From NCBI GenBank assembly GCA_029762625.1, contig JARVGI010000012.1:1-59548 (forward strand): 59,548 nt of DNA. Reading direction: 5' to 3'. Positions within the stretch are counted from its first letter, which is position 1. Every line of letters begins with the position of its first letter. The position numbers and the translations under genes were made by a program. The notes beneath the pieces are model-generated. The model was given only the letters and a program-made list of their open reading frames with translations. It was not told the origin of the DNA and did no database searches. Positions 1-59,548 of this stretch are shown here, piece after piece. The DNA comes from Methanomicrobiaceae archaeon (GTDB lineage: Archaea; Halobacteriota; Methanomicrobia; Methanomicrobiales; Methanomicrobiaceae).

Positions 1-137
1 GCTCCTGCATCGCAAATTCCCTGCTCGTCGAGGTGGGAACCCATCGTGACCACGGCCACGGGGCTCTGCGGATCGCCGGAGTGGAAGTCACCCTGGACAA
101 TCGGCCATCCGCTTGCCGGAGATTTCTTATCTGCCAT
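1..137 (-). CDS. mtrA: Tetrahydromethanopterin S-methyltransferase subunit A, 5' part only
   Basis: This is the N-terminus (about 45 residues) of MtrA, the cobamide-carrying subunit of the membrane Na+-pumping methyl-H4MPT:coenzyme M methyltransferase. The translation opens [14 protein letters not shown] and continues with a [16 protein letters not shown] stretch, typical of the MtrA N-terminus. The start is the ATG at 137, preceded by a GAGGTGAT ribosome-binding site; a nearby ATG at 141 is in another frame. It follows mtrB by 10 bases in the usual mtrEDCBA order. The cobamide-binding His and the C-terminal membrane helix lie outside the window, so only the identity, not the integrity, of the gene can be judged. 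Confidence 0.9.
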
Positions 138-147
138 TCATATCACC

Positions 148-435
148 TCAGATCAATCCAAACACGACAATTCCCGCGATAAAGAGTCCGATAGCCATAC
201 CGTACCAGAATGCCGTGATACCACCGGCGATGCCGAGCACACCCTCACGGTTCTTGAACGAAGCGAGGAAATTGCCTTCCGACGAGAGCATGCCGACGAT
301 ATCGTCCGCGATCGCTTCGAGTTCCGCCACCTGGTCGATGACCGGTGCCAGGGACTCGCCCATGGTCGTAACAACCCCGAGGAAGGGATCGGCCACAAGA
401 CCAAATTCGGGTAATACTTCAATGAATCCCATCAT
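148..435 (-). CDS. mtrB: Tetrahydromethanopterin S-methyltransferase subunit B
   Basis: A 95-residue protein with a mostly soluble N-terminal part (EVLPEFGLVADPFLG) and one C-terminal membrane helix (about residues 70-95), as expected for MtrB, a small subunit of the Na+-translocating methyltransferase complex. The start codon is one of two consecutive ATGs (MMGF); it overlaps the mtrC stop by 4 bases, so translation is probably coupled. Length and position between mtrC and mtrA match the canonical operon. Its individual role in the complex is structural as far as is known. Confidence 0.93.
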   Translation of the reverse strand: MMGFIEVLPEFGLVADPFLGVVTTMGESLAPVIDQVAELEAIADDIVGMLSSEGNFLASFKNREGVLGIAGGITAFWYGMAIGLFIAGIVVFGLI

Positions 436-1283
436 GCACCACCCTTGGGTTCACGAATCGGCTTTGCATCCAGCCAGTCGTAGGCATCACGCTTGGAGAG
501 CTTGATGTACTCATTGTACGTGTAGATCCATCCGATGAATGCCACCAGCAGGCCGAGAATCGCCGCGCTGACGGAGAGGAATGCAAACGACATGACCGCA
601 ACGGCGATCATGCTCAAAAAGCCGCACTCCGCCGCACACATCTGGGTCCTGTCCTGCGACTCGTTGGGGCCGAGGCAGGCGTTGAACGGGTGCTGGATGG
701 CGATACCGCCGAGCATGAAGATGACGGCGATGACGCTGCCACCGATGAGCGAGTAGGTATAGGTCGCGATCTCGATGCCGAAGAACGTGGTCGTTCCGGT
801 GATCATGTCAATGAACGCAAACGAACCGGTTGCCATCGACGCGAATCCCAGCAGGATCAGCGCACCGACAATGGTCAGTTCGGTCAGCTGGCGGATCATC
901 ACCGGGATGTTCATGTTCAGGACCTTGTCCGAGAGGAATCCGAGAATGACACCGAGGACCGCGGCAATGATCACCAGGCCGATCGGGGCGGCAACGCCCA
1001 GCTTGGTTGCAAGGAGCATTGCGATGACACCCGATCCGAGCGAGATCATACCGGCCGACGGGACACCGGTTCCGATACCATAGCTGCAGAGGGTCTTGAT
1101 GGAATCTGTCCCCCACCAGATTGCGAACACCGCGCCGATGCCTCCGAAGAAGGAGAAGATCTGCGTCCCGGTGAGAACGTTCAGGTAGGTCAGGTAAATG
1201 GCCACGAGAGATCCGACGATGCCGATCGCCATGATCCTGTCATGCGGCACACCACCTTCTGAAACTTCAACTTTAACCGACAT
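432..1283 (-). CDS. mtrC: Tetrahydromethanopterin S-methyltransferase subunit C
   Basis: A 283-residue polytopic membrane protein with about seven to eight hydrophobic segments, matching MtrC, one of the three large integral subunits (C, D, E) of the methyl-H4MPT:CoM methyltransferase that couples methyl transfer to Na+ export. The N-terminus is a short hydrophilic stretch (MSVKVEVSEGGVPHDR) before the first helix. A GAGGTGGAAAA ribosome-binding site precedes the ATG. It lies 9 bases after mtrD and overlaps mtrB. Nothing suggests damage. Confidence 0.95.
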   Translation of the reverse strand: MSVKVEVSEGGVPHDRIMAIGIVGSLVAIYLTYLNVLTGTQIFSFFGGIGAVFAIWWGTDSIKTLCSYGIGTGVPSAGMISLGSGVIAMLLATKLGVAAPIGLVIIAAVLGVILGFLSDKVLNMNIPVMIRQLTELTIVGALILLGFASMATGSFAFIDMITGTTTFFGIEIATYTYSLIGGSVIAVIFMLGGIAIQHPFNACLGPNESQDRTQMCAAECGFLSMIAVAVMSFAFLSVSAAILGLLVAFIGWIYTYNEYIKLSKRDAYDWLDAKPIREPKGGA

Positions 1284-1292
1284 TTTTCCACC

Positions 1293-2126
1293 TCAGAGTG
1301 CAACCACCATGATTGCCAACATTCCGCAGACTGACGATGCAACGGCCGCCGCGATGATTGCCCGCGGGAACCGCTTGAACTTGGGGTCGTGCGGTCCTTC
1401 GATGGTACCGGTGATGTTGTATGCGGTCAGCACGGCGTTGACGAGGAACATGCCCACGGCAAAGATACCGGCCAGCGAGACTGCCACCGGCAGGATCTCC
1501 TCGAGCGGAGCGTTGTAGATCACCGGGAGCGCCGCCTCGTAGACTGCGAGCAGCTCGAGGTAGATGAGCGTTCCGCCAAGACCGCCGAGCGTCCCCCCGA
1601 TCACGCCTCCCACGTAGGAGATGAACGGCAGGCCGTGCCCCTCGGTTCCCTGTGATTTGTATTCAGGGAACGTGTCGCCCGTTATGGGGTCCTTGTCGAC
1701 CTTCCCGGATGCGGACGGAATTCCCATGCCGAAGACGTAGATGACGTTCACCATCATACAGGTGATAGCCATCATCAGGCCGCCACCGACCGCGCCTGCG
1801 CCGAGCGCCACAGCGAAGCCGAGTTCAGCAGCCCACGCACCGCCGAAGAGACCGGCGAGACCGGCACCGGCGGCGAGCATTGCCACACCGGTTGCAATAC
1901 CGGGTGCCTGCCCCATTGCTGCCGGCGCGCCGCCCACCGGGACGAAGTGCACGCCGAACCCGATGAGGGCTCCGCCGAGGATAATCCCGATGAGGGCGAC
2001 AGCACCGCCCGTCGAGGCGATGAAGAACGTAATGCCGAGGGCAACGAGAAGGATCACAATGCCGATAACCGATGCGGTCGGGTTGATCCCTTCACCGCCG
2101 GCAGCTGCTCCACCAAGTGCGCTCAT
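1293..2126 (-). CDS. mtrD: Tetrahydromethanopterin S-methyltransferase subunit D
   Basis: MtrD, a large integral membrane subunit of the Na+-pumping methyltransferase. The frame is open upstream of 2126, but the ATG there (MSALGGAAAGGEGINPT) is the start: it has a GGAGGCGGCATC ribosome-binding site and overlaps the mtrE stop as ATGA. This gives 277 residues with six or more glycine/alanine-rich membrane helices and a conserved cytoplasmic loop (KVDKDPITGDTFPEYKSQGTEG). Co-translated with mtrE and mtrC. Confidence 0.95.
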   Translation of the reverse strand: MSALGGAAAGGEGINPTASVIGIVILLVALGITFFIASTGGAVALIGIILGGALIGFGVHFVPVGGAPAAMGQAPGIATGVAMLAAGAGLAGLFGGAWAAELGFAVALGAGAVGGGLMMAITCMMVNVIYVFGMGIPSASGKVDKDPITGDTFPEYKSQGTEGHGLPFISYVGGVIGGTLGGLGGTLIYLELLAVYEAALPVIYNAPLEEILPVAVSLAGIFAVGMFLVNAVLTAYNITGTIEGPHDPKFKRFPRAIIAAAVASSVCGMLAIMVVAL

Positions 2127-3040
2127 GATGCCGCCTCCTCTGGTTCTGCTGCCGCAACTTCGGTGTACGGACCGAAGGTGGTGCGCGCCCACGTCTCAAC
2201 AAACCGGTCGATGACCATAAAGATGAGAATCACCACGACACCGGCAATGACCGCACCCCATCCTCCGGCGAACGGCTCGAAGAGCACGGTACGCCAGAGT
2301 TCAAAGAACACGATCAGGCCGAAACAGAGCCCTGATGCCGGACCGCCGAGCTTGGACGTGAACCAGCCGTTGTCGAGCGAACTGCGCTCACCGGCTTCCG
2401 CGTAGCGGACAATGTTTCCGGATGCGGAAATCGGCACGCCAGCGCCGAACTTCTGCTCCTGGTACTGCCGCTCCTTACCATAGAACGGGTTTCCGGTTGC
2501 AGATCCTGCTGCACCGAGCGCGATACCCCAGACCAGGCCCAGCAGGGGCAGCGGGAAGGGGTGGCCGAGCGCGGCGACCATCAGGTAGCACATCGAAATC
2601 GTGGTGAAGATCGCCACAAATGCGTGTGCCATGGTCACGGTCGTCACCGATTTCAGGATATCGATGTAGACCGGCTGTTCGAATTTTGCGAGACTCGCCG
2701 TTCGTCCCAGGTATGCCGTCGTTGCATAGACTCCCTGGACAAAGACTGCAACCGCAGCCCCAACGATGAGGGCAAGAATCGCATTCAGATTGATCGCCAT
2801 AAACGCCCACGCAATGCCGGCGCCGAGTGCGCACCAGAGGCCGTATGCGGGGGGTTCGCCGGATATTGCTTTGTTGTAAATCCGGTGAATGTACCCCATC
2901 TGCGGAGCGAGCTGAACCTGCGAGTTCGGATCACCCTGTGATCCGATATCGGATTCAGTATCTTCCGCTGCACCAGCCACGGTGGCAAGGGCTCCAGCTA
3001 ATGCGGTAACGCCAATGCCGAGTACTAGGTTTTCAACCAT
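2123..3040 (-). CDS. mtrE: Tetrahydromethanopterin S-methyltransferase subunit E
   Basis: MtrE, first gene of the mtr operon, a 305-residue integral membrane subunit of the complex transferring methyl groups from methyl-H4MPT to coenzyme M with Na+ extrusion. The N-terminal helix is followed by a soluble loop with LAPQMGYIHRIYNKAISGEP, typical of MtrE, then several membrane segments and a cytoplasmic loop (GNPFYGKERQYQEQKFG). A GGAGGATG ribosome-binding site precedes the ATG. The gene sits 190 bases after mcrA with its own candidate promoter between them, so mcr and mtr may be transcribed separately or with read-through. Confidence 0.96.
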   Translation of the reverse strand: MVENLVLGIGVTALAGALATVAGAAEDTESDIGSQGDPNSQVQLAPQMGYIHRIYNKAISGEPPAYGLWCALGAGIAWAFMAINLNAILALIVGAAVAVFVQGVYATTAYLGRTASLAKFEQPVYIDILKSVTTVTMAHAFVAIFTTISMCYLMVAALGHPFPLPLLGLVWGIALGAAGSATGNPFYGKERQYQEQKFGAGVPISASGNIVRYAEAGERSSLDNGWFTSKLGGPASGLCFGLIVFFELWRTVLFEPFAGGWGAVIAGVVVILIFMVIDRFVETWARTTFGPYTEVAAAEPEEAAS

Positions 3041-3113
3041 TTAGGCATCCTCCTGCGTGCCACATGCACAAGTAATACAAACCCTTTTTGGTTCAATTAA
3101 CAGTGGGTAACGG

Positions 3114-3124
3114 CTTTATTAAAG
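3114..3124 (-). promoter_or_regulatory. Candidate TATA box for the mtr operon
   Basis: On the minus strand the sequence reads CTTTAATAAAG, an archaeal TATA-like element about 75 bases upstream of the mtrE start, giving a predicted start of transcription near 3090 and a leader of roughly 50 bases. A second AT-rich candidate (CATAAATC on the minus strand near 3150) cannot be excluded. The whole mcrA-mtrE gap is otherwise AT-rich compared with the neighbouring genes. Confidence 0.45.
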
Positions 3125-3210
3125 GTTTCGAAAAGATGGCCGTGATTTATGGGAATTTCTGAAAAATGCGGCAGAATTTAAGATTTACGGTGTTGTGATT
3201 TGAGTTAGCG

Positions 3211-3217
3211 AAAAAAA
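3211..3217 (-). terminator. Candidate poly-U terminator after mcrA
   Basis: A run of seven T on the minus strand lies 14 bases past the mcrA stop codon. Archaeal termination commonly uses short U-runs without a strong hairpin, so this is a reasonable end for the mcr transcript; no clear stem precedes it. Confidence 0.45.
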
Positions 3218-3230
3218 GTTTGTGTTGGGG

Positions 3231-4937
3231 TTAGCGGGCCGGGATGATGAGCGAACGCTCGCCAGCCGGGGTGAACTCGCGGATTGCACCTTTTGCGAAC
3301 TCGCGGCGGGGCTCGGCGAAGTCGAACTTGAGCGAGGGGTCGGCGAAGCAGACGCTGACACGCGGGTCGTAGCAGAACGCGTCGCCACGTCCGTAGTGTG
3401 CGCCACCGACGATAGCGGCGTACTCTCCCTGGTGACCCACGTTCATCGCGTAGTTCGGGTAGTTCGGTCCGCGGAGTTCTCCGATCAGACCCTCGTCGGG
3501 CCGGATGGCCAGCGAGTTTGCGGAACCGCACTGGTCCTGCAGGTCGTAGCCGAAGAAGCCGAGACGCGACCAGCCCTCCTTGTGCAGGAGCATGGAGAGG
3601 TACCATCCGTTCAGACCGGCGTTGGAGTTGCCGGTACCGATGGAACAGGTCAGACCGGATGCGGCGGCGATGACGCCTGCACGCTGGGAACCGCCGAAGT
3701 GGTCCTCCATCAGGGTCGGGAACTGCTCGTACTGCTCCATGGCGTTGAGGGTAACCTCGGTGGCGAGATCGTTGACGACCTCCTGGGTTGCCTTCACGCG
3801 GTCGCCAACGGCCGGGTTGGCCCAGTCGACACCGTACTTGTCCTTCGCGTAGTCCATACCGTAGTAGGTGTACTCGTCGAGGATGTTGTCGGTGTACGCT
3901 GCGGTCGCATACTGGGTGAAACCGACACCGCCGGACATGTAGGAACCGAGCCAGATCTGGTCGAAGAGCATGGTTCCGGCACCGACGACCTCGAGGGAGG
4001 CGCGGGCGGGGTCCTTCGGGTACTTCCGGTTGGCCTGGACGATATCGGAGAAGAGGCCGAACTTGATGCCACCGGGCTCGTTCGGACCGCGGGCGCGGCG
4101 AGCGGGCAGGATGGAGGCCATCTGCACGACACCGGCGTGCTTTGCGGCGTAGGACAGGTCGGCGACTGCCGCCTCTCCGGCGCACATACGGTAGGCACCG
4201 ATGTAGGACATCCCGATCTGCATGGCAGACCAGCGGCTGGTGGTTCCACCATCACAGGTCCTCGAGACGATGGTCGGGATGTGGATTGCCTGCCAGAGGC
4301 CCTTGCCGACGGCGGCCTTGAGGGCGGCGCCCTGGTCTGCCGGGAAGAGCTTGTCGATGTTGAGCAGGAACTGGGGCTCGATGTCGTCGGCGATCGCGTC
4401 GTCGCCGGTAAAGACCTTGACGTAACAGTCATCGACCACACCGGGGTGGGTCTCCACCATGTGCTCCTGCACGACGGCTGCACCGGGCATGGCGTGGTTC
4501 AGGACGTGGAGGTACTCGTTGATGGTCTCCGGGGTGACCTCTTTTCCGAGGCGCTTCTGCAGGGTCTGGTGGGCAAGGTCCATGCCGACGATAACCGTCC
4601 TGCGGATGTCGTCCCAGAACTGCTGCATGGCAGAGTTGTTGACGAAGTGCAGGTCGTCGCCCTCGACAAAGACGCCGGACTGGCTGACCTGGTAGGTCAT
4701 CAGCTGGCGCTGTCCGAGCGGGATACCACCGAGGTGGCAGCGTACGGGCTCGTACATGGGGATGCCGCGCTGCATTTCAACAGCCTTGCTTGCCTTGATG
4801 AACTCCTGCTTGCGGGGAGACTGGGCAAGCCCGCCGAAGCGGTAGTAGGTGGTGTTCACTGCCTCGGGATCCTCACCCTGGAACTTCTCTTTCAGCGAGT
4901 CAAGGAACAGTTTTTGTGCTCTCTCAATTTTTCCCAT
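3231..4937 (-). CDS. mcrA: Methyl-coenzyme M reductase subunit alpha
   Basis: The catalytic alpha subunit of methyl-coenzyme M reductase, which makes methane from methyl-CoM and coenzyme B using Ni-F430. The 568-residue product shows the family hallmarks: [15 protein letters not shown], the AAKHAGVV and [14 protein letters not shown] stretches that hold the methyl-His and methyl-Arg sites, GSQRAG (methyl-Gln region) and GYDLQDQCG (thioglycine/methyl-Cys region); modifications are inferred from the family. The frame also opens with a GTG at 4946, but the ATG at 4937 (MGKIERAQ) is preferred because an AGGAG box lies 9 bases upstream. Last gene of mcrBDCGA. Confidence 0.98.
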
Positions 4938-4942
4938 CTCAA

Positions 4943-5704
4943 TCACTCCTTGGGCATGAATCCATATTTAGTCCTCAGCGAGTGAATACGCTGGACATAT
5001 TCGACGTATTCCTGGTCATCACGGTAGGGGACACCGACAAGCGAATGGAAGATGGTCGAGTGCGCCTTGAGCCATCCCTCATCCATCGGCTTGCCGACGT
5101 TGACTTCACGGTCGAGGGGCTCGCCGATCTGGTTCTTGACATACTTGACGTTGCCGTCGCCCGTGAGCAGACAGCGCTGGAGCATGTCGAACATCATCCC
5201 GTCCTCTGCAAGGCGGAGAGAGTGCCCGTGCACGGTAGCACCGCGGACGCTGCAGCGTGCGGGGTCGAACATCTCGGTCTCGAGGAGGAACTTGGAGTAC
5301 GCCTCGAGGTCGCGCTCGCGGCACTCCACGATCTGGCGGCCGGAGAGCGTACCGGGGTCGATGCCGCGGAAGCGGTAGCTGTAGCTATAGGTCCTCTGGT
5401 AGGGCTGGCTCGGCGCGTTGAACATCGAGTCTGCAAACTGGATGTAGCGGACGCGGTCGCCTGCCTTGGCCCCCTCGGTCGGGGTGACGATCTTGCGGAT
5501 CGGACAGTCGGGTTCGCCTGCCTCGGCAAGCGGCGGGTGCGCGGTGGGGTACGCTGCACCCGGAGCGCGGTGCCCGAGAATCAGCACGACGTCCTCGTCG
5601 GTGACATCCCGAACTTTCTCAAGCTTGTTGTCGGGGTTCATCTGTTTGCGCCGGTTTTCGGCGACAGTCGAAGTCCCGGGTCCATATTGGGGTGTATATG
5701 CCAT
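4943..5704 (-). CDS. mcrG: Methyl-coenzyme M reductase subunit gamma
   Basis: Gamma subunit of methyl-coenzyme M reductase, 253 residues, part of the (alpha-beta-gamma)2 enzyme that lines the active-site channel. It starts [20 protein letters not shown] and contains the conserved LILGHRAPG and [20 protein letters not shown]-type stretches. The frame allows a TTG two codons earlier, but the ATG at 5704 follows a GAGGTGA box at proper distance. It is separated from mcrA by 5 bases, so the two are tightly co-translated. Confidence 0.97.
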
Positions 5705-5716
5705 TTTCAATTCACC

Positions 5717-6340
5717 TCATTGTTTCATTTTCATAACACGATTAACTGCGGTAATGACTTCTGCCAGTTTTTCACGGGTCGGGGTCTGCCCGCGGGTGAT
5801 GCCGCTCACGATCTCCACGACCGTCCCCTTCGTTTTGACGTCTTCGGGGGCGGGCATGACCGTGGCGGTTTTGACGCCCACTCTGGCGAGATCCTCATAA
5901 TCGATCGGTACCTGCGTGACCACCACTGCATCGACATCGCAGTGTTCCAGGATGAACCTGACCTTGGCAACCACATGGGAGCGGACGTTACCGTGATGGA
6001 GAATCGCCACTTTGTGCTGTTCGATCTGGCGAATTTCCCTGTCGGTAAGGCCGAAATATGCTCCGGTCACTGCGGCTGCCGTGGCCGTGCCCGGGGGAAC
6101 TCCTGCACCGGCATTGAGCACCAGCGTACTGACGCTGAACTCGACGCCTTCCCGGCGAAGGCCGGAGGTGATGTCGCAGACTGGTTTTGTCACGTGGCGT
6201 CGCCCCGGCGACATGGCCACCACGATCACATCGGGGTAGCGGCACTCGGAGATCGTGCCCCGCTGTGCAAGGCCTCCTCCTTTGCCCATCCCCATGGACT
6301 CGCGGCAGTCAACCACCTGGGTAACGCGACCGATCGGCAT
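5717..6340 (-). CDS. mcrC: Methyl-coenzyme M reductase operon protein C
   Basis: McrC, 207 residues, is not a structural subunit of the reductase; the family is known as part of the ATP-dependent machinery that reductively activates the Ni-F430 centre. The sequence opens MPIGRVTQVVDCRESMGMGKGG, with the conserved Cys and glycine-rich segment, and ends in a basic tail. It is one base from mcrD and lies between mcrD and mcrG as usual. Confidence 0.95.
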   Translation of the reverse strand: MPIGRVTQVVDCRESMGMGKGGGLAQRGTISECRYPDVIVVAMSPGRRHVTKPVCDITSGLRREGVEFSVSTLVLNAGAGVPPGTATAAAVTGAYFGLTDREIRQIEQHKVAILHHGNVRSHVVAKVRFILEHCDVDAVVVTQVPIDYEDLARVGVKTATVMPAPEDVKTKGTVVEIVSGITRGQTPTREKLAEVITAVNRVMKMKQ

Positions 6341-6341
6341 A

Positions 6342-6812
6342 TTACTTCAATCCCTGTAAGATAACAAGACCGCCTTTTTTGCCGGGGTCTGTAAGCCCGA
6401 TCACCGATTCATCCGCATCAGGCCCGTATTTGGCATAGTCGACGAGCGAAGGCTTCGTCTTCATGAATATGCCTTCCTGAAGCGTATACGGGATTTCCGT
6501 AAAGAACTCGTCGCAGGCGCGCCTCAGTTCCTCGATGACGCCCTTGTCCTCGACTTCGAGGACGACCTGCCCGACCTGCACATGGAGTTCCACCTCGGTG
6601 TCGCCCACCTTGATGATTCTCCTTCCTGTATGGGGGTTGGGTTTCCCCCTGGCGGGGCCATAGGGGACGGTCGCGGGGAGGCGAGGGCCGTTGATGAGCA
6701 TCCTGCGGATACCGCATACCTTCACGATACTGTTGAGAAGGCGTTCGGCCGTTTCGGGTTTGAGCATCCGGAGAGGGACAATCCTGCACTGGGGATAGCT
6801 GGCTTCGGTCAT
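6342..6812 (-). CDS. mcrD: Methyl-coenzyme M reductase operon protein D
   Basis: McrD, about 156 residues, a non-catalytic protein of the mcr operon thought to act in maturation or delivery of F430 to apo-reductase. Recognisable stretches are CRIVPLRMLKPETAERLLN and VPYGPARGKPNPH. A GTG at 6824 would add four residues; the ATG at 6812 (MTEASYPQ) is preferred, although its ribosome-binding site (GAGTG) is weak. It lies 20 bases after mcrB and one base before mcrC. Confidence 0.93.
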   Translation of the reverse strand: MTEASYPQCRIVPLRMLKPETAERLLNSIVKVCGIRRMLINGPRLPATVPYGPARGKPNPHTGRRIIKVGDTEVELHVQVGQVVLEVEDKGVIEELRRACDEFFTEIPYTLQEGIFMKTKPSLVDYAKYGPDADESVIGLTDPGKKGGLVILQGLK

Positions 6813-6832
6813 TGATATCGACACTCAGTTGT

Positions 6833-8137
6833 TCAGACGCTCTTTGCGATTTCCTGGATGGGCTTTGCGAACACGTCGATCTGTCCGAAGGTGTCCTGGT
6901 AGACCTTGGAGGTACCCTCCGGAGAGAACATCTGCGTGCCCGCATCGAGAGCGGCTGCGGCGACCACGCATGGGATTGCCACACCGGCAGCGTGCCGGGT
7001 CACGACGTGGTTTCCGTTGAACACACCGGGGCCACCGCCACCATAGATGGAGTGGCTGAAGAACGAGAATCCGACCGCGGTTCCCATCACACGGCCGTAG
7101 TCACAGCCTGGCAGACCGGTCTCGTGCTCGATCAGGTCGTTGAAGTAGAGCAGGGTCGAGGAGACTGCCTGTGCGAACCGTCCGGCACCACAGTTGACCA
7201 TGGTCGCGGCCATGGTGCCTGCAGAGGTGTAGGCGTTCCAGAGCATGGGGTCCTTGGTGTCGTAGAACTGGAAGTATCCGCCCTTCTTGCCGGGCATGAT
7301 AACCTTGTCCTCGATGGCGCGCTCGACGAGCGACTGGACGACTGTGCCGATGGTTCCGGTTGCGCCGTTTGCTTTCACCAGGTCGTAGACCAGGTTGTTG
7401 GCGTTGAGGCCCTGGTACGCGTAGGCGAGCAGCTGGGCACGCTCGAAGGGACCGATCGCGGCTCCCATCTCGAACTCTCCTGCCTGCTCGAGGGTCGAGG
7501 AGAGTGCTGCTCCCTGCATGGCGTTCCTGTTGGTCATCATGACCACGTGGTTGACCGGGATGTTCCGGAGCGCATAGCCCAGACCTTCGTTGTTCTGGGG
7601 GATGGTGAGCACGGATGCGACGTTTGCGCCCTCGAGGTCCATGGTGTGCGGATAGCCGCCCCAGACGGCCGCCTTGACCATGGATCCGTCGTAGGCACCC
7701 ACGTTGAACTGGTCGATGATCGCGTACGTGGCTGCGGACGCCACCGAGGTAATTGCTGCATCGTAGGTCGATGCCGCTTCGATACGGGCCTTGGGGACCT
7801 CGACAAGGAGCAGCTTGCCACCGGCGAACTCCTTGATTGTGGTGTCGTCGCCTTCCTCAACCTGCACCATCTCCTTGATCCTGGCCACAATTGCGTCCTT
7901 GTTGCCCATGATGTCGAGGTCGAGCTCACGGCCAATGATCTGGCCTTTGCAGACCTTTCCGGTCTTCAGACCGTCCTCGATCTTGCCGAGCTGGACGGCA
8001 ATCTGCCTCTTGCAGCTGTCGATGATCTTCTTGGTTGCAGGGTTGACGAGGGGGCTGACCTTGTCGAGCGTCACACCGCTCTTCAGGAGCTTGCCCTCAT
8101 CGTCATAGAGGTCGATAGTTTCCGAATATTTTGCCAT
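6833..8137 (-). CDS. mcrB: Methyl-coenzyme M reductase subunit beta
   Basis: Beta subunit of methyl-coenzyme M reductase, 434 residues, first gene of the operon. It begins MAKYSETIDLYDDEGKLLKS and carries the conserved LVYDLVKANGATGT and the C-terminal SHSIYGGGGPGVFNGNHVVT segment that forms part of the coenzyme B channel in the family. The ATG is preceded by AGGAGG, the strongest ribosome-binding site in this region, consistent with very high expression. A long leader with several palindromes lies upstream. Confidence 0.98.
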   Translation of the reverse strand: MAKYSETIDLYDDEGKLLKSGVTLDKVSPLVNPATKKIIDSCKRQIAVQLGKIEDGLKTGKVCKGQIIGRELDLDIMGNKDAIVARIKEMVQVEEGDDTTIKEFAGGKLLLVEVPKARIEAASTYDAAITSVASAATYAIIDQFNVGAYDGSMVKAAVWGGYPHTMDLEGANVASVLTIPQNNEGLGYALRNIPVNHVVMMTNRNAMQGAALSSTLEQAGEFEMGAAIGPFERAQLLAYAYQGLNANNLVYDLVKANGATGTIGTVVQSLVERAIEDKVIMPGKKGGYFQFYDTKDPMLWNAYTSAGTMAATMVNCGAGRFAQAVSSTLLYFNDLIEHETGLPGCDYGRVMGTAVGFSFFSHSIYGGGGPGVFNGNHVVTRHAAGVAIPCVVAAAALDAGTQMFSPEGTSKVYQDTFGQIDVFAKPIQEIAKSV

Positions 8138-8310
8138 AATTTTCCTCCTTTACTCATAGTTGCAATTCATTGTGGTCCCTGAACGCTGTCATGCACATGT
8201 GCATGTCGAATATCTATGCTGGTCACTATGCACGTCCCCGCTTGGGACAATTGAATAGTATTCAATCTCGGTATTTAAGCATTGCCAATATTCTCCTCTA
8301 TAGAGGGCTC
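8138..8310 (-). promoter_or_regulatory. mcr promoter and palindrome-rich leader
   Basis: Reading toward mcrB on the minus strand, a TATA box (CTTAAATAC, 8272-8280) predicts a transcript start near 8250 and a leader of about 110 bases. Four inverted repeats surround it: CCTCTATAGAGG upstream (8295-8306); two 8-base arms with one central base between TATA box and predicted start (8250-8266, ATTGAATA/TATTCAAT); GTCCC-5-GGGAC (8234-8248) at the start of the leader; and a perfect 16-base palindrome CATGCACATGTGCATG within the leader (8190-8205). The second is placed like a repressor site. No mcr regulator that binds them is known to me. Confidence 0.55.
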
Positions 8311-8437
8311 AAAATAAAATTCAAAATGCGTGACAATCAAGTGAGAAAGCGCGTATCTGCCGGTTAATTGAAAATGTGCTAAAAAGTCGGCATAAAAGTA
8401 TTACGGAATGCGTCGTATGACTGAGATTAATGAGAAT

Positions 8438-8461
8438 GGGCGTGTGCGCCCCTGCAAAAAA
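8438..8461 (-). terminator. Candidate terminator of the fwd-hdr operon
   Basis: Immediately past the fwdC stop the minus strand has a run of six T (8456-8461), followed by a short hairpin (GGGCG-TGTG-CGCCC, 8438-8451). The U-run is the usual archaeal signal; the hairpin lies on the wrong side for a bacterial-type terminator but could protect the 3' end. The gap from here to mcrB otherwise holds only the mcr promoter. Confidence 0.45.
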
Positions 8462-8464
8462 GGG

Positions 8465-9265
8465 TTAGTACTTGAGATAGAGCTTGCCGTAGATGGTTTC
8501 GCCCTTTCTCCGGGGGTGGCGTTCGCCCATGTCGCCCTTGTAGCAGGCGAACCTGCCGCTCACGCCATCCACCTCAATATCGACATCCCCGATGTGCTGG
8601 AAACCGGGCATCATGACCTCGATATCACCGAAGACATAGATATCCCCTTCCACCATCTGGCCGCCGACCTTGCTCCTGGCATCGCCCTTGACAATGATTG
8701 TGCCGCCTTCCTGGTGCGTTCCCACGTGGACGTCCACATTGCCGTTGACGATGATCTCGCCGCCCCGCATGAAGGTGCCGATATCGCTGCCGGCATCGCC
8801 GACGACACGGATGACGCCTCCCTGCATGCCGCGCCAGTCGCCGCGGTAGGCTGCGCCGAGATAGTTGCCGGCGTTGCCCAGCACATTGATCTCGCCGCCG
8901 GTCATCCCCATGCCGGCGAATGCATCGGCATCGCCGTTCACGGTGATCGTCCCGCCTTCCATCCAGGCACCGACATACATATCGGCATTGCCCTTGACGA
9001 GCACGGAGCCCGCGGTCATCTTCATGCCGATATACTTGACCCGGGAGACGTCGCCGTCGATCACGACCTCCGTCTCGGCGGCGGTCGCGCCGCCCTCGCC
9101 GGTGACCTCGAAGAACTCACCAAGCGAGTACCGGGTGTTGCCACAAAAGACATGAAGGTCGGCAATCTCGGCCGCCTTCTTCCCGGCAAATGCATCGGGT
9201 TTGATGTTGTCTGCCTCGAGGCGGAGATCGGGAACTTTGATTGGTTTTAAGGTAACTGTCGCCAT
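8465..9265 (-). CDS. fwdC: Formylmethanofuran dehydrogenase subunit C
   Basis: FwdC/FmdC, 266 residues, a right-handed beta-helix subunit homologous to the C-terminal domain of glutamate synthase, which bridges FwdA and FwdB in formyl-methanofuran dehydrogenase. The repeats are visible as recurring GG-x-I-x-V-x-G-[DN]-A units from about residue 70 to 230 (EGGTITVNGDADAFAG, TGGEINVLGNAGNYLG, RGGEIIVNGNVDVHVG). The ATG at 9265 is chosen over an upstream GTG because a GAGGTGA box lies 9 bases before it. Last gene of the operon. Confidence 0.95.
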   Translation of the reverse strand: MATVTLKPIKVPDLRLEADNIKPDAFAGKKAAEIADLHVFCGNTRYSLGEFFEVTGEGGATAAETEVVIDGDVSRVKYIGMKMTAGSVLVKGNADMYVGAWMEGGTITVNGDADAFAGMGMTGGEINVLGNAGNYLGAAYRGDWRGMQGGVIRVVGDAGSDIGTFMRGGEIIVNGNVDVHVGTHQEGGTIIVKGDARSKVGGQMVEGDIYVFGDIEVMMPGFQHIGDVDIEVDGVSGRFACYKGDMGERHPRRKGETIYGKLYLKY

Positions 9266-9278
9266 TCTTCCGTTCACC

Positions 9279-10997
9279 TCACTGGGTTGCGTCCACCTCG
9301 ATCACGTACGGGTTCGGCACGTAGTGGTGTGCGTACACCTCGTAGTTGGCCAGATTCACGGAATAGTACCGCTTGAACTTCTCGGCGACGTCGCGCTCCA
9401 CCTGCGGGTTCTCGTTGACCTTGCAGTCCACCCAGAAGGTGCGCTTGTTGCCGTTGCTGACGACCTGGCCCTCTCTGACCACGACGTCGCCTCCCTTGAT
9501 GAGATACTGCGCGTGGGAGAACGCACGCTCGATGTCTTCGGGATCCCCGGACGTCTCGGGGTTGTACGGGTATACCGCCACGTCGCCCTCCATACCGGGC
9601 TTGAGCGAACCGAACATCCCTGCAAGACCGAGCGCTTTGGCCGGACCGGCACGGGTCATCTGGGCGAGCTCGAAGAGGGTGATCTCGCGGTCGATCTCGC
9701 CGATGTAGCAGCGGTCACGGACAGTGTTGCCGTACTTGAGCACGTTGTCGAGCATGTCCTCGCGGGCCGCCTTGCTCATCAGCCACTTGTACACCCGCGG
9801 GTAGCGGATGAACGGTCCCGCGTTCGGGTGGTCGGTGGTGATGAAGGTCCGCATGGGGTCCTTGGCGAAGAGCCCGAGCTCGATGCCGATAGCCCATTGC
9901 GCCCCAGCGATGAAGGTCTTCGGGCTGTAGATGTAGGGCACGACACCGGCCGCCGTCTCCAGCTCCACATCGGTGTTGACCCATTTTAAGTGGTTCAGCT
10001 CGGTGAGGTGGTGCTCGAACGGCCCGTCCGCCGTCATGGTGGTGGTCTCGTCGAGGGTCACCACGCCGAGGTCGAAGGTGATGTTGTCCCGTGCGTTGAT
10101 GTAGTCCGCGACCTCCTTCGACTTTGATTCGAAGCTCTTGGAGGCATAGGACTCGCCGCCATAGGAGTGGAACTGCAGGTGGGTGTGGTGCAGCACCTGA
10201 TCGCGCCCGAACTCATTGCGGGCCTTGATGCCCTCAGCCTGTTTGAGCGTATCCAGCGTCACGGTATAGTTGCCGGGCTGCCCGAGGGAGTTGGCGTGCA
10301 CATGCATGCAGTGCGGCAGGCCCAGGAACTCGTTTGCCTCGATCAGGCCCCGGACAATCTGGGCGGGCGTGATGTCGAAGTAGGGCACCGGGTCGTTGAC
10401 CGTCGGGCAGTTCAGTCCCCAGCCCCATGCTTCGGTGCCACCCGGGTTGACGTTCTTGACGCCGAACCCGCGGGTCATCCGCAGGAGCCATGCGATATAC
10501 GCCGCGGTATTCTCGATTTCCTGGTTCTTGAGGTACTCGAGGACAAACCAGTTGTTGCCGAACACCGGGAGCGCCGCCTCATCGATGATGGGGGTGTCGC
10601 GGATCTCCTCGTGGACGTGGCGTGCGTAGAGCGGAGGCATTGCGGCCTCCATTACGAACCCGAATCCCATCCGGGCATAGTCATACCCGGTCTTGAGGAC
10701 GGTCGGCACGGAGAATCCGCCTTCCATCCTCTTGATGCCGGCCTGCGGCGTGGCCCGGAAGAGCTTGTCCTCGGGCCGGAAGTTCCTGCCCACGCAGACC
10801 TTCGGTCCGGCAACATGGGCATGGATATCGACCGCAGCGGCCATGACCGTCATGCCGGACGCGTCGATCTCGGCGGGGTTGCTCAGTGCGGAGGTCTCGA
10901 CCATCTTGCCGTCCTTGACGGCAACATCGGTCTTATCACCGTTGATTCCGAGGACGGGATCGTAGACGAACCCGTTCTTGATGAGATATTCTGCCAT
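9279..10997 (-). CDS. fwdA: Formylmethanofuran dehydrogenase subunit A (amidohydrolase)
   Basis: FwdA, 572 residues, the dinuclear-metal amidohydrolase that condenses formate with methanofuran after CO2 reduction in FwdB. Metal-ligand motifs are visible: VDIHAHVAG (two His), GVKNVNPGG (the lysine expected to be carboxylated), HCMHVHANSLG and LHHTHLQFHSYGG (His ligands), and TTDHPNAGPF (Asp). Length and motif order match the tungsten/molybdenum enzyme family. It lies 4 bases after fwdB and 13 before fwdC. Confidence 0.97.
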   Translation of the reverse strand: MAEYLIKNGFVYDPVLGINGDKTDVAVKDGKMVETSALSNPAEIDASGMTVMAAAVDIHAHVAGPKVCVGRNFRPEDKLFRATPQAGIKRMEGGFSVPTVLKTGYDYARMGFGFVMEAAMPPLYARHVHEEIRDTPIIDEAALPVFGNNWFVLEYLKNQEIENTAAYIAWLLRMTRGFGVKNVNPGGTEAWGWGLNCPTVNDPVPYFDITPAQIVRGLIEANEFLGLPHCMHVHANSLGQPGNYTVTLDTLKQAEGIKARNEFGRDQVLHHTHLQFHSYGGESYASKSFESKSKEVADYINARDNITFDLGVVTLDETTTMTADGPFEHHLTELNHLKWVNTDVELETAAGVVPYIYSPKTFIAGAQWAIGIELGLFAKDPMRTFITTDHPNAGPFIRYPRVYKWLMSKAAREDMLDNVLKYGNTVRDRCYIGEIDREITLFELAQMTRAGPAKALGLAGMFGSLKPGMEGDVAVYPYNPETSGDPEDIERAFSHAQYLIKGGDVVVREGQVVSNGNKRTFWVDCKVNENPQVERDVAEKFKRYYSVNLANYEVYAHHYVPNPYVIEVDATQ

Positions 10998-11001
10998 TGT
11001 G

Positions 11002-12315
11002 TCACGCCCCCTTCAGTTCCCTGACGCGTGCGGTCACGCGCTCGAGGAATTCGAGATCCGTCATCATTCCCTCGGGCGGGTCGACCACCTTGCGGCACTC
11101 GATCGGCACATTGTCCATACGGTAGGCACAGCCACCTGTCTCGACACCCACAAATGCGACCGGGACGTGCAGCTTGCACACCGCCGTCGTCGGGGTGAGG
11201 TGCGGGTCGACACAGATGGACGGCAGATCCCAGATCTTCTTCACCGAACTGTTCGGGAAGTGTGCGCCGGGGTCGCTGCCGATCACGAAGACCGCATCCA
11301 CCTCGTCCCGCACCAGCAGGTCGTTGGAGGTGGTGTCGCCGGGGTTGTAGCGTGCAAAGCCCCGGGAGAGGTCGAGCGCGAACGGGAACCCGTGCAGCCA
11401 TCCCCAGACTTCGCCCGAGCCGGTCACGTTGTAGTGGCCCCGCATGGGCATAATGTTCCATTTCGTGTACTCGTTCAGGTCCCGGGTCACGCAAATGGCC
11501 TGGTCGATGTTGTGGTTCTTCGAGAGCGACTGGGTAACGCCCATACCGAAGAAAATGATCCCGAAGCGGCCTGATTTCATGAGATCGGCAACCTCGTAGA
11601 TGGTCTTCTTCGGAATGCCCGCAACGGTGTCGGGAAGCCATTCGCCCTTGAACGCCACACGAAGCGCCGTCAGGAGTTCGTAGTCACGGCCCTGCTCGAT
11701 CTGCAGGTGCATGTCCGCGGTCTTTGCGGTATCGGTGACCCTCGGGTCAACGACAATCATTCTGCGTCCCTTCGCCCCCTTCCCGGTAAAGAAGCCGCGG
11801 GGGAAGATGGAGTAGCGGGACATGTGCCGCGGGTGGGCATGGGCAGGGTTGCAGCCCCAGAACACGATGCGATCCGCACGGTTCAGGATTTCCCCGAGCG
11901 TACACGAGGGCACGCCGACGTCCTGCACCGCAATGAGGGTCGTGCCGTGGCAGACCGTGGCAGTGTTGTCCATCACGGCACCCACTATCTCGCCGATCTC
12001 CGTGCCGATGGCCTGCGCCTCGCAGTTCGTGGAACTCCACCCGTACATGAGCGGTTTTCGTGCAGCGGCAAGCGTCGTTGCGGTGTACTCCACCGCTTCA
12101 TCGTAGGAGACCTCCTTCCAGCTGCCGTCTTCCTGCTTCATGCGCGGGCGGGTCACCCGGTCTGAGGCCTGGGAATGAAGGAACTTCTCGGCACCGATGG
12201 CACAGGCGTTGTACACATCGATGATCTTCTTGCCGTCGTCACTCACGCCCACCTCAAGGTCGTCACAGAGCGTTCCGCAGAACGGACAGACGACATCGGT
12301 TATAGTTTTTGCCAT
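11002..12315 (-). CDS. fwdB: Formylmethanofuran dehydrogenase subunit B (catalytic, W/Mo-pterin)
   Basis: FwdB, 437 residues, the pterin subunit that reduces CO2 to formate. The N-terminal CPFCGTLCDDLEV with a later Cys (NACAIGAEKF) forms the [4Fe-4S] site. The metal ligand lies in TATVCHGTT, with cysteine rather than selenocysteine. Molybdopterin-binding segments (FWGCNPAHAHPRHMSR, VVDPRVTDTAK, FVIGSDPGAHFP) are present. Whether tungsten or molybdenum is used cannot be decided from sequence alone, so fmdB is an alternative name. Start overlaps the fwdD stop by one base (TAATG). Confidence 0.96.
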   Translation of the reverse strand: MAKTITDVVCPFCGTLCDDLEVGVSDDGKKIIDVYNACAIGAEKFLHSQASDRVTRPRMKQEDGSWKEVSYDEAVEYTATTLAAARKPLMYGWSSTNCEAQAIGTEIGEIVGAVMDNTATVCHGTTLIAVQDVGVPSCTLGEILNRADRIVFWGCNPAHAHPRHMSRYSIFPRGFFTGKGAKGRRMIVVDPRVTDTAKTADMHLQIEQGRDYELLTALRVAFKGEWLPDTVAGIPKKTIYEVADLMKSGRFGIIFFGMGVTQSLSKNHNIDQAICVTRDLNEYTKWNIMPMRGHYNVTGSGEVWGWLHGFPFALDLSRGFARYNPGDTTSNDLLVRDEVDAVFVIGSDPGAHFPNSSVKKIWDLPSICVDPHLTPTTAVCKLHVPVAFVGVETGGCAYRMDNVPIECRKVVDPPEGMMTDLEFLERVTARVRELKGA

Positions 12316-12716
12316 TACAATTCACCCCGGCATGCTTTCGTAACAAGCGTCAGGGAATCCCACACGGGCTCTCCTTTCGCCCCTTCAACCTCAACGGGGG
12401 TGCCTTTGAACGTAGGCATCCCGGTGGAATACGTATTCGGATTCACCACCATGTTTGCCCATGGACCCATGGGAATCCACCCGAGGCCCGGGTGCGGGCC
12501 CTGGGTAGCATCCACCGCTTTCACCACAACGCTCCCGTACTCGCTGGTCACACGAACGTTCGTGTTCCGGTAGACTCCAAGTTTTTTGAAGTCTTCGGGG
12601 TCCAGCTCGATAATCCCGCAGGCGGCGGTGTAGGCGGGTTTTTCCTTCCCGCCTTCCATGGACACCCCCTGCTGGATGGTGCGCCCGGTGATCAGGTTCA
12701 ACTTAATTTTTGGCAC
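12315..12716 (-). CDS. fwdD: Formylmethanofuran dehydrogenase subunit D
   Basis: FwdD, 133 residues, equivalent to the C-terminal molybdopterin-dinucleotide-binding beta-barrel domain of formate dehydrogenases, encoded separately from FwdB. It contains LNLITGRTIQQGVSMEGGK near the N-terminus and the conserved HPGLGWIPMGPWANMVV segment that contacts the pterin. It directly precedes and overlaps fwdB by one base, consistent with stoichiometric synthesis. Confidence 0.95.
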   Translation of the reverse strand: MPKIKLNLITGRTIQQGVSMEGGKEKPAYTAACGIIELDPEDFKKLGVYRNTNVRVTSEYGSVVVKAVDATQGPHPGLGWIPMGPWANMVVNPNTYSTGMPTFKGTPVEVEGAKGEPVWDSLTLVTKACRGEL

Positions 12717-12730
12717 CGTCTCAACTCCGG

Positions 12731-13153
12731 TTATTTCTCAAATTGTTTGAGCGGGCTCGGGCCAAGTTCTTTGACGGTCCTGACAACGTCCTCGACCACC
12801 CCTGCCCACTTGGCACCCTCTGACGCGGACACGAAGGTCATTCTGATGCGTTTGTCGTCAAATCCGATGTTTTTGAGGATATTCTTGACAAGGAACATGC
12901 GCTTTGCAGCCTTGTAGTTGCCCTCGAGGTAGTGGCAGTCACCGAAGTGGCAGCCGGAGATGAGCACGCCGTCGGCGCCGTCCTGGAACGCTTTCATGAT
13001 GAAGAGCGGGTCAATACGGCCGGTGCACATCACACGGACTGCACGGATGTCCGGCGGGTACTGCATGCGGGCTCCGCCGGCGAGGTCGGCTCCTGCGTAA
13101 CTGCACCAGTTACAGATGATTGCAATGATTTTCGGGTTCCACTCTTCTGCCAT
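12731..13153 (-). CDS. mvhD: MvhD-type [2Fe-2S] subunit linking Hdr to an electron donor
   Basis: A 140-residue protein of the MvhD/FlpD family, which carries a [2Fe-2S] cluster and passes electrons from a hydrogenase or formate dehydrogenase to HdrA. Cysteines are seen in CNWCSYAGADLAGGAR, VMCTGRIDP and the SGCHFGDCHYLEGNY stretch, all family hallmarks. It is joined to hdrA by a one-base stop/start overlap. The hydrogenase subunits MvhA and MvhG that usually accompany it are absent here, so the partner donor is not defined by this locus. Confidence 0.94.
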   Translation of the reverse strand: MAEEWNPKIIAIICNWCSYAGADLAGGARMQYPPDIRAVRVMCTGRIDPLFIMKAFQDGADGVLISGCHFGDCHYLEGNYKAAKRMFLVKNILKNIGFDDKRIRMTFVSASEGAKWAGVVEDVVRTVKELGPSPLKQFEK

Positions 13154-15165
13154 TACTGTTCACCTCCAAGGAGGAACGCATCGATCTGTGCGACGATCTG
13201 CGGGGTGGTGAAGTGCTGCATGTGAATTGCGCCGCCCGGACAGAATCCACCGCAGGTGCCGCAGCCCTTGCACTTGGCCTCGGTGACCTCCATGACCTTT
13301 TTGCCGTCCTTCTCGACCAGCGCAAGGGCCGAGTACGGGCAGAGGTTCACGCACATGCCGCAGCCGGCACATTTTTCTTCAATGCACTGCGCAAAGTAGG
13401 GCTCCAGCTCCACCTCTCCCCGGTGAATGGGGATGCTGGCTGCGGATGCCGCTCCTTCGGCCTGCGCAACGGTGTCCGGAATATCTTTCGGACCCTGGCA
13501 GACACCGGCAAGGAACACACCGGCAGTGGTGGTCCCGCAGGGGTTGAGCTTCGGGTGCGCCTCGAGCATCCAGCCGTCCTGCGAACAGGAGACACCGAAG
13601 AGCTTGCGCACGGCGTCCGCACCGGCGGTGGGCTGCACCGCGGAGGCGAGCACGACCAGGTCGACCTCGAGGTCGATGGGGCGCTGCAGGAGCGTGTCCT
13701 CGGTGAAGACGTGCAGGTTCTTGGTGACCGGGTCCTCGAGGATGTTGGCGACCCTGCCGCGGATGAACTTCGCACCCTCATCCTGGATACGGTAGTAGAA
13801 CTCCTCGTACATCTTTCCGAAGGAACGGATGTCCATGTAGAGGAGGTAGGGCTGTGCGCCGGGGATCTTTTCGATGATCTGGTGGGCATGCTTGAGCGAG
13901 TACATGCAGCAGAACCGGGAACAGTAGGGCTTGCCCACGCCGGTGTTGTCACGCGAACCCGCACAGAGCACGAATGCGACCTTCTTCGGCGTCTCGCCGT
14001 CGGAGGGGCGCACCAGGTGGCCGCCGGTCGGGCCGGACGCACAGATGAGGCGCTCGAATTCGAGACCGGTGATGACGTTCTCGTACTTCTTGTAACCCCA
14101 CTCGGTCTTGTTCTCGATGGGGAAGAGATCGTAGCCGGTTGCGAGGATGGCGGTGCCGACCTTGACCTTGATGAGCTCGTCGACCATCTCGAGGTCGATT
14201 GCCTTCTTGTCGCCGCATGCCTCCACGCAGAGGCCGCACTTGATGCAGGTGTTGAAGTCGAGGGTGTAGAGGTTGGGCACGACCTGCGGGTGGTAGATGT
14301 AGATCGCCTTGCGCGGCGCCATCTCAAACTCGAACTCGTTTCCTTTGATGACCGGACACACATCGACACAGTCACCGCACCCGTTGCACCCGCCGCCGAC
14401 GATGCCTCGTGCTTCGGCCTCCTCGGGGGTGAGGACACCGCGTGCCTTCTTCCGGAGCGTGATCTCGAAGTTGCCGATGTATCCCTCGACCTCCTCGACT
14501 TCGGTATAGGTCATCAGCTCGATGTTTTCATTCCTGCCCACATCGACCATCTTCGGGGTGAGGATGCACTGCGAACAGTCGAGGGTCGGGAAGGTCTTGT
14601 CGAGCTGGGACATACGTCCGCCGATCGTCGGCGAGCGCTCGATGAGGTAGGTCTTGATGCCTGCATTGCCCAGATCGAGGGCCGCCTGCATACCGGCGAC
14701 ACCGCCCCCGACCACCATGGCGGCATGCTCCACCGGCACGCTCTTGGGGATGAGGTCCTCGAGGAGCGAGGCCTTGGCAACAGCAATCCGCACGGCATCC
14801 TTGGCCTTCCCGGTCGCTCCCTCGCGGTCATGCATGTGGACCCACGAGTTCTGCTCACGGATGTTGGCCATCTCGAACCGGAACGGGTTCAGTCCGCCCA
14901 CTTTCGTGGCCATCCTGAAGGTCGGTTCGTGGAGACGGGGGGAGCATGCAGCGACGACCGTACCGGTAAGATCGTGCTCCTTGATGGCGTCGGCGATCAT
15001 CGTCTGACCCGGCGTGGAGCAGACATACTGGTAGTCATCAGCATGCACTACGTTGGGCAGCGTCCTTGCGTATTCCTTGACGGCCTCTATATCGATAGAG
15101 CCTGCAATATTGGTACCGCAGTGGCACACAAAAACGCCGATTCTTGCTTCTTTCTTCTCTGCCAT
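13153..15165 (-). CDS. hdrA: CoB-CoM heterodisulfide reductase subunit A (bifurcating flavoprotein)
   Basis: HdrA, 670 residues, the FAD subunit that bifurcates electrons between ferredoxin and the heterodisulfide. Visible features are an N-terminal cysteine set (VFVCHCGTNIAG), the nucleotide-binding AMVVGGGVAGMQAALDLG near residue 150, two ferredoxin-type motif pairs in the middle (CNGCGDCVDVCP; CIKCGLCVEAC), the CSRFCCMYSLKHA segment with cysteine rather than selenocysteine, and a C-terminal pair (CAGCGMCVNLCP, CKGCGTCGGFCP). It lies between hdrB and mvhD. Soluble-type Hdr, not the membrane HdrDE. Confidence 0.97.
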   Translation of the reverse strand: MAEKKEARIGVFVCHCGTNIAGSIDIEAVKEYARTLPNVVHADDYQYVCSTPGQTMIADAIKEHDLTGTVVAACSPRLHEPTFRMATKVGGLNPFRFEMANIREQNSWVHMHDREGATGKAKDAVRIAVAKASLLEDLIPKSVPVEHAAMVVGGGVAGMQAALDLGNAGIKTYLIERSPTIGGRMSQLDKTFPTLDCSQCILTPKMVDVGRNENIELMTYTEVEEVEGYIGNFEITLRKKARGVLTPEEAEARGIVGGGCNGCGDCVDVCPVIKGNEFEFEMAPRKAIYIYHPQVVPNLYTLDFNTCIKCGLCVEACGDKKAIDLEMVDELIKVKVGTAILATGYDLFPIENKTEWGYKKYENVITGLEFERLICASGPTGGHLVRPSDGETPKKVAFVLCAGSRDNTGVGKPYCSRFCCMYSLKHAHQIIEKIPGAQPYLLYMDIRSFGKMYEEFYYRIQDEGAKFIRGRVANILEDPVTKNLHVFTEDTLLQRPIDLEVDLVVLASAVQPTAGADAVRKLFGVSCSQDGWMLEAHPKLNPCGTTTAGVFLAGVCQGPKDIPDTVAQAEGAASAASIPIHRGEVELEPYFAQCIEEKCAGCGMCVNLCPYSALALVEKDGKKVMEVTEAKCKGCGTCGGFCPGGAIHMQHFTTPQIVAQIDAFLLGGEQ

Positions 15166-15176
15166 TTTTGCACCTC

Positions 15177-16067
15177 TTACAGGATCTTCTCCAGGAACGG
15201 GGTAACGTCAACAGCATGCAGATCGAGCGCCAGTTCGTCCGGGCTCATGCCCTGCGCGAGACCGAGCAGCTCGTTGAAGTGCAGCACGGGCAGGCCGTAT
15301 TTGATGCCGAACTTCTCCTCGATCTCGACCTGGCCGCGGTCGTACTGCAACTGGCAGAACGGACAGACCTCGGTCAGGGCGTCCGCACCGACTTCCTGCA
15401 GGTTGATCATCTTTTCGTTGGTGATGTCGAGCGAGTGCTCGAGGTCGAACCCGCGGACACCGCCGCCGGCACCGCAGCACTGCATCTTGTTCCGGTACTG
15501 CACGGGCTCGGCACCGAGCGCCGCGACGAGTTCCTCGATCCACATGGGGTGGTCGGTGTCGCCGAAGTGGCGCTCTTTGCGCGGCTTCATCAGGTGGCAG
15601 CCGTAGTGCACGGCGATCTTGGTGCCGGTGAGCGGGCGGCTGACCGACTCGCGGATCTTGTCCACACCGCAGATCTTGGGATCGTAGTAGAGCTCGGCGA
15701 GGTGCCAGACGTCGATCGAGCCCTTGTATTCCATATCGATCTCCTTGAGCACCTCGTTGACACCGTCACGCAGCTCGTCGTTGTGCTTGAGGATGTGGTT
15801 GACCTCGTAGATGGACTTGTAGCACCCGTTGCAGATGAGGGCGATATCCCGGTCCATCTGCTCGGCGAGCACCACGTTGCGTGCCGCCATGGCGTACCAG
15901 ATGTTCAGGTCGATAGACCCGAAGGCACCCGGTGCCGGACAGCAGCTGGCACCGCAGAGGGGCAGGAGCTTGATGCCCACTTTCTCGCTCGTCTTGATGG
16001 CCGACGCCTCACAACCGGGATAGCGGTTCGGTGCGATGCATCCAAGGAAAAATGCGTATTCGTGCAT
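15177..16067 (-). CDS. hdrB: CoB-CoM heterodisulfide reductase subunit B
   Basis: HdrB, 296 residues, the subunit holding the two non-cubane [4Fe-4S] clusters where CoM-S-S-CoB is reduced. Two CCG domains are visible: CGASCCPAPGAFG and CNGCYKS in the first half, then HYGCHLMKP, QCCGAGGGVRG and VCPFCQLQYD in the second. The ATG at 16067 (MHEYAFFLGC) is preferred over a GTG three codons upstream because GGTGAG lies about 10 bases before it. It follows hdrC by 5 bases with this start. Confidence 0.96.
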   Translation of the reverse strand: MHEYAFFLGCIAPNRYPGCEASAIKTSEKVGIKLLPLCGASCCPAPGAFGSIDLNIWYAMAARNVVLAEQMDRDIALICNGCYKSIYEVNHILKHNDELRDGVNEVLKEIDMEYKGSIDVWHLAELYYDPKICGVDKIRESVSRPLTGTKIAVHYGCHLMKPRKERHFGDTDHPMWIEELVAALGAEPVQYRNKMQCCGAGGGVRGFDLEHSLDITNEKMINLQEVGADALTEVCPFCQLQYDRGQVEIEEKFGIKYGLPVLHFNELLGLAQGMSPDELALDLHAVDVTPFLEKIL

Positions 16068-16072
16068 TGTAT

Positions 16073-16654
16073 TCACTCACCTTCCGAAAGGATCTTGTCC
16101 GCACGGTCCTTGAGGCCGTAGTGGTCGATGATTGCCTTGATCCCCTCGATGTACTCGGGGAATCCACAGGTCGTCGGTGGCTCGGCATCCATCCCGAGTT
16201 TCACGCGTGCCGCCCGGTTGACGTCGTTGTTGGGCACACCGTGGCCGGTGGTATAGATCGCCTGCACGGTCTTGAGGAAGTTCCTCGGCACGATGTCGCG
16301 CCGCGCTGCCAGGTTGCGCATTGCCATGATCACATCGGTCGGTGCGATATCACGCGGACAGCGGTCTGTACACGAATAACAGGTGGTACAGAGCCAGAGG
16401 TCCGGGTCGGTCAGCGCCTCTTCCTCGAGTCCGAGCACCGCACGCCGCATAAACAGGCGGATGCGGTAGGAACTGCGGGGTGCGGAGGGGCATGAACCGG
16501 TGCAGGTCCCACACTGGTAGCACATGTGGGCAATGGTGCGGCCGATCTTCTCCACCTCTTTGGTGAAGTCTCGGTTTGTGTCGTCGCTGTAGTAGTACCG
16601 GTCCTTGAGTTTTGCCTCAAGCGACGGGTTTCCGTAATCCTTTTCCCTTGCCAT
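16073..16654 (-). CDS. hdrC: CoB-CoM heterodisulfide reductase subunit C
   Basis: HdrC, 193 residues, an electron-transfer subunit with two [4Fe-4S] clusters connecting HdrA to HdrB. The two motifs are CYQCGTCTGSCPSAPRSSYR and CTTCYSCTDRCPRDI, spaced as in the family. The ATG at 16654 has a GAGGTG box. It sits 9 bases after fwdF and before hdrB, so formyl-methanofuran dehydrogenase and Hdr genes alternate within one transcript. Confidence 0.96.
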   Translation of the reverse strand: MAREKDYGNPSLEAKLKDRYYYSDDTNRDFTKEVEKIGRTIAHMCYQCGTCTGSCPSAPRSSYRIRLFMRRAVLGLEEEALTDPDLWLCTTCYSCTDRCPRDIAPTDVIMAMRNLAARRDIVPRNFLKTVQAIYTTGHGVPNNDVNRAARVKLGMDAEPPTTCGFPEYIEGIKAIIDHYGLKDRADKILSEGE

Positions 16655-16663
16655 TTGAACACC

Positions 16664-17830
16664 TCACGCCTTTTCCTCAACCACTTTGAGTTCGACCTCG
16701 CCAGGCGGGACAGCTTCCTTGACCCGGGACGTTCTGGGGGTGCAGAGTTTCTCTTTGATCCGGTTGAAGAGATCAGTCTCTTTGCCTTTGATGCGGATAC
16801 CGGTCCTCTTCAGGGTGATGATATCTTCACCCGGGCATGCATTCACGCATGCGCCGCAGAGGATGCAGAAGTCCTTGTTGACGGCAATCTTTTCCTCGAT
16901 GGCGCCTTTCATCTCCCCGGCAGGGAGAGGCGACGGAAGATAGATCGCATTCGCAGGGCAGATCTCGACACAGGTCGAACACCCGGAAGGACATTTTTCG
17001 GCGTCGAATTCGATATCGCCCTCAAAAATCTTCTCAACAGTGATTGCCTCTGTCGGGCAGTTGATCGCACACCAGCGGCAGGTGCAGCAGTTCTCGTCCA
17101 TGATCTCGACGCTGCCGTCGAGTTTCGACGAGGTTACTTCACGCTCAACGGTGATTGCATCCTCGGGGCACGCTTCAACGCAGACCTGACAGGCGTCACA
17201 GAGTTTCTCGTCCCAGACGACCTCGCCCTCGACATTTCCGGATTCTGCCGAAAAGGGCTTGCGGCTGACTTCGATTGCAGGACACAGGGCGCCGCATATG
17301 CCGCAGTAGGTACACTTCTCGTCATCGACGACAAACTTCGTCGTGGCGGTCAGGGCTTCCTGCCTCTGCTTTCCTGCTTCGTCGGTCCCCTCGAACTCGG
17401 CGACATTCCTGTCGATCGCGTCGCGGGGGCAGACGTCTTCACAGATGGTACAGCGGACGCATTTTTCGTCATCCACCTTGGTTACCATATCATACATGGG
17501 GAAGCCTTCCTTCTCGTGAATGGGAAGGCGCTCTTCACCGTCAATCTTGAGCGTGAGCGCGTTGAAGGGGCACATGATGACACAGACACCACAGTAGGAA
17601 CATTTCACCTCGTCAATGTTCACCGGTTCTGCATAATCGATGGCTCCCCTGCGTACAGCTCCCACTGCACCAATGGTGATCGCATCCTCAGGGCAGGCTT
17701 CCGCGCAAATGCCACATCCAGTACAGGTTTCTGAATTCAGAATCAGATTGTTTGTGTTCTGGAGGAGCTTCTGCTCCATAATGACATTGACGCCTTCGCG
17801 TCTTTTGGAGAATTTTGGGAACAATGCCAT
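16664..17830 (-). CDS. fwdF: Polyferredoxin subunit of formylmethanofuran dehydrogenase, eight [4Fe-4S] clusters
   Basis: FwdF, 388 residues, an electron wire feeding reducing power from HdrA-linked ferredoxin flow to FwdB. Eight CxxCxxCxxxCP-like motifs can be counted: CTGCGICAEACP, CSYCGVCVIMCP, CVRCTICEDVCP, CTYCGICGALCP, CDACQVCVEACP, CCTCRWCAINCP, CPSGCSTCVEICP (one residue longer spacing) and CILCGACVNACP. The ATG has a GAGGT box. Second gene of the operon, between fwdG and hdrC, a position that supports physical coupling of the two enzymes. Confidence 0.95.
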   Translation of the reverse strand: MALFPKFSKRREGVNVIMEQKLLQNTNNLILNSETCTGCGICAEACPEDAITIGAVGAVRRGAIDYAEPVNIDEVKCSYCGVCVIMCPFNALTLKIDGEERLPIHEKEGFPMYDMVTKVDDEKCVRCTICEDVCPRDAIDRNVAEFEGTDEAGKQRQEALTATTKFVVDDEKCTYCGICGALCPAIEVSRKPFSAESGNVEGEVVWDEKLCDACQVCVEACPEDAITVEREVTSSKLDGSVEIMDENCCTCRWCAINCPTEAITVEKIFEGDIEFDAEKCPSGCSTCVEICPANAIYLPSPLPAGEMKGAIEEKIAVNKDFCILCGACVNACPGEDIITLKRTGIRIKGKETDLFNRIKEKLCTPRTSRVKEAVPPGEVELKVVEEKA

Positions 17831-17855
17831 AGTTTAACCTCACTCCACTACTACT

Positions 17856-18119
17856 TCAGGCAAGGACCTTCGTCCTCGTCTCCCACGGTCCGGCGAGCCG
17901 TATCACATCCATCGGGCACGCCTCGACACAAACGCCGCAACCGGCGCAAAGCTCTGAATTTACGTCAAGAACAATGGCTTTGCCGTTCTTGACCCGGTAG
18001 ATCTTCTCTTTGGTGACGGGATCTACCGTATAGAGCTCCAGTGCATCTACGGGGCATGCTACCACACATGCGTTACAACCGGTACACCGTTCCATGTTAA
18101 TATGCAATGCAAATGCCAT
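17856..18119 (-). CDS. fwdG: Ferredoxin-type subunit G of formylmethanofuran dehydrogenase
   Basis: FwdG, 87 residues, with two [4Fe-4S] motifs (CTGCNACVVACPVDA and CAGCGVCVEACPMDV). The frame is open 23 codons further upstream, but those residues are hydrophobic and unlike the family, whereas MAFALHINMERC starting at 18119 gives the usual length of about 80-90. The ribosome-binding site before this ATG is weak (GGTGCGTGA). First gene of the fwd-hdr operon. Confidence 0.88.
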   Translation of the reverse strand: MAFALHINMERCTGCNACVVACPVDALELYTVDPVTKEKIYRVKNGKAIVLDVNSELCAGCGVCVEACPMDVIRLAGPWETRTKVLA

Positions 18120-18735
18120 GGTTTCACGCACCAGTTCGAATTTATCGATTAGAAATCGATTGAAAAAGAGTTGTAGAAGAGAATACATAAACCTTCTGAA
18201 GTTAGGGAACTCTTTTTATGCCATGAAACCGGCGATAATCGCAGCAAATCGTTGATTTTAGGAGATTGTTAATGCTTATGTGTTTATAAATCGGCCATTT
18301 CCCCCTGCGGAGAAAATCGAATTGGCAAACGGTTATATAGGAAACAGCGGGGCCGCAAACCTTTTGTCCCCCATAAAAAAAATCAATTTTTATTCGTGAT
18401 CGACATATAGATCAGTTGGGAATATATTCCCCCCATGAATTTCGTGGGACGTCTGAACTGTACTCTCAATGTACCATTCATCGGCACCATGGCAACCGGA
18501 TCGCGCCCACTCCATACACCCGATCCCCCGCCGTGAATTGTGGTCGGCACCCCCGGCACTGGATGCTGCCCTCCGCACCATCACCCTGCACAAGAACTCG
18601 GACCGCAGGAGAGGGGATACGGCCGCACGGGAGCGGAGAGCAGACCGAACCCCTTCCCGCCGGGTGCGGGAGATCACAGAAAAGAAACATTATTCTGATA
18701 TTCATTCATGACATACGTACCACGAGGTATACAGT
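18120..18735. promoter_or_regulatory. Divergent promoter region between fwd-hdr operon and ftr
   Basis: This 616-base gap holds no convincing gene. For the fwd operon, minus-strand TATA candidates are CATAAAAAGA (18211-18220), TTTATAAAC (about 18282-18290) and CTATATAACC (18331-18340); they would give leaders from about 70 to 190 bases. The second and third are nearly symmetrical and could also serve ftr. An AT-rich inverted repeat (ATAAAAA at 18373-18379 with TTTTTAT at 18387-18393) lies between. The right half (18400-18700) is GC-rich and frame-open on both strands but looks non-coding. Which TATA box is used cannot be told. Confidence 0.5.
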
Positions 18736-19623
18736 ATGGAATTGAACGGAGTTACCATCGACGACACCTATGCAGAAGCATTTCCCACCTGGATTGCGCG
18801 CGTGATCATCACCGCGGTCACCGAAGAGTGGGCGTACAAAGCAGCGGTCGAGGCAACAGGGTTTGCCACCTCGGCAATCGGGTGCCCCTGTGAAGCGGGC
18901 ATCGAGACCTTCCTCTCGGGCGACGAGACCCCTGACTGCCGGCCGGGCTGCGCCATCCTCATCTGCGCAAGCGGCAAGAAGAAACTCAAAGAGCAGCTCA
19001 TCGAGCGGATCGGCGAGTGCATCCTGACCGCACCCACCACCGCAGTCTTCGACGGCCTTCCCGACGCCGAAGAGAGGATCCCGGTCAAGCTCCACTTCTT
19101 CGGCGACGGCTACGAATACCAGGCCGAGGTGGGCGGACGCAGCGTGTGGAAGATCCCCATCATGAACGGCGAGTTCGTCGGCGAGGAGGAGTTCGGCGCA
19201 GTCAAGGGCGTTGCCGGCGGCAACTTCTTCGTCATGGGCGAGAACCAGATGGCCGCCCTCATGGGGGCACAGGCGGCAGTGGATGCCATCAACGGCGTCT
19301 GCGGCGTCATCACGTCGTTCCCGGGCGGCATCGTGGCGAGCGGGTCGAAGGTGGGCAGCACCAAGTACAAGTTCATGTCCGCCAGCACCAACGAGAAGTA
19401 CTGCCCCACCCTGCGTGAGCGGGTCGAGGGAAGCGAGGTGCCCGAGGGCGTCGGGGCCGTCTACGAGATCGTCATCGACGGCCTCGACGAGGAGGCGGTC
19501 AGCGAGGCGATGGCGGAGGGCATCCGGGCGGCCACCACGGTGCCCGGCGTGGTCTACATCACCGCGGGGAACTTCGGCGGCAACCTCGGCCCCTTCAAGA
19601 TCAACCTCTCCGACATCCTCTAA
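18736..19623 (+). CDS. ftr: Formylmethanofuran:tetrahydromethanopterin formyltransferase
   Basis: Ftr, 295 residues, moves the formyl group from formyl-methanofuran to H4MPT, the second step of CO2 reduction. It begins MELNGVTIDDTYAEAFPTWI and contains GFATSAIGCPCEAGIE and SFPGGIVASGSKVGS-type stretches that are hallmarks of the family; length is standard. A GAGGT box precedes the ATG by 8 bases. Divergent from the fwd-hdr operon, which makes its substrate, and about 80 bases upstream of the marker-11-type genes. Confidence 0.97.
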   Translation: MELNGVTIDDTYAEAFPTWIARVIITAVTEEWAYKAAVEATGFATSAIGCPCEAGIETFLSGDETPDCRPGCAILICASGKKKLKEQLIERIGECILTAPTTAVFDGLPDAEERIPVKLHFFGDGYEYQAEVGGRSVWKIPIMNGEFVGEEEFGAVKGVAGGNFFVMGENQMAALMGAQAAVDAINGVCGVITSFPGGIVASGSKVGSTKYKFMSASTNEKYCPTLRERVEGSEVPEGVGAVYEIVIDGLDEEAVSEAMAEGIRAATTVPGVVYITAGNFGGNLGPFKINLSDIL

Positions 19624-19700
19624 CCCTCTTTTTCACCGGACCGATCAGTATAAATACCTTTGTTGCCGACAATCCTGTTAACGATTATTTCGGTGACAAA

Positions 19701-20660
19701 ATGATAGTGCTTACTCCCGACGAAATCAGGCAGCGATACGGCACACTCTTCTCGAAGAAGTTTCTGGTCATGGCCGATGAGGCCGCAGGGATCGCAGAGA
19801 TCATCGAGCACTGCAGCCACCGCGGCACCATCGAATGGGATGCCATGAACCGCAGGCGTGCGGGCGGTGCCGCCCGGTCGATTTCCGTCGAGGGAACGGC
19901 CATGTCGATCGTCGCCGCCATCGGCTCCTACCCCGTGCACTTCGGCGCGGCCGGATCGGAGATCGGCGGACAGGCCCTCGAAGGCGTCGAGATCCTCGGC
20001 GAGGACGAGATCGCCACCACGTGGGCGGGCATCGCCGGGGCGGGGGTGGGCGTCGCCGCCTGCCTCCCGCAGGCGCCGGGCGTGCTCAGGGCCGAGTACC
20101 CCTCCGAAGAGGACATGAAGATCGGCGGGGCGCGGACCAACCGGGTGCGGATCATCTCGCCCCGGTACGAAAAGATCACCATCGGCATCGACGACACCGA
20201 CACAAAGGAGGAGGGTGCGACCTGGGTGCTGGCGCTGCAGTGCGCCGAACAGTGTCCGGTGGAGGGCGTGGAGTACCTCAATATGCGCCTCATCCAGCTC
20301 AACCCGGCGGTTCCCAAGAAGACCACCAACTGCGTCGGCTCCGCCCTCAATTTCGCGGTCCGCCCCGGATCGGTCGACGCCCTGCTGGACTACGTGCGGG
20401 AGTATATCGAGACCAATGCGGTGAGCGACGATGCCGGCATCGCCGTGCACCGGGGCATCGCCCTGCCTGACGATTCCCCCTTCCTCGCACGCATCAAGAC
20501 CGATATCGTCAGCATCGAAGAGGCACAAGCCGAGGCGTCGCGGCTCGGGATCCGGTACATCGACTCGGCAGCGAGAAAAGGGCGTATAGGAGCCCTCGGG
20601 TCGGTGCTCTGGGGCAACCGCGGCATCGAGGCGGCAGGACTCTATGGAGAACATACCTGA
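19701..20660 (+). CDS. Methanogenesis marker 11-type protein, first paralogue (IGIDDTDT domain)
   Basis: A 319-residue soluble protein of unknown function. Its central ITIGIDDTDTKEEGATWVLAL segment (about residue 155) matches the Asp-rich IGIDDTD motif shared by methanogenesis marker protein 11 and the archaeal tRNA-agmatidine synthase TiaS. It lacks the zinc ribbon and OB domain of TiaS, so a tRNA role is not indicated. It is clearly homologous over most of its length to the next gene, which overlaps it by 17 bases. Likely arises from an old duplication. Assignment to the exact family is by recall, not by search. Confidence 0.7.
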   Translation: MIVLTPDEIRQRYGTLFSKKFLVMADEAAGIAEIIEHCSHRGTIEWDAMNRRRAGGAARSISVEGTAMSIVAAIGSYPVHFGAAGSEIGGQALEGVEILGEDEIATTWAGIAGAGVGVAACLPQAPGVLRAEYPSEEDMKIGGARTNRVRIISPRYEKITIGIDDTDTKEEGATWVLALQCAEQCPVEGVEYLNMRLIQLNPAVPKKTTNCVGSALNFAVRPGSVDALLDYVREYIETNAVSDDAGIAVHRGIALPDDSPFLARIKTDIVSIEEAQAEASRLGIRYIDSAARKGRIGALGSVLWGNRGIEAAGLYGEHT

Positions 20661-21519
20661 ACCCTACACGATCCGCTACCCCGAGATCGTGGCCATTGCG
20701 GCGGAGGACGCCACCCGCGTGGAGCTGGTCGAGCAGTTCGACTGCGTCGGCGGGGCGATGTGGGCGAAGTACCACTACAAAAAAAGCCCGCTCGTCCGGT
20801 CGGTGCGGACGGTCGGGGCGACCTCGCGCTACCTCCTCGACCCCGGGGAGGAAGACCTCGCCCTCGTGGGATCGCACTTCCCGGCGGGGATCTCCGGGGT
20901 GCGCGTCACGGACGACGAGATCATGGTCTCCTACCGCGGGATGGGGGGAGGGGGCGTCGGTGCGAGCATCTGCCGGTCGCTCGCACAAGGCGTGCTGCGC
21001 TGCGAGACCGACCCGTCGGGCGGCGGCAGGGTCGCGGGATCGACGGTCTGGCTCCCCCGCCGGCAGCGGGTGCTCATCGGCATCGACGATACCGACACGC
21101 CCGAGGAGGGAGCGACATGGACGCTCGCCCACAACATCGCCCGGGCGGTGGAGGACGACCGCTCCCGCTACCTCTCCCACACCATCGTCCAGCTCTTCCC
21201 GGTAGCCTTCAGGACCAAAAACTGTGTCGCTATCGTCTGCGAATTCGCCTCCACCCAGCCCGATCAGCTGGCCGACCGCTTCCAGGCGTACCTCGAGCGC
21301 TACACCCTCTCGGAGGACACCGGCATGGCGGTCTTCTGCGGCTTCGACCCGTCGGCGCTGGACGGGTTCGGCTGGTCGGTCAAGCAGGGCGAAGTGGATC
21401 CCGCCTCGATCGACCGGGTGAAAGGCCTCGTGGATATCCGCATTGCGGGACGGGGCGCGGTCGGGGCGATCGCGGCCATCCCGTTTTTCACGCGCTACGA
21501 AGAGGCGCTCTCGCTATGA
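20644..21519 (+). CDS. Methanogenesis marker protein 11
   Basis: A 291-residue protein with the same fold signature as its upstream neighbour: VLIGIDDTDTPEEGATWTLAH near residue 140, preceded by a glycine-rich MGGGGVGASICRSLAQGVLRC stretch and followed by HTIVQLFPVAFRTKNCVA. The N-terminal EQFDCVGGAMWAKYHYKKSP is, as I recall, typical of methanogenesis marker 11, a protein found only in methanogens. The Asp cluster suggests metal/nucleotide binding, but the reaction is unknown. It overlaps the upstream gene by 17 bases and the radical SAM gene by ATGA. Confidence 0.75.
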   Translation: MENIPEPYTIRYPEIVAIAAEDATRVELVEQFDCVGGAMWAKYHYKKSPLVRSVRTVGATSRYLLDPGEEDLALVGSHFPAGISGVRVTDDEIMVSYRGMGGGGVGASICRSLAQGVLRCETDPSGGGRVAGSTVWLPRRQRVLIGIDDTDTPEEGATWTLAHNIARAVEDDRSRYLSHTIVQLFPVAFRTKNCVAIVCEFASTQPDQLADRFQAYLERYTLSEDTGMAVFCGFDPSALDGFGWSVKQGEVDPASIDRVKGLVDIRIAGRGAVGAIAAIPFFTRYEEALSL

Positions 21520-22487
21520 ACTGGACACACCTCAAAGCACGCCTTCTCTCCGCCGGCACGGTCCGGCTCACCGGGGAGCCCGCGGACCGCTTCGTGGAGC
21601 GGTCCCGTGCGGGACCGGATGCGGGAGGCGAAGGCTCGGTCTTTTTTACCCCGGGAGACCGCCGCAGGGTCAGGCTGTCCCTCGACCCGGCGAGCGACAT
21701 CGAGCTGGTGCACCGGGGCGAGGGGAGGGCAGAGCTCTGCATCGGCGGCGAGGTCGTCGCGGGAAGGCTTGAGCCGAACGGCCTCCACTGCCCCCGGCAG
21801 GCCTACATCACCGTCAGCGAAGGCTGCATCTTCCGGTGCACCTACTGCCCGGTCCCCTCGCAGGAGGCGCGGGTGAAGACGCCGGACGAGGTTGCGGCGC
21901 TCGTGGAGCGCGTCCTTCCCGAAATCGACGCCATCTCGCTCACCAGCGGCGTGGTGGGAAGTGTCGAGGAGGACGAGAGGCGTGTGCTCGAGGTGGTCCG
22001 GCGCGTGGCCTCCTTCGGCACACCCGTCGGGGTGTCGATCTATCCGCTCGCGGAGACACCCCGGCGCCTCCACGCCCTCGGCGTGGCGGAGGTGAAGTTC
22101 AACGTGGAGACGGCCACCGACGCCCTCTTCAGGCGGCACTGCCCGGGGCTCGACCGGGAGGCGATCATGCACGCCCTGCGGGATTCGGTGGACCTCTTCG
22201 GCAGAAACCACGTCTTTTCCAACGTGATTCTCGGCCTCGGGGAGACGGACGAAGAGATGGAGCGCTGCATCGAAGAGCTCTGCGCCGCCGGGGTGATCCC
22301 GGTGGTGCGCCCGCTCACCCCGTCGGCCGGATGCGCAGGCTTCGAACGGCCGTCGGCGGCGCGGATCGAAACAATCTGCGCCGTCCACGCACGCCACCTT
22401 GCGCAGGCGGGGCTCGACCCCGCACAGGCGCTGACCATGTGCCCCGCCTGCACGGGCTGCGATCTTACGCCGGGGAGGGATGCATGA
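21516..22487 (+). CDS. Radical SAM protein of unknown substrate
   Basis: A 323-residue radical SAM enzyme. The cluster motif CIFRCTYC places cysteines at residues 104, 108 and 111, later than in most minimal family members, after an N-terminal 100-residue domain. A second cysteine set, CPACTGC (309, 312, 315), sits 8 residues from the C-terminus and could bind an auxiliary cluster. It is not the arginine methylase Mmp10 by length or motif. Start ATG overlaps the preceding stop; the stop overlaps the next start. Its position between marker 11 and the coenzyme B genes hints at a methanogenesis cofactor or protein modification role. Confidence 0.85.
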   Translation: MNWTHLKARLLSAGTVRLTGEPADRFVERSRAGPDAGGEGSVFFTPGDRRRVRLSLDPASDIELVHRGEGRAELCIGGEVVAGRLEPNGLHCPRQAYITVSEGCIFRCTYCPVPSQEARVKTPDEVAALVERVLPEIDAISLTSGVVGSVEEDERRVLEVVRRVASFGTPVGVSIYPLAETPRRLHALGVAEVKFNVETATDALFRRHCPGLDREAIMHALRDSVDLFGRNHVFSNVILGLGETDEEMERCIEELCAAGVIPVVRPLTPSAGCAGFERPSAARIETICAVHARHLAQAGLDPAQALTMCPACTGCDLTPGRDA

Positions 22488-23758
22488 ACGGAGAAGAGAT
22501 CCTCATACAGGCCCTGCAGCGGGCGTCGGACCGTGCGTATGCCGTGCCGGGCTACCCGGTGACCCGCATCGCCGGGGGCGTGGCCGCGGCGGTTACGGTG
22601 AACGAAAAGGTGGCCCTCGAGTACGCCCTCGGCGACTCCCTCGCCCTCCGCCGGGCGGCGGTGATCGTGAAGAACGTCGGCGTCAACGCCCTCGCCGATC
22701 CGCTGGCAAACGCCACCACGCAGGGGCTCCGGGCCGGGGTGGTGGTGGTGGCCGGCGACGATATCGCAGTTGCCGCCTCCCAGAACGCACAGGACTCCCG
22801 TTTTTATGGCGAACTCGCCGAGGTTCCCGTGATCGAGCCGTCCGCGGCGACCATGGGGGCGGCGGTGGAGGAGGCGTTCCGGGCTTCAGAGGAATTCTCC
22901 CGCGTCGCCCTGCTCCGCATCACCCCCGCCGCTCTTGCCGGTGAAGCGGACGCCGCCTTCGCGCCGCCGTCCCGCGCCACCGGCACCCTCGCCGACCCCT
23001 CGCTCACCATGCGGGGACGGGTGGCGGCGGCAGCGCGGCGGACGACGGCGATGTTTGCGTGGGCCCGCGCCTCATCCCTCAACACCATCGCCGGCGGTAC
23101 GGCCGGGGTGGGCGCCTGCCCCGGCGACTCGAGGGTGGTCACGGTCTACCCGCCCCCGGGCGACCGCTTCGAGGACGTGGCCGAACTCGGACGCCCCTTC
23201 TTCGCCGAGCACGCCGGCCTCCTCCCCCCGGCGGCGGAGACGGAGCCGGAGAGCATGGCCGGGCGGGGCTACGTTCGCACGCTCTGCCCCACCTGCCCCT
23301 ACGCCCTCCTCTTTGCCCGCATGAAGGAGAAGGGCATGACGGCCGTCTGCGACATCGGGTGCTCCCTGCTCGCCATGAACCCCCCCTACGGGGTGGGCAT
23401 CGCCAGCTACGGCCTCGGCTCCTCGGTGGCCGTCGCCGCGACGAGCACGCGCGTGTCCCTCACCGGCGACTACGCCATGCTGCATTCGGGCATCAACGCC
23501 CTCATCGACATCACGGAAAAAGGGCTGCCCCTGCTCTGTATCGTGTTGAAGAACAAAAAAATGGGGATGACCGGCGGGCATCCGGCCCCGGACGTCGCCC
23601 GCTACCTCGGGTGGGCGGACCCGGTCGTGATCCCGGCGGAGGACGGGGAGGCGCTCGACCGGCACCTCGCCGTCCCCGGCCACCCCCGTGTACTGCTGAT
23701 CGAGGGCTGCTGCCCCGAAGGAGAAGAGCATGAAACCGTGGAATGTGGAAATCTGTGA
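22484..23758 (+). CDS. IorA-like thiamine-diphosphate enzyme lacking the ferredoxin domain
   Basis: A 424-residue relative of indolepyruvate:ferredoxin oxidoreductase alpha subunit. Matching features are NEKVALEYALGDSLALRRA and SQNAQDSRFYGELAEVPVIEPS in the N-terminal half, then LCPTCPYA (C268, C271), CDIGC (C289, C293) and the thiamine-diphosphate stretch from TGDYAMLHSG (about 327) to NKKMGMTGG (about 357). Normal IorA is over 600 residues and ends in two [4Fe-4S] motifs, which are missing; no iorB is adjacent. It overlaps aksA by 29 bases. A role as a 2-oxoacid decarboxylase, such as for 2-oxosuberate, is an inference from context. Confidence 0.8.
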   Translation: MNGEEILIQALQRASDRAYAVPGYPVTRIAGGVAAAVTVNEKVALEYALGDSLALRRAAVIVKNVGVNALADPLANATTQGLRAGVVVVAGDDIAVAASQNAQDSRFYGELAEVPVIEPSAATMGAAVEEAFRASEEFSRVALLRITPAALAGEADAAFAPPSRATGTLADPSLTMRGRVAAAARRTTAMFAWARASSLNTIAGGTAGVGACPGDSRVVTVYPPPGDRFEDVAELGRPFFAEHAGLLPPAAETEPESMAGRGYVRTLCPTCPYALLFARMKEKGMTAVCDIGCSLLAMNPPYGVGIASYGLGSSVAVAATSTRVSLTGDYAMLHSGINALIDITEKGLPLLCIVLKNKKMGMTGGHPAPDVARYLGWADPVVIPAEDGEALDRHLAVPGHPRVLLIEGCCPEGEEHETVECGNL

Positions 23759-24860
23759 CGTCACCCTGCGTGACGGGGAACAGACACCCGGCGTGTCGTT
23801 CACCTGCGTGGAGAAAATGGACATCGCCTCCGCACTCGATGAGATCGGTGTCGAGGTGATCGAGGCGGGCTTTCCGGTGGTCTCCGGGAATGAAAAGGAA
23901 TGCGTGCAGAATATTGCCAGGATGGGGCTCGACGCCAGAGTGTGCTGCCTGGCCCGGGCAAAACGCGAGGATGTCGAGTGCGCCATCGACTGCGATGTCG
24001 ACATGGTGAGCATCTTCATCGCAACCTCGGACCTGCACATACGCCACAAGTACCGCCGCCCGCGGGAGGAGGTGCTCGAGGGGGCGCTGGCAATGGTGCA
24101 ATTCGCCGCGGATCACGGCCTGCAGGTGCGGTTTGCGGCTGAAGACGCCTCCCGCACCGACATCGCCTTCCTCAAAGAGGTCTACACCCGCGGCGCAGAG
24201 CACGGAGCATGGTACGCCAGCTTCGCGGATACGGTGGGCTGCCTGACCCCGCTCGAGATCGCCGCCGTCACCGAAGACCTCTACCGCAGCACCCCCCTCC
24301 CCCTCTGTATCCACTGCCACAACGACATGGGGTGCGCCAGCGCCAACACCATCACCGCCGCGGCGTCCGGCGCCTTCCAGCTGCACACCACCGTCAATGG
24401 CATCGGGGAGCGGGCGGGCAATGCCGCCCTTGAAGAGGTGATCGTCGCCCTCCACATGAAAGGCGGCGTCGACCGCTACGATCTCTCCCACCTGCACGGC
24501 ATCTCGGCGATGGTCAGCCGGTACTCGGGGATCTCCGTCGCCAAGACCAAGGCGGTGGTCGGCGACCACGCCTTCGCCCACGAAAGCGGCATCCACATCG
24601 CCGCCATCCTCGAAGACCCCGCAACCTACGAGTACATCCCCCCGGCCCTCGTGGGCGGCGAGCAGTGCTTTATCCTGGGCAAACACACGGGACGGCGGGC
24701 GCTGGAGCACATCGCCCGGAACATGGGCGTCGACCTCACCGATACCCAGATCCGCTGGGTGCTCCACCGGGTCAAGGAGATTTCCGAGGGGAAGTGCTGC
24801 ATCACCCCCGAGATGTTTCTCGGGATCATCAGGCAGGCACAGGAAGCCGTGGTGGCATGA
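23730..24860 (+). CDS. aksA: Homocitrate synthase family protein AksA
   Basis: A 376-residue DRE-TIM metallolyase that condenses acetyl-CoA with 2-oxoglutarate and its longer homologues in the chain elongation leading to 2-oxosuberate for coenzyme B. DVTLRDGEQTPGVSF holds the catalytic Arg-Asp, and CIHCHNDMGCASANT the metal-binding HxH; the C-terminal part has HESGIHIAAIL. No C-terminal allosteric domain is present, unlike LeuA. The ATG has AAGGAG before it and overlaps the upstream gene by 29 bases. The aksD, aksE and aksF genes downstream support AksA over isopropylmalate or citramalate synthase. Confidence 0.9.
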   Translation: MKPWNVEICDVTLRDGEQTPGVSFTCVEKMDIASALDEIGVEVIEAGFPVVSGNEKECVQNIARMGLDARVCCLARAKREDVECAIDCDVDMVSIFIATSDLHIRHKYRRPREEVLEGALAMVQFAADHGLQVRFAAEDASRTDIAFLKEVYTRGAEHGAWYASFADTVGCLTPLEIAAVTEDLYRSTPLPLCIHCHNDMGCASANTITAAASGAFQLHTTVNGIGERAGNAALEEVIVALHMKGGVDRYDLSHLHGISAMVSRYSGISVAKTKAVVGDHAFAHESGIHIAAILEDPATYEYIPPALVGGEQCFILGKHTGRRALEHIARNMGVDLTDTQIRWVLHRVKEISEGKCCITPEMFLGIIRQAQEAVVA

Positions 24861-26071
24861 GCACGCTTGCGGAGCGGATCCTCGGCGCACCTGCGGGCAG
24901 CTTCGTCGACCGTCCCGTGGACCGGGCCTTCGTGCACGACGGGACCGGGGTGCTGACCCTCGAGGCATGGCGGCGCATGGAACGCGACCGCCTCGCCTGC
25001 CCGGAGCGCCTCTCCATCCTCTTCGACCACATCGCCCCGGCAAACAACAGCACGACCGCGGCCCTGCAGGCGGAACTGCGCACCTTTGCCGCCGAACAGG
25101 GGCTGCACTTCTCCGATGTCGGGGGCGGGATCTGCCACCAGCTGATGAGCGAGGGGATCGTGCGCCCCGGCGAGGTGGTCGTCGGCGCCGATTCGCACAC
25201 CTGCACCCTCGGCGCGTTCGGCGCATTCGCCACCGGCGTCGGTGCGACGGACATGGCGGCGATATGGGCCAGCGGGTCGACGTGGTTCCGGGTCCCCGCA
25301 ACCATCGGCGTCCACCTCGACGGAACCCTGCAGGGTGCTGCCGAGGCAAAAGATATCGCCCTCGACTACGTCCGCAGGATCGGCATGGACGGCGGGACCT
25401 ACATGGCGCTCGAGTTTCTCGGCGAGGGGGTGCGGGATCTCTCCATGGAGAGCCGGCTCACCATTGCCAACATGGCGGTGGAGACCGGGGCGAAGGCCGG
25501 GATGTTCTATGCCGATGATACGACGGCACGCTCCCTCGCAGCGTACGGCATCCACACCGCACCGCAGGCCATCGAGGCGTGTCACTATGATCGGGAGATC
25601 ACCCTCGACCTCGACGACCTCGTCCCCCTCGTCGCCGCCCCGCACCGGGTGGACAACGGGCGGCCCGTCGCCGAGTTCGAGGGGATCGCACTCGACGAGG
25701 TCTTCGTGGGCACCTGCACCAACGGCCGGCACAGCGATCTCGCGCGGGTTGCCGCGATCGTCGCGGGCAGGAAGGTCGCCGTGCGGACCATCGTCGTGCC
25801 CGCCTCGCGGGCCGTGCTCCTGAGGGCGGCACAGAGCGGGGTGCTCACCACCCTCATCGAGGCGGGGTGCACGATCGGGCCCCCCGGGTGCGGGCCCTGC
25901 CTCGGCGCCCATATGGGCGTGCTGGGGGAGGGCGAGGTGGGGCTCTCCACCGCAAACCGCAACTTCCGCAACCGGATGGGGGTGGGCGCGGACTACTACC
26001 TCTGCTCGCCCGCCACCGCCGCCGCCAGCGCCCTCCGGGGCGCCATCACCGCACCGGAGGGATCCGCATGA
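24857..26071 (+). CDS. aksD: Homoaconitase large subunit
   Basis: A 404-residue aconitase-family large subunit that, with AksE, isomerises homocitrate-type intermediates in coenzyme B synthesis. [4Fe-4S] ligands lie in VGTCTNGRHSD and IGPPGCGPCLG; substrate stretches include DHIAPANNSTTA and GADSHTCTLGAFGAFATG. The frame is open upstream, but the ATG overlapping the aksA stop (ATGA) gives the family length of about 400-420. Large subunits of homoaconitase and isopropylmalate isomerase are alike; the specificity call rests on the small subunit and the operon. Confidence 0.9.
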   Translation: MSTLAERILGAPAGSFVDRPVDRAFVHDGTGVLTLEAWRRMERDRLACPERLSILFDHIAPANNSTTAALQAELRTFAAEQGLHFSDVGGGICHQLMSEGIVRPGEVVVGADSHTCTLGAFGAFATGVGATDMAAIWASGSTWFRVPATIGVHLDGTLQGAAEAKDIALDYVRRIGMDGGTYMALEFLGEGVRDLSMESRLTIANMAVETGAKAGMFYADDTTARSLAAYGIHTAPQAIEACHYDREITLDLDDLVPLVAAPHRVDNGRPVAEFEGIALDEVFVGTCTNGRHSDLARVAAIVAGRKVAVRTIVVPASRAVLLRAAQSGVLTTLIEAGCTIGPPGCGPCLGAHMGVLGEGEVGLSTANRNFRNRMGVGADYYLCSPATAAASALRGAITAPEGSA

Positions 26072-26541
26072 TCCTGCAGGGCAGGGCCGTCTGTCTGGGC
26101 GCCGATGTCGACACCGACCTGATCATCGCCGGGCGCTACCTGCGCACCAAAGACCGCCGCGTCTGGGCCGAGCACGTCTTCGAGGACCTCGACCCCGCCC
26201 TCGCGGCGAGAATGGAGGGAGCGGTCATTCTCGCCGGCACCAACTTCGGGTGCGGGTCCTCGCGGGAGCAGGCGCCCGTCGCCCTCAGGGAGGCCGGGGT
26301 GGCGGGCGTGATCGCGCCTTCGTTCGCCCGCATCTTTTTCCGCAACGCCATCAACGTCGGCCTGCCGGTGGTGGAGTGCGGCGGGGTGCGGTGCAGCAAC
26401 GACGCCCCCGTCTCCTTCTCCCCCGACGAGGGATGGGTGGAGGCGGGCGGGGAGCGCTGCACCGCAACGCCGCTTTCCGGCCGCATGCTCGACATCCTCG
26501 CCCACGGCGGCCTCGTGGAGTACTGGAGGGCGCAGCAATGA
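26068..26541 (+). CDS. aksE: Homoaconitase small subunit
   Basis: A 157-residue swivel-domain subunit partnering AksD. GADVDTDLIIAGRYLRT near residue 10-25 contains the YLRT loop known to mark homoaconitase small subunits (isopropylmalate isomerases have YLVY-like loops), and GTNFGCGSSREQAP is the family signature. This makes coenzyme B synthesis the likely pathway rather than leucine synthesis. The ATG has CCGGAGG upstream and overlaps aksD by 4 bases; its stop overlaps the next start by ATGA. Confidence 0.93.
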   Translation: MILQGRAVCLGADVDTDLIIAGRYLRTKDRRVWAEHVFEDLDPALAARMEGAVILAGTNFGCGSSREQAPVALREAGVAGVIAPSFARIFFRNAINVGLPVVECGGVRCSNDAPVSFSPDEGWVEAGGERCTATPLSGRMLDILAHGGLVEYWRAQQ

Positions 26542-27341
26542 TAGTTCCCGCCCACTGCAAGGAGGTGGGCTACGCGTCGTCGAAACCGCTGGGAGATGTC
26601 GTCTATTTCCTGAGCAGGTACCTGATCCACGAGACCGGCGACGGGTTCGAGGTCCTCGCGGTGCACGCCGGCGAGGACGACGGGGGCATGATGCGCCCGG
26701 TCCGGGAGACACGGGTGCTTGCCCGGGCAGACGAGGTGGCGGTGCACCCCGAACCGGTCAACCTCTTCAACAGGGCCGATCTCGTGCTGCGTGCGGCGCA
26801 GAGCGGGAGACGGTGCACGATTTTCCGGGGTCCGGACGAGCACATGACCTTCGTGCTCGACCCCGACCCGGAGGCGCTCTGCCGCGTCCACGTCTACGAT
26901 GCGGGGCCCCCCTCCCCCTCCCTCTCGCGCACCATCGAAGCCCTCGAGGCGACCGGGCTGTTCGGGGAGCTCATGGCCGTCTTCGACCATCATGTGGCCG
27001 ACATCGCCGCACTGGACGCAGACGTCTTTCCCTGCCGGGCCTCCGGCTACGCCCGCACCCTCGATATGGACCGCCCCTCCCCCGGCGAGCGGATTGCAGG
27101 GTGCCTGACGGCCCGGCAGCTTGCCGGTGAAAACTACGGAGATAGCTACGCATTTGTCAACATCTGTCCCCTCGATGCCGCCGACAGAGAGCCCTTCATC
27201 GCACGGTGCTGCCGCAGCGAGCGGTGCGGGGTGGGCACCCACCACGGGCTCTTCGGCGCCGCCGTCCACTGGGGGGCGAGCCCGAAGCAGATCGCCGATG
27301 CGGTGTTCGCTCTCGTGGCGCAGTGGGGGGACCGGGCATGA
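26538..27341 (+). CDS. Unrecognised protein inside the coenzyme B operon
   Basis: A 267-residue soluble protein that I do not recognise with confidence. It starts MIVPAHCKEVGYASSKPLGD, has a central FDHHVADIAALDADVFPCRA stretch and a C-terminal CPLDAADREPFIARCCRSER followed by CGVGTHHGLFG, giving several Cys and His that could bind metal or act in sulfur chemistry. No membrane segment or signal peptide is seen. Its start overlaps aksE (ATGA) and its stop overlaps aksF, so it is co-translated with both; this makes a coenzyme B-related role likely but the step is not assigned. Confidence 0.8.
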   Translation: MIVPAHCKEVGYASSKPLGDVVYFLSRYLIHETGDGFEVLAVHAGEDDGGMMRPVRETRVLARADEVAVHPEPVNLFNRADLVLRAAQSGRRCTIFRGPDEHMTFVLDPDPEALCRVHVYDAGPPSPSLSRTIEALEATGLFGELMAVFDHHVADIAALDADVFPCRASGYARTLDMDRPSPGERIAGCLTARQLAGENYGDSYAFVNICPLDAADREPFIARCCRSERCGVGTHHGLFGAAVHWGASPKQIADAVFALVAQWGDRA

Positions 27342-28300
27342 AGGTCGCCGTGGTGGAGGGCGACGGCATCGGCCGCGAGGTGATCCCGGTCGCCCGCGAC
27401 GTGCTCGCATGCGTCCGCCCCGACATCGAGGTCTTCGAGGTGGAGCTCGGCTACGCCCGGTGGGAGCGGACCGGAACCGCGTGCGACGATGCCGACCTCC
27501 ACGACCTGAAATCGGCCGACGCCATCCTCTTCGGGGCCATCACCACGCCCCCCGACCCTGACTACCGGAGCGTCCTCCTGCAGCTGCGAAAAGGGCTGGA
27601 CCTCTATGCGAACCTCAGGCCAGTGAAGGGGGAGGGCTTCGACATCCTCATCATCCGGGAGAACACCGAGGGGCTCTATTCAGGGATCGAGTGGACAGAG
27701 GCGGACCGGGCCTGCACGCTCAGGGTAATCACCCGCCGGGGGTGCCGCCGGATCGCGCGGTTCGCCTGCGAGCGCACACGCTCCCACCTGACCGTCGGCA
27801 ACAAGGCCAACGTGCTCAAGTCCGACGTGCTGTTCCGGGACATCTGTCTCGAAGAGGCGGCACGAGCGGGGGTGCCCTGCACCGCGCAGTTTATCGATTC
27901 CCTCGCGCTCGACATCCTCATGCGCCCCTCCCGCTACGACTGCATCGTCACCACCAACATCTTCGGCGACATTCTCAGCGACGTGGCGGCCTTCCTCGTG
28001 GGCGGCCTCGGGCTGCTGCCGTCTGCGAATATTGGAGACCGGCATGCCCTCTTCGAGCCGGTCCACGGCAGCGCCCCCGATATCGCCGGGAGGAATATCG
28101 CCAACCCCATCGCCGCCGTCCGGAGCGCAGGCCTGCTGCTCGAGTATATCGGCGAGGGTGAGGCGGCGGCGCAGGTCGAGGAAGCAATCAAACACACGCT
28201 TGCCGCGGGCATCACAACGCCCGACATGGGCGGCTCCGCAACCACCGGTTCGTTCGGGAGCGCGCTCCTCGCCACCCTGCGCACGCTGAGGAGGGGCTAA
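27338..28300 (+). CDS. aksF: Homoisocitrate dehydrogenase family protein AksF
   Basis: A 320-residue beta-decarboxylating dehydrogenase that oxidises (homo)n-isocitrates to 2-oxoacids one carbon longer in the route to 2-oxosuberate. Seen are VVEGDGIGREV at the N-terminus, the substrate loop RKGLDLYANLRPVK, IIRENTEGLYSG, and YDCIVTTNIFGDILSD with the metal-binding Asp, then the coenzyme-binding EPVHGSAPDIAG. The ATG at 27338 overlaps the preceding gene. A leuB role is possible on sequence alone, but the neighbouring YLRT-type aksE argues for AksF. Confidence 0.9.
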   Translation: MKVAVVEGDGIGREVIPVARDVLACVRPDIEVFEVELGYARWERTGTACDDADLHDLKSADAILFGAITTPPDPDYRSVLLQLRKGLDLYANLRPVKGEGFDILIIRENTEGLYSGIEWTEADRACTLRVITRRGCRRIARFACERTRSHLTVGNKANVLKSDVLFRDICLEEAARAGVPCTAQFIDSLALDILMRPSRYDCIVTTNIFGDILSDVAAFLVGGLGLLPSANIGDRHALFEPVHGSAPDIAGRNIANPIAAVRSAGLLLEYIGEGEAAAQVEEAIKHTLAAGITTPDMGGSATTGSFGSALLATLRTLRRG

Positions 28301-28307
28301 CCAAACC

Positions 28308-29153
28308 ATGGTGCGCGTCGGGTGTCATGTCTCCATCGCGGGGTCGGTGGACCGGGCGATCGAACGGGCCATCGAGCGGGGCTGCGACACCTTCCAGATC
28401 TTCTCCTCGAACCCCCGCGGCTGGAAGAGCAGGGAGCTGAAAACGGCCGAGATCGCCGCGTTCCGCACGAACGTCCAGGAATCAGGGCTCGACCCGGCGG
28501 TGGCCCACATGCCGTACCTGCCCAACCTCGCCACGCCGAAACCCGAGGTCTACCAGCGCTCGGTCGAGACGCTCGCACGCGAGCTCTCCCGCTGCCAGCT
28601 GCTCGGCATCCCCTACCTCGTGATCCACCCGGGAAGCCATCTCGGCGAAGGGCGCGACGGAGGGATCGCGCGGTTCATCAGCGGAACGGACCGTGCCCTT
28701 GCGGAGGCGGGCGGCACCACCATGCTGCTACTGGAAAACACCGCGGGCACCGCCCACAGCATCGGCGGGACCTTCGGGGACATCGCCGCCATCCTCACGG
28801 GATCGAACCACCCCGACCGGCTGGGCGTCTGTTTCGACACCTGCCATGCGTTCGCCGCAGGCTACGACATCGCCACAGACGCGGGGCTTGCCGCGACCCT
28901 CGAGGCGCTCGAGGCATCCATCGGGTACGACCGGGTCAGACTCGTCCACTGCAACGACGCAAAAGGGGCATGCGGCAGCCGTCTCGACCGGCACGAGCAC
29001 ATCGGGCTCGGGGCCATCGGCGAGGAGGGGTTCCGGCGCATCCTGCACACCCCCCTGTTCCGTGCCCTGCCCCTCATCTGCGAGACGCCGGCCGATGCGC
29101 ACCGAAGCGACGCGGACAATATCAGGGGAGTGCGGGACCTCGCACAAGAGTGA
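28308..29153 (+). CDS. nfo: Endonuclease IV (AP endonuclease)
   Basis: A 281-residue class II AP endonuclease that cuts 5' of abasic sites in base excision repair. Metal-binding motifs of the three-zinc site are present: GCHVSIAG, AHMPYLPN, VIHPGSH, LLENTAG, CFDTCHAFAAGYD, HCNDAKG, DRHEHIGLG and ICETP. Length is normal. It begins 7 bases after aksF and is probably carried on the same transcript despite the unrelated function; its stop lies one base from the stop of the convergent surface-protein gene. Confidence 0.95.
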   Translation: MVRVGCHVSIAGSVDRAIERAIERGCDTFQIFSSNPRGWKSRELKTAEIAAFRTNVQESGLDPAVAHMPYLPNLATPKPEVYQRSVETLARELSRCQLLGIPYLVIHPGSHLGEGRDGGIARFISGTDRALAEAGGTTMLLLENTAGTAHSIGGTFGDIAAILTGSNHPDRLGVCFDTCHAFAAGYDIATDAGLAATLEALEASIGYDRVRLVHCNDAKGACGSRLDRHEHIGLGAIGEEGFRRILHTPLFRALPLICETPADAHRSDADNIRGVRDLAQE

Positions 29154-29154
29154 A

Positions 29155-30417
29155 TCAGGATTTTCTGCCCCGGACCAGCACGAGCAGCGCCACGGCCGCG
29201 CAGGCACCCGCCACGGCGAAGCCGGGCACCTGCGCCGGCGATTCCTGCGGGCCGGAGGACGGCAGCGCGGCGAACTTGACCGCCCAGCCCTCCGCCCGGC
29301 CGTTTGCCATGGACCAGCCCGAGGCCACCACGCCCCCGTCGGCGGTCGCCGCCACGGCGCTCAGGCGTCCGTCGCGTGCGTTCCAGATCTCCCCGTCCAC
29401 CACGTCGCCCTCTTCATCGATGATCTGCACCTGCGGCGAGTCGCCCCACCGCCCGGCAAGCGCATACCCGACCCCGGGCACTGCGTCGATGGCGGTGATG
29501 ACCAGCCCCGGCACCTCCCGCTCCCATGCCACCGATCCATCCTCATCAATTTTTGCCACCCAGGCGGCGGTGGCATACGCGTCCGGTCCCCATCGGGGTT
29601 GGGGATCATACCGCGATCCGCCAAGGATATATCCCCCGGTCGCGGCCGGACTGCAGACCAGACAGGACCGGTCGATCAGCTCCGTCACCCAGACCTCGGC
29701 GCCCGATCCGTCGGTCTTCCTCACCCACGAGTCGGCGGGCGCTTCCTCGCCCGGCCGGTCGGTCCCCCCGAGGACAAACCCGGCCTCGGCGGCGAGAGCG
29801 AGGCTGCGGGCCGCTCCCCCGACATAGGTCGTCGTCCACTGCTCCGCCCCGTCGGCATCGTAGAGGCGCAGGAACGAATCCGACCTGCCGTCCGGCTTCC
29901 ACAGCCAGCCCGCAACGGCGATCTCCCCTGCGGGGAGGGCGGCGAGGTCGGTCACCCGTGCCCCCTCGATCACGGCGCTCCACTGCGATGCACCCGCATC
30001 GTCCGTCCTGACGATGGCCGAGGATCCGCTCGTGTCGTTCCAGTCGGCCTTCGCCAGAAAATCACCCTCGATGGCGTACAGCCCCACCACCGCACCCCCG
30101 TCGTCCATGGGAGCGAGGGCAACGACACTGTCCCCTTCAAGGACGGTGGACCAGAGTTCGCCGCCCCCGGCGTCGGTCCTGACGAGAAGGGCGCTGTCGG
30201 CACCGGGCGCATACCCGAACCCGCCGAGAAGGAACCCGTCACCACCCGACTGTGCAACCGCATAAAGGTCGGTATAGACTCCCTTGTCAAACGTGGCATT
30301 CCATTCCTCGAGCTCCCCCAATGAGACCGCCCCCGCCGACGCAACGAGCAGCGCACCGAGCATGAGGGCGGCAATCACCCGGGTACGGCAATCTGGTTTT
30401 CGCAGCAACACATTCAT
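29155..30417 (-). CDS. Secreted beta-propeller-like surface protein with PGF-CTERM sorting tail
   Basis: A 420-residue exported protein. The N-terminus has basic residues then a hydrophobic signal segment (VIAALMLGALLVASAGAVS). The body is built of repeats of about 45 residues, each with a GG-F-LGG or GGYILGG turn followed by an acidic stretch and W, suggesting a beta-propeller. The C-terminus VPGFAVAGACAAVALLVLVRGRKS fits the PGF-CTERM signal processed by archaeosortase A, so the mature protein is likely lipid-anchored on the cell surface. The ATG at 30417 is preferred on spacing from GGAGGT; ATGs at 30420 and 30435 are possible. Ligand unknown. Confidence 0.75.
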   Translation of the reverse strand: MNVLLRKPDCRTRVIAALMLGALLVASAGAVSLGELEEWNATFDKGVYTDLYAVAQSGGDGFLLGGFGYAPGADSALLVRTDAGGGELWSTVLEGDSVVALAPMDDGGAVVGLYAIEGDFLAKADWNDTSGSSAIVRTDDAGASQWSAVIEGARVTDLAALPAGEIAVAGWLWKPDGRSDSFLRLYDADGAEQWTTTYVGGAARSLALAAEAGFVLGGTDRPGEEAPADSWVRKTDGSGAEVWVTELIDRSCLVCSPAATGGYILGGSRYDPQPRWGPDAYATAAWVAKIDEDGSVAWEREVPGLVITAIDAVPGVGYALAGRWGDSPQVQIIDEEGDVVDGEIWNARDGRLSAVAATADGGVVASGWSMANGRAEGWAVKFAALPSSGPQESPAQVPGFAVAGACAAVALLVLVRGRKS

Positions 30418-30559
30418 CATATACCTCCGACCCATCCCTCGGGTCTATATGGATGGCTCTGCTATAGTGGTTTTCCCGGCACGGCATAAATGCAAGGGCG
30501 GGACGGAACCCTGCAGCGACGAGCCCCATTAATATGGGTTCGTTACCAATAATGGTGCA
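30418..30559. promoter_or_regulatory. Divergent promoters for the surface protein and endA
   Basis: On the minus strand CATTTATGCC near 30485 is a TATA candidate for the surface-protein gene, with a GGAGGT box at 30423-30428. On the plus strand ATTAATATGG (about 30527-30536) lies 25-30 bases before the endA GTG, which has no ribosome-binding site, so endA is probably made from a leaderless transcript. Confidence 0.5.
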
Positions 30560-31561
30560 GTGATTGCGACATTCGACGGCTCATCGGTGAACCTCGGCAG
30601 GGAGGGAAAGGCCCTCTACGACCAGAGCGGGTTCGGGCGGCCTGTTGCGGGAGGGCTCACCCTCTCCCCCGAGGAGGCGCTCTACCTCCTCCACAGGAGC
30701 AAAATCGAGATTGAGGGGTATACCTTCGATTCATTTCTCGCCGAATGTGCCGCATCGCCGGGGTTGTTCCGCCGCTACCTCGTCTACCGCGACATCCGGG
30801 AGCGCGGCTACGCCATCCAGCCGGGGCCTCACGATTTCAGGATCTACCGGCGTGGGCAGAAACCCGCAACCGGCCAGTCGCACTACGTGCTCCGCGTCCT
30901 CCCCGAACGGGAGCTCATCAGGTTCGAGGCGATCATCGGCGACGTCCGCTCGGCGCTGCACATGCGAAAGCACTACGTGCTCGCCGTAGTCGACGACGAG
31001 GACGAACTCACCTACTACGAGGTGAAACTGCCTCGGCTTGAAAAAGCGGCCGATTTTGCGGGTGCGGGAACCATTGATGCGAAGGTCTTCGGCACCACCG
31101 TCATCGCCGAGCACGATGCGGCGGCGGCCCTCGAGCAGGCATGGTTCGGGACCCGCCTCGATGCAGAGCGGCTGATGCTCTCCCCCACCGAGACGGTCTT
31201 TCTGGCAGGCAGGGGCATGCTCCGGTGCACCGGGGGGCCGGCCTCCCTCGACACCTATATCGAAGCCAGCATGGCGAGTGATGCCGAACTCAGGGCCAAG
31301 ATGGCCGCCTATACTCACCTTCGGGACCTCGGCTACATACCCCGGACCGGCTACAAGTTCGGCCACCACTTCAGGGTCTACTCAGGCAAAAGCACGCACT
31401 CGGAGATGCTGGTCCACGCGCTGGACGCCGACGCCGGCATGCCCATGAGCGTGATCTCCCGGTCGGTGCGGCTGGCGCACAGCGTCAGAAAGAAGATGCT
31501 TTTTGCCTGCACGCACGAAAATACTGTTTGTTACATTGAATTTGCCAGAATCAAACTGTGA
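30560..31561 (+). CDS. endA: tRNA-splicing endonuclease
   Basis: EndA, 333 residues, which cuts introns from pre-tRNAs at the bulge-helix-bulge motif. The length fits the fused, two-repeat (homodimeric) archaeal form: an N-terminal half without full catalytic set and a C-terminal half with the catalytic Tyr in GYIPRTGYKFG, His in KSTHSEMLVH and Lys in SVRKKMLF. The start is a GTG at 30560; a nearby ATG runs into a stop after two codons. Followed directly by trpS. Confidence 0.95.
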   Translation: MIATFDGSSVNLGREGKALYDQSGFGRPVAGGLTLSPEEALYLLHRSKIEIEGYTFDSFLAECAASPGLFRRYLVYRDIRERGYAIQPGPHDFRIYRRGQKPATGQSHYVLRVLPERELIRFEAIIGDVRSALHMRKHYVLAVVDDEDELTYYEVKLPRLEKAADFAGAGTIDAKVFGTTVIAEHDAAAALEQAWFGTRLDAERLMLSPTETVFLAGRGMLRCTGGPASLDTYIEASMASDAELRAKMAAYTHLRDLGYIPRTGYKFGHHFRVYSGKSTHSEMLVHALDADAGMPMSVISRSVRLAHSVRKKMLFACTHENTVCYIEFARIKL

Positions 31562-31569
31562 GAGATCGC

Positions 31570-32823
31570 ATGCCGGAAGACATCAATCCCTGGTCGAATC
31601 ATCGTGCCGTCGATACCGAAAAAGTGTTCTCCGAGTTCGGCATCGAACCCATCGGCCCCCTCGTGGACCGAATCCCCGACCCCCCGGCCTTTTTCCGCCG
31701 CGGCATCGTGGTAGGGCACCGGGACTACGACCGCATCGTCGACGCCATGGTCCATCACACCCCCTTCCACGTCCTCTCCGGCTTCATGCCGTCGGGCCAC
31801 CCCCACCTCGGCCACCTGCTGGTCATGCAGGAGATCGTCTGGCACGTGCAGCGGGGGGGCTGCGGCTACGTGGCGATCGCCGACCGGGAGGCGCATGCGG
31901 TGCGCAATATCTCGTGGGAGAAGTGCCGGGAGTATGCTGCCGAGTACCTGCGGTGCCTCTACGCCCTCGGCTTCCAGGGCACCACCTACGCCCAGAGCAC
32001 CAACGGGGTGCTCAAGGATCTCGCCTTCGAGGCCGCGACCAGGGTGAATTTCTCCGATCTCTCCGCCATTTACGGATTTTCGCAGGAGACCGGACTCGCC
32101 CACGCCATGAGCGTCATCACGCAGGTCGCCGACATCCTCTACCCCCAGGTGGACGCGGGGCCCGCCCCGACCATCGTGCCGGTGGGCATCGACCAGGACC
32201 CCCACATCAGGCTGACCCGGGACGTCGCCCACAAGATGCGGATGTTTACGGTGGAGCAGCGCGAGGGCTACGTGAGCGTGCGGTCGAAAAACGCTCCGCC
32301 GGAAGCGCTCAACGCAATCCACCGCACCTATGCGGGCTCGAAGAAGTACGAGGGGCACGTGGATATCAGGGGCGTCGCCCTCGATGCGGTCAAGGACCGC
32401 GTCCGGTGCATCGAGCGCGAGTTCGGGGGGTACGGGTTCTTCACACCCTCCTCGACCTACCACACCTTCATGCCCGGCCTGCAGGGGGGCAAGATGTCGA
32501 GCAGCATCCCCGAGAGCTCGTTCGGCTTTGACGAACCCGAAAAGGACATCAAAAAGAAGGTGATGAGCGCCCTGACCGGCGGCCGCGTCAGCCTCGAGGA
32601 GCAAACGCGGCTCGGGGGCGAGCCCGACCGCTGCCCGGCCTTTCTTCTGAACCTCTTTTTCATGGTGGACGATGATGCCGAGCTCGAGGAGATCCGGCGC
32701 GCCTGCCTCGCCGGCGACCTGATGTGCGGCGCATGCAAAAAAGAGACGTTCGAGCGTGTCAAAGAATTCTTGCAGGAATTCCATGAAAAAATGGATGAAG
32801 TGGAGCATCTCGTGGAGGTATGA
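31570..32823 (+). CDS. trpS: Tryptophan--tRNA ligase
   Basis: TrpS, 417 residues, class I aminoacyl-tRNA synthetase charging tRNA-Trp. The HIGH-type motif is GHPHLGH (about residue 75) and the KMSKS-type motif is GGKMSSS; the archaeal/eukaryotic subtype is supported by the N-terminal extension MPEDINPW and IVPVGIDQDPH. A GTG at 31558, overlapping the endA stop, is an alternative start that would add four residues; the ATG at 31570 is preferred by family N-termini. Confidence 0.96.
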   Translation: MPEDINPWSNHRAVDTEKVFSEFGIEPIGPLVDRIPDPPAFFRRGIVVGHRDYDRIVDAMVHHTPFHVLSGFMPSGHPHLGHLLVMQEIVWHVQRGGCGYVAIADREAHAVRNISWEKCREYAAEYLRCLYALGFQGTTYAQSTNGVLKDLAFEAATRVNFSDLSAIYGFSQETGLAHAMSVITQVADILYPQVDAGPAPTIVPVGIDQDPHIRLTRDVAHKMRMFTVEQREGYVSVRSKNAPPEALNAIHRTYAGSKKYEGHVDIRGVALDAVKDRVRCIEREFGGYGFFTPSSTYHTFMPGLQGGKMSSSIPESSFGFDEPEKDIKKKVMSALTGGRVSLEEQTRLGGEPDRCPAFLLNLFFMVDDDAELEEIRRACLAGDLMCGACKKETFERVKEFLQEFHEKMDEVEHLVEV

Positions 32824-32826
32824 AGG

Positions 32827-34287
32827 GTGGAAACGGACACGACACAGACACTCACATTGAATGAAAAACGGCTTTTAATCGCACTGAATACCAAAAAAGA
32901 GGCCGGGCCGGAGCTGCTGGCAGGGGAGCTGGCGACCACCGGGGAGGCGGTGATCCAGTACGCCCTCTCGTGCGCCGGCAAAGGCCTCGCGACGGTGGAC
33001 CGCGCGGTGGCGGTGGCGTTTCGCCTCACCCCGGAGGGGGAGACCTATGCCCGCGAGGGGCTCCCCGAGCGCCAGGTGCTCGAGTCCTTCGACGAGCGCA
33101 TCGCCATGAAGGAACTGCAGCAGCACCCCCTCGCCCGCATCGGGATCGGGTGGATGCGCAAAAAAGGCTGGGTCGCCATCAGGGAGGGGATCGTGGAAAA
33201 GACCGGCGACGCCCCGCAGGGCGAGGACGAGGCGGCCCTGCAGGACCTTGCGGCAAGCGATGCAGGCCTGAAGATGCTTCTCAAGCGGGGGCTCGTCGCC
33301 GAGGAGGAGTCGGTCGCCCACACCATCCGCATCACCCCCGAGGGCGAGGCGCTGGTGGCCGCCGGGATCGACCTCGCCGAGGAGGTGGGCACGCTCACCC
33401 GCGAGCAGATCGTCTCCGGCGAGTGGAAGAACCTCAAACTGCGCCGCTACAGTGTCACCACCCTCCCCCGAAGGGTGTTTCCCGGCAAAATCCACCCCTA
33501 CCAGCAGCTGCTCGGCGAGATGCGCAGGATCCTCCTGAACATGGGGTTCGCCGAGATCTACGGCGATGTGGTGCAGAGCTCCTTCTGGAACTTCGACGCC
33601 CTCTTCCAGCCGCAGGACCACCCGGCGCGGGAGATGCAGGACACCTTCTTCATCGACGTGCGCCGCGAGTGCCCGGAAGGCTGGGAGACGGTGCGGGACA
33701 TGCACGAGGCAGGGGGCGAGACCTCCTCGACCGGCTGGGGCGGCGCCTGGAGCCGTGACACCGCGGAAGGCTGCGTGCTCCGCACCCACACCACGGGGCT
33801 GACCATCAGGTACCTCCACGACAACCCCGAACCGCCCGTGAAAGCCTTCTCTATCGGCAGGGCCTACCGGCGCGAGGCGATCGACCCCACCCATACGCCC
33901 GAGTTCGAGCAGCTGGAGGGCGTGGTCATGGATGATGGGGTCACCTTCCGCCACCTCCTCGGGTTCCTGCGAGAGTTCTACCGGCAGATGGGATTTGAGG
34001 ACGTGCGGTTCCGCCCCGGCTACTTCCCCTACACCGAACCGAGCGTCGAACCCGAGGTCTGGGTGGACGGGCTGGGCTGGGTGGAGCTCGGCGGCGCAGG
34101 GGTCTTCCGCGAGGAGGTCACCGCGGCAAACGGGCTTGCGTGCCCGGTGCTGGCGTGGGGACTCGGTATCTCGCGGCTCGCCATGCTCAGGATGAACTTA
34201 AAAGACCTGCGCCTGCTCTACCGCAGCGACGTCGACTGGGTGCGAGAATACCCGCTCAGCCGCGCGCAGGCACGCGGAGGACGGTGA
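32827..34287 (+). CDS. pheS: Phenylalanine--tRNA ligase alpha subunit
   Basis: PheS, 486 residues, the catalytic class II subunit of the (alpha-beta)2 enzyme. The N-terminal part contains winged-helix-like units ([20 protein letters not shown]), then the class II core with DTFFID, the motif 2 region [21 protein letters not shown] and motif 3 [13 protein letters not shown]; this is the long archaeal type. The start is a GTG 3 bases after trpS, with GGAGGT inside the end of trpS as ribosome-binding site. Immediately followed by pheT. Confidence 0.96.
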
Positions 34288-34292
34288 AGACC

Positions 34293-35933
34293 ATGCCGAT
34301 CATAACCCTTCTCTACGAGTACCTGGAAACGCTGGTGGGCACCGACCGCGAGACCATCCTTGCCCGGCTCCCGATGTTCGGGGCGGATATCGAGCGGATG
34401 GAGGAGGACCACGTTGACGTGGAATTCTTCGCCAACCGCCCGGACCTCTACTCCACCGAGGGCGTCGCCCGGGCGCTGCGCGGGTTTCTGGGCATCGAGA
34501 CGGATCTTCCCGCCTACGAGGTCGCCCCGTCCGCAATCGATTTTTCCGTGGACCCGGGCCTTGCAGGGATACGGCCCTATCTCGGCTCCGCGGTGATCCG
34601 GAACGTGCACCTCGACGAGGACTCCATCGTCAGCCTCATGGGCCTGCAGGAGGCATTGCACTGGGCGGTGGGCAGGGGGAGAAAGAAGGTGGCCATCGGA
34701 ATCCACGACCTCGCCCGCATCACCCCGCCGTTCCGCTACTATGCCGCCGATCCGGCCACCGCGTTCATCCCGCTGGATTTCGACCGGGAGATGACCCTGA
34801 CGGAGATCCTCGCCGACCACCCCAAGGGGCGGGACTACGCCCATATCGTCGAGCCCTATCCCCGCTACCCCCTGATCGTGGATGCGCACGACCGGGTGCT
34901 CTCCTTCCCTCCCATCATCAACGGCGAACTGACCCGGGTGACCGAAGAGACCACCGACATCCTGCTCGATACCACCGGCACCGACCGGCGGGCGGTGATG
35001 ACCGCGGTCAATATCATCTGCACCGCGTTTGCCGAAACGGGGGCGACCATCGAGAGCGTGCACGTCGACGGCGAGCAGATGCCCTCGCTTGCGCCGTCCG
35101 AGCGCACCGTGAGCGTCGCCGAGTGCCGCAGGCTGCTGGGCATCGACCTTGCCGCGGCCGACCTCGCCGCACTCCTGCAGAGGATGCGCATCGGCGCGGT
35201 TCCCGACGGCACCGACCGTGTGCGCATCCGGATCCCCTGCTACCGGGCGGACATCATGCACGACTGGGACGTGTTCGAGGACGCGGCGATCGCGTACGGC
35301 TACGATGCGATCGAGCCTGCGCTCCCCCGCACCTTCACCATCGGAAGAGAGCACCCTGTCTCCCGGTGCATGGACCTCGTCCGCACCCTCATGGTGGGAC
35401 TCGGGTTCCAGGAGATGATGCCCTTCACGCTGACCAGCGAGCGCGTCCTCTTTGCCAACATGCGGCGTGATGCGGACCCGGCGACCTTGCGGCTGATGCG
35501 CCCCATCTCCGAGGAGCAGACCGTGGTCCGGACGACGATCCTGCCGATGCTCGCCGAGATCCTGCAGCTCAACGTGCACCGGGAGCTCCCCATGCGCCTG
35601 TTCGCGGTGGGCGACGTGGTGCAGCACGCCGCAACACACCAGCACGCGGCCGCGGTGTCCATGCACCCGGAGGCCGATTTCAGCGAGATCTACGCGGCGG
35701 CAGACGTGCTCTGCAGGGAGCTCGGGCTCGCCTCTACGATTGCGGAATCCGACGATCCCGCCTTTATTCCGGGAAGAAGAGGGGATATTTTCGTGGGGGG
35801 CGCCAGAGTGGGCGTCTTCGGGGAGCTGCACCCGGAGGTGCTCGGGGCCTTCGAGCTCGACCAGCCCGCCGCCGGGCTCGAGCTCGACCTCAGAGCCGTA
35901 CTGCAATCCCCTTCGCGGCGAGATACTCCTTGA
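34293..35933 (+). CDS. pheT: Phenylalanine--tRNA ligase beta subunit
   Basis: PheT, 546 residues, the editing/structural subunit of archaeal PheRS. It contains the B3/B4 editing region ([24 protein letters not shown]), a B5 DNA-binding-like domain ([17 protein letters not shown]) and a catalytic-core-like C-terminal part ending in [21 protein letters not shown]. The frame is open upstream into pheS, but the ATG at 34293 with a GGTGAAG box gives the family start [12 protein letters not shown]. Its 3' end overlaps the convergent hisF by 44 bases. Confidence 0.95.
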
Positions 35934-36696
35934 CCTCTCGTACGGTAAACTCGCCGAAATGGAAGACGCTTGCCGCGAGACAGGCATCCGCCTTCCCCTC
36001 CACGAACCCCTCGTGGAAGTGCTCGAGCGTGCCCACGCCGCCGCTCGCGATCACCGGGATCCCGACCGCCGCAGAGACGGCAGCGGTGATGGGGATGTCA
36101 AAGCCGTCCTTCGTCCCGTCGGTCTCCATGCTGGTGAGCAGGATCTCCCCTGCACCGCGGCGCTCCACTTCTTTGGCCCACCGGATGGCATCGATGCCGG
36201 CAGGCTCACTGCCGCCAAAGATCACCACCTCGTACCAGCACGTCCGGCCGTCGGGCAGCGCAACGGGCGTGACATCCTCCCGCATGGCGAAATTGCGCCG
36301 CACGTCGATGGCGACGGTGATGCACTGGGTCCCGAATTTCTCCGCACCGCGGCTGATCAGCTCGGGATCCTTGACCGCACTGGTGTTGATGCTCACCTTG
36401 TCCGCCCCCGCACGGAGGAGCTGCTGCATATCGTCGAGCGAGCGGATCCCGCCGCCCACCGTCAGCGGCAGGAAGAGCTGGTCGGCGGCGCGCTGGATGA
36501 CGTCGATGATCGCCCCCCGCTTCTCCTTCGAGGCGGTGATGTCAAGGAAGACGACCTCGTCGGCCCCCTGCTCGTTGTAGCGCTGGGCGAGCTCCACCGG
36601 GTCGCCGGCATCGCGCAGGTCGACGAAGTGCGTTCCCTTGACCACCCTGCCGTCCTTGAGGTCGAGGCAGGGGATAATGCGTTTCGTGAGTGTCAT
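35890..36696 (-). CDS. hisF: Imidazole glycerol phosphate synthase cyclase subunit
   Basis: HisF, 268 residues, a (beta-alpha)8 barrel making IGP and AICAR from PRFAR with ammonia from HisH in histidine synthesis. Catalytic aspartates are in CLDLKDG (residue about 11) and AIDVRRN (about 130); LTVGGGIRS and VIASGGVGT hold phosphate. The ATG at 36696 (MTLTKRII) has GGAG at good spacing; an ATG at 36711 would add five residues. Its last 44 bases lie antisense to the end of pheT. Confidence 0.95.
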
Positions 36697-36840
36697 GGTC
36701 TCATGCTCCATGGGAAACGCACCCACATCAGCATTGCGATACGGCAGGAGACAATGGCAAAAGACTACTAGTATTTGCATGCAATAGACTGTGCATTCGA
36801 AAAAACCCCATGAATATAACATGCAGAGGTGAATTTTTTC
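36697..36840. promoter_or_regulatory. Divergent promoter region of hisF and ahcY with palindrome
   Basis: The 144-base gap between the two divergent genes is AT-rich. It contains a perfect 10-base palindrome TTGCATGCAA (36775-36784) next to ACTAGT, and a TATA-like GAATATAACATG before ahcY. The minus strand reads GCAAATACTAG as a weak TATA candidate for hisF. The palindrome is placed where one regulator could affect both genes, but nothing is known of such a site. Confidence 0.4.
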
Positions 36841-38067
<1,227 letters not shown>

Positions 38068-38074
38068 TACACGC

Positions 38075-38932
38075 TCATTTTTTCCGGGCGGCCCTGGCGT
38101 CCGCAAACAGGTATTCCTGGGCGTACCCCGCGTACTCCCCGAAGTAGTCCCGTGCAAACCCGGCGATCGCATCATACTCCCGGCAGCTGACCCCCCGGTC
38201 GGGCCCCCCGCCGGGGAGGTAGTGCTCCCGCATCACCCTGCGTATCCAGACATCCACCGGAAAGGACTCGAATTTCTGGAAGGCGAAGAGGAGAATGCAG
38301 TCAGCCACCTTCCGGCCCACGCCCCGGAATGCCATGAGCTCGGCCCGCGCCTCCTCAAACGAAAGCGCGCCCACACGCTCCACCCACCCAGGGTCCCCGC
38401 ACACCCGCCGCGCCGCATCGAGGACATACCCTGCCCGGTACCCGAGGGAACATTGCCGGAGATCGAAAAGCTCCCGCGATGCGAGCGCTTCGGGGCCGGG
38501 GAAGGCATGGTGCGTCCCCCACGGCGACGGGAGCGGCGCACCGAAGCAGCGGGCCATATTCTCGATCATGCACCGGATAAACGGGATGCTGGCGTTCTGG
38601 GCGCAGATGTACGATACCAGGCACTCCCACGGGTCCTGCCGGACGAGCCGCAGGCCTCGGTGCCGCGCGATGGCGGCGTGGATGAAGGGATCGCGGTCGA
38701 TGGAGGCGAGGATGGCGGGGAGGTCGAGGTCGAGCTGGAAGTAGCGCTCGATCCGCCGCTCATCAGCCCCTTCGAACAGGAGGGCGGGTCCCTCCTGCCG
38801 GGCGGCGATCACCGCGTCGCCGACCACGCCCACCCATGCCCCGTCACGCCGTTGCCACCGGAAGAGCTGCCCGCAGTCGAGGGTGCAGTCGAGATCGAAC
38901 GGGCGGGCAGCGGAGAGCGTGATCGCCGGCAC
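38075..38932 (-). CDS. ogg: 8-oxoguanine DNA glycosylase (OGG type) / AP lyase
   Basis: A 285-residue bifunctional glycosylase of the OGG1 lineage. The helix-hairpin-helix-GPD segment is clear: ELMAFRGVGRKVADCILLF holds the catalytic Lys and SFPVDVWIRRVM the catalytic Asp, preceded by the N-terminal CTLDCGQLFRWQ typical of OGG1. It removes 8-oxoG from DNA. The start is a GTG 6 bases after the stop of the upstream methylase-like gene, so the two are probably on one transcript. Confidence 0.92.
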   Translation of the reverse strand: MPAITLSAARPFDLDCTLDCGQLFRWQRRDGAWVGVVGDAVIAARQEGPALLFEGADERRIERYFQLDLDLPAILASIDRDPFIHAAIARHRGLRLVRQDPWECLVSYICAQNASIPFIRCMIENMARCFGAPLPSPWGTHHAFPGPEALASRELFDLRQCSLGYRAGYVLDAARRVCGDPGWVERVGALSFEEARAELMAFRGVGRKVADCILLFAFQKFESFPVDVWIRRVMREHYLPGGGPDRGVSCREYDAIAGFARDYFGEYAGYAQEYLFADARAARKK

Positions 38933-38938
38933 CGAGGA

Positions 38939-41131
38939 TCACCGCTCCTCCTCGATGAGGCCGAACGAGGAGAGCACCGCGATCACGTCACCGTCGGGCC
39001 TGAGCACCTCCGCCTCGCCCGCGAAATGGTAGGAGACCCACCTGACCTGCTCGCCCTCGATCCTGTTGTAGAAGTAGCAGGCCCGGGCGGGGACCTCCGG
39101 CACCTCCATGATCCTGAGCAGCGGAAGGATCTCCACCGGTTTCTTCTGGCCGTTGCTCAGGAGATAGAGTTTGCGGGAGTCCATCGGGACCGCCGTCGCC
39201 ACCTTCACCCGCCGGAAGGTCATGCGGGAACCCGTGAGCGACTGCGCGTCGTAGCAGAAGATCCCCTCGTGATAGCTGCTCGTCTCGGGTGCGAGCAGCT
39301 GCACCGCCCCGAAGCGATCGCCGATGACCGCCCGGGCCCGCTGCAGGCACTCCTCCAGCGCCTTCCGGCGCCGCGCCTGCTCGGCGGGCCCGACCGTGCC
39401 GCCGTGGGCCTTCCAGAGGTTGCGCAGGTCCGCCGCCTCGTCGAGCACCGCGAAGAGGCGTTTGCTCGAGATCATGTCGAGGAACGCGGGGTCCGGGTTG
39501 CCGAACTGCGCGAGGCAGAGGTTGCGGGTTGTGGTGCGGCTCAGCAGGCTCCGCGTGTGGTGGGCGAGGCGGCGGCCCAGCACGTTCCATGCCCGGAAGG
39601 TCGCATACCGGTACGAGTCCCTGAAATAGGGGTTGTCCTCGAGGAGATCCACGCCCCGCTCCACGCAGAGCGGGCCGAGCGCCGAGAGCATCAGGAGGGC
39701 GACGAACTCGCCCAGCGCCTCGAAGAGGTTGAAGAGGTGGTCCACGCAGTGCTCGTCGCTGGTCTCCGCCCGGTAGGCCCAGAGGATCGAGGCGATGGGA
39801 AACGGCAGCGATTCCATCCACTGCTCGAAATCATCCTCGCCGACCCACCCGGCGATCTCCTTGCCGATCGATTCCGCGGCGAACGGGTGTGCCCAGAGGT
39901 CCCGCTCGAGGGAATCGAGCCGTGACCGGGCCTGCTGCAGCGAGACGGCAACCTCGAGCGCCGCTTCCTGCACGTCCGCCGGGGGGAGGGGGAACGGCGC
40001 GTCGGCAAGCGCCTCCAGGACGCCCTGCCGCGCCGCGGCCATTGCGTAGAGCCGCAGCAGGTCGCTGCCGAGGGCCGTCTCGAAGAACCGGGCGACGTAG
40101 GCGGCGGAGACCGCGGGGTCGAGCACCACCTGCACGTACGCATCCGGCGCCTCGACGCCCGCAACCGATCGCACCACGGGATGCGCGGCGGTGCGGGGGA
40201 GACACACCGCATTGTCCCGGGGAGGAAACCCGGTATCCGGCGCGAAGATCCGCATCTCGCGGGCGATGGCGCGGAGGGGCACCATCGCGAACCCGCCGTC
40301 GCGGCCACGCTCCTCGATTGCCCGGTGCAGGATCACCTCCCGCACCCCCCGGTCGGCCGGGGCGTCGAGGAGGACGCCCAGTTCCGGGGCCTTGCCGGCC
40401 CGCCGGAGCTGGATGTTTTTGGCAAGAATGTCCTGCGAGCTCTGGTCGGGACCGAGTTCCCCGACGAGGAGGCGGTCCGCGGGGGTCGTTCTGGCGATGA
40501 TCAGCAGCCCTCCCGGAACGGCCAGGAGGGAATCGACGTGCAGGTGCACGCGGGCAAAACGGTCGGCGATGGCACGGATCCCGGCATCCTCCTCGAATAT
40601 CACGAACGCCGCCCCTTCCTCGCGCATACAGGAGGCGACGGCGCCGAGCACGTCCCCGGCCGCGGGGTCGTGCGGGGCGAAGCAGGTGGCGATGAGGTCG
40701 AATTGCTCATCGGTCGCCTCGAGATAGCGCACCGGGTCCGACGCCACCCACTCGACCCCCGCGCCGGGGTTCAGGAGGGGGGCGAGCCGGCACTCCTCGC
40801 GCTCACCACAGATGGCGACCGCACGCGGTGCCTGGAGTTTGCGGGCGAGGGGGGCCGCGACCGAGCCGAGCCCGGCCTGCGGGTCGAGGAGCGAGGCATG
40901 GGGATACTCCTTTCCGGCAAGCGCCAGAAACGACACGATCCAGTCGGGGCATACGGCATACCGCCGCTCGCCGGTCCGTTCCGCAAAGACCCGCAGCTCC
41001 TCGAGGTCGAGCGGGAGCCCCGCCTCCCCCGCCGCTGCAATAAGGCTGCGGATCGACGAGCCCCGCCCTTGCTTGCGTACGTCCTCGTAGATTCTGGCCA
41101 GTTCCCTGTAGTGCTCCTGCACGAATTCCAC
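38939..41131 (-). CDS. Methylase-like / specificity-like / HEPN-like fusion protein, possible defence gene
   Basis: A 730-residue protein without a clear named family. Residues about 70-220 resemble an adenine-methylase Rossmann domain (SLLDPQAGLGSVAAPLARKL for the SAM loop) but the catalytic NPPY-type motif is absent (ATCFAPH instead). Residues about 270-440 look like a type I specificity-subunit target domain (ADAPFPLPPADVQEAALEVA, followed by a coiled segment). Residues about 440-580 are helical and contain LRNLWKAHGG (R570, H576), matching the RNx4-6H motif of HEPN ribonucleases. The C-terminal 150 residues are beta-rich and unassigned. Starts at GTG with GGAGTG upstream. No hsdR or hsdS neighbour. 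Confidence 0.7.
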   Translation of the reverse strand: MEFVQEHYRELARIYEDVRKQGRGSSIRSLIAAAGEAGLPLDLEELRVFAERTGERRYAVCPDWIVSFLALAGKEYPHASLLDPQAGLGSVAAPLARKLQAPRAVAICGEREECRLAPLLNPGAGVEWVASDPVRYLEATDEQFDLIATCFAPHDPAAGDVLGAVASCMREEGAAFVIFEEDAGIRAIADRFARVHLHVDSLLAVPGGLLIIARTTPADRLLVGELGPDQSSQDILAKNIQLRRAGKAPELGVLLDAPADRGVREVILHRAIEERGRDGGFAMVPLRAIAREMRIFAPDTGFPPRDNAVCLPRTAAHPVVRSVAGVEAPDAYVQVVLDPAVSAAYVARFFETALGSDLLRLYAMAAARQGVLEALADAPFPLPPADVQEAALEVAVSLQQARSRLDSLERDLWAHPFAAESIGKEIAGWVGEDDFEQWMESLPFPIASILWAYRAETSDEHCVDHLFNLFEALGEFVALLMLSALGPLCVERGVDLLEDNPYFRDSYRYATFRAWNVLGRRLAHHTRSLLSRTTTRNLCLAQFGNPDPAFLDMISSKRLFAVLDEAADLRNLWKAHGGTVGPAEQARRRKALEECLQRARAVIGDRFGAVQLLAPETSSYHEGIFCYDAQSLTGSRMTFRRVKVATAVPMDSRKLYLLSNGQKKPVEILPLLRIMEVPEVPARACYFYNRIEGEQVRWVSYHFAGEAEVLRPDGDVIAVLSSFGLIEEER

Positions 41132-41253
41132 CGCACTCCGCCCTGATCAGTACATCGGTATGGGCCTGCATCACGGATAAATCCAGGGGCGGAAAATACA
41201 CCATATCACATCCCTTTTTGCAAACACCCCCGGCTTTCGCCCCGCAAAGGGCC

Positions 41254-41264
41254 ATGCTTTTTAT
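41254..41264 (+). promoter_or_regulatory. TATA box of the Kef-type antiporter gene
   Basis: GCTTTTTATCA lies about 30 bases before the antiporter ATG, which lacks a ribosome-binding site, so a leaderless or very short-leader transcript is likely. Confidence 0.5.
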
Positions 41265-41288
41265 CAGAGGACACCGATACCCCCTCCC

Positions 41289-42452
41289 ATGGACCTCTTC
41301 CTCCAGATCCTCCTCCTGCTCGCCACGGCAAAACTCTTCGGGGAGCTTCTGGAGCGGCGCGGGTACCCCTCCCTGATCGGGGAGATCGCCGCCGGGATCG
41401 TGCTGGGCCCCTCTCTTCTCTCCCTTGTCGTCCCGAATCCCACGCTGGAGCTCTTCTCGGACATCGGCGTGGTCGCCTTGCTCTTTTTGAGCGGGGCGGA
41501 GATGAACCCGCGTGCATTCCTCGAAAGGAAAATCATCGGCGCCGCTACCGCGATCATGGGGGTTGCGGTCCCCTTTACCGGCGGCATGCTCCTCGGGATG
41601 CTGCTCGGCCTCTCGGTCCCGGAGATGCTGTTTATCGCCATCGCTCTCTCCATCACCTCGATCGGCGTCTCCATCCGGATCCTCGTCGACCTCAAGCAGC
41701 TCACCACCCCGGTCGGCACCACCATCGTCAGCGCCGCAGTCCTCGATGACATCATCGGCGTCTTTTTGCTCGGCGTCCTCTCCACCGTGACCATGCAGGC
41801 CGGGGCACCAGTGTATTCGGTGCTCCTCGGCGTCGCGGGAGGGATCGCCTTTCTCGCCCTCTTCATCGCCATCGGCCCCCGTCTCCTCCGCGGGTTCTTC
41901 GATCGTGCACGGAAGACCGAGACCCACGAGATGGTCTACTCGGTGGCGATCATGCTGGCGCTGGGCAGTGCGTTTCTCTCCCATGTCGCAGGGATGCACT
42001 ATGCTATCGGCGCCTTTCTCGCCGGTCTGATGCTGGGGGAGGGGATCCGGCGGGACCGCATCCTCTTCGACAGCCTGATGGACTTCGGGTTCGGCTTCTT
42101 CGTCACGTTTTTTTTCGCGTCGATCGGCCTGCTCTTCAGTTTCAGTACGGCGACCTTTCTCTCCCCGGTTCTCCTGCCCATCATCCTCGTTGCGGTGGCA
42201 GCCAAGATCCTGGGCGGGTTTCTGGGCTCCGTTCCCTTCCTTACCCGCCGCGAGGCAATTCTCGTCGGGATCGGGATGACCCCGCGGGGAGGCATCGAAC
42301 TGGTCGTCGCCAGCGTCGCCCTGACCACCGGGCTGATCGGCACCGAGCTCTTCTCGGCGGTGACGGCGATGGTGATCGTGACCATCATCGCCACCCCCCT
42401 CCTCATGCAAAGGGGATTCTCCGCCATATCAGGAGCAGATACGGGCAATTAA
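41289..42452 (+). CDS. Kef/NapA-type cation:proton antiporter (CPA2 family)
   Basis: A 387-residue membrane protein with about 12 helices and no cytoplasmic regulatory domain. The paired aspartates in SAAVLDDIIGVF are the ion-binding signature of electrogenic CPA2 antiporters such as NapA. GYPSLIGEIAAGIVLGP near the N-terminus is the family hallmark. It likely exchanges Na+ or K+ for H+. No KTN/TrkA domain is attached; its stop overlaps the convergent CBS-protein gene by 4 bases (TTAA). Confidence 0.9.
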   Translation: MDLFLQILLLLATAKLFGELLERRGYPSLIGEIAAGIVLGPSLLSLVVPNPTLELFSDIGVVALLFLSGAEMNPRAFLERKIIGAATAIMGVAVPFTGGMLLGMLLGLSVPEMLFIAIALSITSIGVSIRILVDLKQLTTPVGTTIVSAAVLDDIIGVFLLGVLSTVTMQAGAPVYSVLLGVAGGIAFLALFIAIGPRLLRGFFDRARKTETHEMVYSVAIMLALGSAFLSHVAGMHYAIGAFLAGLMLGEGIRRDRILFDSLMDFGFGFFVTFFFASIGLLFSFSTATFLSPVLLPIILVAVAAKILGGFLGSVPFLTRREAILVGIGMTPRGGIELVVASVALTTGLIGTELFSAVTAMVIVTIIATPLLMQRGFSAISGADTGN

Positions 42453-42904
42453 AGCGCATCATGCCGGATGAGGAACGCAATGACGTCGCACATCTCCACG
42501 ATCCCGACCGCAAGCCCCTCGTCGTCGACCACGATCACATCGGGGTGGCGGTACTTCTCCATGGCGACCATTGCCTGGGCCACCGATGCCTCCCGCGAGA
42601 CGGTGATATGCTCGCGGGACATCACCTCGCCCGCGGATTTCGCCCCGCTCTTGATGATGCACTCGAGGCAGCCCATCTTCCTGCGGCTCCGCACCCCAAC
42701 GCCGGGAGCAATGGCGGAAAGAAGGTCAAGTTCGGTGATGATCCCCTGGAATTCTCCCTTCTCGTCGCAGACGATGATGTCCTGGCACCCCCGCCGGGAA
42801 AACGATTGAAAAATCCCGCCGACCGGCGTGTCCGGGTGCACGCTCGCAAAATCGGTGTGCATGATTTCCACGACCGGGATGTCCTCGAGTTCAAGCGCCG
42901 CCAT
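42449..42904 (-). CDS. Two-CBS-domain protein
   Basis: A 151-residue protein made only of two CBS domains: residues about 10-70 (IMHTDFASVHPDTPVGGIFQ ... ITELDLLSAI) and about 90-150 (VMSREHITVSREASVAQAMV ... IVEMCDVIAFL). Such stand-alone pairs bind adenosyl ligands and regulate a partner. A short linker with two Cys (MGCLECIIKSG) joins them. The ATG at 42904 has GAGGAG at good distance. The convergent overlap with the antiporter does not by itself show that it regulates it. Confidence 0.88.
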   Translation of the reverse strand: MAALELEDIPVVEIMHTDFASVHPDTPVGGIFQSFSRRGCQDIIVCDEKGEFQGIITELDLLSAIAPGVGVRSRRKMGCLECIIKSGAKSAGEVMSREHITVSREASVAQAMVAMEKYRHPDVIVVDDEGLAVGIVEMCDVIAFLIRHDAL

Positions 42905-43002
42905 ACTCTGATCTCCTCTGATCGCACGGAACATACTTCATAGTTTCCTCAGCCGGCGCCACCTCCGATCTCGGGGGTTTCACGGGCCATATCCGGCGGC
43001 AC

Positions 43003-43575
43003 TCAGGCTTTTCCGTCGAGCACCCTGCGCAGCGTCTGGAAATCCTCGAGGAGGACATCCTTCTTTTTCGGGTCGTAGATGACCGCCGCAGGGTGGTAGA
43101 CGGGAATGAGGGCGAGATCCCCGACGCGGTGGACCGTGCCCCGCTCCTCCCCGATGGGGGCCGCCTCCACACCGGAGCGCCGGAACATGGCCTGCATGGC
43201 AAACCGGCCAAGGGTCACGACCACCGCCGGGGCGATGAGGTCAAGCTGCCGGTCAAGGTAACCGCTGCAGGCTTCGATCTCTCCGGCGGCGGGATCGCGG
43301 TTGTGGGGGGGACGGCACTTGACAATGTTGGTGATGTAGACATCGCCCCGCGCAAGGCCGATCGAGCCGAGGAGGTCATCGAGGATCGACCCCGCACGCC
43401 CCACGAAAGGGCGGCCCTGCCGGTCTTCGTTTTTGCCCGGCGCTTCGCCGATAAAGAGCACACGGGCATCCTCCGGCCCCTCACCCGGCACCGCATGCGT
43501 CCGTGAGGCCGACAGCGGGCATTTCGTGCACTCCCTGACCTCCGCGTCCAGTCGTTCCATCTCACGTTCGTCCAT
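43003..43575 (-). CDS. udg: Family 4 uracil-DNA glycosylase, [4Fe-4S]
   Basis: A 190-residue type 4 UDG removing uracil from DNA. ECTKCPLS at the N-terminus plus KCRPPHNRDP and EACSGYLDR supply the four cluster cysteines; GEAPGKNEDRQGRPFVGRAG is the uracil-binding motif, and HPAAVIYDP the second active-site motif. The start lies inside the 3' end of fpg (14-base overlap), so the two repair glycosylases are co-expressed. Confidence 0.95.
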   Translation of the reverse strand: MDEREMERLDAEVRECTKCPLSASRTHAVPGEGPEDARVLFIGEAPGKNEDRQGRPFVGRAGSILDDLLGSIGLARGDVYITNIVKCRPPHNRDPAAGEIEACSGYLDRQLDLIAPAVVVTLGRFAMQAMFRRSGVEAAPIGEERGTVHRVGDLALIPVYHPAAVIYDPKKKDVLLEDFQTLRRVLDGKA

Positions 43576-44368
43576 AGCTCTGGTGTTCGGGGCAGAAATA
43601 GGCCCTGCGCCCTGATATTTTCACTGTTTCGAGCGGCGTCCCATCCAGGGGGCAGACGCCGCCCTCGTGGCGATGGGGGATGAGATAGGAATCGGGGAAG
43701 TCGTCATGACGCCGCATCACGGCGATCGCCGTGTGCAGGACGTCCCCCATCACCGAATGCACCTTCCCCCGCGTATCCTCGTCCAGAGCGCGTACCGGCG
43801 TTTTCGGGTGCACCCCCGCCTGAAACAGGATCTCGTCTGCATAGATATTGCCGATGCCGGCAAGAACCTTCTGGTTCATGAGGGTCGCCTTCGCACTCCC
43901 CCGCCGCTCGCCCAGCCGAGCCACGAACTCCTCCCTGCCGACGGAGAGCGCGTCCGGCCCGAGCCCTTTTTCTTTCGCAAACGCCTCCGGGCTCGTCGCC
44001 AGTGCCACGTGCCCGAACTTCCGCTGGTTGACGAACGCAAGGAAATAGCCGTTTTCGAACCCGATCAAAAGACGATCGTGCTCAGGGTCTTGCCCCGCAT
44101 CCTCGAAATACTTCACTCGCCCGGTCATCCCGAAGTGCATGACCAGCCAGGGGGATTCGTCTGCATCCCCGTCGATCGCTGCAAACAGGTACTTGCCGTG
44201 CCGGCTCGTCGACGCAAACGCCCGGCCCGCGAGCGCCGAACGCAGCCGCCTCTCGGTGACCTCCTCGAGAATACGCGGGGCCCTGACCTCGACCCTCTCG
44301 ATCGTCTTGTGCAGCGCGGTGGCGTTCAAGTAGATCCGGTAGTATTCTACATCGGGCAGTTCGGGCAT
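43562..44368 (-). CDS. mutM: Formamidopyrimidine-DNA glycosylase (Fpg/MutM family)
   Basis: A 268-residue Fpg/Nei-family glycosylase/AP lyase for oxidised purines. The mature N-terminus PELPDVE gives catalytic Pro and Glu; SRHGKYLF supplies the conserved Lys, HFGMTGR and NQKVLAGIGNIYADEILF the helix-two-turn-helix. The C-terminal finger differs from the standard four-cysteine form: CPLDG and CPEHQ give C-x2-D and C-x2-H. Fpg is common in bacteria and rare in archaea, so transfer from bacteria is plausible. A GGTGATCCC box precedes the ATG. Confidence 0.92.
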   Translation of the reverse strand: MPELPDVEYYRIYLNATALHKTIERVEVRAPRILEEVTERRLRSALAGRAFASTSRHGKYLFAAIDGDADESPWLVMHFGMTGRVKYFEDAGQDPEHDRLLIGFENGYFLAFVNQRKFGHVALATSPEAFAKEKGLGPDALSVGREEFVARLGERRGSAKATLMNQKVLAGIGNIYADEILFQAGVHPKTPVRALDEDTRGKVHSVMGDVLHTAIAVMRRHDDFPDSYLIPHRHEGGVCPLDGTPLETVKISGRRAYFCPEHQSYGRT

Positions 44369-44671
44369 GGGATCACCAGTTCCTTTCTATGCCGCGCTTT
44401 GATGATGGGGTTTGCGCCGGGGCGGTGCGCAGCCCCGATGCGCGAATGATGGGTGCACCATGTGTGTATGCACCCTGCCGCGCATCCAAAAAAAGTATAC
44501 TGGATTTCGTTGTTCGTGGTTTTGGCATTATTCGTTGGGCTATGGAGCCTGCACGCTTCGCTTCGTACCCCCAAATTCGGAGTCAAAAAAAGGACTCCGG
44601 GGAGGGGAGTGTCGTTCCCGGCATATAATGGTTTGCCACTCGCTTGCCGGATCCGCCCGCCGTGGCGGGGA
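44369..44671. other. Non-coding stretch upstream of fpg with hairpin
   Basis: No convincing gene. It is more AT-rich than its surroundings. A perfect 7-base inverted repeat with an eight-base A-rich loop (CGGAGTC at 44578-44584, GACTCCG at 44593-44599) could fold as a hairpin. On the minus strand AGTATACTTTT (about 44492) is a TATA candidate for fpg; on the plus strand GCATATAATGG (about 44621) is TATA-like with no clear gene behind it. Confidence 0.4.
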
Positions 44672-45100
44672 TCACCGGAACGCTTCCAGCGTCTGCTGCC
44701 CGGGCATGAGGTCCTCGACCACCCTCCCCCTGAGCGTGTTCCGCCGGGAGCGGGAGAGGCGGGTGCCGTAGAACGCCCGGTCGGCCTCCCGGTAGACCTG
44801 CAGCTGTGCGGGATCAATCTCCGTCGCCAGCAGGAGCACCGTCGTCCCCTCCTCGTGAGCCCCGTCCCGGCAGGCGAACACGAACCGCTCCACAAACGCG
44901 GGGCCCACCCTCGAACCATGCGCGGTCAGGCTCGATGCAGAGGCAGGACCGGTCCGCCTCCCCGATCAGGGTGAGCAGGTGGCGGCCGTTTTCCGCACGG
45001 GGAACGGTCGCCGGGTGGTAGACCACGATCAGCAGGGAGGAGATCCCGGCATCCTCCCCGGCGAGGGGGAGGAGCGGCGGCGTGGTCGTGCGGAAGGCCA
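44672..45100 (-). pseudogene. Frameshifted or degraded reading frame of unknown function
   Basis: The minus strand reads as plausible protein in two frames joined near a GGTGGGCCCC stretch (about 44905-44915). The first frame gives SSLLIVVYHPATVPRAEN and LLTLIGEADRSCLCIEPDRA; the second continues PAFVERFVFACRDGAHEEG, LLLATEIDPAQLQVYREADR and ends VVEDLMPGQQTLEAFR. No good start codon is visible for the first part. Either a single-base indel (true or sequencing) broke a small gene, or only the 78-residue second part (44672-44908, GTG start) is expressed. Upstream to 45376 nothing further is recognised except a TATA-like CCTTAATACGG near 45275. Confidence 0.4.
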
Positions 45101-45376
45101 GCGTCGCCGTAGCGAGGAGCCGGCCGGGGGGCGATGAGGAGGGCAAACGAGCCCGGCCTGGTGAGGGAGAGGCCGGGAATGGACGCGTGGCATAGGGCGG
45201 GAAGGCGGAGGGGCAGGGGAGAACGGGTGGCGGAAGTGAGCGGGAGTGCGCACCACGGGACCCTCCCCGCACAATCCTTAATACGGGTCGCCCCTCAATC
45301 GCAGTCTGGAATCCCCGTCCCGTGACCGCCCCGTACCACCGGCATCATCGAGGCGGGGAAGGGAGGAAGTCCGACC

Positions 45377-45991
45377 ATGACCCACGACCTCAACGACTAC
45401 GCAGAAAAACGGGACTTTGCACAGACGCCCGAGCCACAGGAGAAAGGGGGTGGTGCCCCTGACGGCGGCAAACCGGCCTTCGTCATCCAGAAACATCAGT
45501 CGAGCACCCTGCACTACGATTTCCGGCTTGAAGTGAGAGGCGTCCTCACGTCGTGGGCCGTGCCGAAGGGGCCCTCGATGGACCCCCGGCAGAAACGGCT
45601 CGCCGTGCCCACCGAGGACCATCCCCTCGCCTACGCAGAGTTCGAGGGGGTGATCCCCGACGGCGAGTACGGCGCCGGAACGGTGATCGTCTGGGACCGG
45701 GGGACCTACCGGAACCTGCGTGTTGAGAAAGAGCAGGACGGCCCGTCCATGGAGGAAGCGCTCGCAGAGGGAAAGGTCGAGGTCTGGCTGGAAGGGGAGA
45801 AGGTGCGAGGCGGGTTTGCCCTCATCCAGACCGGCAACGGCGAGGATGCCCGGTGGCTGCTCATCAAGCTGCGCGACGGGGAGGCGGATGCCCGCCGCAA
45901 TCCGGTGGCGACAGAACCCGATTCGGTGCTCTCCGGCCGGAGCATCGAGGAAGTGCGGGACGAGGAGGGGCGGGCGCAGGAAAAGAACTGA
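45377..45991 (+). CDS. Stand-alone LigD-type 3'-phosphoesterase
   Basis: A 204-residue protein equal to the phosphoesterase (PE) domain of bacterial DNA ligase D, which trims 3' phosphates and ribonucleotides during end joining. Active-site stretches QKHQSSTLHYDFRLEVRG, SWAVPKGPS and DHPLAYAEFEGVIPDGEYGAG carry the metal-binding His/Asp/Glu. No polymerase or ligase domain is fused and no Ku gene lies nearby. GGGAGG precedes the ATG at good distance. Confidence 0.93.
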   Translation: MTHDLNDYAEKRDFAQTPEPQEKGGGAPDGGKPAFVIQKHQSSTLHYDFRLEVRGVLTSWAVPKGPSMDPRQKRLAVPTEDHPLAYAEFEGVIPDGEYGAGTVIVWDRGTYRNLRVEKEQDGPSMEEALAEGKVEVWLEGEKVRGGFALIQTGNGEDARWLLIKLRDGEADARRNPVATEPDSVLSGRSIEEVRDEEGRAQEKN

Positions 45992-46061
45992 GGATACGGC
46001 TCGACGCAGTGAGAACCAGAACGAGAAACGACGCGGGTGAACGCTCTCGGAGTGAGAGAAG

Positions 46062-46760
46062 ATGCATATCACCATTCTCGGGACACGCGGCGAGATCGGG
46101 CCCTCCGCGCCTTTGCACGCGAAGCATGCCGGGGTGCTCGTCGACGGGACGATCCTCTTCGATCTCGGGGAGCGAGAGTACCTGGATCGCGGGGCCGATG
46201 CTGCCTTCATCACGCACCTCCACCCGGACCACGCCTTCTTCGTCACCGATCCGACAGCGATCGACATCCCCCTCTACGCTCCGGAACAGGCCGAACACGA
46301 TATGCCGATCATGGTGATCGAGGAGCCGGTCACCGTCGGCCCCTACACGGTCACCCCGGTCCCCACCCACCACAGTGTCCGGGTCAAATCGACCGCCTAC
46401 CTTCTCGAGAAAGAGGAGGAGAAGATCCTCTACACCGGCGATGTGATCTGGATCAACAGGGAGTTCCACCCTCTCCTCGAAGGCTGCCGGCTGGTGATCA
46501 CGGACGGGAGCCTGGTGCGCAAAGGGGGAAGGGTGATGCGGGACAAGGAGAGCGGCAAGATCTACGGGCACGCAGGCATCCCGGACCTTATCGACCTCTT
46601 CGCCCCCTTTACCGACCATATCCTGTTTCTGCACTTCGGGAGCTGGTTCTTCGAGGACGTGGAGGCATCCGCCGATCGCCTGCGGGCCCTCGGCGAGGCA
46701 AAGGGCGTCTCCGTGATCGTCGGCTCCGACGGGATGGAGATCGATACCGGGTCGTTGTGA
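46062..46760 (+). CDS. Metallo-beta-lactamase fold hydrolase
   Basis: A 232-residue MBL-fold protein. The metal-binding THLHPDHAFF (HxHxDH), a later His in THHSVRVKSTAYLL, the LYTGDVIW aspartate and HFGSWFF near the C-terminus fit a two-metal site. The substrate is not evident; it opens MHITILGTRGEIGPSAP, like archaeal MBL hydrolases acting on small esters or nucleic acid ends. It lies 70 bases after the PE gene on the same strand, so a shared repair role is possible but unproven. Confidence 0.8.
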   Translation: MHITILGTRGEIGPSAPLHAKHAGVLVDGTILFDLGEREYLDRGADAAFITHLHPDHAFFVTDPTAIDIPLYAPEQAEHDMPIMVIEEPVTVGPYTVTPVPTHHSVRVKSTAYLLEKEEEKILYTGDVIWINREFHPLLEGCRLVITDGSLVRKGGRVMRDKESGKIYGHAGIPDLIDLFAPFTDHILFLHFGSWFFEDVEASADRLRALGEAKGVSVIVGSDGMEIDTGSL

Positions 46761-46957
46761 CCACCGCCTGCTGCCGGAGCCGGTCATGACGATCGGAATG
46801 ACAATGTCAGGTATACCCGGAGATCGATCCGCCGGATCCCGGGACGCCTCCCTCTTACACTCCGGCGGCAGGGAGTTCCCGGTCCGATTCGTGTCAGATT
46901 CTGGCGAGAGAGTGGCAGAGAGGCGCAGGAACACCCCCCCCGGGGACCGGTGCGGAC

Positions 46958-47449
46958 TTATTCCACGATGAAGTCCCCGGTCATCTGTTGCGGGTGGACG
47001 TCGCACCGGAAGAAGTAGGTGCCGGGCTCTTCAGGAGCGGTGAAGGTGTAGGTCATCTGCGCAGGGCCGGAGAAGATCTCTCCCACGAAGATTGCATTCT
47101 CCGCGGACGCGGTCTCGTAGACGGCAAGGTTGTGGGGCACCGTGTCCCTGTTGTCGAAGTTCACCGTCACCTCCGCTCCCGGGGGCACCGTGAGGGTGCC
47201 GGTATCGAATGCGGTGTTCTCGGCGACGAGATCGATGGTCACGCTCTGGCTCCCGCCATCCGTGGGGGAGGGCGTCGCGGTCTCAGTCGTCGGTGCCGAG
47301 GTTTCAGTCGGGGCCGGCGTATCCGTCATCGCCACGGTCGGGGAAGCCGTTGGCGTGGTGACGTCTCCTTCGGGAGCAGCGCATCCCGCGATGAGCACGC
47401 ATGCGCCCACCACGAAGAATGCCATGAGAAGAACGTCTCTCGGTCTCAT
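46958..47449 (-). CDS. Cupredoxin (plastocyanin/azurin-like) lipoprotein
   Basis: A 163-residue exported copper protein. Residues 1-25 are a signal peptide ending in a lipobox (LIAGC), followed by a Thr/Pro/Ser-rich linker of about 50 residues and a cupredoxin domain of about 95. Copper ligands are visible: His in TVPHNLAVYE and Cys-His-Met in FFRCDVHPQQM. It probably carries electrons or copper at the outer membrane face. The frame is open 28 codons further up, but the ATG at 47449 fits both the signal peptide and the TATA box. Confidence 0.88.
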   Translation of the reverse strand: MRPRDVLLMAFFVVGACVLIAGCAAPEGDVTTPTASPTVAMTDTPAPTETSAPTTETATPSPTDGGSQSVTIDLVAENTAFDTGTLTVPPGAEVTVNFDNRDTVPHNLAVYETASAENAIFVGEIFSGPAQMTYTFTAPEEPGTYFFRCDVHPQQMTGDFIVE

Positions 47450-47470
47450 GGGAGACCCAGTACATCCATG

Positions 47471-47479
47471 GTATATAGC
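47471..47479 (-). promoter_or_regulatory. TATA box of the cupredoxin gene, leaderless transcript likely
   Basis: On the minus strand GCTATATAC is centred 26 bases before the chosen ATG, which has no Shine-Dalgarno sequence. The spacing places the transcript start at or next to the start codon. The rest of the gap up to pgk (to 47778) shows only a plus-strand TATA candidate, CCTTATAGAAT near 47690. Confidence 0.6.
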
Positions 47480-47778
47480 AATTGCGCTGATCTCCCCTCC
47501 TACCACCACGAACGCTTCTCCCTTGTCGATCACCTGTCATCCACCGACCGGGAAGACGTCCGACTTCATGGATATCATATCCAGGATGAGGGGCCCATCC
47601 ATCCACCGCCCTCCCCGCCCCCGGGGAACCTCTGCAGGATTGCATCCCACCGCAGCAACATGGCTGGATGAGAGGGGTGAGAAATGTCCTTATAGAATAC
47701 TCGCACACTGCATCGACGTGTTCTCCCGAACACCACCCGGACCGGTGGGGTGGGAACCATTGGCGGGGATGATGAACC

Positions 47779-48969
47779 ATGCGAAAACAAACCATCCATG
47801 ATATCGACGTGCGCTCGAGACGGGTGCTGGTCCGGGCCGATTACAATGTGCCGCAGGATACCGACGGCGCCATTGCCGACGATACCCGGATACGGGCGAC
47901 CCTGCCGACGATACGCTACCTGCAGGAGCGGGGCGCACGGATTCTTCTCTGCTCCCACCTCGGCCGCCCCGGCGGCAGGGTGGCAGAAGACCTGCGGCTT
48001 GCGCCGGTCGCCCGGCGCCTCGCCGAACTGCTCGGGCAATCGGTGCGGGCGCTCACCGACTGCATCGGCCCCGACGTGGAGGACGCGGCCCTGGAGATGG
48101 AGAAAGGCGAGGTCGTCCTGCTGGAGAACCTCCGGTTCCACCCCGGAGAGAAGGCAAACGATCCGGCATTCGCCGAGCAGCTTGCACGTCCCGCGGAGAT
48201 CTTTGTCAACGATGCCTTCGGCGCCTGCCACCGGGCCCATGCCTCGGTGGTGGGCGTCCCGCAGCACCTGCCGGCGGTTGCCGGCATGCTGCTGCACAAA
48301 GAGCTCGACACTTTCACCGCCGTCCTCGAGGATCCCGGGAAGCCGTTTGCCATGGTGAGCGGCGGTGCCAAAGTGAGCGACAAGCTCGGGGTCCTCGACA
48401 ATATCATCACCACCGTGGACGTGCTGCTCATCGGGGGCGGCATGGCAGCAACCTTCCTCAAATCCCGGGGGCATGCTGTCGGCGCCTCGGCAGTCGAGGT
48501 CGACCACCTGGACCGGGTGCGCCGCCTTGAAGAAAAGGCAGCATCGCGGTCCGTGCATCTCGTGCTGCCCCGGGACGTGGTGATCGCGGAATCGCTGGAT
48601 GCGGATGCACCCCCCCGCACCGTGCCGGTCTCCGAGATCCCGGACGGCTGGATCATCGCGGATATCGGGCCGGCGGCAACCGAGGACTTCGCCCGGGAGA
48701 TTGCCCGCTGCCGGACGGTCATCTGGAACGGCCCGATGGGCGTCTTCGAGCACCCGCAGTTTGCCGAAGGCACACGCCGGATCGCCGCTGCACTGGCATC
48801 GCTCGACGGAACGGCGGTGATCGGCGGCGGGTCGACCGCAGAGGCGGTGGCGGCGTTCGGGTATGCAGACCGGATGAGCCACGTCTCTACGGGCGGCGGG
48901 GCCACGCTCACCCTGCTGGCGGGACAACCGCTTCCCGGCGTGGAGGCCCTCCTCGATGCGGAGGCGTGA
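47779..48969 (+). CDS. pgk: Phosphoglycerate kinase, bacterial type
   Basis: Pgk, 396 residues, interconverts 1,3-bisphosphoglycerate and 3-phosphoglycerate in gluconeogenesis/glycolysis. The family motifs VLVRADYNVPQD, CSHLGRPGG, LLENLRFHPGEK, NDAFGACHRAHAS and the nucleotide-binding GGGSTAEAV and STGGGATLTLL are all present. The overall length and the IHDIDVRSRRVLVR start resemble bacterial enzymes more than the longer archaeal ones, which suggests transfer. The ATG follows a weak GGGGATGATG stretch. Alone on its strand, followed by a hairpin. Confidence 0.94.
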   Translation: MRKQTIHDIDVRSRRVLVRADYNVPQDTDGAIADDTRIRATLPTIRYLQERGARILLCSHLGRPGGRVAEDLRLAPVARRLAELLGQSVRALTDCIGPDVEDAALEMEKGEVVLLENLRFHPGEKANDPAFAEQLARPAEIFVNDAFGACHRAHASVVGVPQHLPAVAGMLLHKELDTFTAVLEDPGKPFAMVSGGAKVSDKLGVLDNIITTVDVLLIGGGMAATFLKSRGHAVGASAVEVDHLDRVRRLEEKAASRSVHLVLPRDVVIAESLDADAPPRTVPVSEIPDGWIIADIGPAATEDFAREIARCRTVIWNGPMGVFEHPQFAEGTRRIAAALASLDGTAVIGGGSTAEAVAAFGYADRMSHVSTGGGATLTLLAGQPLPGVEALLDAEA

Positions 48970-48970
48970 G

Positions 48971-48992
48971 GGGCGGGATCTGCCTCCCGCCC
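48971..48992. terminator. Hairpin between convergent pgk and glycosyltransferase genes
   Basis: GGGCGGGA and TCCCGCCC form a perfect 8-base stem with a six-base loop, one base after the pgk stop codon. There is no T-run next to it. It could protect the 3' end of the pgk mRNA or limit convergent transcription. Confidence 0.4.
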
Positions 48993-49043
48993 ACTCCCGG
49001 AGAGACAAAATGAAGAGAGGGGTCCCCCGCAGCCCGGCCCCGT

Positions 49044-50333
49044 TCACCGGTACTTCTGTACGGCATCGGAGAGGTTGAACTCGGGCTCAAATGCGCCGAA
49101 AAGGTCGAGCTCCTGCTCGATGCTCCGGGTGAGCAGGAAGTTCTGCCGTACCGATTCCTTCGCCTCCCGGCCCATCTGGTCCCGGAGGTCGGGGTCCCGG
49201 ATCAGCTGCACGATCCGGTCGGCCGTCTCTTCCACCGACGAGACCAGAAATCCGTTCTCCCCGTCCCGGATCTGGTAGCGGATGCCGCCCACATCCCCCC
49301 CGATGACCGGGGCCCCCTTCCACATCGCCTCCGCTACCGTCAGCCCGAAGCCCTCACGGATCGATTTCTGCACCACGACCGCCGCCCGGCGCTGCAGGGC
49401 ATTGACCAGCGCGCTGTCCTGCCGGCTGATAATGATGACGCGGTCGTTGCGGTTCTTCAGGAGCGAGCGGTACACCTCGGACCCCTCCGGATCGTCGGTC
49501 GCCACATTGCCCAGCAGCACGAGCCTGCAGTCCACCTCTTTTTGGGCGAGGTTGAAGGCCTCGATGACGCCTTCGGGGTCTTTCCAGCGGTCGAAGCGGG
49601 AGATCTGCACCACGAGCGGGAGATCGGTGGGGATATCATAGTGCTCGAGGCGCTCCTCGATCTCGTCCTCGCTCAGCTCCTTATTGGTGATGGTGAAGGG
49701 GTCGATGCTCGGCATGAAGAAGAGCTGCGGGACGTCCAGATCCTGCCGGTAGTCCCTGCAGCTCAGCACCACGGCGTCGTATTGGCGGATGTAGGGGAGG
49801 AGGGCGTCCCAGACCTCGCGGTTCGGACTGCTCAGGTCGATATGGCACCGCCAGATCCAGGGGGCCTCTTTGCGGTAATGCGTGATGAGGGGAAGCGGCT
49901 GCGGATCGTGCACCATGACGATATCGTGGTCGACATGGTTGCGCATCGCGTTCTCGCACACGACCTGGCGATAGAGCTCCATCTTCCGGCCAGTGAAATG
50001 GATGTCCTCCCCCTGCAGCGCGTTGTGGAACTTCTTGGTGATGCTGAAGAAATCAGGCGTTCCATGAACCACCCGCCACCCCGTCCTGATACCGAGGCTG
50101 TTGAGCAGGAGGGTCGTCGAGGAGAGGAACTGGGACACGCCGCCGCCGTAGTAGGTGGAATTAAAGTTCACGACGTGGATATCCCGGAGCTTCCGGGCCT
50201 TGTCCCGGATGCGCCGGACCGTCCCGGCCCCGACATACCGCTCATAGTCCTTTATCCCGACGAGGGGCATCGCATCCATCGTCGCTTCAGCATCCCCGAA
50301 CTCCACCCCACCCGTTGTATCTCCTGCATCCAT
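49044..50333 (-). CDS. treT: TreT-like trehalose synthase (GT4 glycosyltransferase)
   Basis: A 429-residue GT-B glycosyltransferase resembling TreT, which makes trehalose from a nucleotide-glucose and glucose. The N-terminal VVNFNSTYYGGGVSQFLSS holds the acceptor-side glycine turn, HCHIDLSSPN-like and HDPQPLPL stretches follow, and the donor site has the EX7E motif in SIREGFGLTVAEAMWKGAPV. Trehalose would serve as compatible solute or stress protectant. The ATG at 50333 has GGGGAGCAGG before it; MDAMPLVG at 50279 is an alternative. Possible minus-strand TATA CTATAAGG lies near 50443. Confidence 0.85.
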   Translation of the reverse strand: MDAGDTTGGVEFGDAEATMDAMPLVGIKDYERYVGAGTVRRIRDKARKLRDIHVVNFNSTYYGGGVSQFLSSTTLLLNSLGIRTGWRVVHGTPDFFSITKKFHNALQGEDIHFTGRKMELYRQVVCENAMRNHVDHDIVMVHDPQPLPLITHYRKEAPWIWRCHIDLSSPNREVWDALLPYIRQYDAVVLSCRDYRQDLDVPQLFFMPSIDPFTITNKELSEDEIEERLEHYDIPTDLPLVVQISRFDRWKDPEGVIEAFNLAQKEVDCRLVLLGNVATDDPEGSEVYRSLLKNRNDRVIIISRQDSALVNALQRRAAVVVQKSIREGFGLTVAEAMWKGAPVIGGDVGGIRYQIRDGENGFLVSSVEETADRIVQLIRDPDLRDQMGREAKESVRQNFLLTRSIEQELDLFGAFEPEFNLSDAVQKYR

Positions 50334-50546
50334 CGCCTGCTCCCCTCACACACCGCATCTCTGCCGGACCGCCCCTGCCCGGAACCCGGGCTCTTGCTGT
50401 CCCGCATATTTCTAGCCTGACTTATTCCGCACGCATCCTTATAGATTCCGCCCGGTACGGTCCGGCCGGATGACGGATGAAGAGCGATGGGCGTCGCCGA
50501 TACCGGATCCGGTGGCCGTCCGGGTCAGGCGGCCGGGGAGACGCGA

Positions 50547-51398
50547 TCACCGGGTCCGGACCCAGAGCGACCGGCCCTGCAGCTCGTCGTCGTCAAGGCG
50601 GAGATCGTTTTGGATCGGTGAGAGGATGGCGCTCAGTTCTGCATCCCGGGCCACGCCGTTGCAGGGGAGGACGACGTCCATCTTGCCGGCACTGATCATC
50701 TCCGCGACCAGCACCTGATCGGCATGGGACCCGGCGGACCCGGCCGGGGAGATGCGGGACGGAAGGAAAAGGTCCTGCAGCTGCACGTAGACGCCCGGGC
50801 GGATATGCGGGAGGACACACTCAATTATTTCAGAATACTCCCGGATCCCGGAAACCCCGTAGGTCGCCACCCGGAAGATGTCGCCCTCCTTCAGTGTTGA
50901 GAACAGTGTCAGATCGAGCGGGTCGCCCCGCTGTGTCCGGGATTTTTCCTCGAACCAGCCGGACGGAAACGCAAACGCGGGCATCGAGGTAATTTCCGTG
51001 CCGAGACGGTGGTCCTGGACCGCTCGCCGGGCGAACCGCGTTGACTCTCCCGATCCGACCTCCACGTAATGCTCTGGACTGTTGATGCAGAGGAACCCGT
51101 ACAGGGACAGAGCGTCAAGTACCGGCAGATCGCAGTTCCTCCACGAGGGGGTTTCGGATTGCGCGCCCAAGCCTGCCGGATTGGCAGGGATCCTCCGGTA
51201 GTCATCACGGTACGCCAGAAGCAGGCGCAGCACCAGCACATACCATTGCCGGTTCTGTTCCACGAGAGCGTCGAGCAACAGGTGCGGCTGAATGCCGCCC
51301 TTCATGAACGCTTCGGGGATGTCGTATTTGCATACCGGTCGCTGGGACGGGAGCAGGCGGCGCATTCCTTCGACAATGTCACCTATCGGGTCAGGCAT
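50547..51398 (-). CDS. SAM-dependent methyltransferase-like protein
   Basis: A 283-residue protein of the class I methyltransferase-like group often found in sugar or cell-surface loci. The SAM loop is YVEVGSGESTRFARRAV (about residue 120), and PHIRPGVYVQLQDLFLPSRI near the end matches the HD-P pattern of that group; the acidic residue expected after it is partly changed. ATGs further upstream exist, but a TATA box (CATATATCC on the minus strand, about 51437-51445) and GGTGGAG place the start at 51398 (MPDPIGDIV). Substrate unknown. Confidence 0.7.
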   Translation of the reverse strand: MPDPIGDIVEGMRRLLPSQRPVCKYDIPEAFMKGGIQPHLLLDALVEQNRQWYVLVLRLLLAYRDDYRRIPANPAGLGAQSETPSWRNCDLPVLDALSLYGFLCINSPEHYVEVGSGESTRFARRAVQDHRLGTEITSMPAFAFPSGWFEEKSRTQRGDPLDLTLFSTLKEGDIFRVATYGVSGIREYSEIIECVLPHIRPGVYVQLQDLFLPSRISPAGSAGSHADQVLVAEMISAGKMDVVLPCNGVARDAELSAILSPIQNDLRLDDDELQGRSLWVRTR

Positions 51399-51553
51399 CG
51401 ACATCTCCACCCTGCCCTCCCGGATCCACCAGAGGGGATATATGACCATAGGTGGTGAGGCATAAAAGGATGTGGATGCGTGGGGGTATTTCCGGCAATC
51501 CGGCACCGGACAAGCATTAAGTACTATCCGCCCTTCAGAGGTGCATTACGGCA

Positions 51554-54076
51554 ATGAGCGACGATATCCCCCCGCATGCGCGGGACATTACGTCGGTTCA
51601 ACGATCGCTCGACACCTCGTTTGAGGGGCTTTCCGGTGAGGAAGCGGACCGGAGGCTCGAGCGCTACGGAAAGAACGTCCTCGAGGAAGAGGAGATCAGC
51701 AGGGTTCGCATCTTCATCAAGCAGTTCCAGGGCTTCCTGATCTACATCCTGATCGCTGCGGCCATTATCTCGCTGTTCGCTGCGGACTTCAAGGACTTCG
51801 TCGTCATCGTCGCGCTGATCCTGGTCAACGGCATCGTCGGCTTCTGGCAGGAGCTGAAGGCGGAGACCTCGATCCGCGCCTTAAAAGAGCTTACCGAGAG
51901 CACGGTCTCGGTGGTCAGGGACGGCGAAAAAACCCGACTACCGTCCCCGGCGATCGTTCCCGGCGACGTCGTCTCCCTTGCCGAAGGGGATACGGTCACC
52001 GCGGATATCCGGCTCTTCGAGAGCGCCGGGCTGGCGGTCAACGAGGCGACACTGACCGGGGAGTCGGTCCCGGTCTCCAAAGACCACACTGCGGTCCTCG
52101 ACCCGGAAGCCCAGCTCTACGATCTGTCCAACACCCTTCTCTCGGGGACCGCCGTGGTGCGGGGATCCGGAGAGGGATTCGTCGTGCGCACCGGGCACGA
52201 CACCTACCTCTCCGACATTGCGGAGAAGGCGCAGGAGGGATCCCCGCAAAGCCCGTTCACCCGTGCGATCCGGCACTTTTCAATGCGCTACGCCGTTTTG
52301 CTGATCATTCTGCTTGTGCTGGTCGGGACGGTGGCATTCCTGCAGGGCCGGGACCTGATCAGCATCGCCTATCTGCTGGTCGCCCAGCTGGTCTCCGCGG
52401 TGCCGGAAGGCCTGCCGCTGGTGGTCACCCTCGTGATGGTGGTCGGCGCCCTTGCCCTGAGCCGGAAGGAGACCCTGACCCGGCACCTCCCCTCGGTGGA
52501 GACGCTGGGGAGCGCCACGGTCATTGCTTCGGACAAGACCGGGACGATCACCGAAGGGCACCTGGCAGTTGAAGACGACCATGCCCTGGATGCCCGGACC
52601 CTCACGCTGGCGGCAGCACTCTGCAACAATGCGGCCGACGATGCCGGCGACCCGATCGACGTCGCCCTCTCGCGGTGGGTTGAGGACTACGAAGCACTCA
52701 GAGAGCAGCACCCCCGTACCTGGACCTTCCCCTTCGATACGGAGATGAAGCTGATGGCGACCGCGAACGAGGTGGACGGCGATACCCGGTTCTTCATCAA
52801 GGGGGCGTTTGAGGAGCTCGCGAAGCGTGCGGAGAACCGGGAGAACCTGGACGACCTTGAGGCACAGCAGAACGCGATGGCCGAGGAGGGACTGCGGGTG
52901 CTGGCGTTCGGTGCGGGCGACTGGCGGGGCGAGGATCCGGACCAGTGGCGCTACGATATTGTTGGGCTGGTCGGTTTCCTGGACCCGCCGAAGGAGGGCG
53001 TCCGGGAGGCGGTCCTCACCGCCCGGAAGGCGGGCATCCATGTGCTGATGATCACCGGTGACAACCCGCTCACCGCACGGGCGATCGCCGCGGAGGTGGC
53101 GATCTGGAGGGAGGGGGAGTCCGTCCTGACCGGGAACGAGATCGAGTCCATGGACGACGACGAACTCGTTGCCACCCTGAAAAAGGCCACGGTCCTCGCC
53201 CGCGTGCTCCCCGATCACAAATACCGGGTGGTGCGTCTCCTGCAGGACCGGGGCGAGATCGTCGCCGTGAGCGGCGACGGCGTGAACGATGTGCCGGCTC
53301 TCAAAGCGGCGGACCTCGGGATTGCGATGGGCTCGGGGACCGAAGCGGCAAAAAGCGCCGCAAAAATGGTGATCCTGGACAACAACCTGCGGGTGATCGT
53401 CGACGCAATACGGAACGGGCGGGTGATCGTCGACAACGTCCGCAAGGTGATCTACTACCTGCTCTCCACCTCCATCTCCGAGGTGATGCTGATCAGTACC
53501 ACCATCTTTGCCGGGCTTCCGCTCCCGCTCGTCCCCATCCAGATCCTCTGGATCAACCTCATCACGGACGGGGTGCAGGACAAGATGTTTCCGTTCATCA
53601 AGCAAGAGGGGGAGGTCATGAACCGCCCCCCCAGGCCTCCCGCCCGGCAGTTTTTCGAACGCCGGCAGATCACCCGGATATTGATCTTCGGGCTGGTCAT
53701 GGGCGTGGCGAGTTTTCTTGTCTTCGAGCACCTCCTGGCGAGGTTTCCCTACGAAAACGCCAATGCGATCATCTTCACAGCGTTCGTGGCCTTCCAGTGG
53801 GTCAACGGCATTCAGGCCCAGAAGGAGCACGAGCCGTTCTTCAAAAACCTCCGGCGCAGCCTGACCATCAACCCGCTCATCTTCCTCGGCGTCCTCATCG
53901 GGCTCCTCCTGCAGCTGACCGTCATCTACCTTGTCCCCTCATGGCTCGATGCCGTGCCCCTCGCCCCGGAGCAGTGGGCCTATGTCGGTCTCCTCTCCCT
54001 GGTGGCCTTCGCCCTGGTGGAGACCGTCAAGTGGGTGGAGTATTTCGTGGACAGGGACTACGAGGCTGCAGGATAA
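51554..54076 (+). CDS. P-type cation-transporting ATPase (type II, Ca2+/Na+-like)
   Basis: An 840-residue P2-type ATPase. Order of motifs: N-terminal cation ATPase domain, actuator TLTGESVPV (about 175), transmembrane SAVPEGLPLVVT, phosphorylation site SDKTGTITEG, nucleotide-binding FIKGAFEELAKRA, ITGDNPLTA, and the hinge SGDGVNDVPALKAAD, with about ten membrane helices. The phosphorylation motif has Ile where DKTGTLT is usual. The ion cannot be fixed from sequence; PEGLP suits Ca2+-type pumps. A TATA-like ATTAAGTAC and a GAGGTG box precede the start. Confidence 0.9.
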   Translation: MSDDIPPHARDITSVQRSLDTSFEGLSGEEADRRLERYGKNVLEEEEISRVRIFIKQFQGFLIYILIAAAIISLFAADFKDFVVIVALILVNGIVGFWQELKAETSIRALKELTESTVSVVRDGEKTRLPSPAIVPGDVVSLAEGDTVTADIRLFESAGLAVNEATLTGESVPVSKDHTAVLDPEAQLYDLSNTLLSGTAVVRGSGEGFVVRTGHDTYLSDIAEKAQEGSPQSPFTRAIRHFSMRYAVLLIILLVLVGTVAFLQGRDLISIAYLLVAQLVSAVPEGLPLVVTLVMVVGALALSRKETLTRHLPSVETLGSATVIASDKTGTITEGHLAVEDDHALDARTLTLAAALCNNAADDAGDPIDVALSRWVEDYEALREQHPRTWTFPFDTEMKLMATANEVDGDTRFFIKGAFEELAKRAENRENLDDLEAQQNAMAEEGLRVLAFGAGDWRGEDPDQWRYDIVGLVGFLDPPKEGVREAVLTARKAGIHVLMITGDNPLTARAIAAEVAIWREGESVLTGNEIESMDDDELVATLKKATVLARVLPDHKYRVVRLLQDRGEIVAVSGDGVNDVPALKAADLGIAMGSGTEAAKSAAKMVILDNNLRVIVDAIRNGRVIVDNVRKVIYYLLSTSISEVMLISTTIFAGLPLPLVPIQILWINLITDGVQDKMFPFIKQEGEVMNRPPRPPARQFFERRQITRILIFGLVMGVASFLVFEHLLARFPYENANAIIFTAFVAFQWVNGIQAQKEHEPFFKNLRRSLTINPLIFLGVLIGLLLQLTVIYLVPSWLDAVPLAPEQWAYVGLLSLVAFALVETVKWVEYFVDRDYEAAG

Positions 54077-54098
54077 GGGGGCGGCCCCTCATGCTGCC

Positions 54099-55397
54099 TC
54101 AGGCCGCCGGGATCCCGAGGATCCGTGCGACCAGGGTGATGAAAAGCACCGCCGGGATGCAGTAGCGGACCAGGAGCAGGTACGCCCGCTGCAGCATGGG
54201 GGTTCCGCCCAGTTCCGCAAACAGCCACTCCGGATCGACGAACCAGCCCGCGACGATGCTCACGATCAGGCCCGAGAAGATGAGGCCGAGGGTGCCGAAG
54301 ACGTAGTCGGAGAGATCGAAGAGCGGGGTGCCGAAGAGCTCCAGCCGCAGGCCGGTGTAGCTGAGGGCGGAGGGAAGCCCGAGGAGAATGATGACCCCGA
54401 ACACGAGGAGCGTCGCCCGTTTCCGGGGGTAGCCATACATATCGATGGCCGTCGCCACCGGCACCTCCAGCATGGAGACCGCGGAGGTGAGTGCCGCGAG
54501 GAAGAGCATGGCAAAGAAGAGGGTGCCGAGCACCGACCCGAATTGCATATTGAGGAATACCGAAGGCAGGGTCACGAATGCAAGGTTCACCCCCGCTGCC
54601 GGGTCCACGTTGAAGGCGAAGACGAGGGGAAAGATCATGAGTCCTGCCAGGATCGCGATCGCGATATCGGAGACGGCGATGATCGTCGCGTTCCGGAACA
54701 GGTTCGCCCGCTCAAGGTAGCTGCCGTAGGTGAGCAGGATCCCCATCCCCACCGAGAGGGAGAAGAACGCCTGCCCGAACGCCGCCGCCCAGACCAGCGG
54801 GTCCGCGAGGAGGGAGAGGTCCGGCGTGAGGTAGAACGCCACGCCTTCGGCCGCCCCGGGCTGGGCGAGGGAGAAGACGACGAGGAGGAGGAGGATCAGC
54901 AAAAGCAGCGGGATGACAACCCGGGATATCCGCTCGATCCCCTCACGGACCCCGGAGCGCACGGTAGCAAAGACGATCAGCCCGGAGAGCAGGAAAAAAA
55001 CCAGCGGGTAATAGGATCCGGTGAAGGCATCGAAGTCCACCGGCCGCTGGAGGGCGAAGAACAGGGTATAGGCGAGGACCCAGCTGCTGACCACCAGGTA
55101 GTAGCTGAGGATAAAGCTGACGATGACCACGAGAACGATGCCGGCGGAAAAGAAGCGCTGCCCGATGGCCCGGAAGGCCGGGCCCACGGACGTCTGCAGG
55201 TGGCGCCCGACGGCGAGCTCGAGCATCATCAGAGGGAGGCCGAAGAGGAAGACCGATATCAGGTAGGGGATCAGGAACGCCCCACCGCCGTTGGTCCCCA
55301 CGATATACGGGAACCGCCAGATGTTCCCGATCCCCACCGCAGAACCGACGCTGGCGAGGATAAAGCCCAGCCCGGTCGACCACCTCTCCCTGCTCAT
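54099..55397 (-). CDS. Sodium:neurotransmitter symporter family (SNF) transporter
   Basis: A 432-residue LeuT-fold transporter with 11-12 helices. The N-terminal WSTGLGFILASVGSAVGIGNIWRFPY is the Na+-binding TM1 hallmark of the family, and GGGAFLIPYL follows in TM2. FFSLSVGMGILLTYGSY marks TM6-7. It likely imports an amino acid or related solute with Na+, fitting a methanogen that maintains a Na+ gradient through Mtr. The 23-base gap to the convergent P-type ATPase holds nothing; 55398-55648 upstream has no gene. Confidence 0.92.
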   Translation of the reverse strand: MSRERWSTGLGFILASVGSAVGIGNIWRFPYIVGTNGGGAFLIPYLISVFLFGLPLMMLELAVGRHLQTSVGPAFRAIGQRFFSAGIVLVVIVSFILSYYLVVSSWVLAYTLFFALQRPVDFDAFTGSYYPLVFFLLSGLIVFATVRSGVREGIERISRVVIPLLLLILLLLVVFSLAQPGAAEGVAFYLTPDLSLLADPLVWAAAFGQAFFSLSVGMGILLTYGSYLERANLFRNATIIAVSDIAIAILAGLMIFPLVFAFNVDPAAGVNLAFVTLPSVFLNMQFGSVLGTLFFAMLFLAALTSAVSMLEVPVATAIDMYGYPRKRATLLVFGVIILLGLPSALSYTGLRLELFGTPLFDLSDYVFGTLGLIFSGLIVSIVAGWFVDPEWLFAELGGTPMLQRAYLLLVRYCIPAVLFITLVARILGIPAA

Positions 55398-55648
55398 CGC
55401 ACCCCATCCGCTTTCCGGTTACCAGTGAAATAACCACGGGCAGAGTCATATACGTACGCATGCACGGTGCTGGTCAGCCCCACCGGGGCATTCACTCGAA
55501 AAATGCCCGCCGATCCCCGGTCCGGTCCACCCGGCATCGCTACCGGCATATCCCGGGCCCGCCCGCGTATACCTGGACGCGGGTGTACAGGGGGGCGCTC
55601 ATCCGGCGAGAGACGAGGAGAGGTCTCCTGCAGGACAAAAAAACCCAT

Positions 55649-58600
55649 TCAGCCTCCTTTCTCCTTCTCCTCGCATAGCGGGCCGTAATCGCAGTACATG
55701 CACCCCTGATAGGACGGCGTTGGCCCGAACTCCTCCGCACAGACGGAACCGATCATCCCTGCCAGCGTCTCCTCGAACGCGGCGATGCTCGTCTCGTCCG
55801 GGCGGTAGTCCACCAGTTTGTTGTCCCCGAGGTAGAAGAGCGAGGCCCGCCGGGGCAGCGCGCCGTATCGCTCCCGGATGGCCAGGCAGTAGAGGTTGAG
55901 CTGGATGTGCTCGCGGACCGCCTCCCGGGTCAGCGATGAGGGCTTCGAGCCGCTCTTGAAGTCGATGACCACGTACTCCCCCCCGGGCGTCTGCTCGATG
56001 CGGTCGATGGAGCCCTTCATGGTGCGGCCCCGGCAGGTGAACTGGAACCGCTCCTCCACGCCGATGACGCGGTTGTTGTTCATGAAATGCCAGGCAAGGT
56101 AGATCTCCAGCAGGCGCACCGCCCGCTCCCGGTCCTCGCGTTCCTGCTTCCGGGACGCGTAGCCGGCAGGCGACCAGAACTGCTCGAGCAGGGCACGGGC
56201 CCGCTCCCGGGCGGGCGCCACCCCCTGCAGCTCGTCTGCGGCGAGGTTTTCGATGACCCGGTGCACCACCGAGCCGAACCCGAAGAAGGATTTGGGCTCG
56301 GAGGGGACCATGAGCACGTGCCGGAACTTGTACTGTAGCGGGCATGTTTCGTAGGTGGCGAGCGATGAGGCGGAGAAGGCGTGATCGGGGCCCACCAGAC
56401 TGGGTTTTTCCCCGCCGCAGAACGGAAAGGCGAATTGGGGGTCTTCGGGGACGGCGAAGAAGGCCTCCCGGTCGAAGGTCGACCAATCCTCTCCCGCTTC
56501 CGCACGCCGCACCTTCTCGAGATCCATCAGCCGCTGCAGGGCCGTCTGCAGCCGCATCTCGGCGACGGCACGGATGATCGCCGCCTGCAGGGAATGCCGG
56601 AGCACCTCCAGCTCGCTTTTCGCCTGCACCCGGATCTCCCGGTGCTCGGCCGGCACCTCGACGACCTCGATGAGCGCGTTCTGCCGGTAGGTGAGCTCCT
56701 CGAGGAACTGCGAGGGCTTCGACTCCCGCTTATTCTCCCCGTACCACTTCGCCCGGGTGAAGTAGAGCCGCTCCTCGGCCCGGGTCATCCCCACGTAGCA
56801 GAGCCGCCGCTCCTCCTGCAGGTAGAGGGCTTTCTCGTCCTCCTCCCGGCAGAGCCCCCGTGCCAGATCCCGTGGCACATAGAAGGGCTTTTCCTGGTAG
56901 CGGAGCGGGAACTTGCGCTCGGCGAGGTCCGCCAGAAAGACCACCGGAAACTCCTTGCCCTTGCTCTTGTGCAGGGTGAGGACCTGCACGGCATCGCCGG
57001 CCTCGGTATCGCCGATCTCCACGTCGGCGTCGGCGAGCAGGGCCAGGTACTCGAGGAAATCGTCCACCCGCGCCTCCCGGGTGAGGGCGGCGTAGTCCTT
57101 CGCCAGCGTGTAGAACTCATTGAGCACCTGACGGTGGACGCTCGAATCGTCAGCCAGTGCGGCGCGGTAGATGGCGCTGGCCCGCATCATGATCTCGTAG
57201 ACCAGCTCGGGGAGCGTTGCCCTATCCCGCACCCCGATGAGGGCGTCGAGGCCCCCCGCCAGCTCCGCCACCTGCGGCCGGAAGGCTTCAGGCACGGTCT
57301 CCGGGTCGCACATGGCCTCATAGACGCCATCGGTGTGATCGGTGCCCCAGGTTTGTGCGCGGGCCTTGGCGTTGATGGCCTGCACCACCGTCTCCGGCAC
57401 CCCGGCGACCTTCATGATCCGGTTGAGGGCGATGCCGGCCGAAAGGGGGTTTCCGACGGCCCGCAGGTAGGCCATCATGTCCCGCACGGCGGGCATGGAA
57501 AAGAAGGCCACCTCCCCGGTGAACTCGCAGGGGATACCGTGGCTGGTGAGGAACTGGTAGAACTTCACTCCATCGGCCCTTCGGCGGCAGAGGATGGCGA
57601 AGTCGCCGTGGCGGAACGCCCGCTCCCGGCCCCCGGTGCGGTCGAAAAAGGTCGTCTGCAGGAGCCGCTCGATCTCGCGGAGGACGTAGAGCGCCTCGGC
57701 CTCCTCGTTCTCGCACTCGGCCACGACGATCGGTTCCCCCTCGGGGTTGCCGGTGAAGAGCGGCTTGTCCTGCCGGCCGGGCACCCCCTCCATCAGCTGC
57801 AGGGCCGCCCGGAGGATGGTGTTCGTGCTGCGGTAGTTCTGGTCGAGCAGGGTCTGGCAGTGACCGGCATAGGTCCGGCGGAAGTCGTCGAAGTTGCCGA
57901 AGTAGGCCCCCCGGAAGCGGTAGATGGTCTGGTCGTCGTCGCCCACCACGCAGAGGTGCTCCCCGCAGAGCTGCTTGATCAGGGCCAGCTGGGCGTAATT
58001 GGTATCCTGGAACTCGTCGACCAGCACGTACGGGTAGCGCCGCCGGTACTGCGCGAGGATGTGCGGCTTTCGCTCGAAGAGGCGTACTGTCTCGTGGATC
58101 ATGTCGTCGTAGTCGAGCAGCATTTCGCGCCGTTTATACTGCTCGTAAGCGACGTACACCCGCAGGAGGTCCTGCAGCTTCCGGCAGTAGATCAGCTCCT
58201 CGTCTTCGGCGGAGGGCAGTTTCTCCGCAAGATAGGCCTCCAGCTCGGCCGGGCCGATCAGCTCGTCCCGGAAGCGGCTGATCCCGTCGATGATCGACTC
58301 GATCACACGGGCGGCATTGTTGCCCACCTCGATGTACTCGAACCCGAAGGCGTCGATAGTGCGCAGCCCCCAGACCAGCTGGTTGGCGCGGCTGATCAGC
58401 CCGGTGGAGAAGTTGATGCCCGAGTCGAGGACGTTGTCCTCCAGCACCTGCAGGCAGAAGGAGTGGAAGGTCTGCACCGAAAGCTCCGCGCTCGCCGTCC
58501 CGATGGCCTTCTCCAGCCGCTCCTCCATCTCCCGGGCCGCCTTTTCCGAGAAGGTCAGCGCAAGAATTTCGCCCGGCGCAGCCCCGTTGCCGACGAGGTG

Positions 58601-58708
58601 GAGGATCTTTTCCGTGATCACGCGGGTCTTGCCGGACCCCGGCCCGGCCAGGACGAGCTGGATGCCGGCGGAGGTGACTGCTTCCTGCTGTTTCGGGTTG
58701 AGGGCCAT
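55649..58708 (-). CDS. UvrD-like helicase fused to a RecB-type nuclease with iron-sulfur cysteines
   Basis: A 1019-residue SF1A helicase-nuclease. Helicase motifs: LAGPGSGKTRVITE (Walker A), LVDEFQDTNYAQ, VGDDDQTIYRFRGA, LTLHKSKGKEFPVVFL and LCYVGMTRAEERLYFT. The C-terminal 280 residues form a PD-(D/E)XK nuclease: SSLATYETCPLQYKF, GSIDRIEQ, YVVIDFKSGSK and QLNLYCLAI, closing with CMYCDYGPLC, so one upstream and three terminal Cys could hold a [4Fe-4S] staple as in AddB. The frame runs open 127 codons upstream, but the ATG at 58708 (MALNPKQQEAV) matches helicase N-termini. Probably double-strand end resection. Confidence 0.9.
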   Translation of the reverse strand: MALNPKQQEAVTSAGIQLVLAGPGSGKTRVITEKILHLVGNGAAPGEILALTFSEKAAREMEERLEKAIGTASAELSVQTFHSFCLQVLEDNVLDSGINFSTGLISRANQLVWGLRTIDAFGFEYIEVGNNAARVIESIIDGISRFRDELIGPAELEAYLAEKLPSAEDEELIYCRKLQDLLRVYVAYEQYKRREMLLDYDDMIHETVRLFERKPHILAQYRRRYPYVLVDEFQDTNYAQLALIKQLCGEHLCVVGDDDQTIYRFRGAYFGNFDDFRRTYAGHCQTLLDQNYRSTNTILRAALQLMEGVPGRQDKPLFTGNPEGEPIVVAECENEEAEALYVLREIERLLQTTFFDRTGGRERAFRHGDFAILCRRRADGVKFYQFLTSHGIPCEFTGEVAFFSMPAVRDMMAYLRAVGNPLSAGIALNRIMKVAGVPETVVQAINAKARAQTWGTDHTDGVYEAMCDPETVPEAFRPQVAELAGGLDALIGVRDRATLPELVYEIMMRASAIYRAALADDSSVHRQVLNEFYTLAKDYAALTREARVDDFLEYLALLADADVEIGDTEAGDAVQVLTLHKSKGKEFPVVFLADLAERKFPLRYQEKPFYVPRDLARGLCREEDEKALYLQEERRLCYVGMTRAEERLYFTRAKWYGENKRESKPSQFLEELTYRQNALIEVVEVPAEHREIRVQAKSELEVLRHSLQAAIIRAVAEMRLQTALQRLMDLEKVRRAEAGEDWSTFDREAFFAVPEDPQFAFPFCGGEKPSLVGPDHAFSASSLATYETCPLQYKFRHVLMVPSEPKSFFGFGSVVHRVIENLAADELQGVAPARERARALLEQFWSPAGYASRKQEREDRERAVRLLEIYLAWHFMNNNRVIGVEERFQFTCRGRTMKGSIDRIEQTPGGEYVVIDFKSGSKPSSLTREAVREHIQLNLYCLAIRERYGALPRRASLFYLGDNKLVDYRPDETSIAAFEETLAGMIGSVCAEEFGPTPSYQGCMYCDYGPLCEEKEKGG

Positions 58709-59046
58709 TGAATCAATTAATAATCCGATTTCAACCCGTGATAAAACCCACAGATTTGAAATTGCGACCTGTGCAGGGCAAACACGGGGAACCAACCCCG
58801 CAGGGGCGACATGCATCCCCATGTGACGGAAACCGCCTGTGCAGGGGGGTGTGCAGTGGAGCGGGGAGCGGAGGCCTACGGCTGGCCGGGGCGATATGGG
58901 GAATACCCAATCATATACCCCTTGTCCGCTTCGAACGCATCCGGGGATCGGCACCGGCTGCATCCCGCTCCATCCGCTCTGAATATCGACAGAAAATGGG
59001 ATTCGCCGCAGTTCGGGCCCACTACAGGAGGGGTCATCCCCTCCCC
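58709..59046. other. Intergenic region upstream of the helicase-nuclease gene
   Basis: A 338-base gap. For the helicase gene the minus strand offers GGTTTTATCACG (about 58740-58750) as TATA candidate, roughly 30 bases before the ATG. Direct-repeat-like CCTGTGCAGGG copies occur near 58770 and 58840. The remainder is GC-rich with no convincing reading frame, tRNA or hairpin. Confidence 0.4.
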
Positions 59047-59172
59047 TCACCTCTCGGACCGGGTGATAGAGTCGAGCACCATATCCCACATGACGAGCAG
59101 GCCCGGGACGATGACATATCCCATCAGCCCCGCCCCGACAAAGATGCCGACGATGAGGATCTCGTTGTCCAT
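59047..59172 (-). CDS. Single-helix membrane microprotein, 41 residues
   Basis: A tiny gene with an excellent ribosome-binding site (GAGGTGAACCG) before its ATG. The translation starts MDNEILIVGIFVGAGLMGYV, continues through a hydrophobic segment to about residue 28 and ends in a polar tail (MVLDSITRSER). It has one predicted membrane helix and no known family that I recognise. It lies 36 bases downstream of the partial gene at the window edge on the same strand, suggesting the two are cotranscribed. Confidence 0.65.
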   Translation of the reverse strand: MDNEILIVGIFVGAGLMGYVIVPGLLVMWDMVLDSITRSER

Positions 59173-59208
59173 CGGTTCACCTCGTAAAAAGAGGGGTGCG
59201 GGTACCCC

Positions 59209-59548
59209 TCAGGCCAGGGCCGGGACGGTATCCGCCCAGGTCTCCACCGCGGTGCGGATGGCGTCGTCCTCGTAGGAGGTGATCCGCACGGCGTCCCGCC
59301 CGAAGGTGACGTAGTAGGTCTCGCCGGAGGGGTCGTGGCACCGCAGCTGGCAGGAGTAACTCTCCCGCCCGACGTCCCGGACCGCACTGCCGCCCATGGC
59401 GGTGGCACGATCGGTGTCGGCGAGGATGCCGGCGGCGACGGTCTCGAAGGCCGCCACACCGGGGGCCCGGGCCGTGATGGTCCCGACCGTGTGTGCCTCC
59501 AGGTCCTCGTAGGTGATCCTGGCGGTGTAGTGTTCCCTGTTCTTTTCC
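59209..59548 (-). CDS. Unknown soluble protein, 3' part
   Basis: The reading frame is open to the right edge of the window, so the start is outside and about 112 C-terminal residues are seen. It reads as a globular protein with HYTARITYEDLEAHTVGT, SYSCQLRCHDPSGETYYVTFG and TSYEDDAIRTAVETWADTVP; two close Cys are present. No family is recognised. A GTG at 59457 could start a shorter version, but the good coding character upstream argues for a longer gene. Confidence 0.6.
   Translation of the reverse strand, partial: EKNREHYTARITYEDLEAHTVGTITARAPGVAAFETVAAGILADTDRATAMGGSAVRDVGRESYSCQLRCHDPSGETYYVTFGRDAVRITSYEDDAIRTAVETWADTVPALA

Follow-up and report, generated by a model that had tools for sequence, protein, structure and literature searches.

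A truncated IorA homologue within the aks gene cluster is a strong candidate for the 2-oxosuberate decarboxylase of coenzyme B synthesis in Methanomicrobiales and Methanosarcinales

We found that a stretch of 59,548 nucleotides from a Methanomicrobiaceae archaeon (the window) carries, among its aks genes, a shortened homologue of IorA which probably (at roughly 0.7, in our estimate) acts as a ThDP-dependent decarboxylase converting 2-oxosuberate to 7-oxoheptanoate for coenzyme B synthesis in Methanomicrobiales, Methanosarcinales, Methanothrix and ANME-2. Judged from its sequence and genomic context, the gene is a strong candidate for a coenzyme B step that had no assigned enzyme, because many methanogens have it in their coenzyme B cluster, and genomes without that cluster lack the gene as well. 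Decarboxylation to 7-oxoheptanoate is the next known step after 2-oxosuberate and, as the earlier note on this DNA had stated, no enzyme is named for it in the available part of PMC10384328. The steps after 2-oxosuberate are still described as lacking known enzymes in the accessible portions of PMC3087415, PMC10384328 and PMC12068725, and no 2-oxosuberate decarboxylase was assigned in the titles or abstract openings among the literature matches listed.

The candidate frame encodes 424 aa, is open throughout and lies on the + strand of the window in the following gene order:

19701..20660, + strand: second, divergent MMP11-type gene (TIGR03280 183 bits, below cut-off)
20644..21519, + strand: MMP11, methanogenesis marker protein 11 (TIGR03280 321 bits, above the cut-off of 255.8)
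21516..22487, + strand: radical-SAM gene (PF04055), with a 4 nt overlap (ATGA) with the candidate
22484..23758, + strand: TPP decarboxylase candidate, truncated IorA homologue, P0001 (profile matches, alignment, tree)
23730..24860, + strand: aksA, homocitrate synthase family (family-level matches; aks name from operon)
24857..26071, + strand: aksD, homoaconitase-type large subunit (above subfamily-model cut-offs, below the HacA_Meth cut-off)
26068..26541, + strand: aksE, homoaconitase-type small subunit (profile matches, sequence taken from 26065)
26538..27341, + strand: DUF7714/XcbA-like gene between aksE and aksF (PF24830 286 bits; NF052538 63.7 bits, below the cut-off of 150)
27338..28300, + strand: aksF, homoisocitrate dehydrogenase family (below AksF-model cut-offs)

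The aks names in the window rest on family-level matches together with the operon, AksF and AksD scoring below the methanogen-specific equivalog cut-offs. The genes upstream of the candidate overlap one another or the candidate by 4 to 17 nt, and the 3' end of the candidate reaches 29 nt into aksA, an overlap which the earlier note had reported correctly. That note had also put the gene at the head of the coenzyme B operon; since two MMP11-type genes and the radical-SAM gene lie upstream on the same strand, it is instead situated inside a gene run. MMP11 was found to contain a TiaS-type kinase domain (PF22641), and an mcrA pattern match was present on the opposite strand near 3.9 kb of the window. 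Recoding at internal TGA codons, considered for many relatives, was dropped when the frames were found to stop within the aksA overlap: this was the case at 10 of the 19 loci L010-L028 and at 8 of the remaining 9 reverse-strand loci, the ninth (L012) having no aksA on its contig piece.

The best library match to the candidate was IOR_alpha (E = 3.1e-39; 134.8 bits against a cut-off of 650.9), with PF02775 matching at 36.5 bits, so the IorA-like pyrimidine and thiamine domains described in the earlier note were recovered. Six other family members scored 199.7 to 319 bits against IOR_alpha. The middle domain is much shortened in Methanomicrobiales, giving 424 aa here vs 484-555 aa in the other lineages compared. 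An alignment with the genome's own IorA placed TPP-site residues in common between IorA and 39 family members; Glu41, which we take to be the catalytic Glu of the pyrimidine domain, was invariant in all 73 family rows, as were G328, D329 and H334, while N357 was found in 72 of 73 and replaced by Asp in one row (L274). The key positions in the window are:

22604..22606, + strand: Glu41, predicted catalytic Glu of the pyrimidine domain (73/73 rows)
23285..23296, + strand: C268-P-T-C271, predicted ligands 1 and 2 of the proximal [4Fe-4S] cluster (72/73 rows; aligned 43/43)
23360..23362, + strand: C293, predicted cluster ligand 3 (alignments)
23465..23470, + strand: G328-D329, TPP/Mg site (73/73 rows)
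23552..23554, + strand: N357, TPP/Mg site (72/73 rows)
23711..23713, + strand: C410, predicted cluster ligand 4 (72/73 rows)

Against solved structures, phmmer with P0001 alone gave only weak matches, to unrelated nucleosidases, and the family profile gave weak matches, mostly to TPP decarboxylases and OFOR subunits. The AlphaFold model from the single sequence had a pLDDT of 37, and a scan of viral contigs found no relatives.

An ordinary indolepyruvate or aryl-pyruvate oxidoreductase fragment, lying near aks genes by chance, might also have IOR_alpha as its best library match. This explanation is barely credible given the rest of what we found. The same genome encodes a separate full IorA (828.2 bits against IOR_alpha), which is adjoined by an IorB-type frame (L056; IorB models were its best matches, at 196.9 bits and below their cut-offs). 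No iorB was found beside the candidate, whose neighbours are the radical-SAM gene and aksA, as the earlier note had observed. In a tree of 71 rows, 46 candidate-type sequences and 25 full IorA sequences were split on one branch with SH-aLRT 100, which places the candidate in its own clade beside IorA; this was a quick tree without bootstrap, in which L274, L275 and L277 form long branches and nine rows, including that of the window, have an odd letter make-up. The candidate also stands with aks genes in three separate arrangements, and is absent together with them (see below).

The earlier note had held that the [4Fe-4S] motifs were lost. This is true of the C-terminal ferredoxin domain, as no counterpart of its eight cysteines (IorA Cys 561-598) was present in 39 aligned family rows and no ferredoxin motifs were found in the TPP-type rows examined for them. 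It is not true of C268, C271, C293 and C410: in all 43 rows of one alignment these matched the positions of the IorA, KorB and PorB proximal-cluster cysteines, and in 72 of 73 family rows all four were present, the exception being L274. A CXGC loop binds the proximal cluster in OFORs, according to the part of PMC5020499 available, and the four retained cysteines are predicted to ligate the TPP-proximal [4Fe-4S] cluster known from OFOR enzymes. The argument that an enzyme with no Fe-S motif should be non-oxidative therefore fails as it had been worded, because the proximal-cluster cysteines are kept.

That 72 of 73 rows retain these cysteines suggests either that they take part in redox chemistry or that the structure strongly requires them. 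Under the first of these, 2-oxosuberate would be oxidised via the proximal cluster to ferredoxin, giving an activated pimeloyl species to be reduced or thiolated later, and two-subunit OFORs which lack a ferredoxin domain and have a single cluster are still active oxidoreductases (PMC5020499, in the part seen). We regard such an oxidoreductase as rather unlikely, as no gamma (IorB-type) gene adjoins the candidate and L274 lacks all four cysteines yet lies in an aks operon. In L274 the four positions read P, N, S and gap, with the Glu and GD kept. Although this is a single sequence from a single assembly, it suggests that the cluster can be dispensable to a member in an aks context; the loss appears to favour non-oxidative chemistry, for which it would be better ground than the argument above. 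In most members the proximal cluster has probably been retained by inheritance or for structural reasons. In the Sulfolobus OFOR, non-oxidative decarboxylation needs neither cluster nor CoA, as stated in the section of PMC5020499 at hand.

As the earlier note had proposed, we surveyed the gene neighbourhood of the candidate, at 72 distinct loci, many of which are related by descent and most of whose Methanomicrobiales rows have only 1.5-kb flanks. An aks gene lay ≤ 250 nt from the candidate at 33 of the 72 loci and MMP11 at 29, one or the other being this close at 62, so that the gene goes with aks or MMP11 and not with iorB. Aks genes were identified by their top BLAST match to those of the window, and other paralogues may be included in these counts. 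Within 5 kb, aks was found at 38 of the 72 loci, and aks or MMP11 at 32 of the 36 loci whose flanks reach 5 kb or more on each side; exceptions among the 36 were L053, L277 and L278, with neither. L279 was left out of the aks counts because its apparent aksA neighbour is a 2-isopropylmalate synthase (NCBIfam), hence 32/36 and not 33/36, and 38/72 and not 39/72. The arrangements with aks were: radical SAM, candidate and aksA in series in Methanomicrobiales; the candidate and aksA facing each other tail to tail, with aksD (f29) or aksD-E-F (f7, f14, G450 and G452) after aksA; and aksA, D, E, F and candidate in series in f24 (L274), where the candidate has an ATGA overlap with aksF. At most of the Methanosarcinales loci examined MMP11 adjoins the candidate and aks genes are elsewhere. 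The member in f25 has an alcohol dehydrogenase as its neighbour and not aks. In the case of the deep-branching L275 an iron-type alcohol dehydrogenase is 37 nt away, which points to an aldehyde product.

The distribution of the gene was examined at several taxonomic depths. Within the order, 91 of 94 listed genomes carried the candidate (those without it being G152, G225 and G307), as did 38 of 40 near relatives including the window's own genome (G016 and G022 being without it). We also searched 50 named genomes picked from an mcrA-pattern scan (at least 119 stretches), scoring a genome as positive when the profile match exceeded 450 bits or when the short Methanomicrobiales form matched in two pieces. 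The candidate was found in 28 of 29 genomes of Methanomicrobiales/Methanosarcinales type, comprising 24 of the 25 so named and all four "Euryarchaeota archaeon" records; three of these records match genomes of the window's phylum, either by contig and coordinates or in sequence, and the fourth (G452) was grouped only by the candidate gene and its neighbours. None of the other 21 named genomes carried it: five Methanobacteriales, two Methanothermococcus, eight Methanomassiliicoccales-type, Methanofastidiosum, Methanomethylicota, Nezhaarchaeota, two Archaeoglobales-type and one horse-faeces archaeon. The stronger matches in these 21 were frames as long as IorA, of at least 593 aa, and eight of them were checked for the ferredoxin domain. 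The gene is thus not common to all coenzyme B makers, most of the 21 being methanogens, and because it is missing from other methanogens which require coenzyme B, these must use something else for the decarboxylation step. Among the 28 positive named genomes, the radical-SAM homologue (E = 1.2e-60 or better) and DUF7714 were found in all 28, canonical MMP11 in 27 and ComD above its cut-off in 24.

The last of these counts bears on whether the candidate could be a sulfopyruvate decarboxylase replacing ComDE in coenzyme M synthesis. Neither ComD nor, above cut-off, ComE was found in the window's genome, four more positive named genomes (G417, G422, G425 and G449) also lack ComD, and a nearby gene bears a coenzyme-M-type family name (XcbA family, below cut-off). 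A coenzyme M role is nevertheless very improbable: the coexistence of ComD with the candidate in 24 of 28 genomes counts against it, as does the absence of the candidate together with aks. Loss of comDE makes M. acetivorans auxotrophic for coenzyme M (PMC12068725, available portion), and a Methanosarcina genome (G409, not M. acetivorans itself) carries the candidate. P0001 gave no match to the ComDE models (TIGR03845, TIGR03846) at E 0.01.

We ran a query of seven joined window proteins on 13 chosen genomes. In all seven candidate-positive sister genomes aksA, aksD, aksE and aksF were found at 55-68% identity, and neither the candidate nor such aks genes were found in G152 (99% complete), G225 (97%), G022 (91%) and G418 (a MAG with no completeness figure), in agreement with the expected co-occurrence of the gene with aks. 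G307 (an aksF piece at the contig end) and G016 (84% complete) were set aside and left uncounted as losses because they may reflect assembly gaps. G152 and G225 had only aks paralogues at 38-44% identity, apart from one aksA-like gene at 56% in G152, which is also found in the positive sister G177, in addition to the aksA of its cluster. At the locus in G152 and G225 the order is MMP11a-MMP11b-radical SAM-DUF7714 with no contig break, and compared with the window order the missing genes are just the candidate and the four aks genes. It should be noted that the positive Methanocorpusculum loci L239 and L258 are ordered differently, with DUF7714 upstream, so a single clean excision is not proven. 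The genus code of G152 and G225 is that of Methanocorpusculum UBA424 (G301 and G422 share contig coordinates), and genes for homocitrate synthase, homoaconitase and homoisocitrate are described as enriched in environmental Methanocorpusculum in the part of PMC10035134 available.

The G022 locus retains ftr-MMP11a-DUF7714; canonical MMP11 was missing from it, and no aks or radical-SAM match was found in this genome at E 1e-10. Over 5.2 kb the mcr region of G022 shared 94.4% identity with a named Methanomicrobium, and this one match suggests that G022 is a Methanomicrobium; assigning it to M. mobile would be a guess. The accessible text of PMC10658910 lists coenzyme B as a requirement of Methanomicrobium mobile, and its reference list includes a 1991 title by Kuhner in which 7-mercaptoheptanoylthreonine phosphate replaces the M. 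mobile growth factor; the text of the same review calls this growth factor unknown. Canonical MMP11 and the radical-SAM gene were also missing from G418.

The candidate might alternatively serve an MMP11 or radical-SAM function (e.g. MCR maturation), with its link to aks being secondary, as could be suggested by the proximity of MMP11 at 29 of 72 loci and by the radical-SAM gene in every positive named genome. We consider this distinctly improbable, as G152 and G225 keep MMP11, radical SAM and DUF7714 but have neither candidate nor aks. A broader reading, which we put forward only tentatively, is that MMP11, radical SAM, the decarboxylase and AksADEF make up approximately the whole coenzyme B pathway, with MMP11 and radical SAM doing late steps; these would be the ATP-dependent joining to threonine, phosphorylation or sulfur entry. 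MMP11 adjoining the candidate, the MMP11 and radical-SAM gaps in G418 and G022, and a Methanobacteriaceae locus (L269) where homoaconitase-type, AksF-like and SufS-type genes stand a few frames before MMP11 are consistent with this. Both MMP11 and radical SAM persist, however, in the aks-less G152 and G225; if the broader reading were true, these two might import a pathway intermediate rather than the finished coenzyme.

The gene is linked to the product of AksADEF by its neighbourhood, by its distribution and most strongly by its joint absence with the aks genes. Adjacency and shared absence, along with the coexistence of ComD, support the 2-oxosuberate decarboxylase reading advanced in the earlier note, and we infer the substrate, product and non-oxidative course from them. 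The substrate would be 2-oxosuberate, the end product of AksADEF; Glu41 would activate the ThDP ylide, which would add to the 2-oxo carbon, and after CO2 leaves the enamine would be protonated and the C7 semialdehyde released. CoA binds IorB, the gamma partner, and as no such partner is encoded beside the candidate, acyl-CoA would not be the expected product. The main doubts on the decarboxylase reading concern the retained cluster and the absence of the gene from other methanogens.

Biological methane formation depends on coenzyme B, as does anaerobic methane oxidation, which runs the route in reverse. A gene which travels with aksADEF makes the decarboxylation step testable in the genetic host Methanosarcina acetivorans, and predicts which gut methanogens depend on neighbours for coenzyme B or a precursor. 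It also appears to be a case of an OFOR-type enzyme that has become a simple decarboxylase.

Of the known systems, IorA (TIGR03336) shares with the candidate the order of pyrimidine, middle and TPP domains, the Glu, GD and N of the TPP site and the four proximal-cluster cysteines; the candidate differs in having no ferredoxin domain and no adjoining IorB, in forming a separate clade, in scoring far below the cut-off and, in Methanomicrobiales, in its shortened middle domain. ComDE likewise uses TPP to decarboxylate a 2-oxoacid non-oxidatively in the synthesis of a methanogen coenzyme, as the candidate may do, but belongs to a different TPP family without cluster cysteines, and ComD and the candidate occur together in most positive genomes. 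In the two-subunit StOFOR of Sulfolobus tokodaii domain III is on the partner chain. This enzyme differs from the candidate in its separate TPP-domain subunit and in making acyl-CoA; the similarities, from the available part of PMC5020499, are a single [4Fe-4S] cluster, the lack of a ferredoxin domain and a capacity for non-oxidative decarboxylation, which the candidate would share. The bifunctional POR/PDC of Thermococcales is an OFOR-type enzyme which releases an aldehyde, as the candidate is proposed to do, but is a heterotetramer needing CoA for both activities (PMC4058850, in the portion available).

Four further genes of the window lie beside or among the candidate decarboxylase and the aks genes:

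19701-20660 and 20644-21519: tandem pair of MMP11-type genes, TiaS-like kinase domain
21516-22487: radical-SAM gene, MSMEG_0568/LipS2-like, with scores under the cut-offs
26538-27341: DUF7714/XcbA-like gene, between aksE and aksF

The radical-SAM gene was found in all 28 of the 28 named genomes carrying the candidate decarboxylase. A homologue at 34-35% identity was present in 5 of 8 Methanomassiliicoccales-type genomes, and in the 7 Methanobacteriales/Methanothermococcus genomes the gene had no match better than E 7e-5. The DUF7714/XcbA-like gene was carried by all four aks-less genomes (G152 and G225, both Methanocorpusculum, the Methanomicrobium-like G022 and G418), and it therefore probably has a role besides the aks steps.

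Neither aks nor the candidate decarboxylase was found in the Methanocorpusculum and Methanomicrobium genomes represented by loci L253, L254 and L255, which are predicted to rely on coenzyme B or a precursor. ComD was not found in the whole genome to which the window belongs and ComE had no match there over the cut-off, and this organism would then either be a coenzyme M auxotroph or use another route.

Two loci carried members of the candidate decarboxylase family:

L274:4991-10241 (genome G150, family f24): operon of aksA, aksD, aksE, aksF and the candidate decarboxylase
L275:3088-5857 (genome G164, family f25): relative that branches early from the candidate decarboxylase, with an iron-containing alcohol dehydrogenase

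All four predicted [4Fe-4S] cysteines are lost from the L274 protein. Judged by eye, the proteins of G150 look acidic, and it is possibly a halophile. At L275 the two genes are separated by 37 nt and possibly form an aldehyde-to-alcohol pair.

A canonical MMP11 copy adjoins the candidate decarboxylase in most Methanosarcinales loci examined; it was not found in G418 or at the G022 locus, both genomes being without aks. Two loci showed other surroundings of MMP11:

L268:6598-9936 (Methanothermococcus): MMP11 and a KorB/PorB-like TPP gene, with two frames in between
L269:3724-10216 (Methanobacteriaceae): row of genes for homoaconitase-type and AksF-like proteins and a cysteine desulfurase of the SufS type

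At L269, MMP11 lies two frames after this row, which is a possible coenzyme B cluster of class I methanogens.
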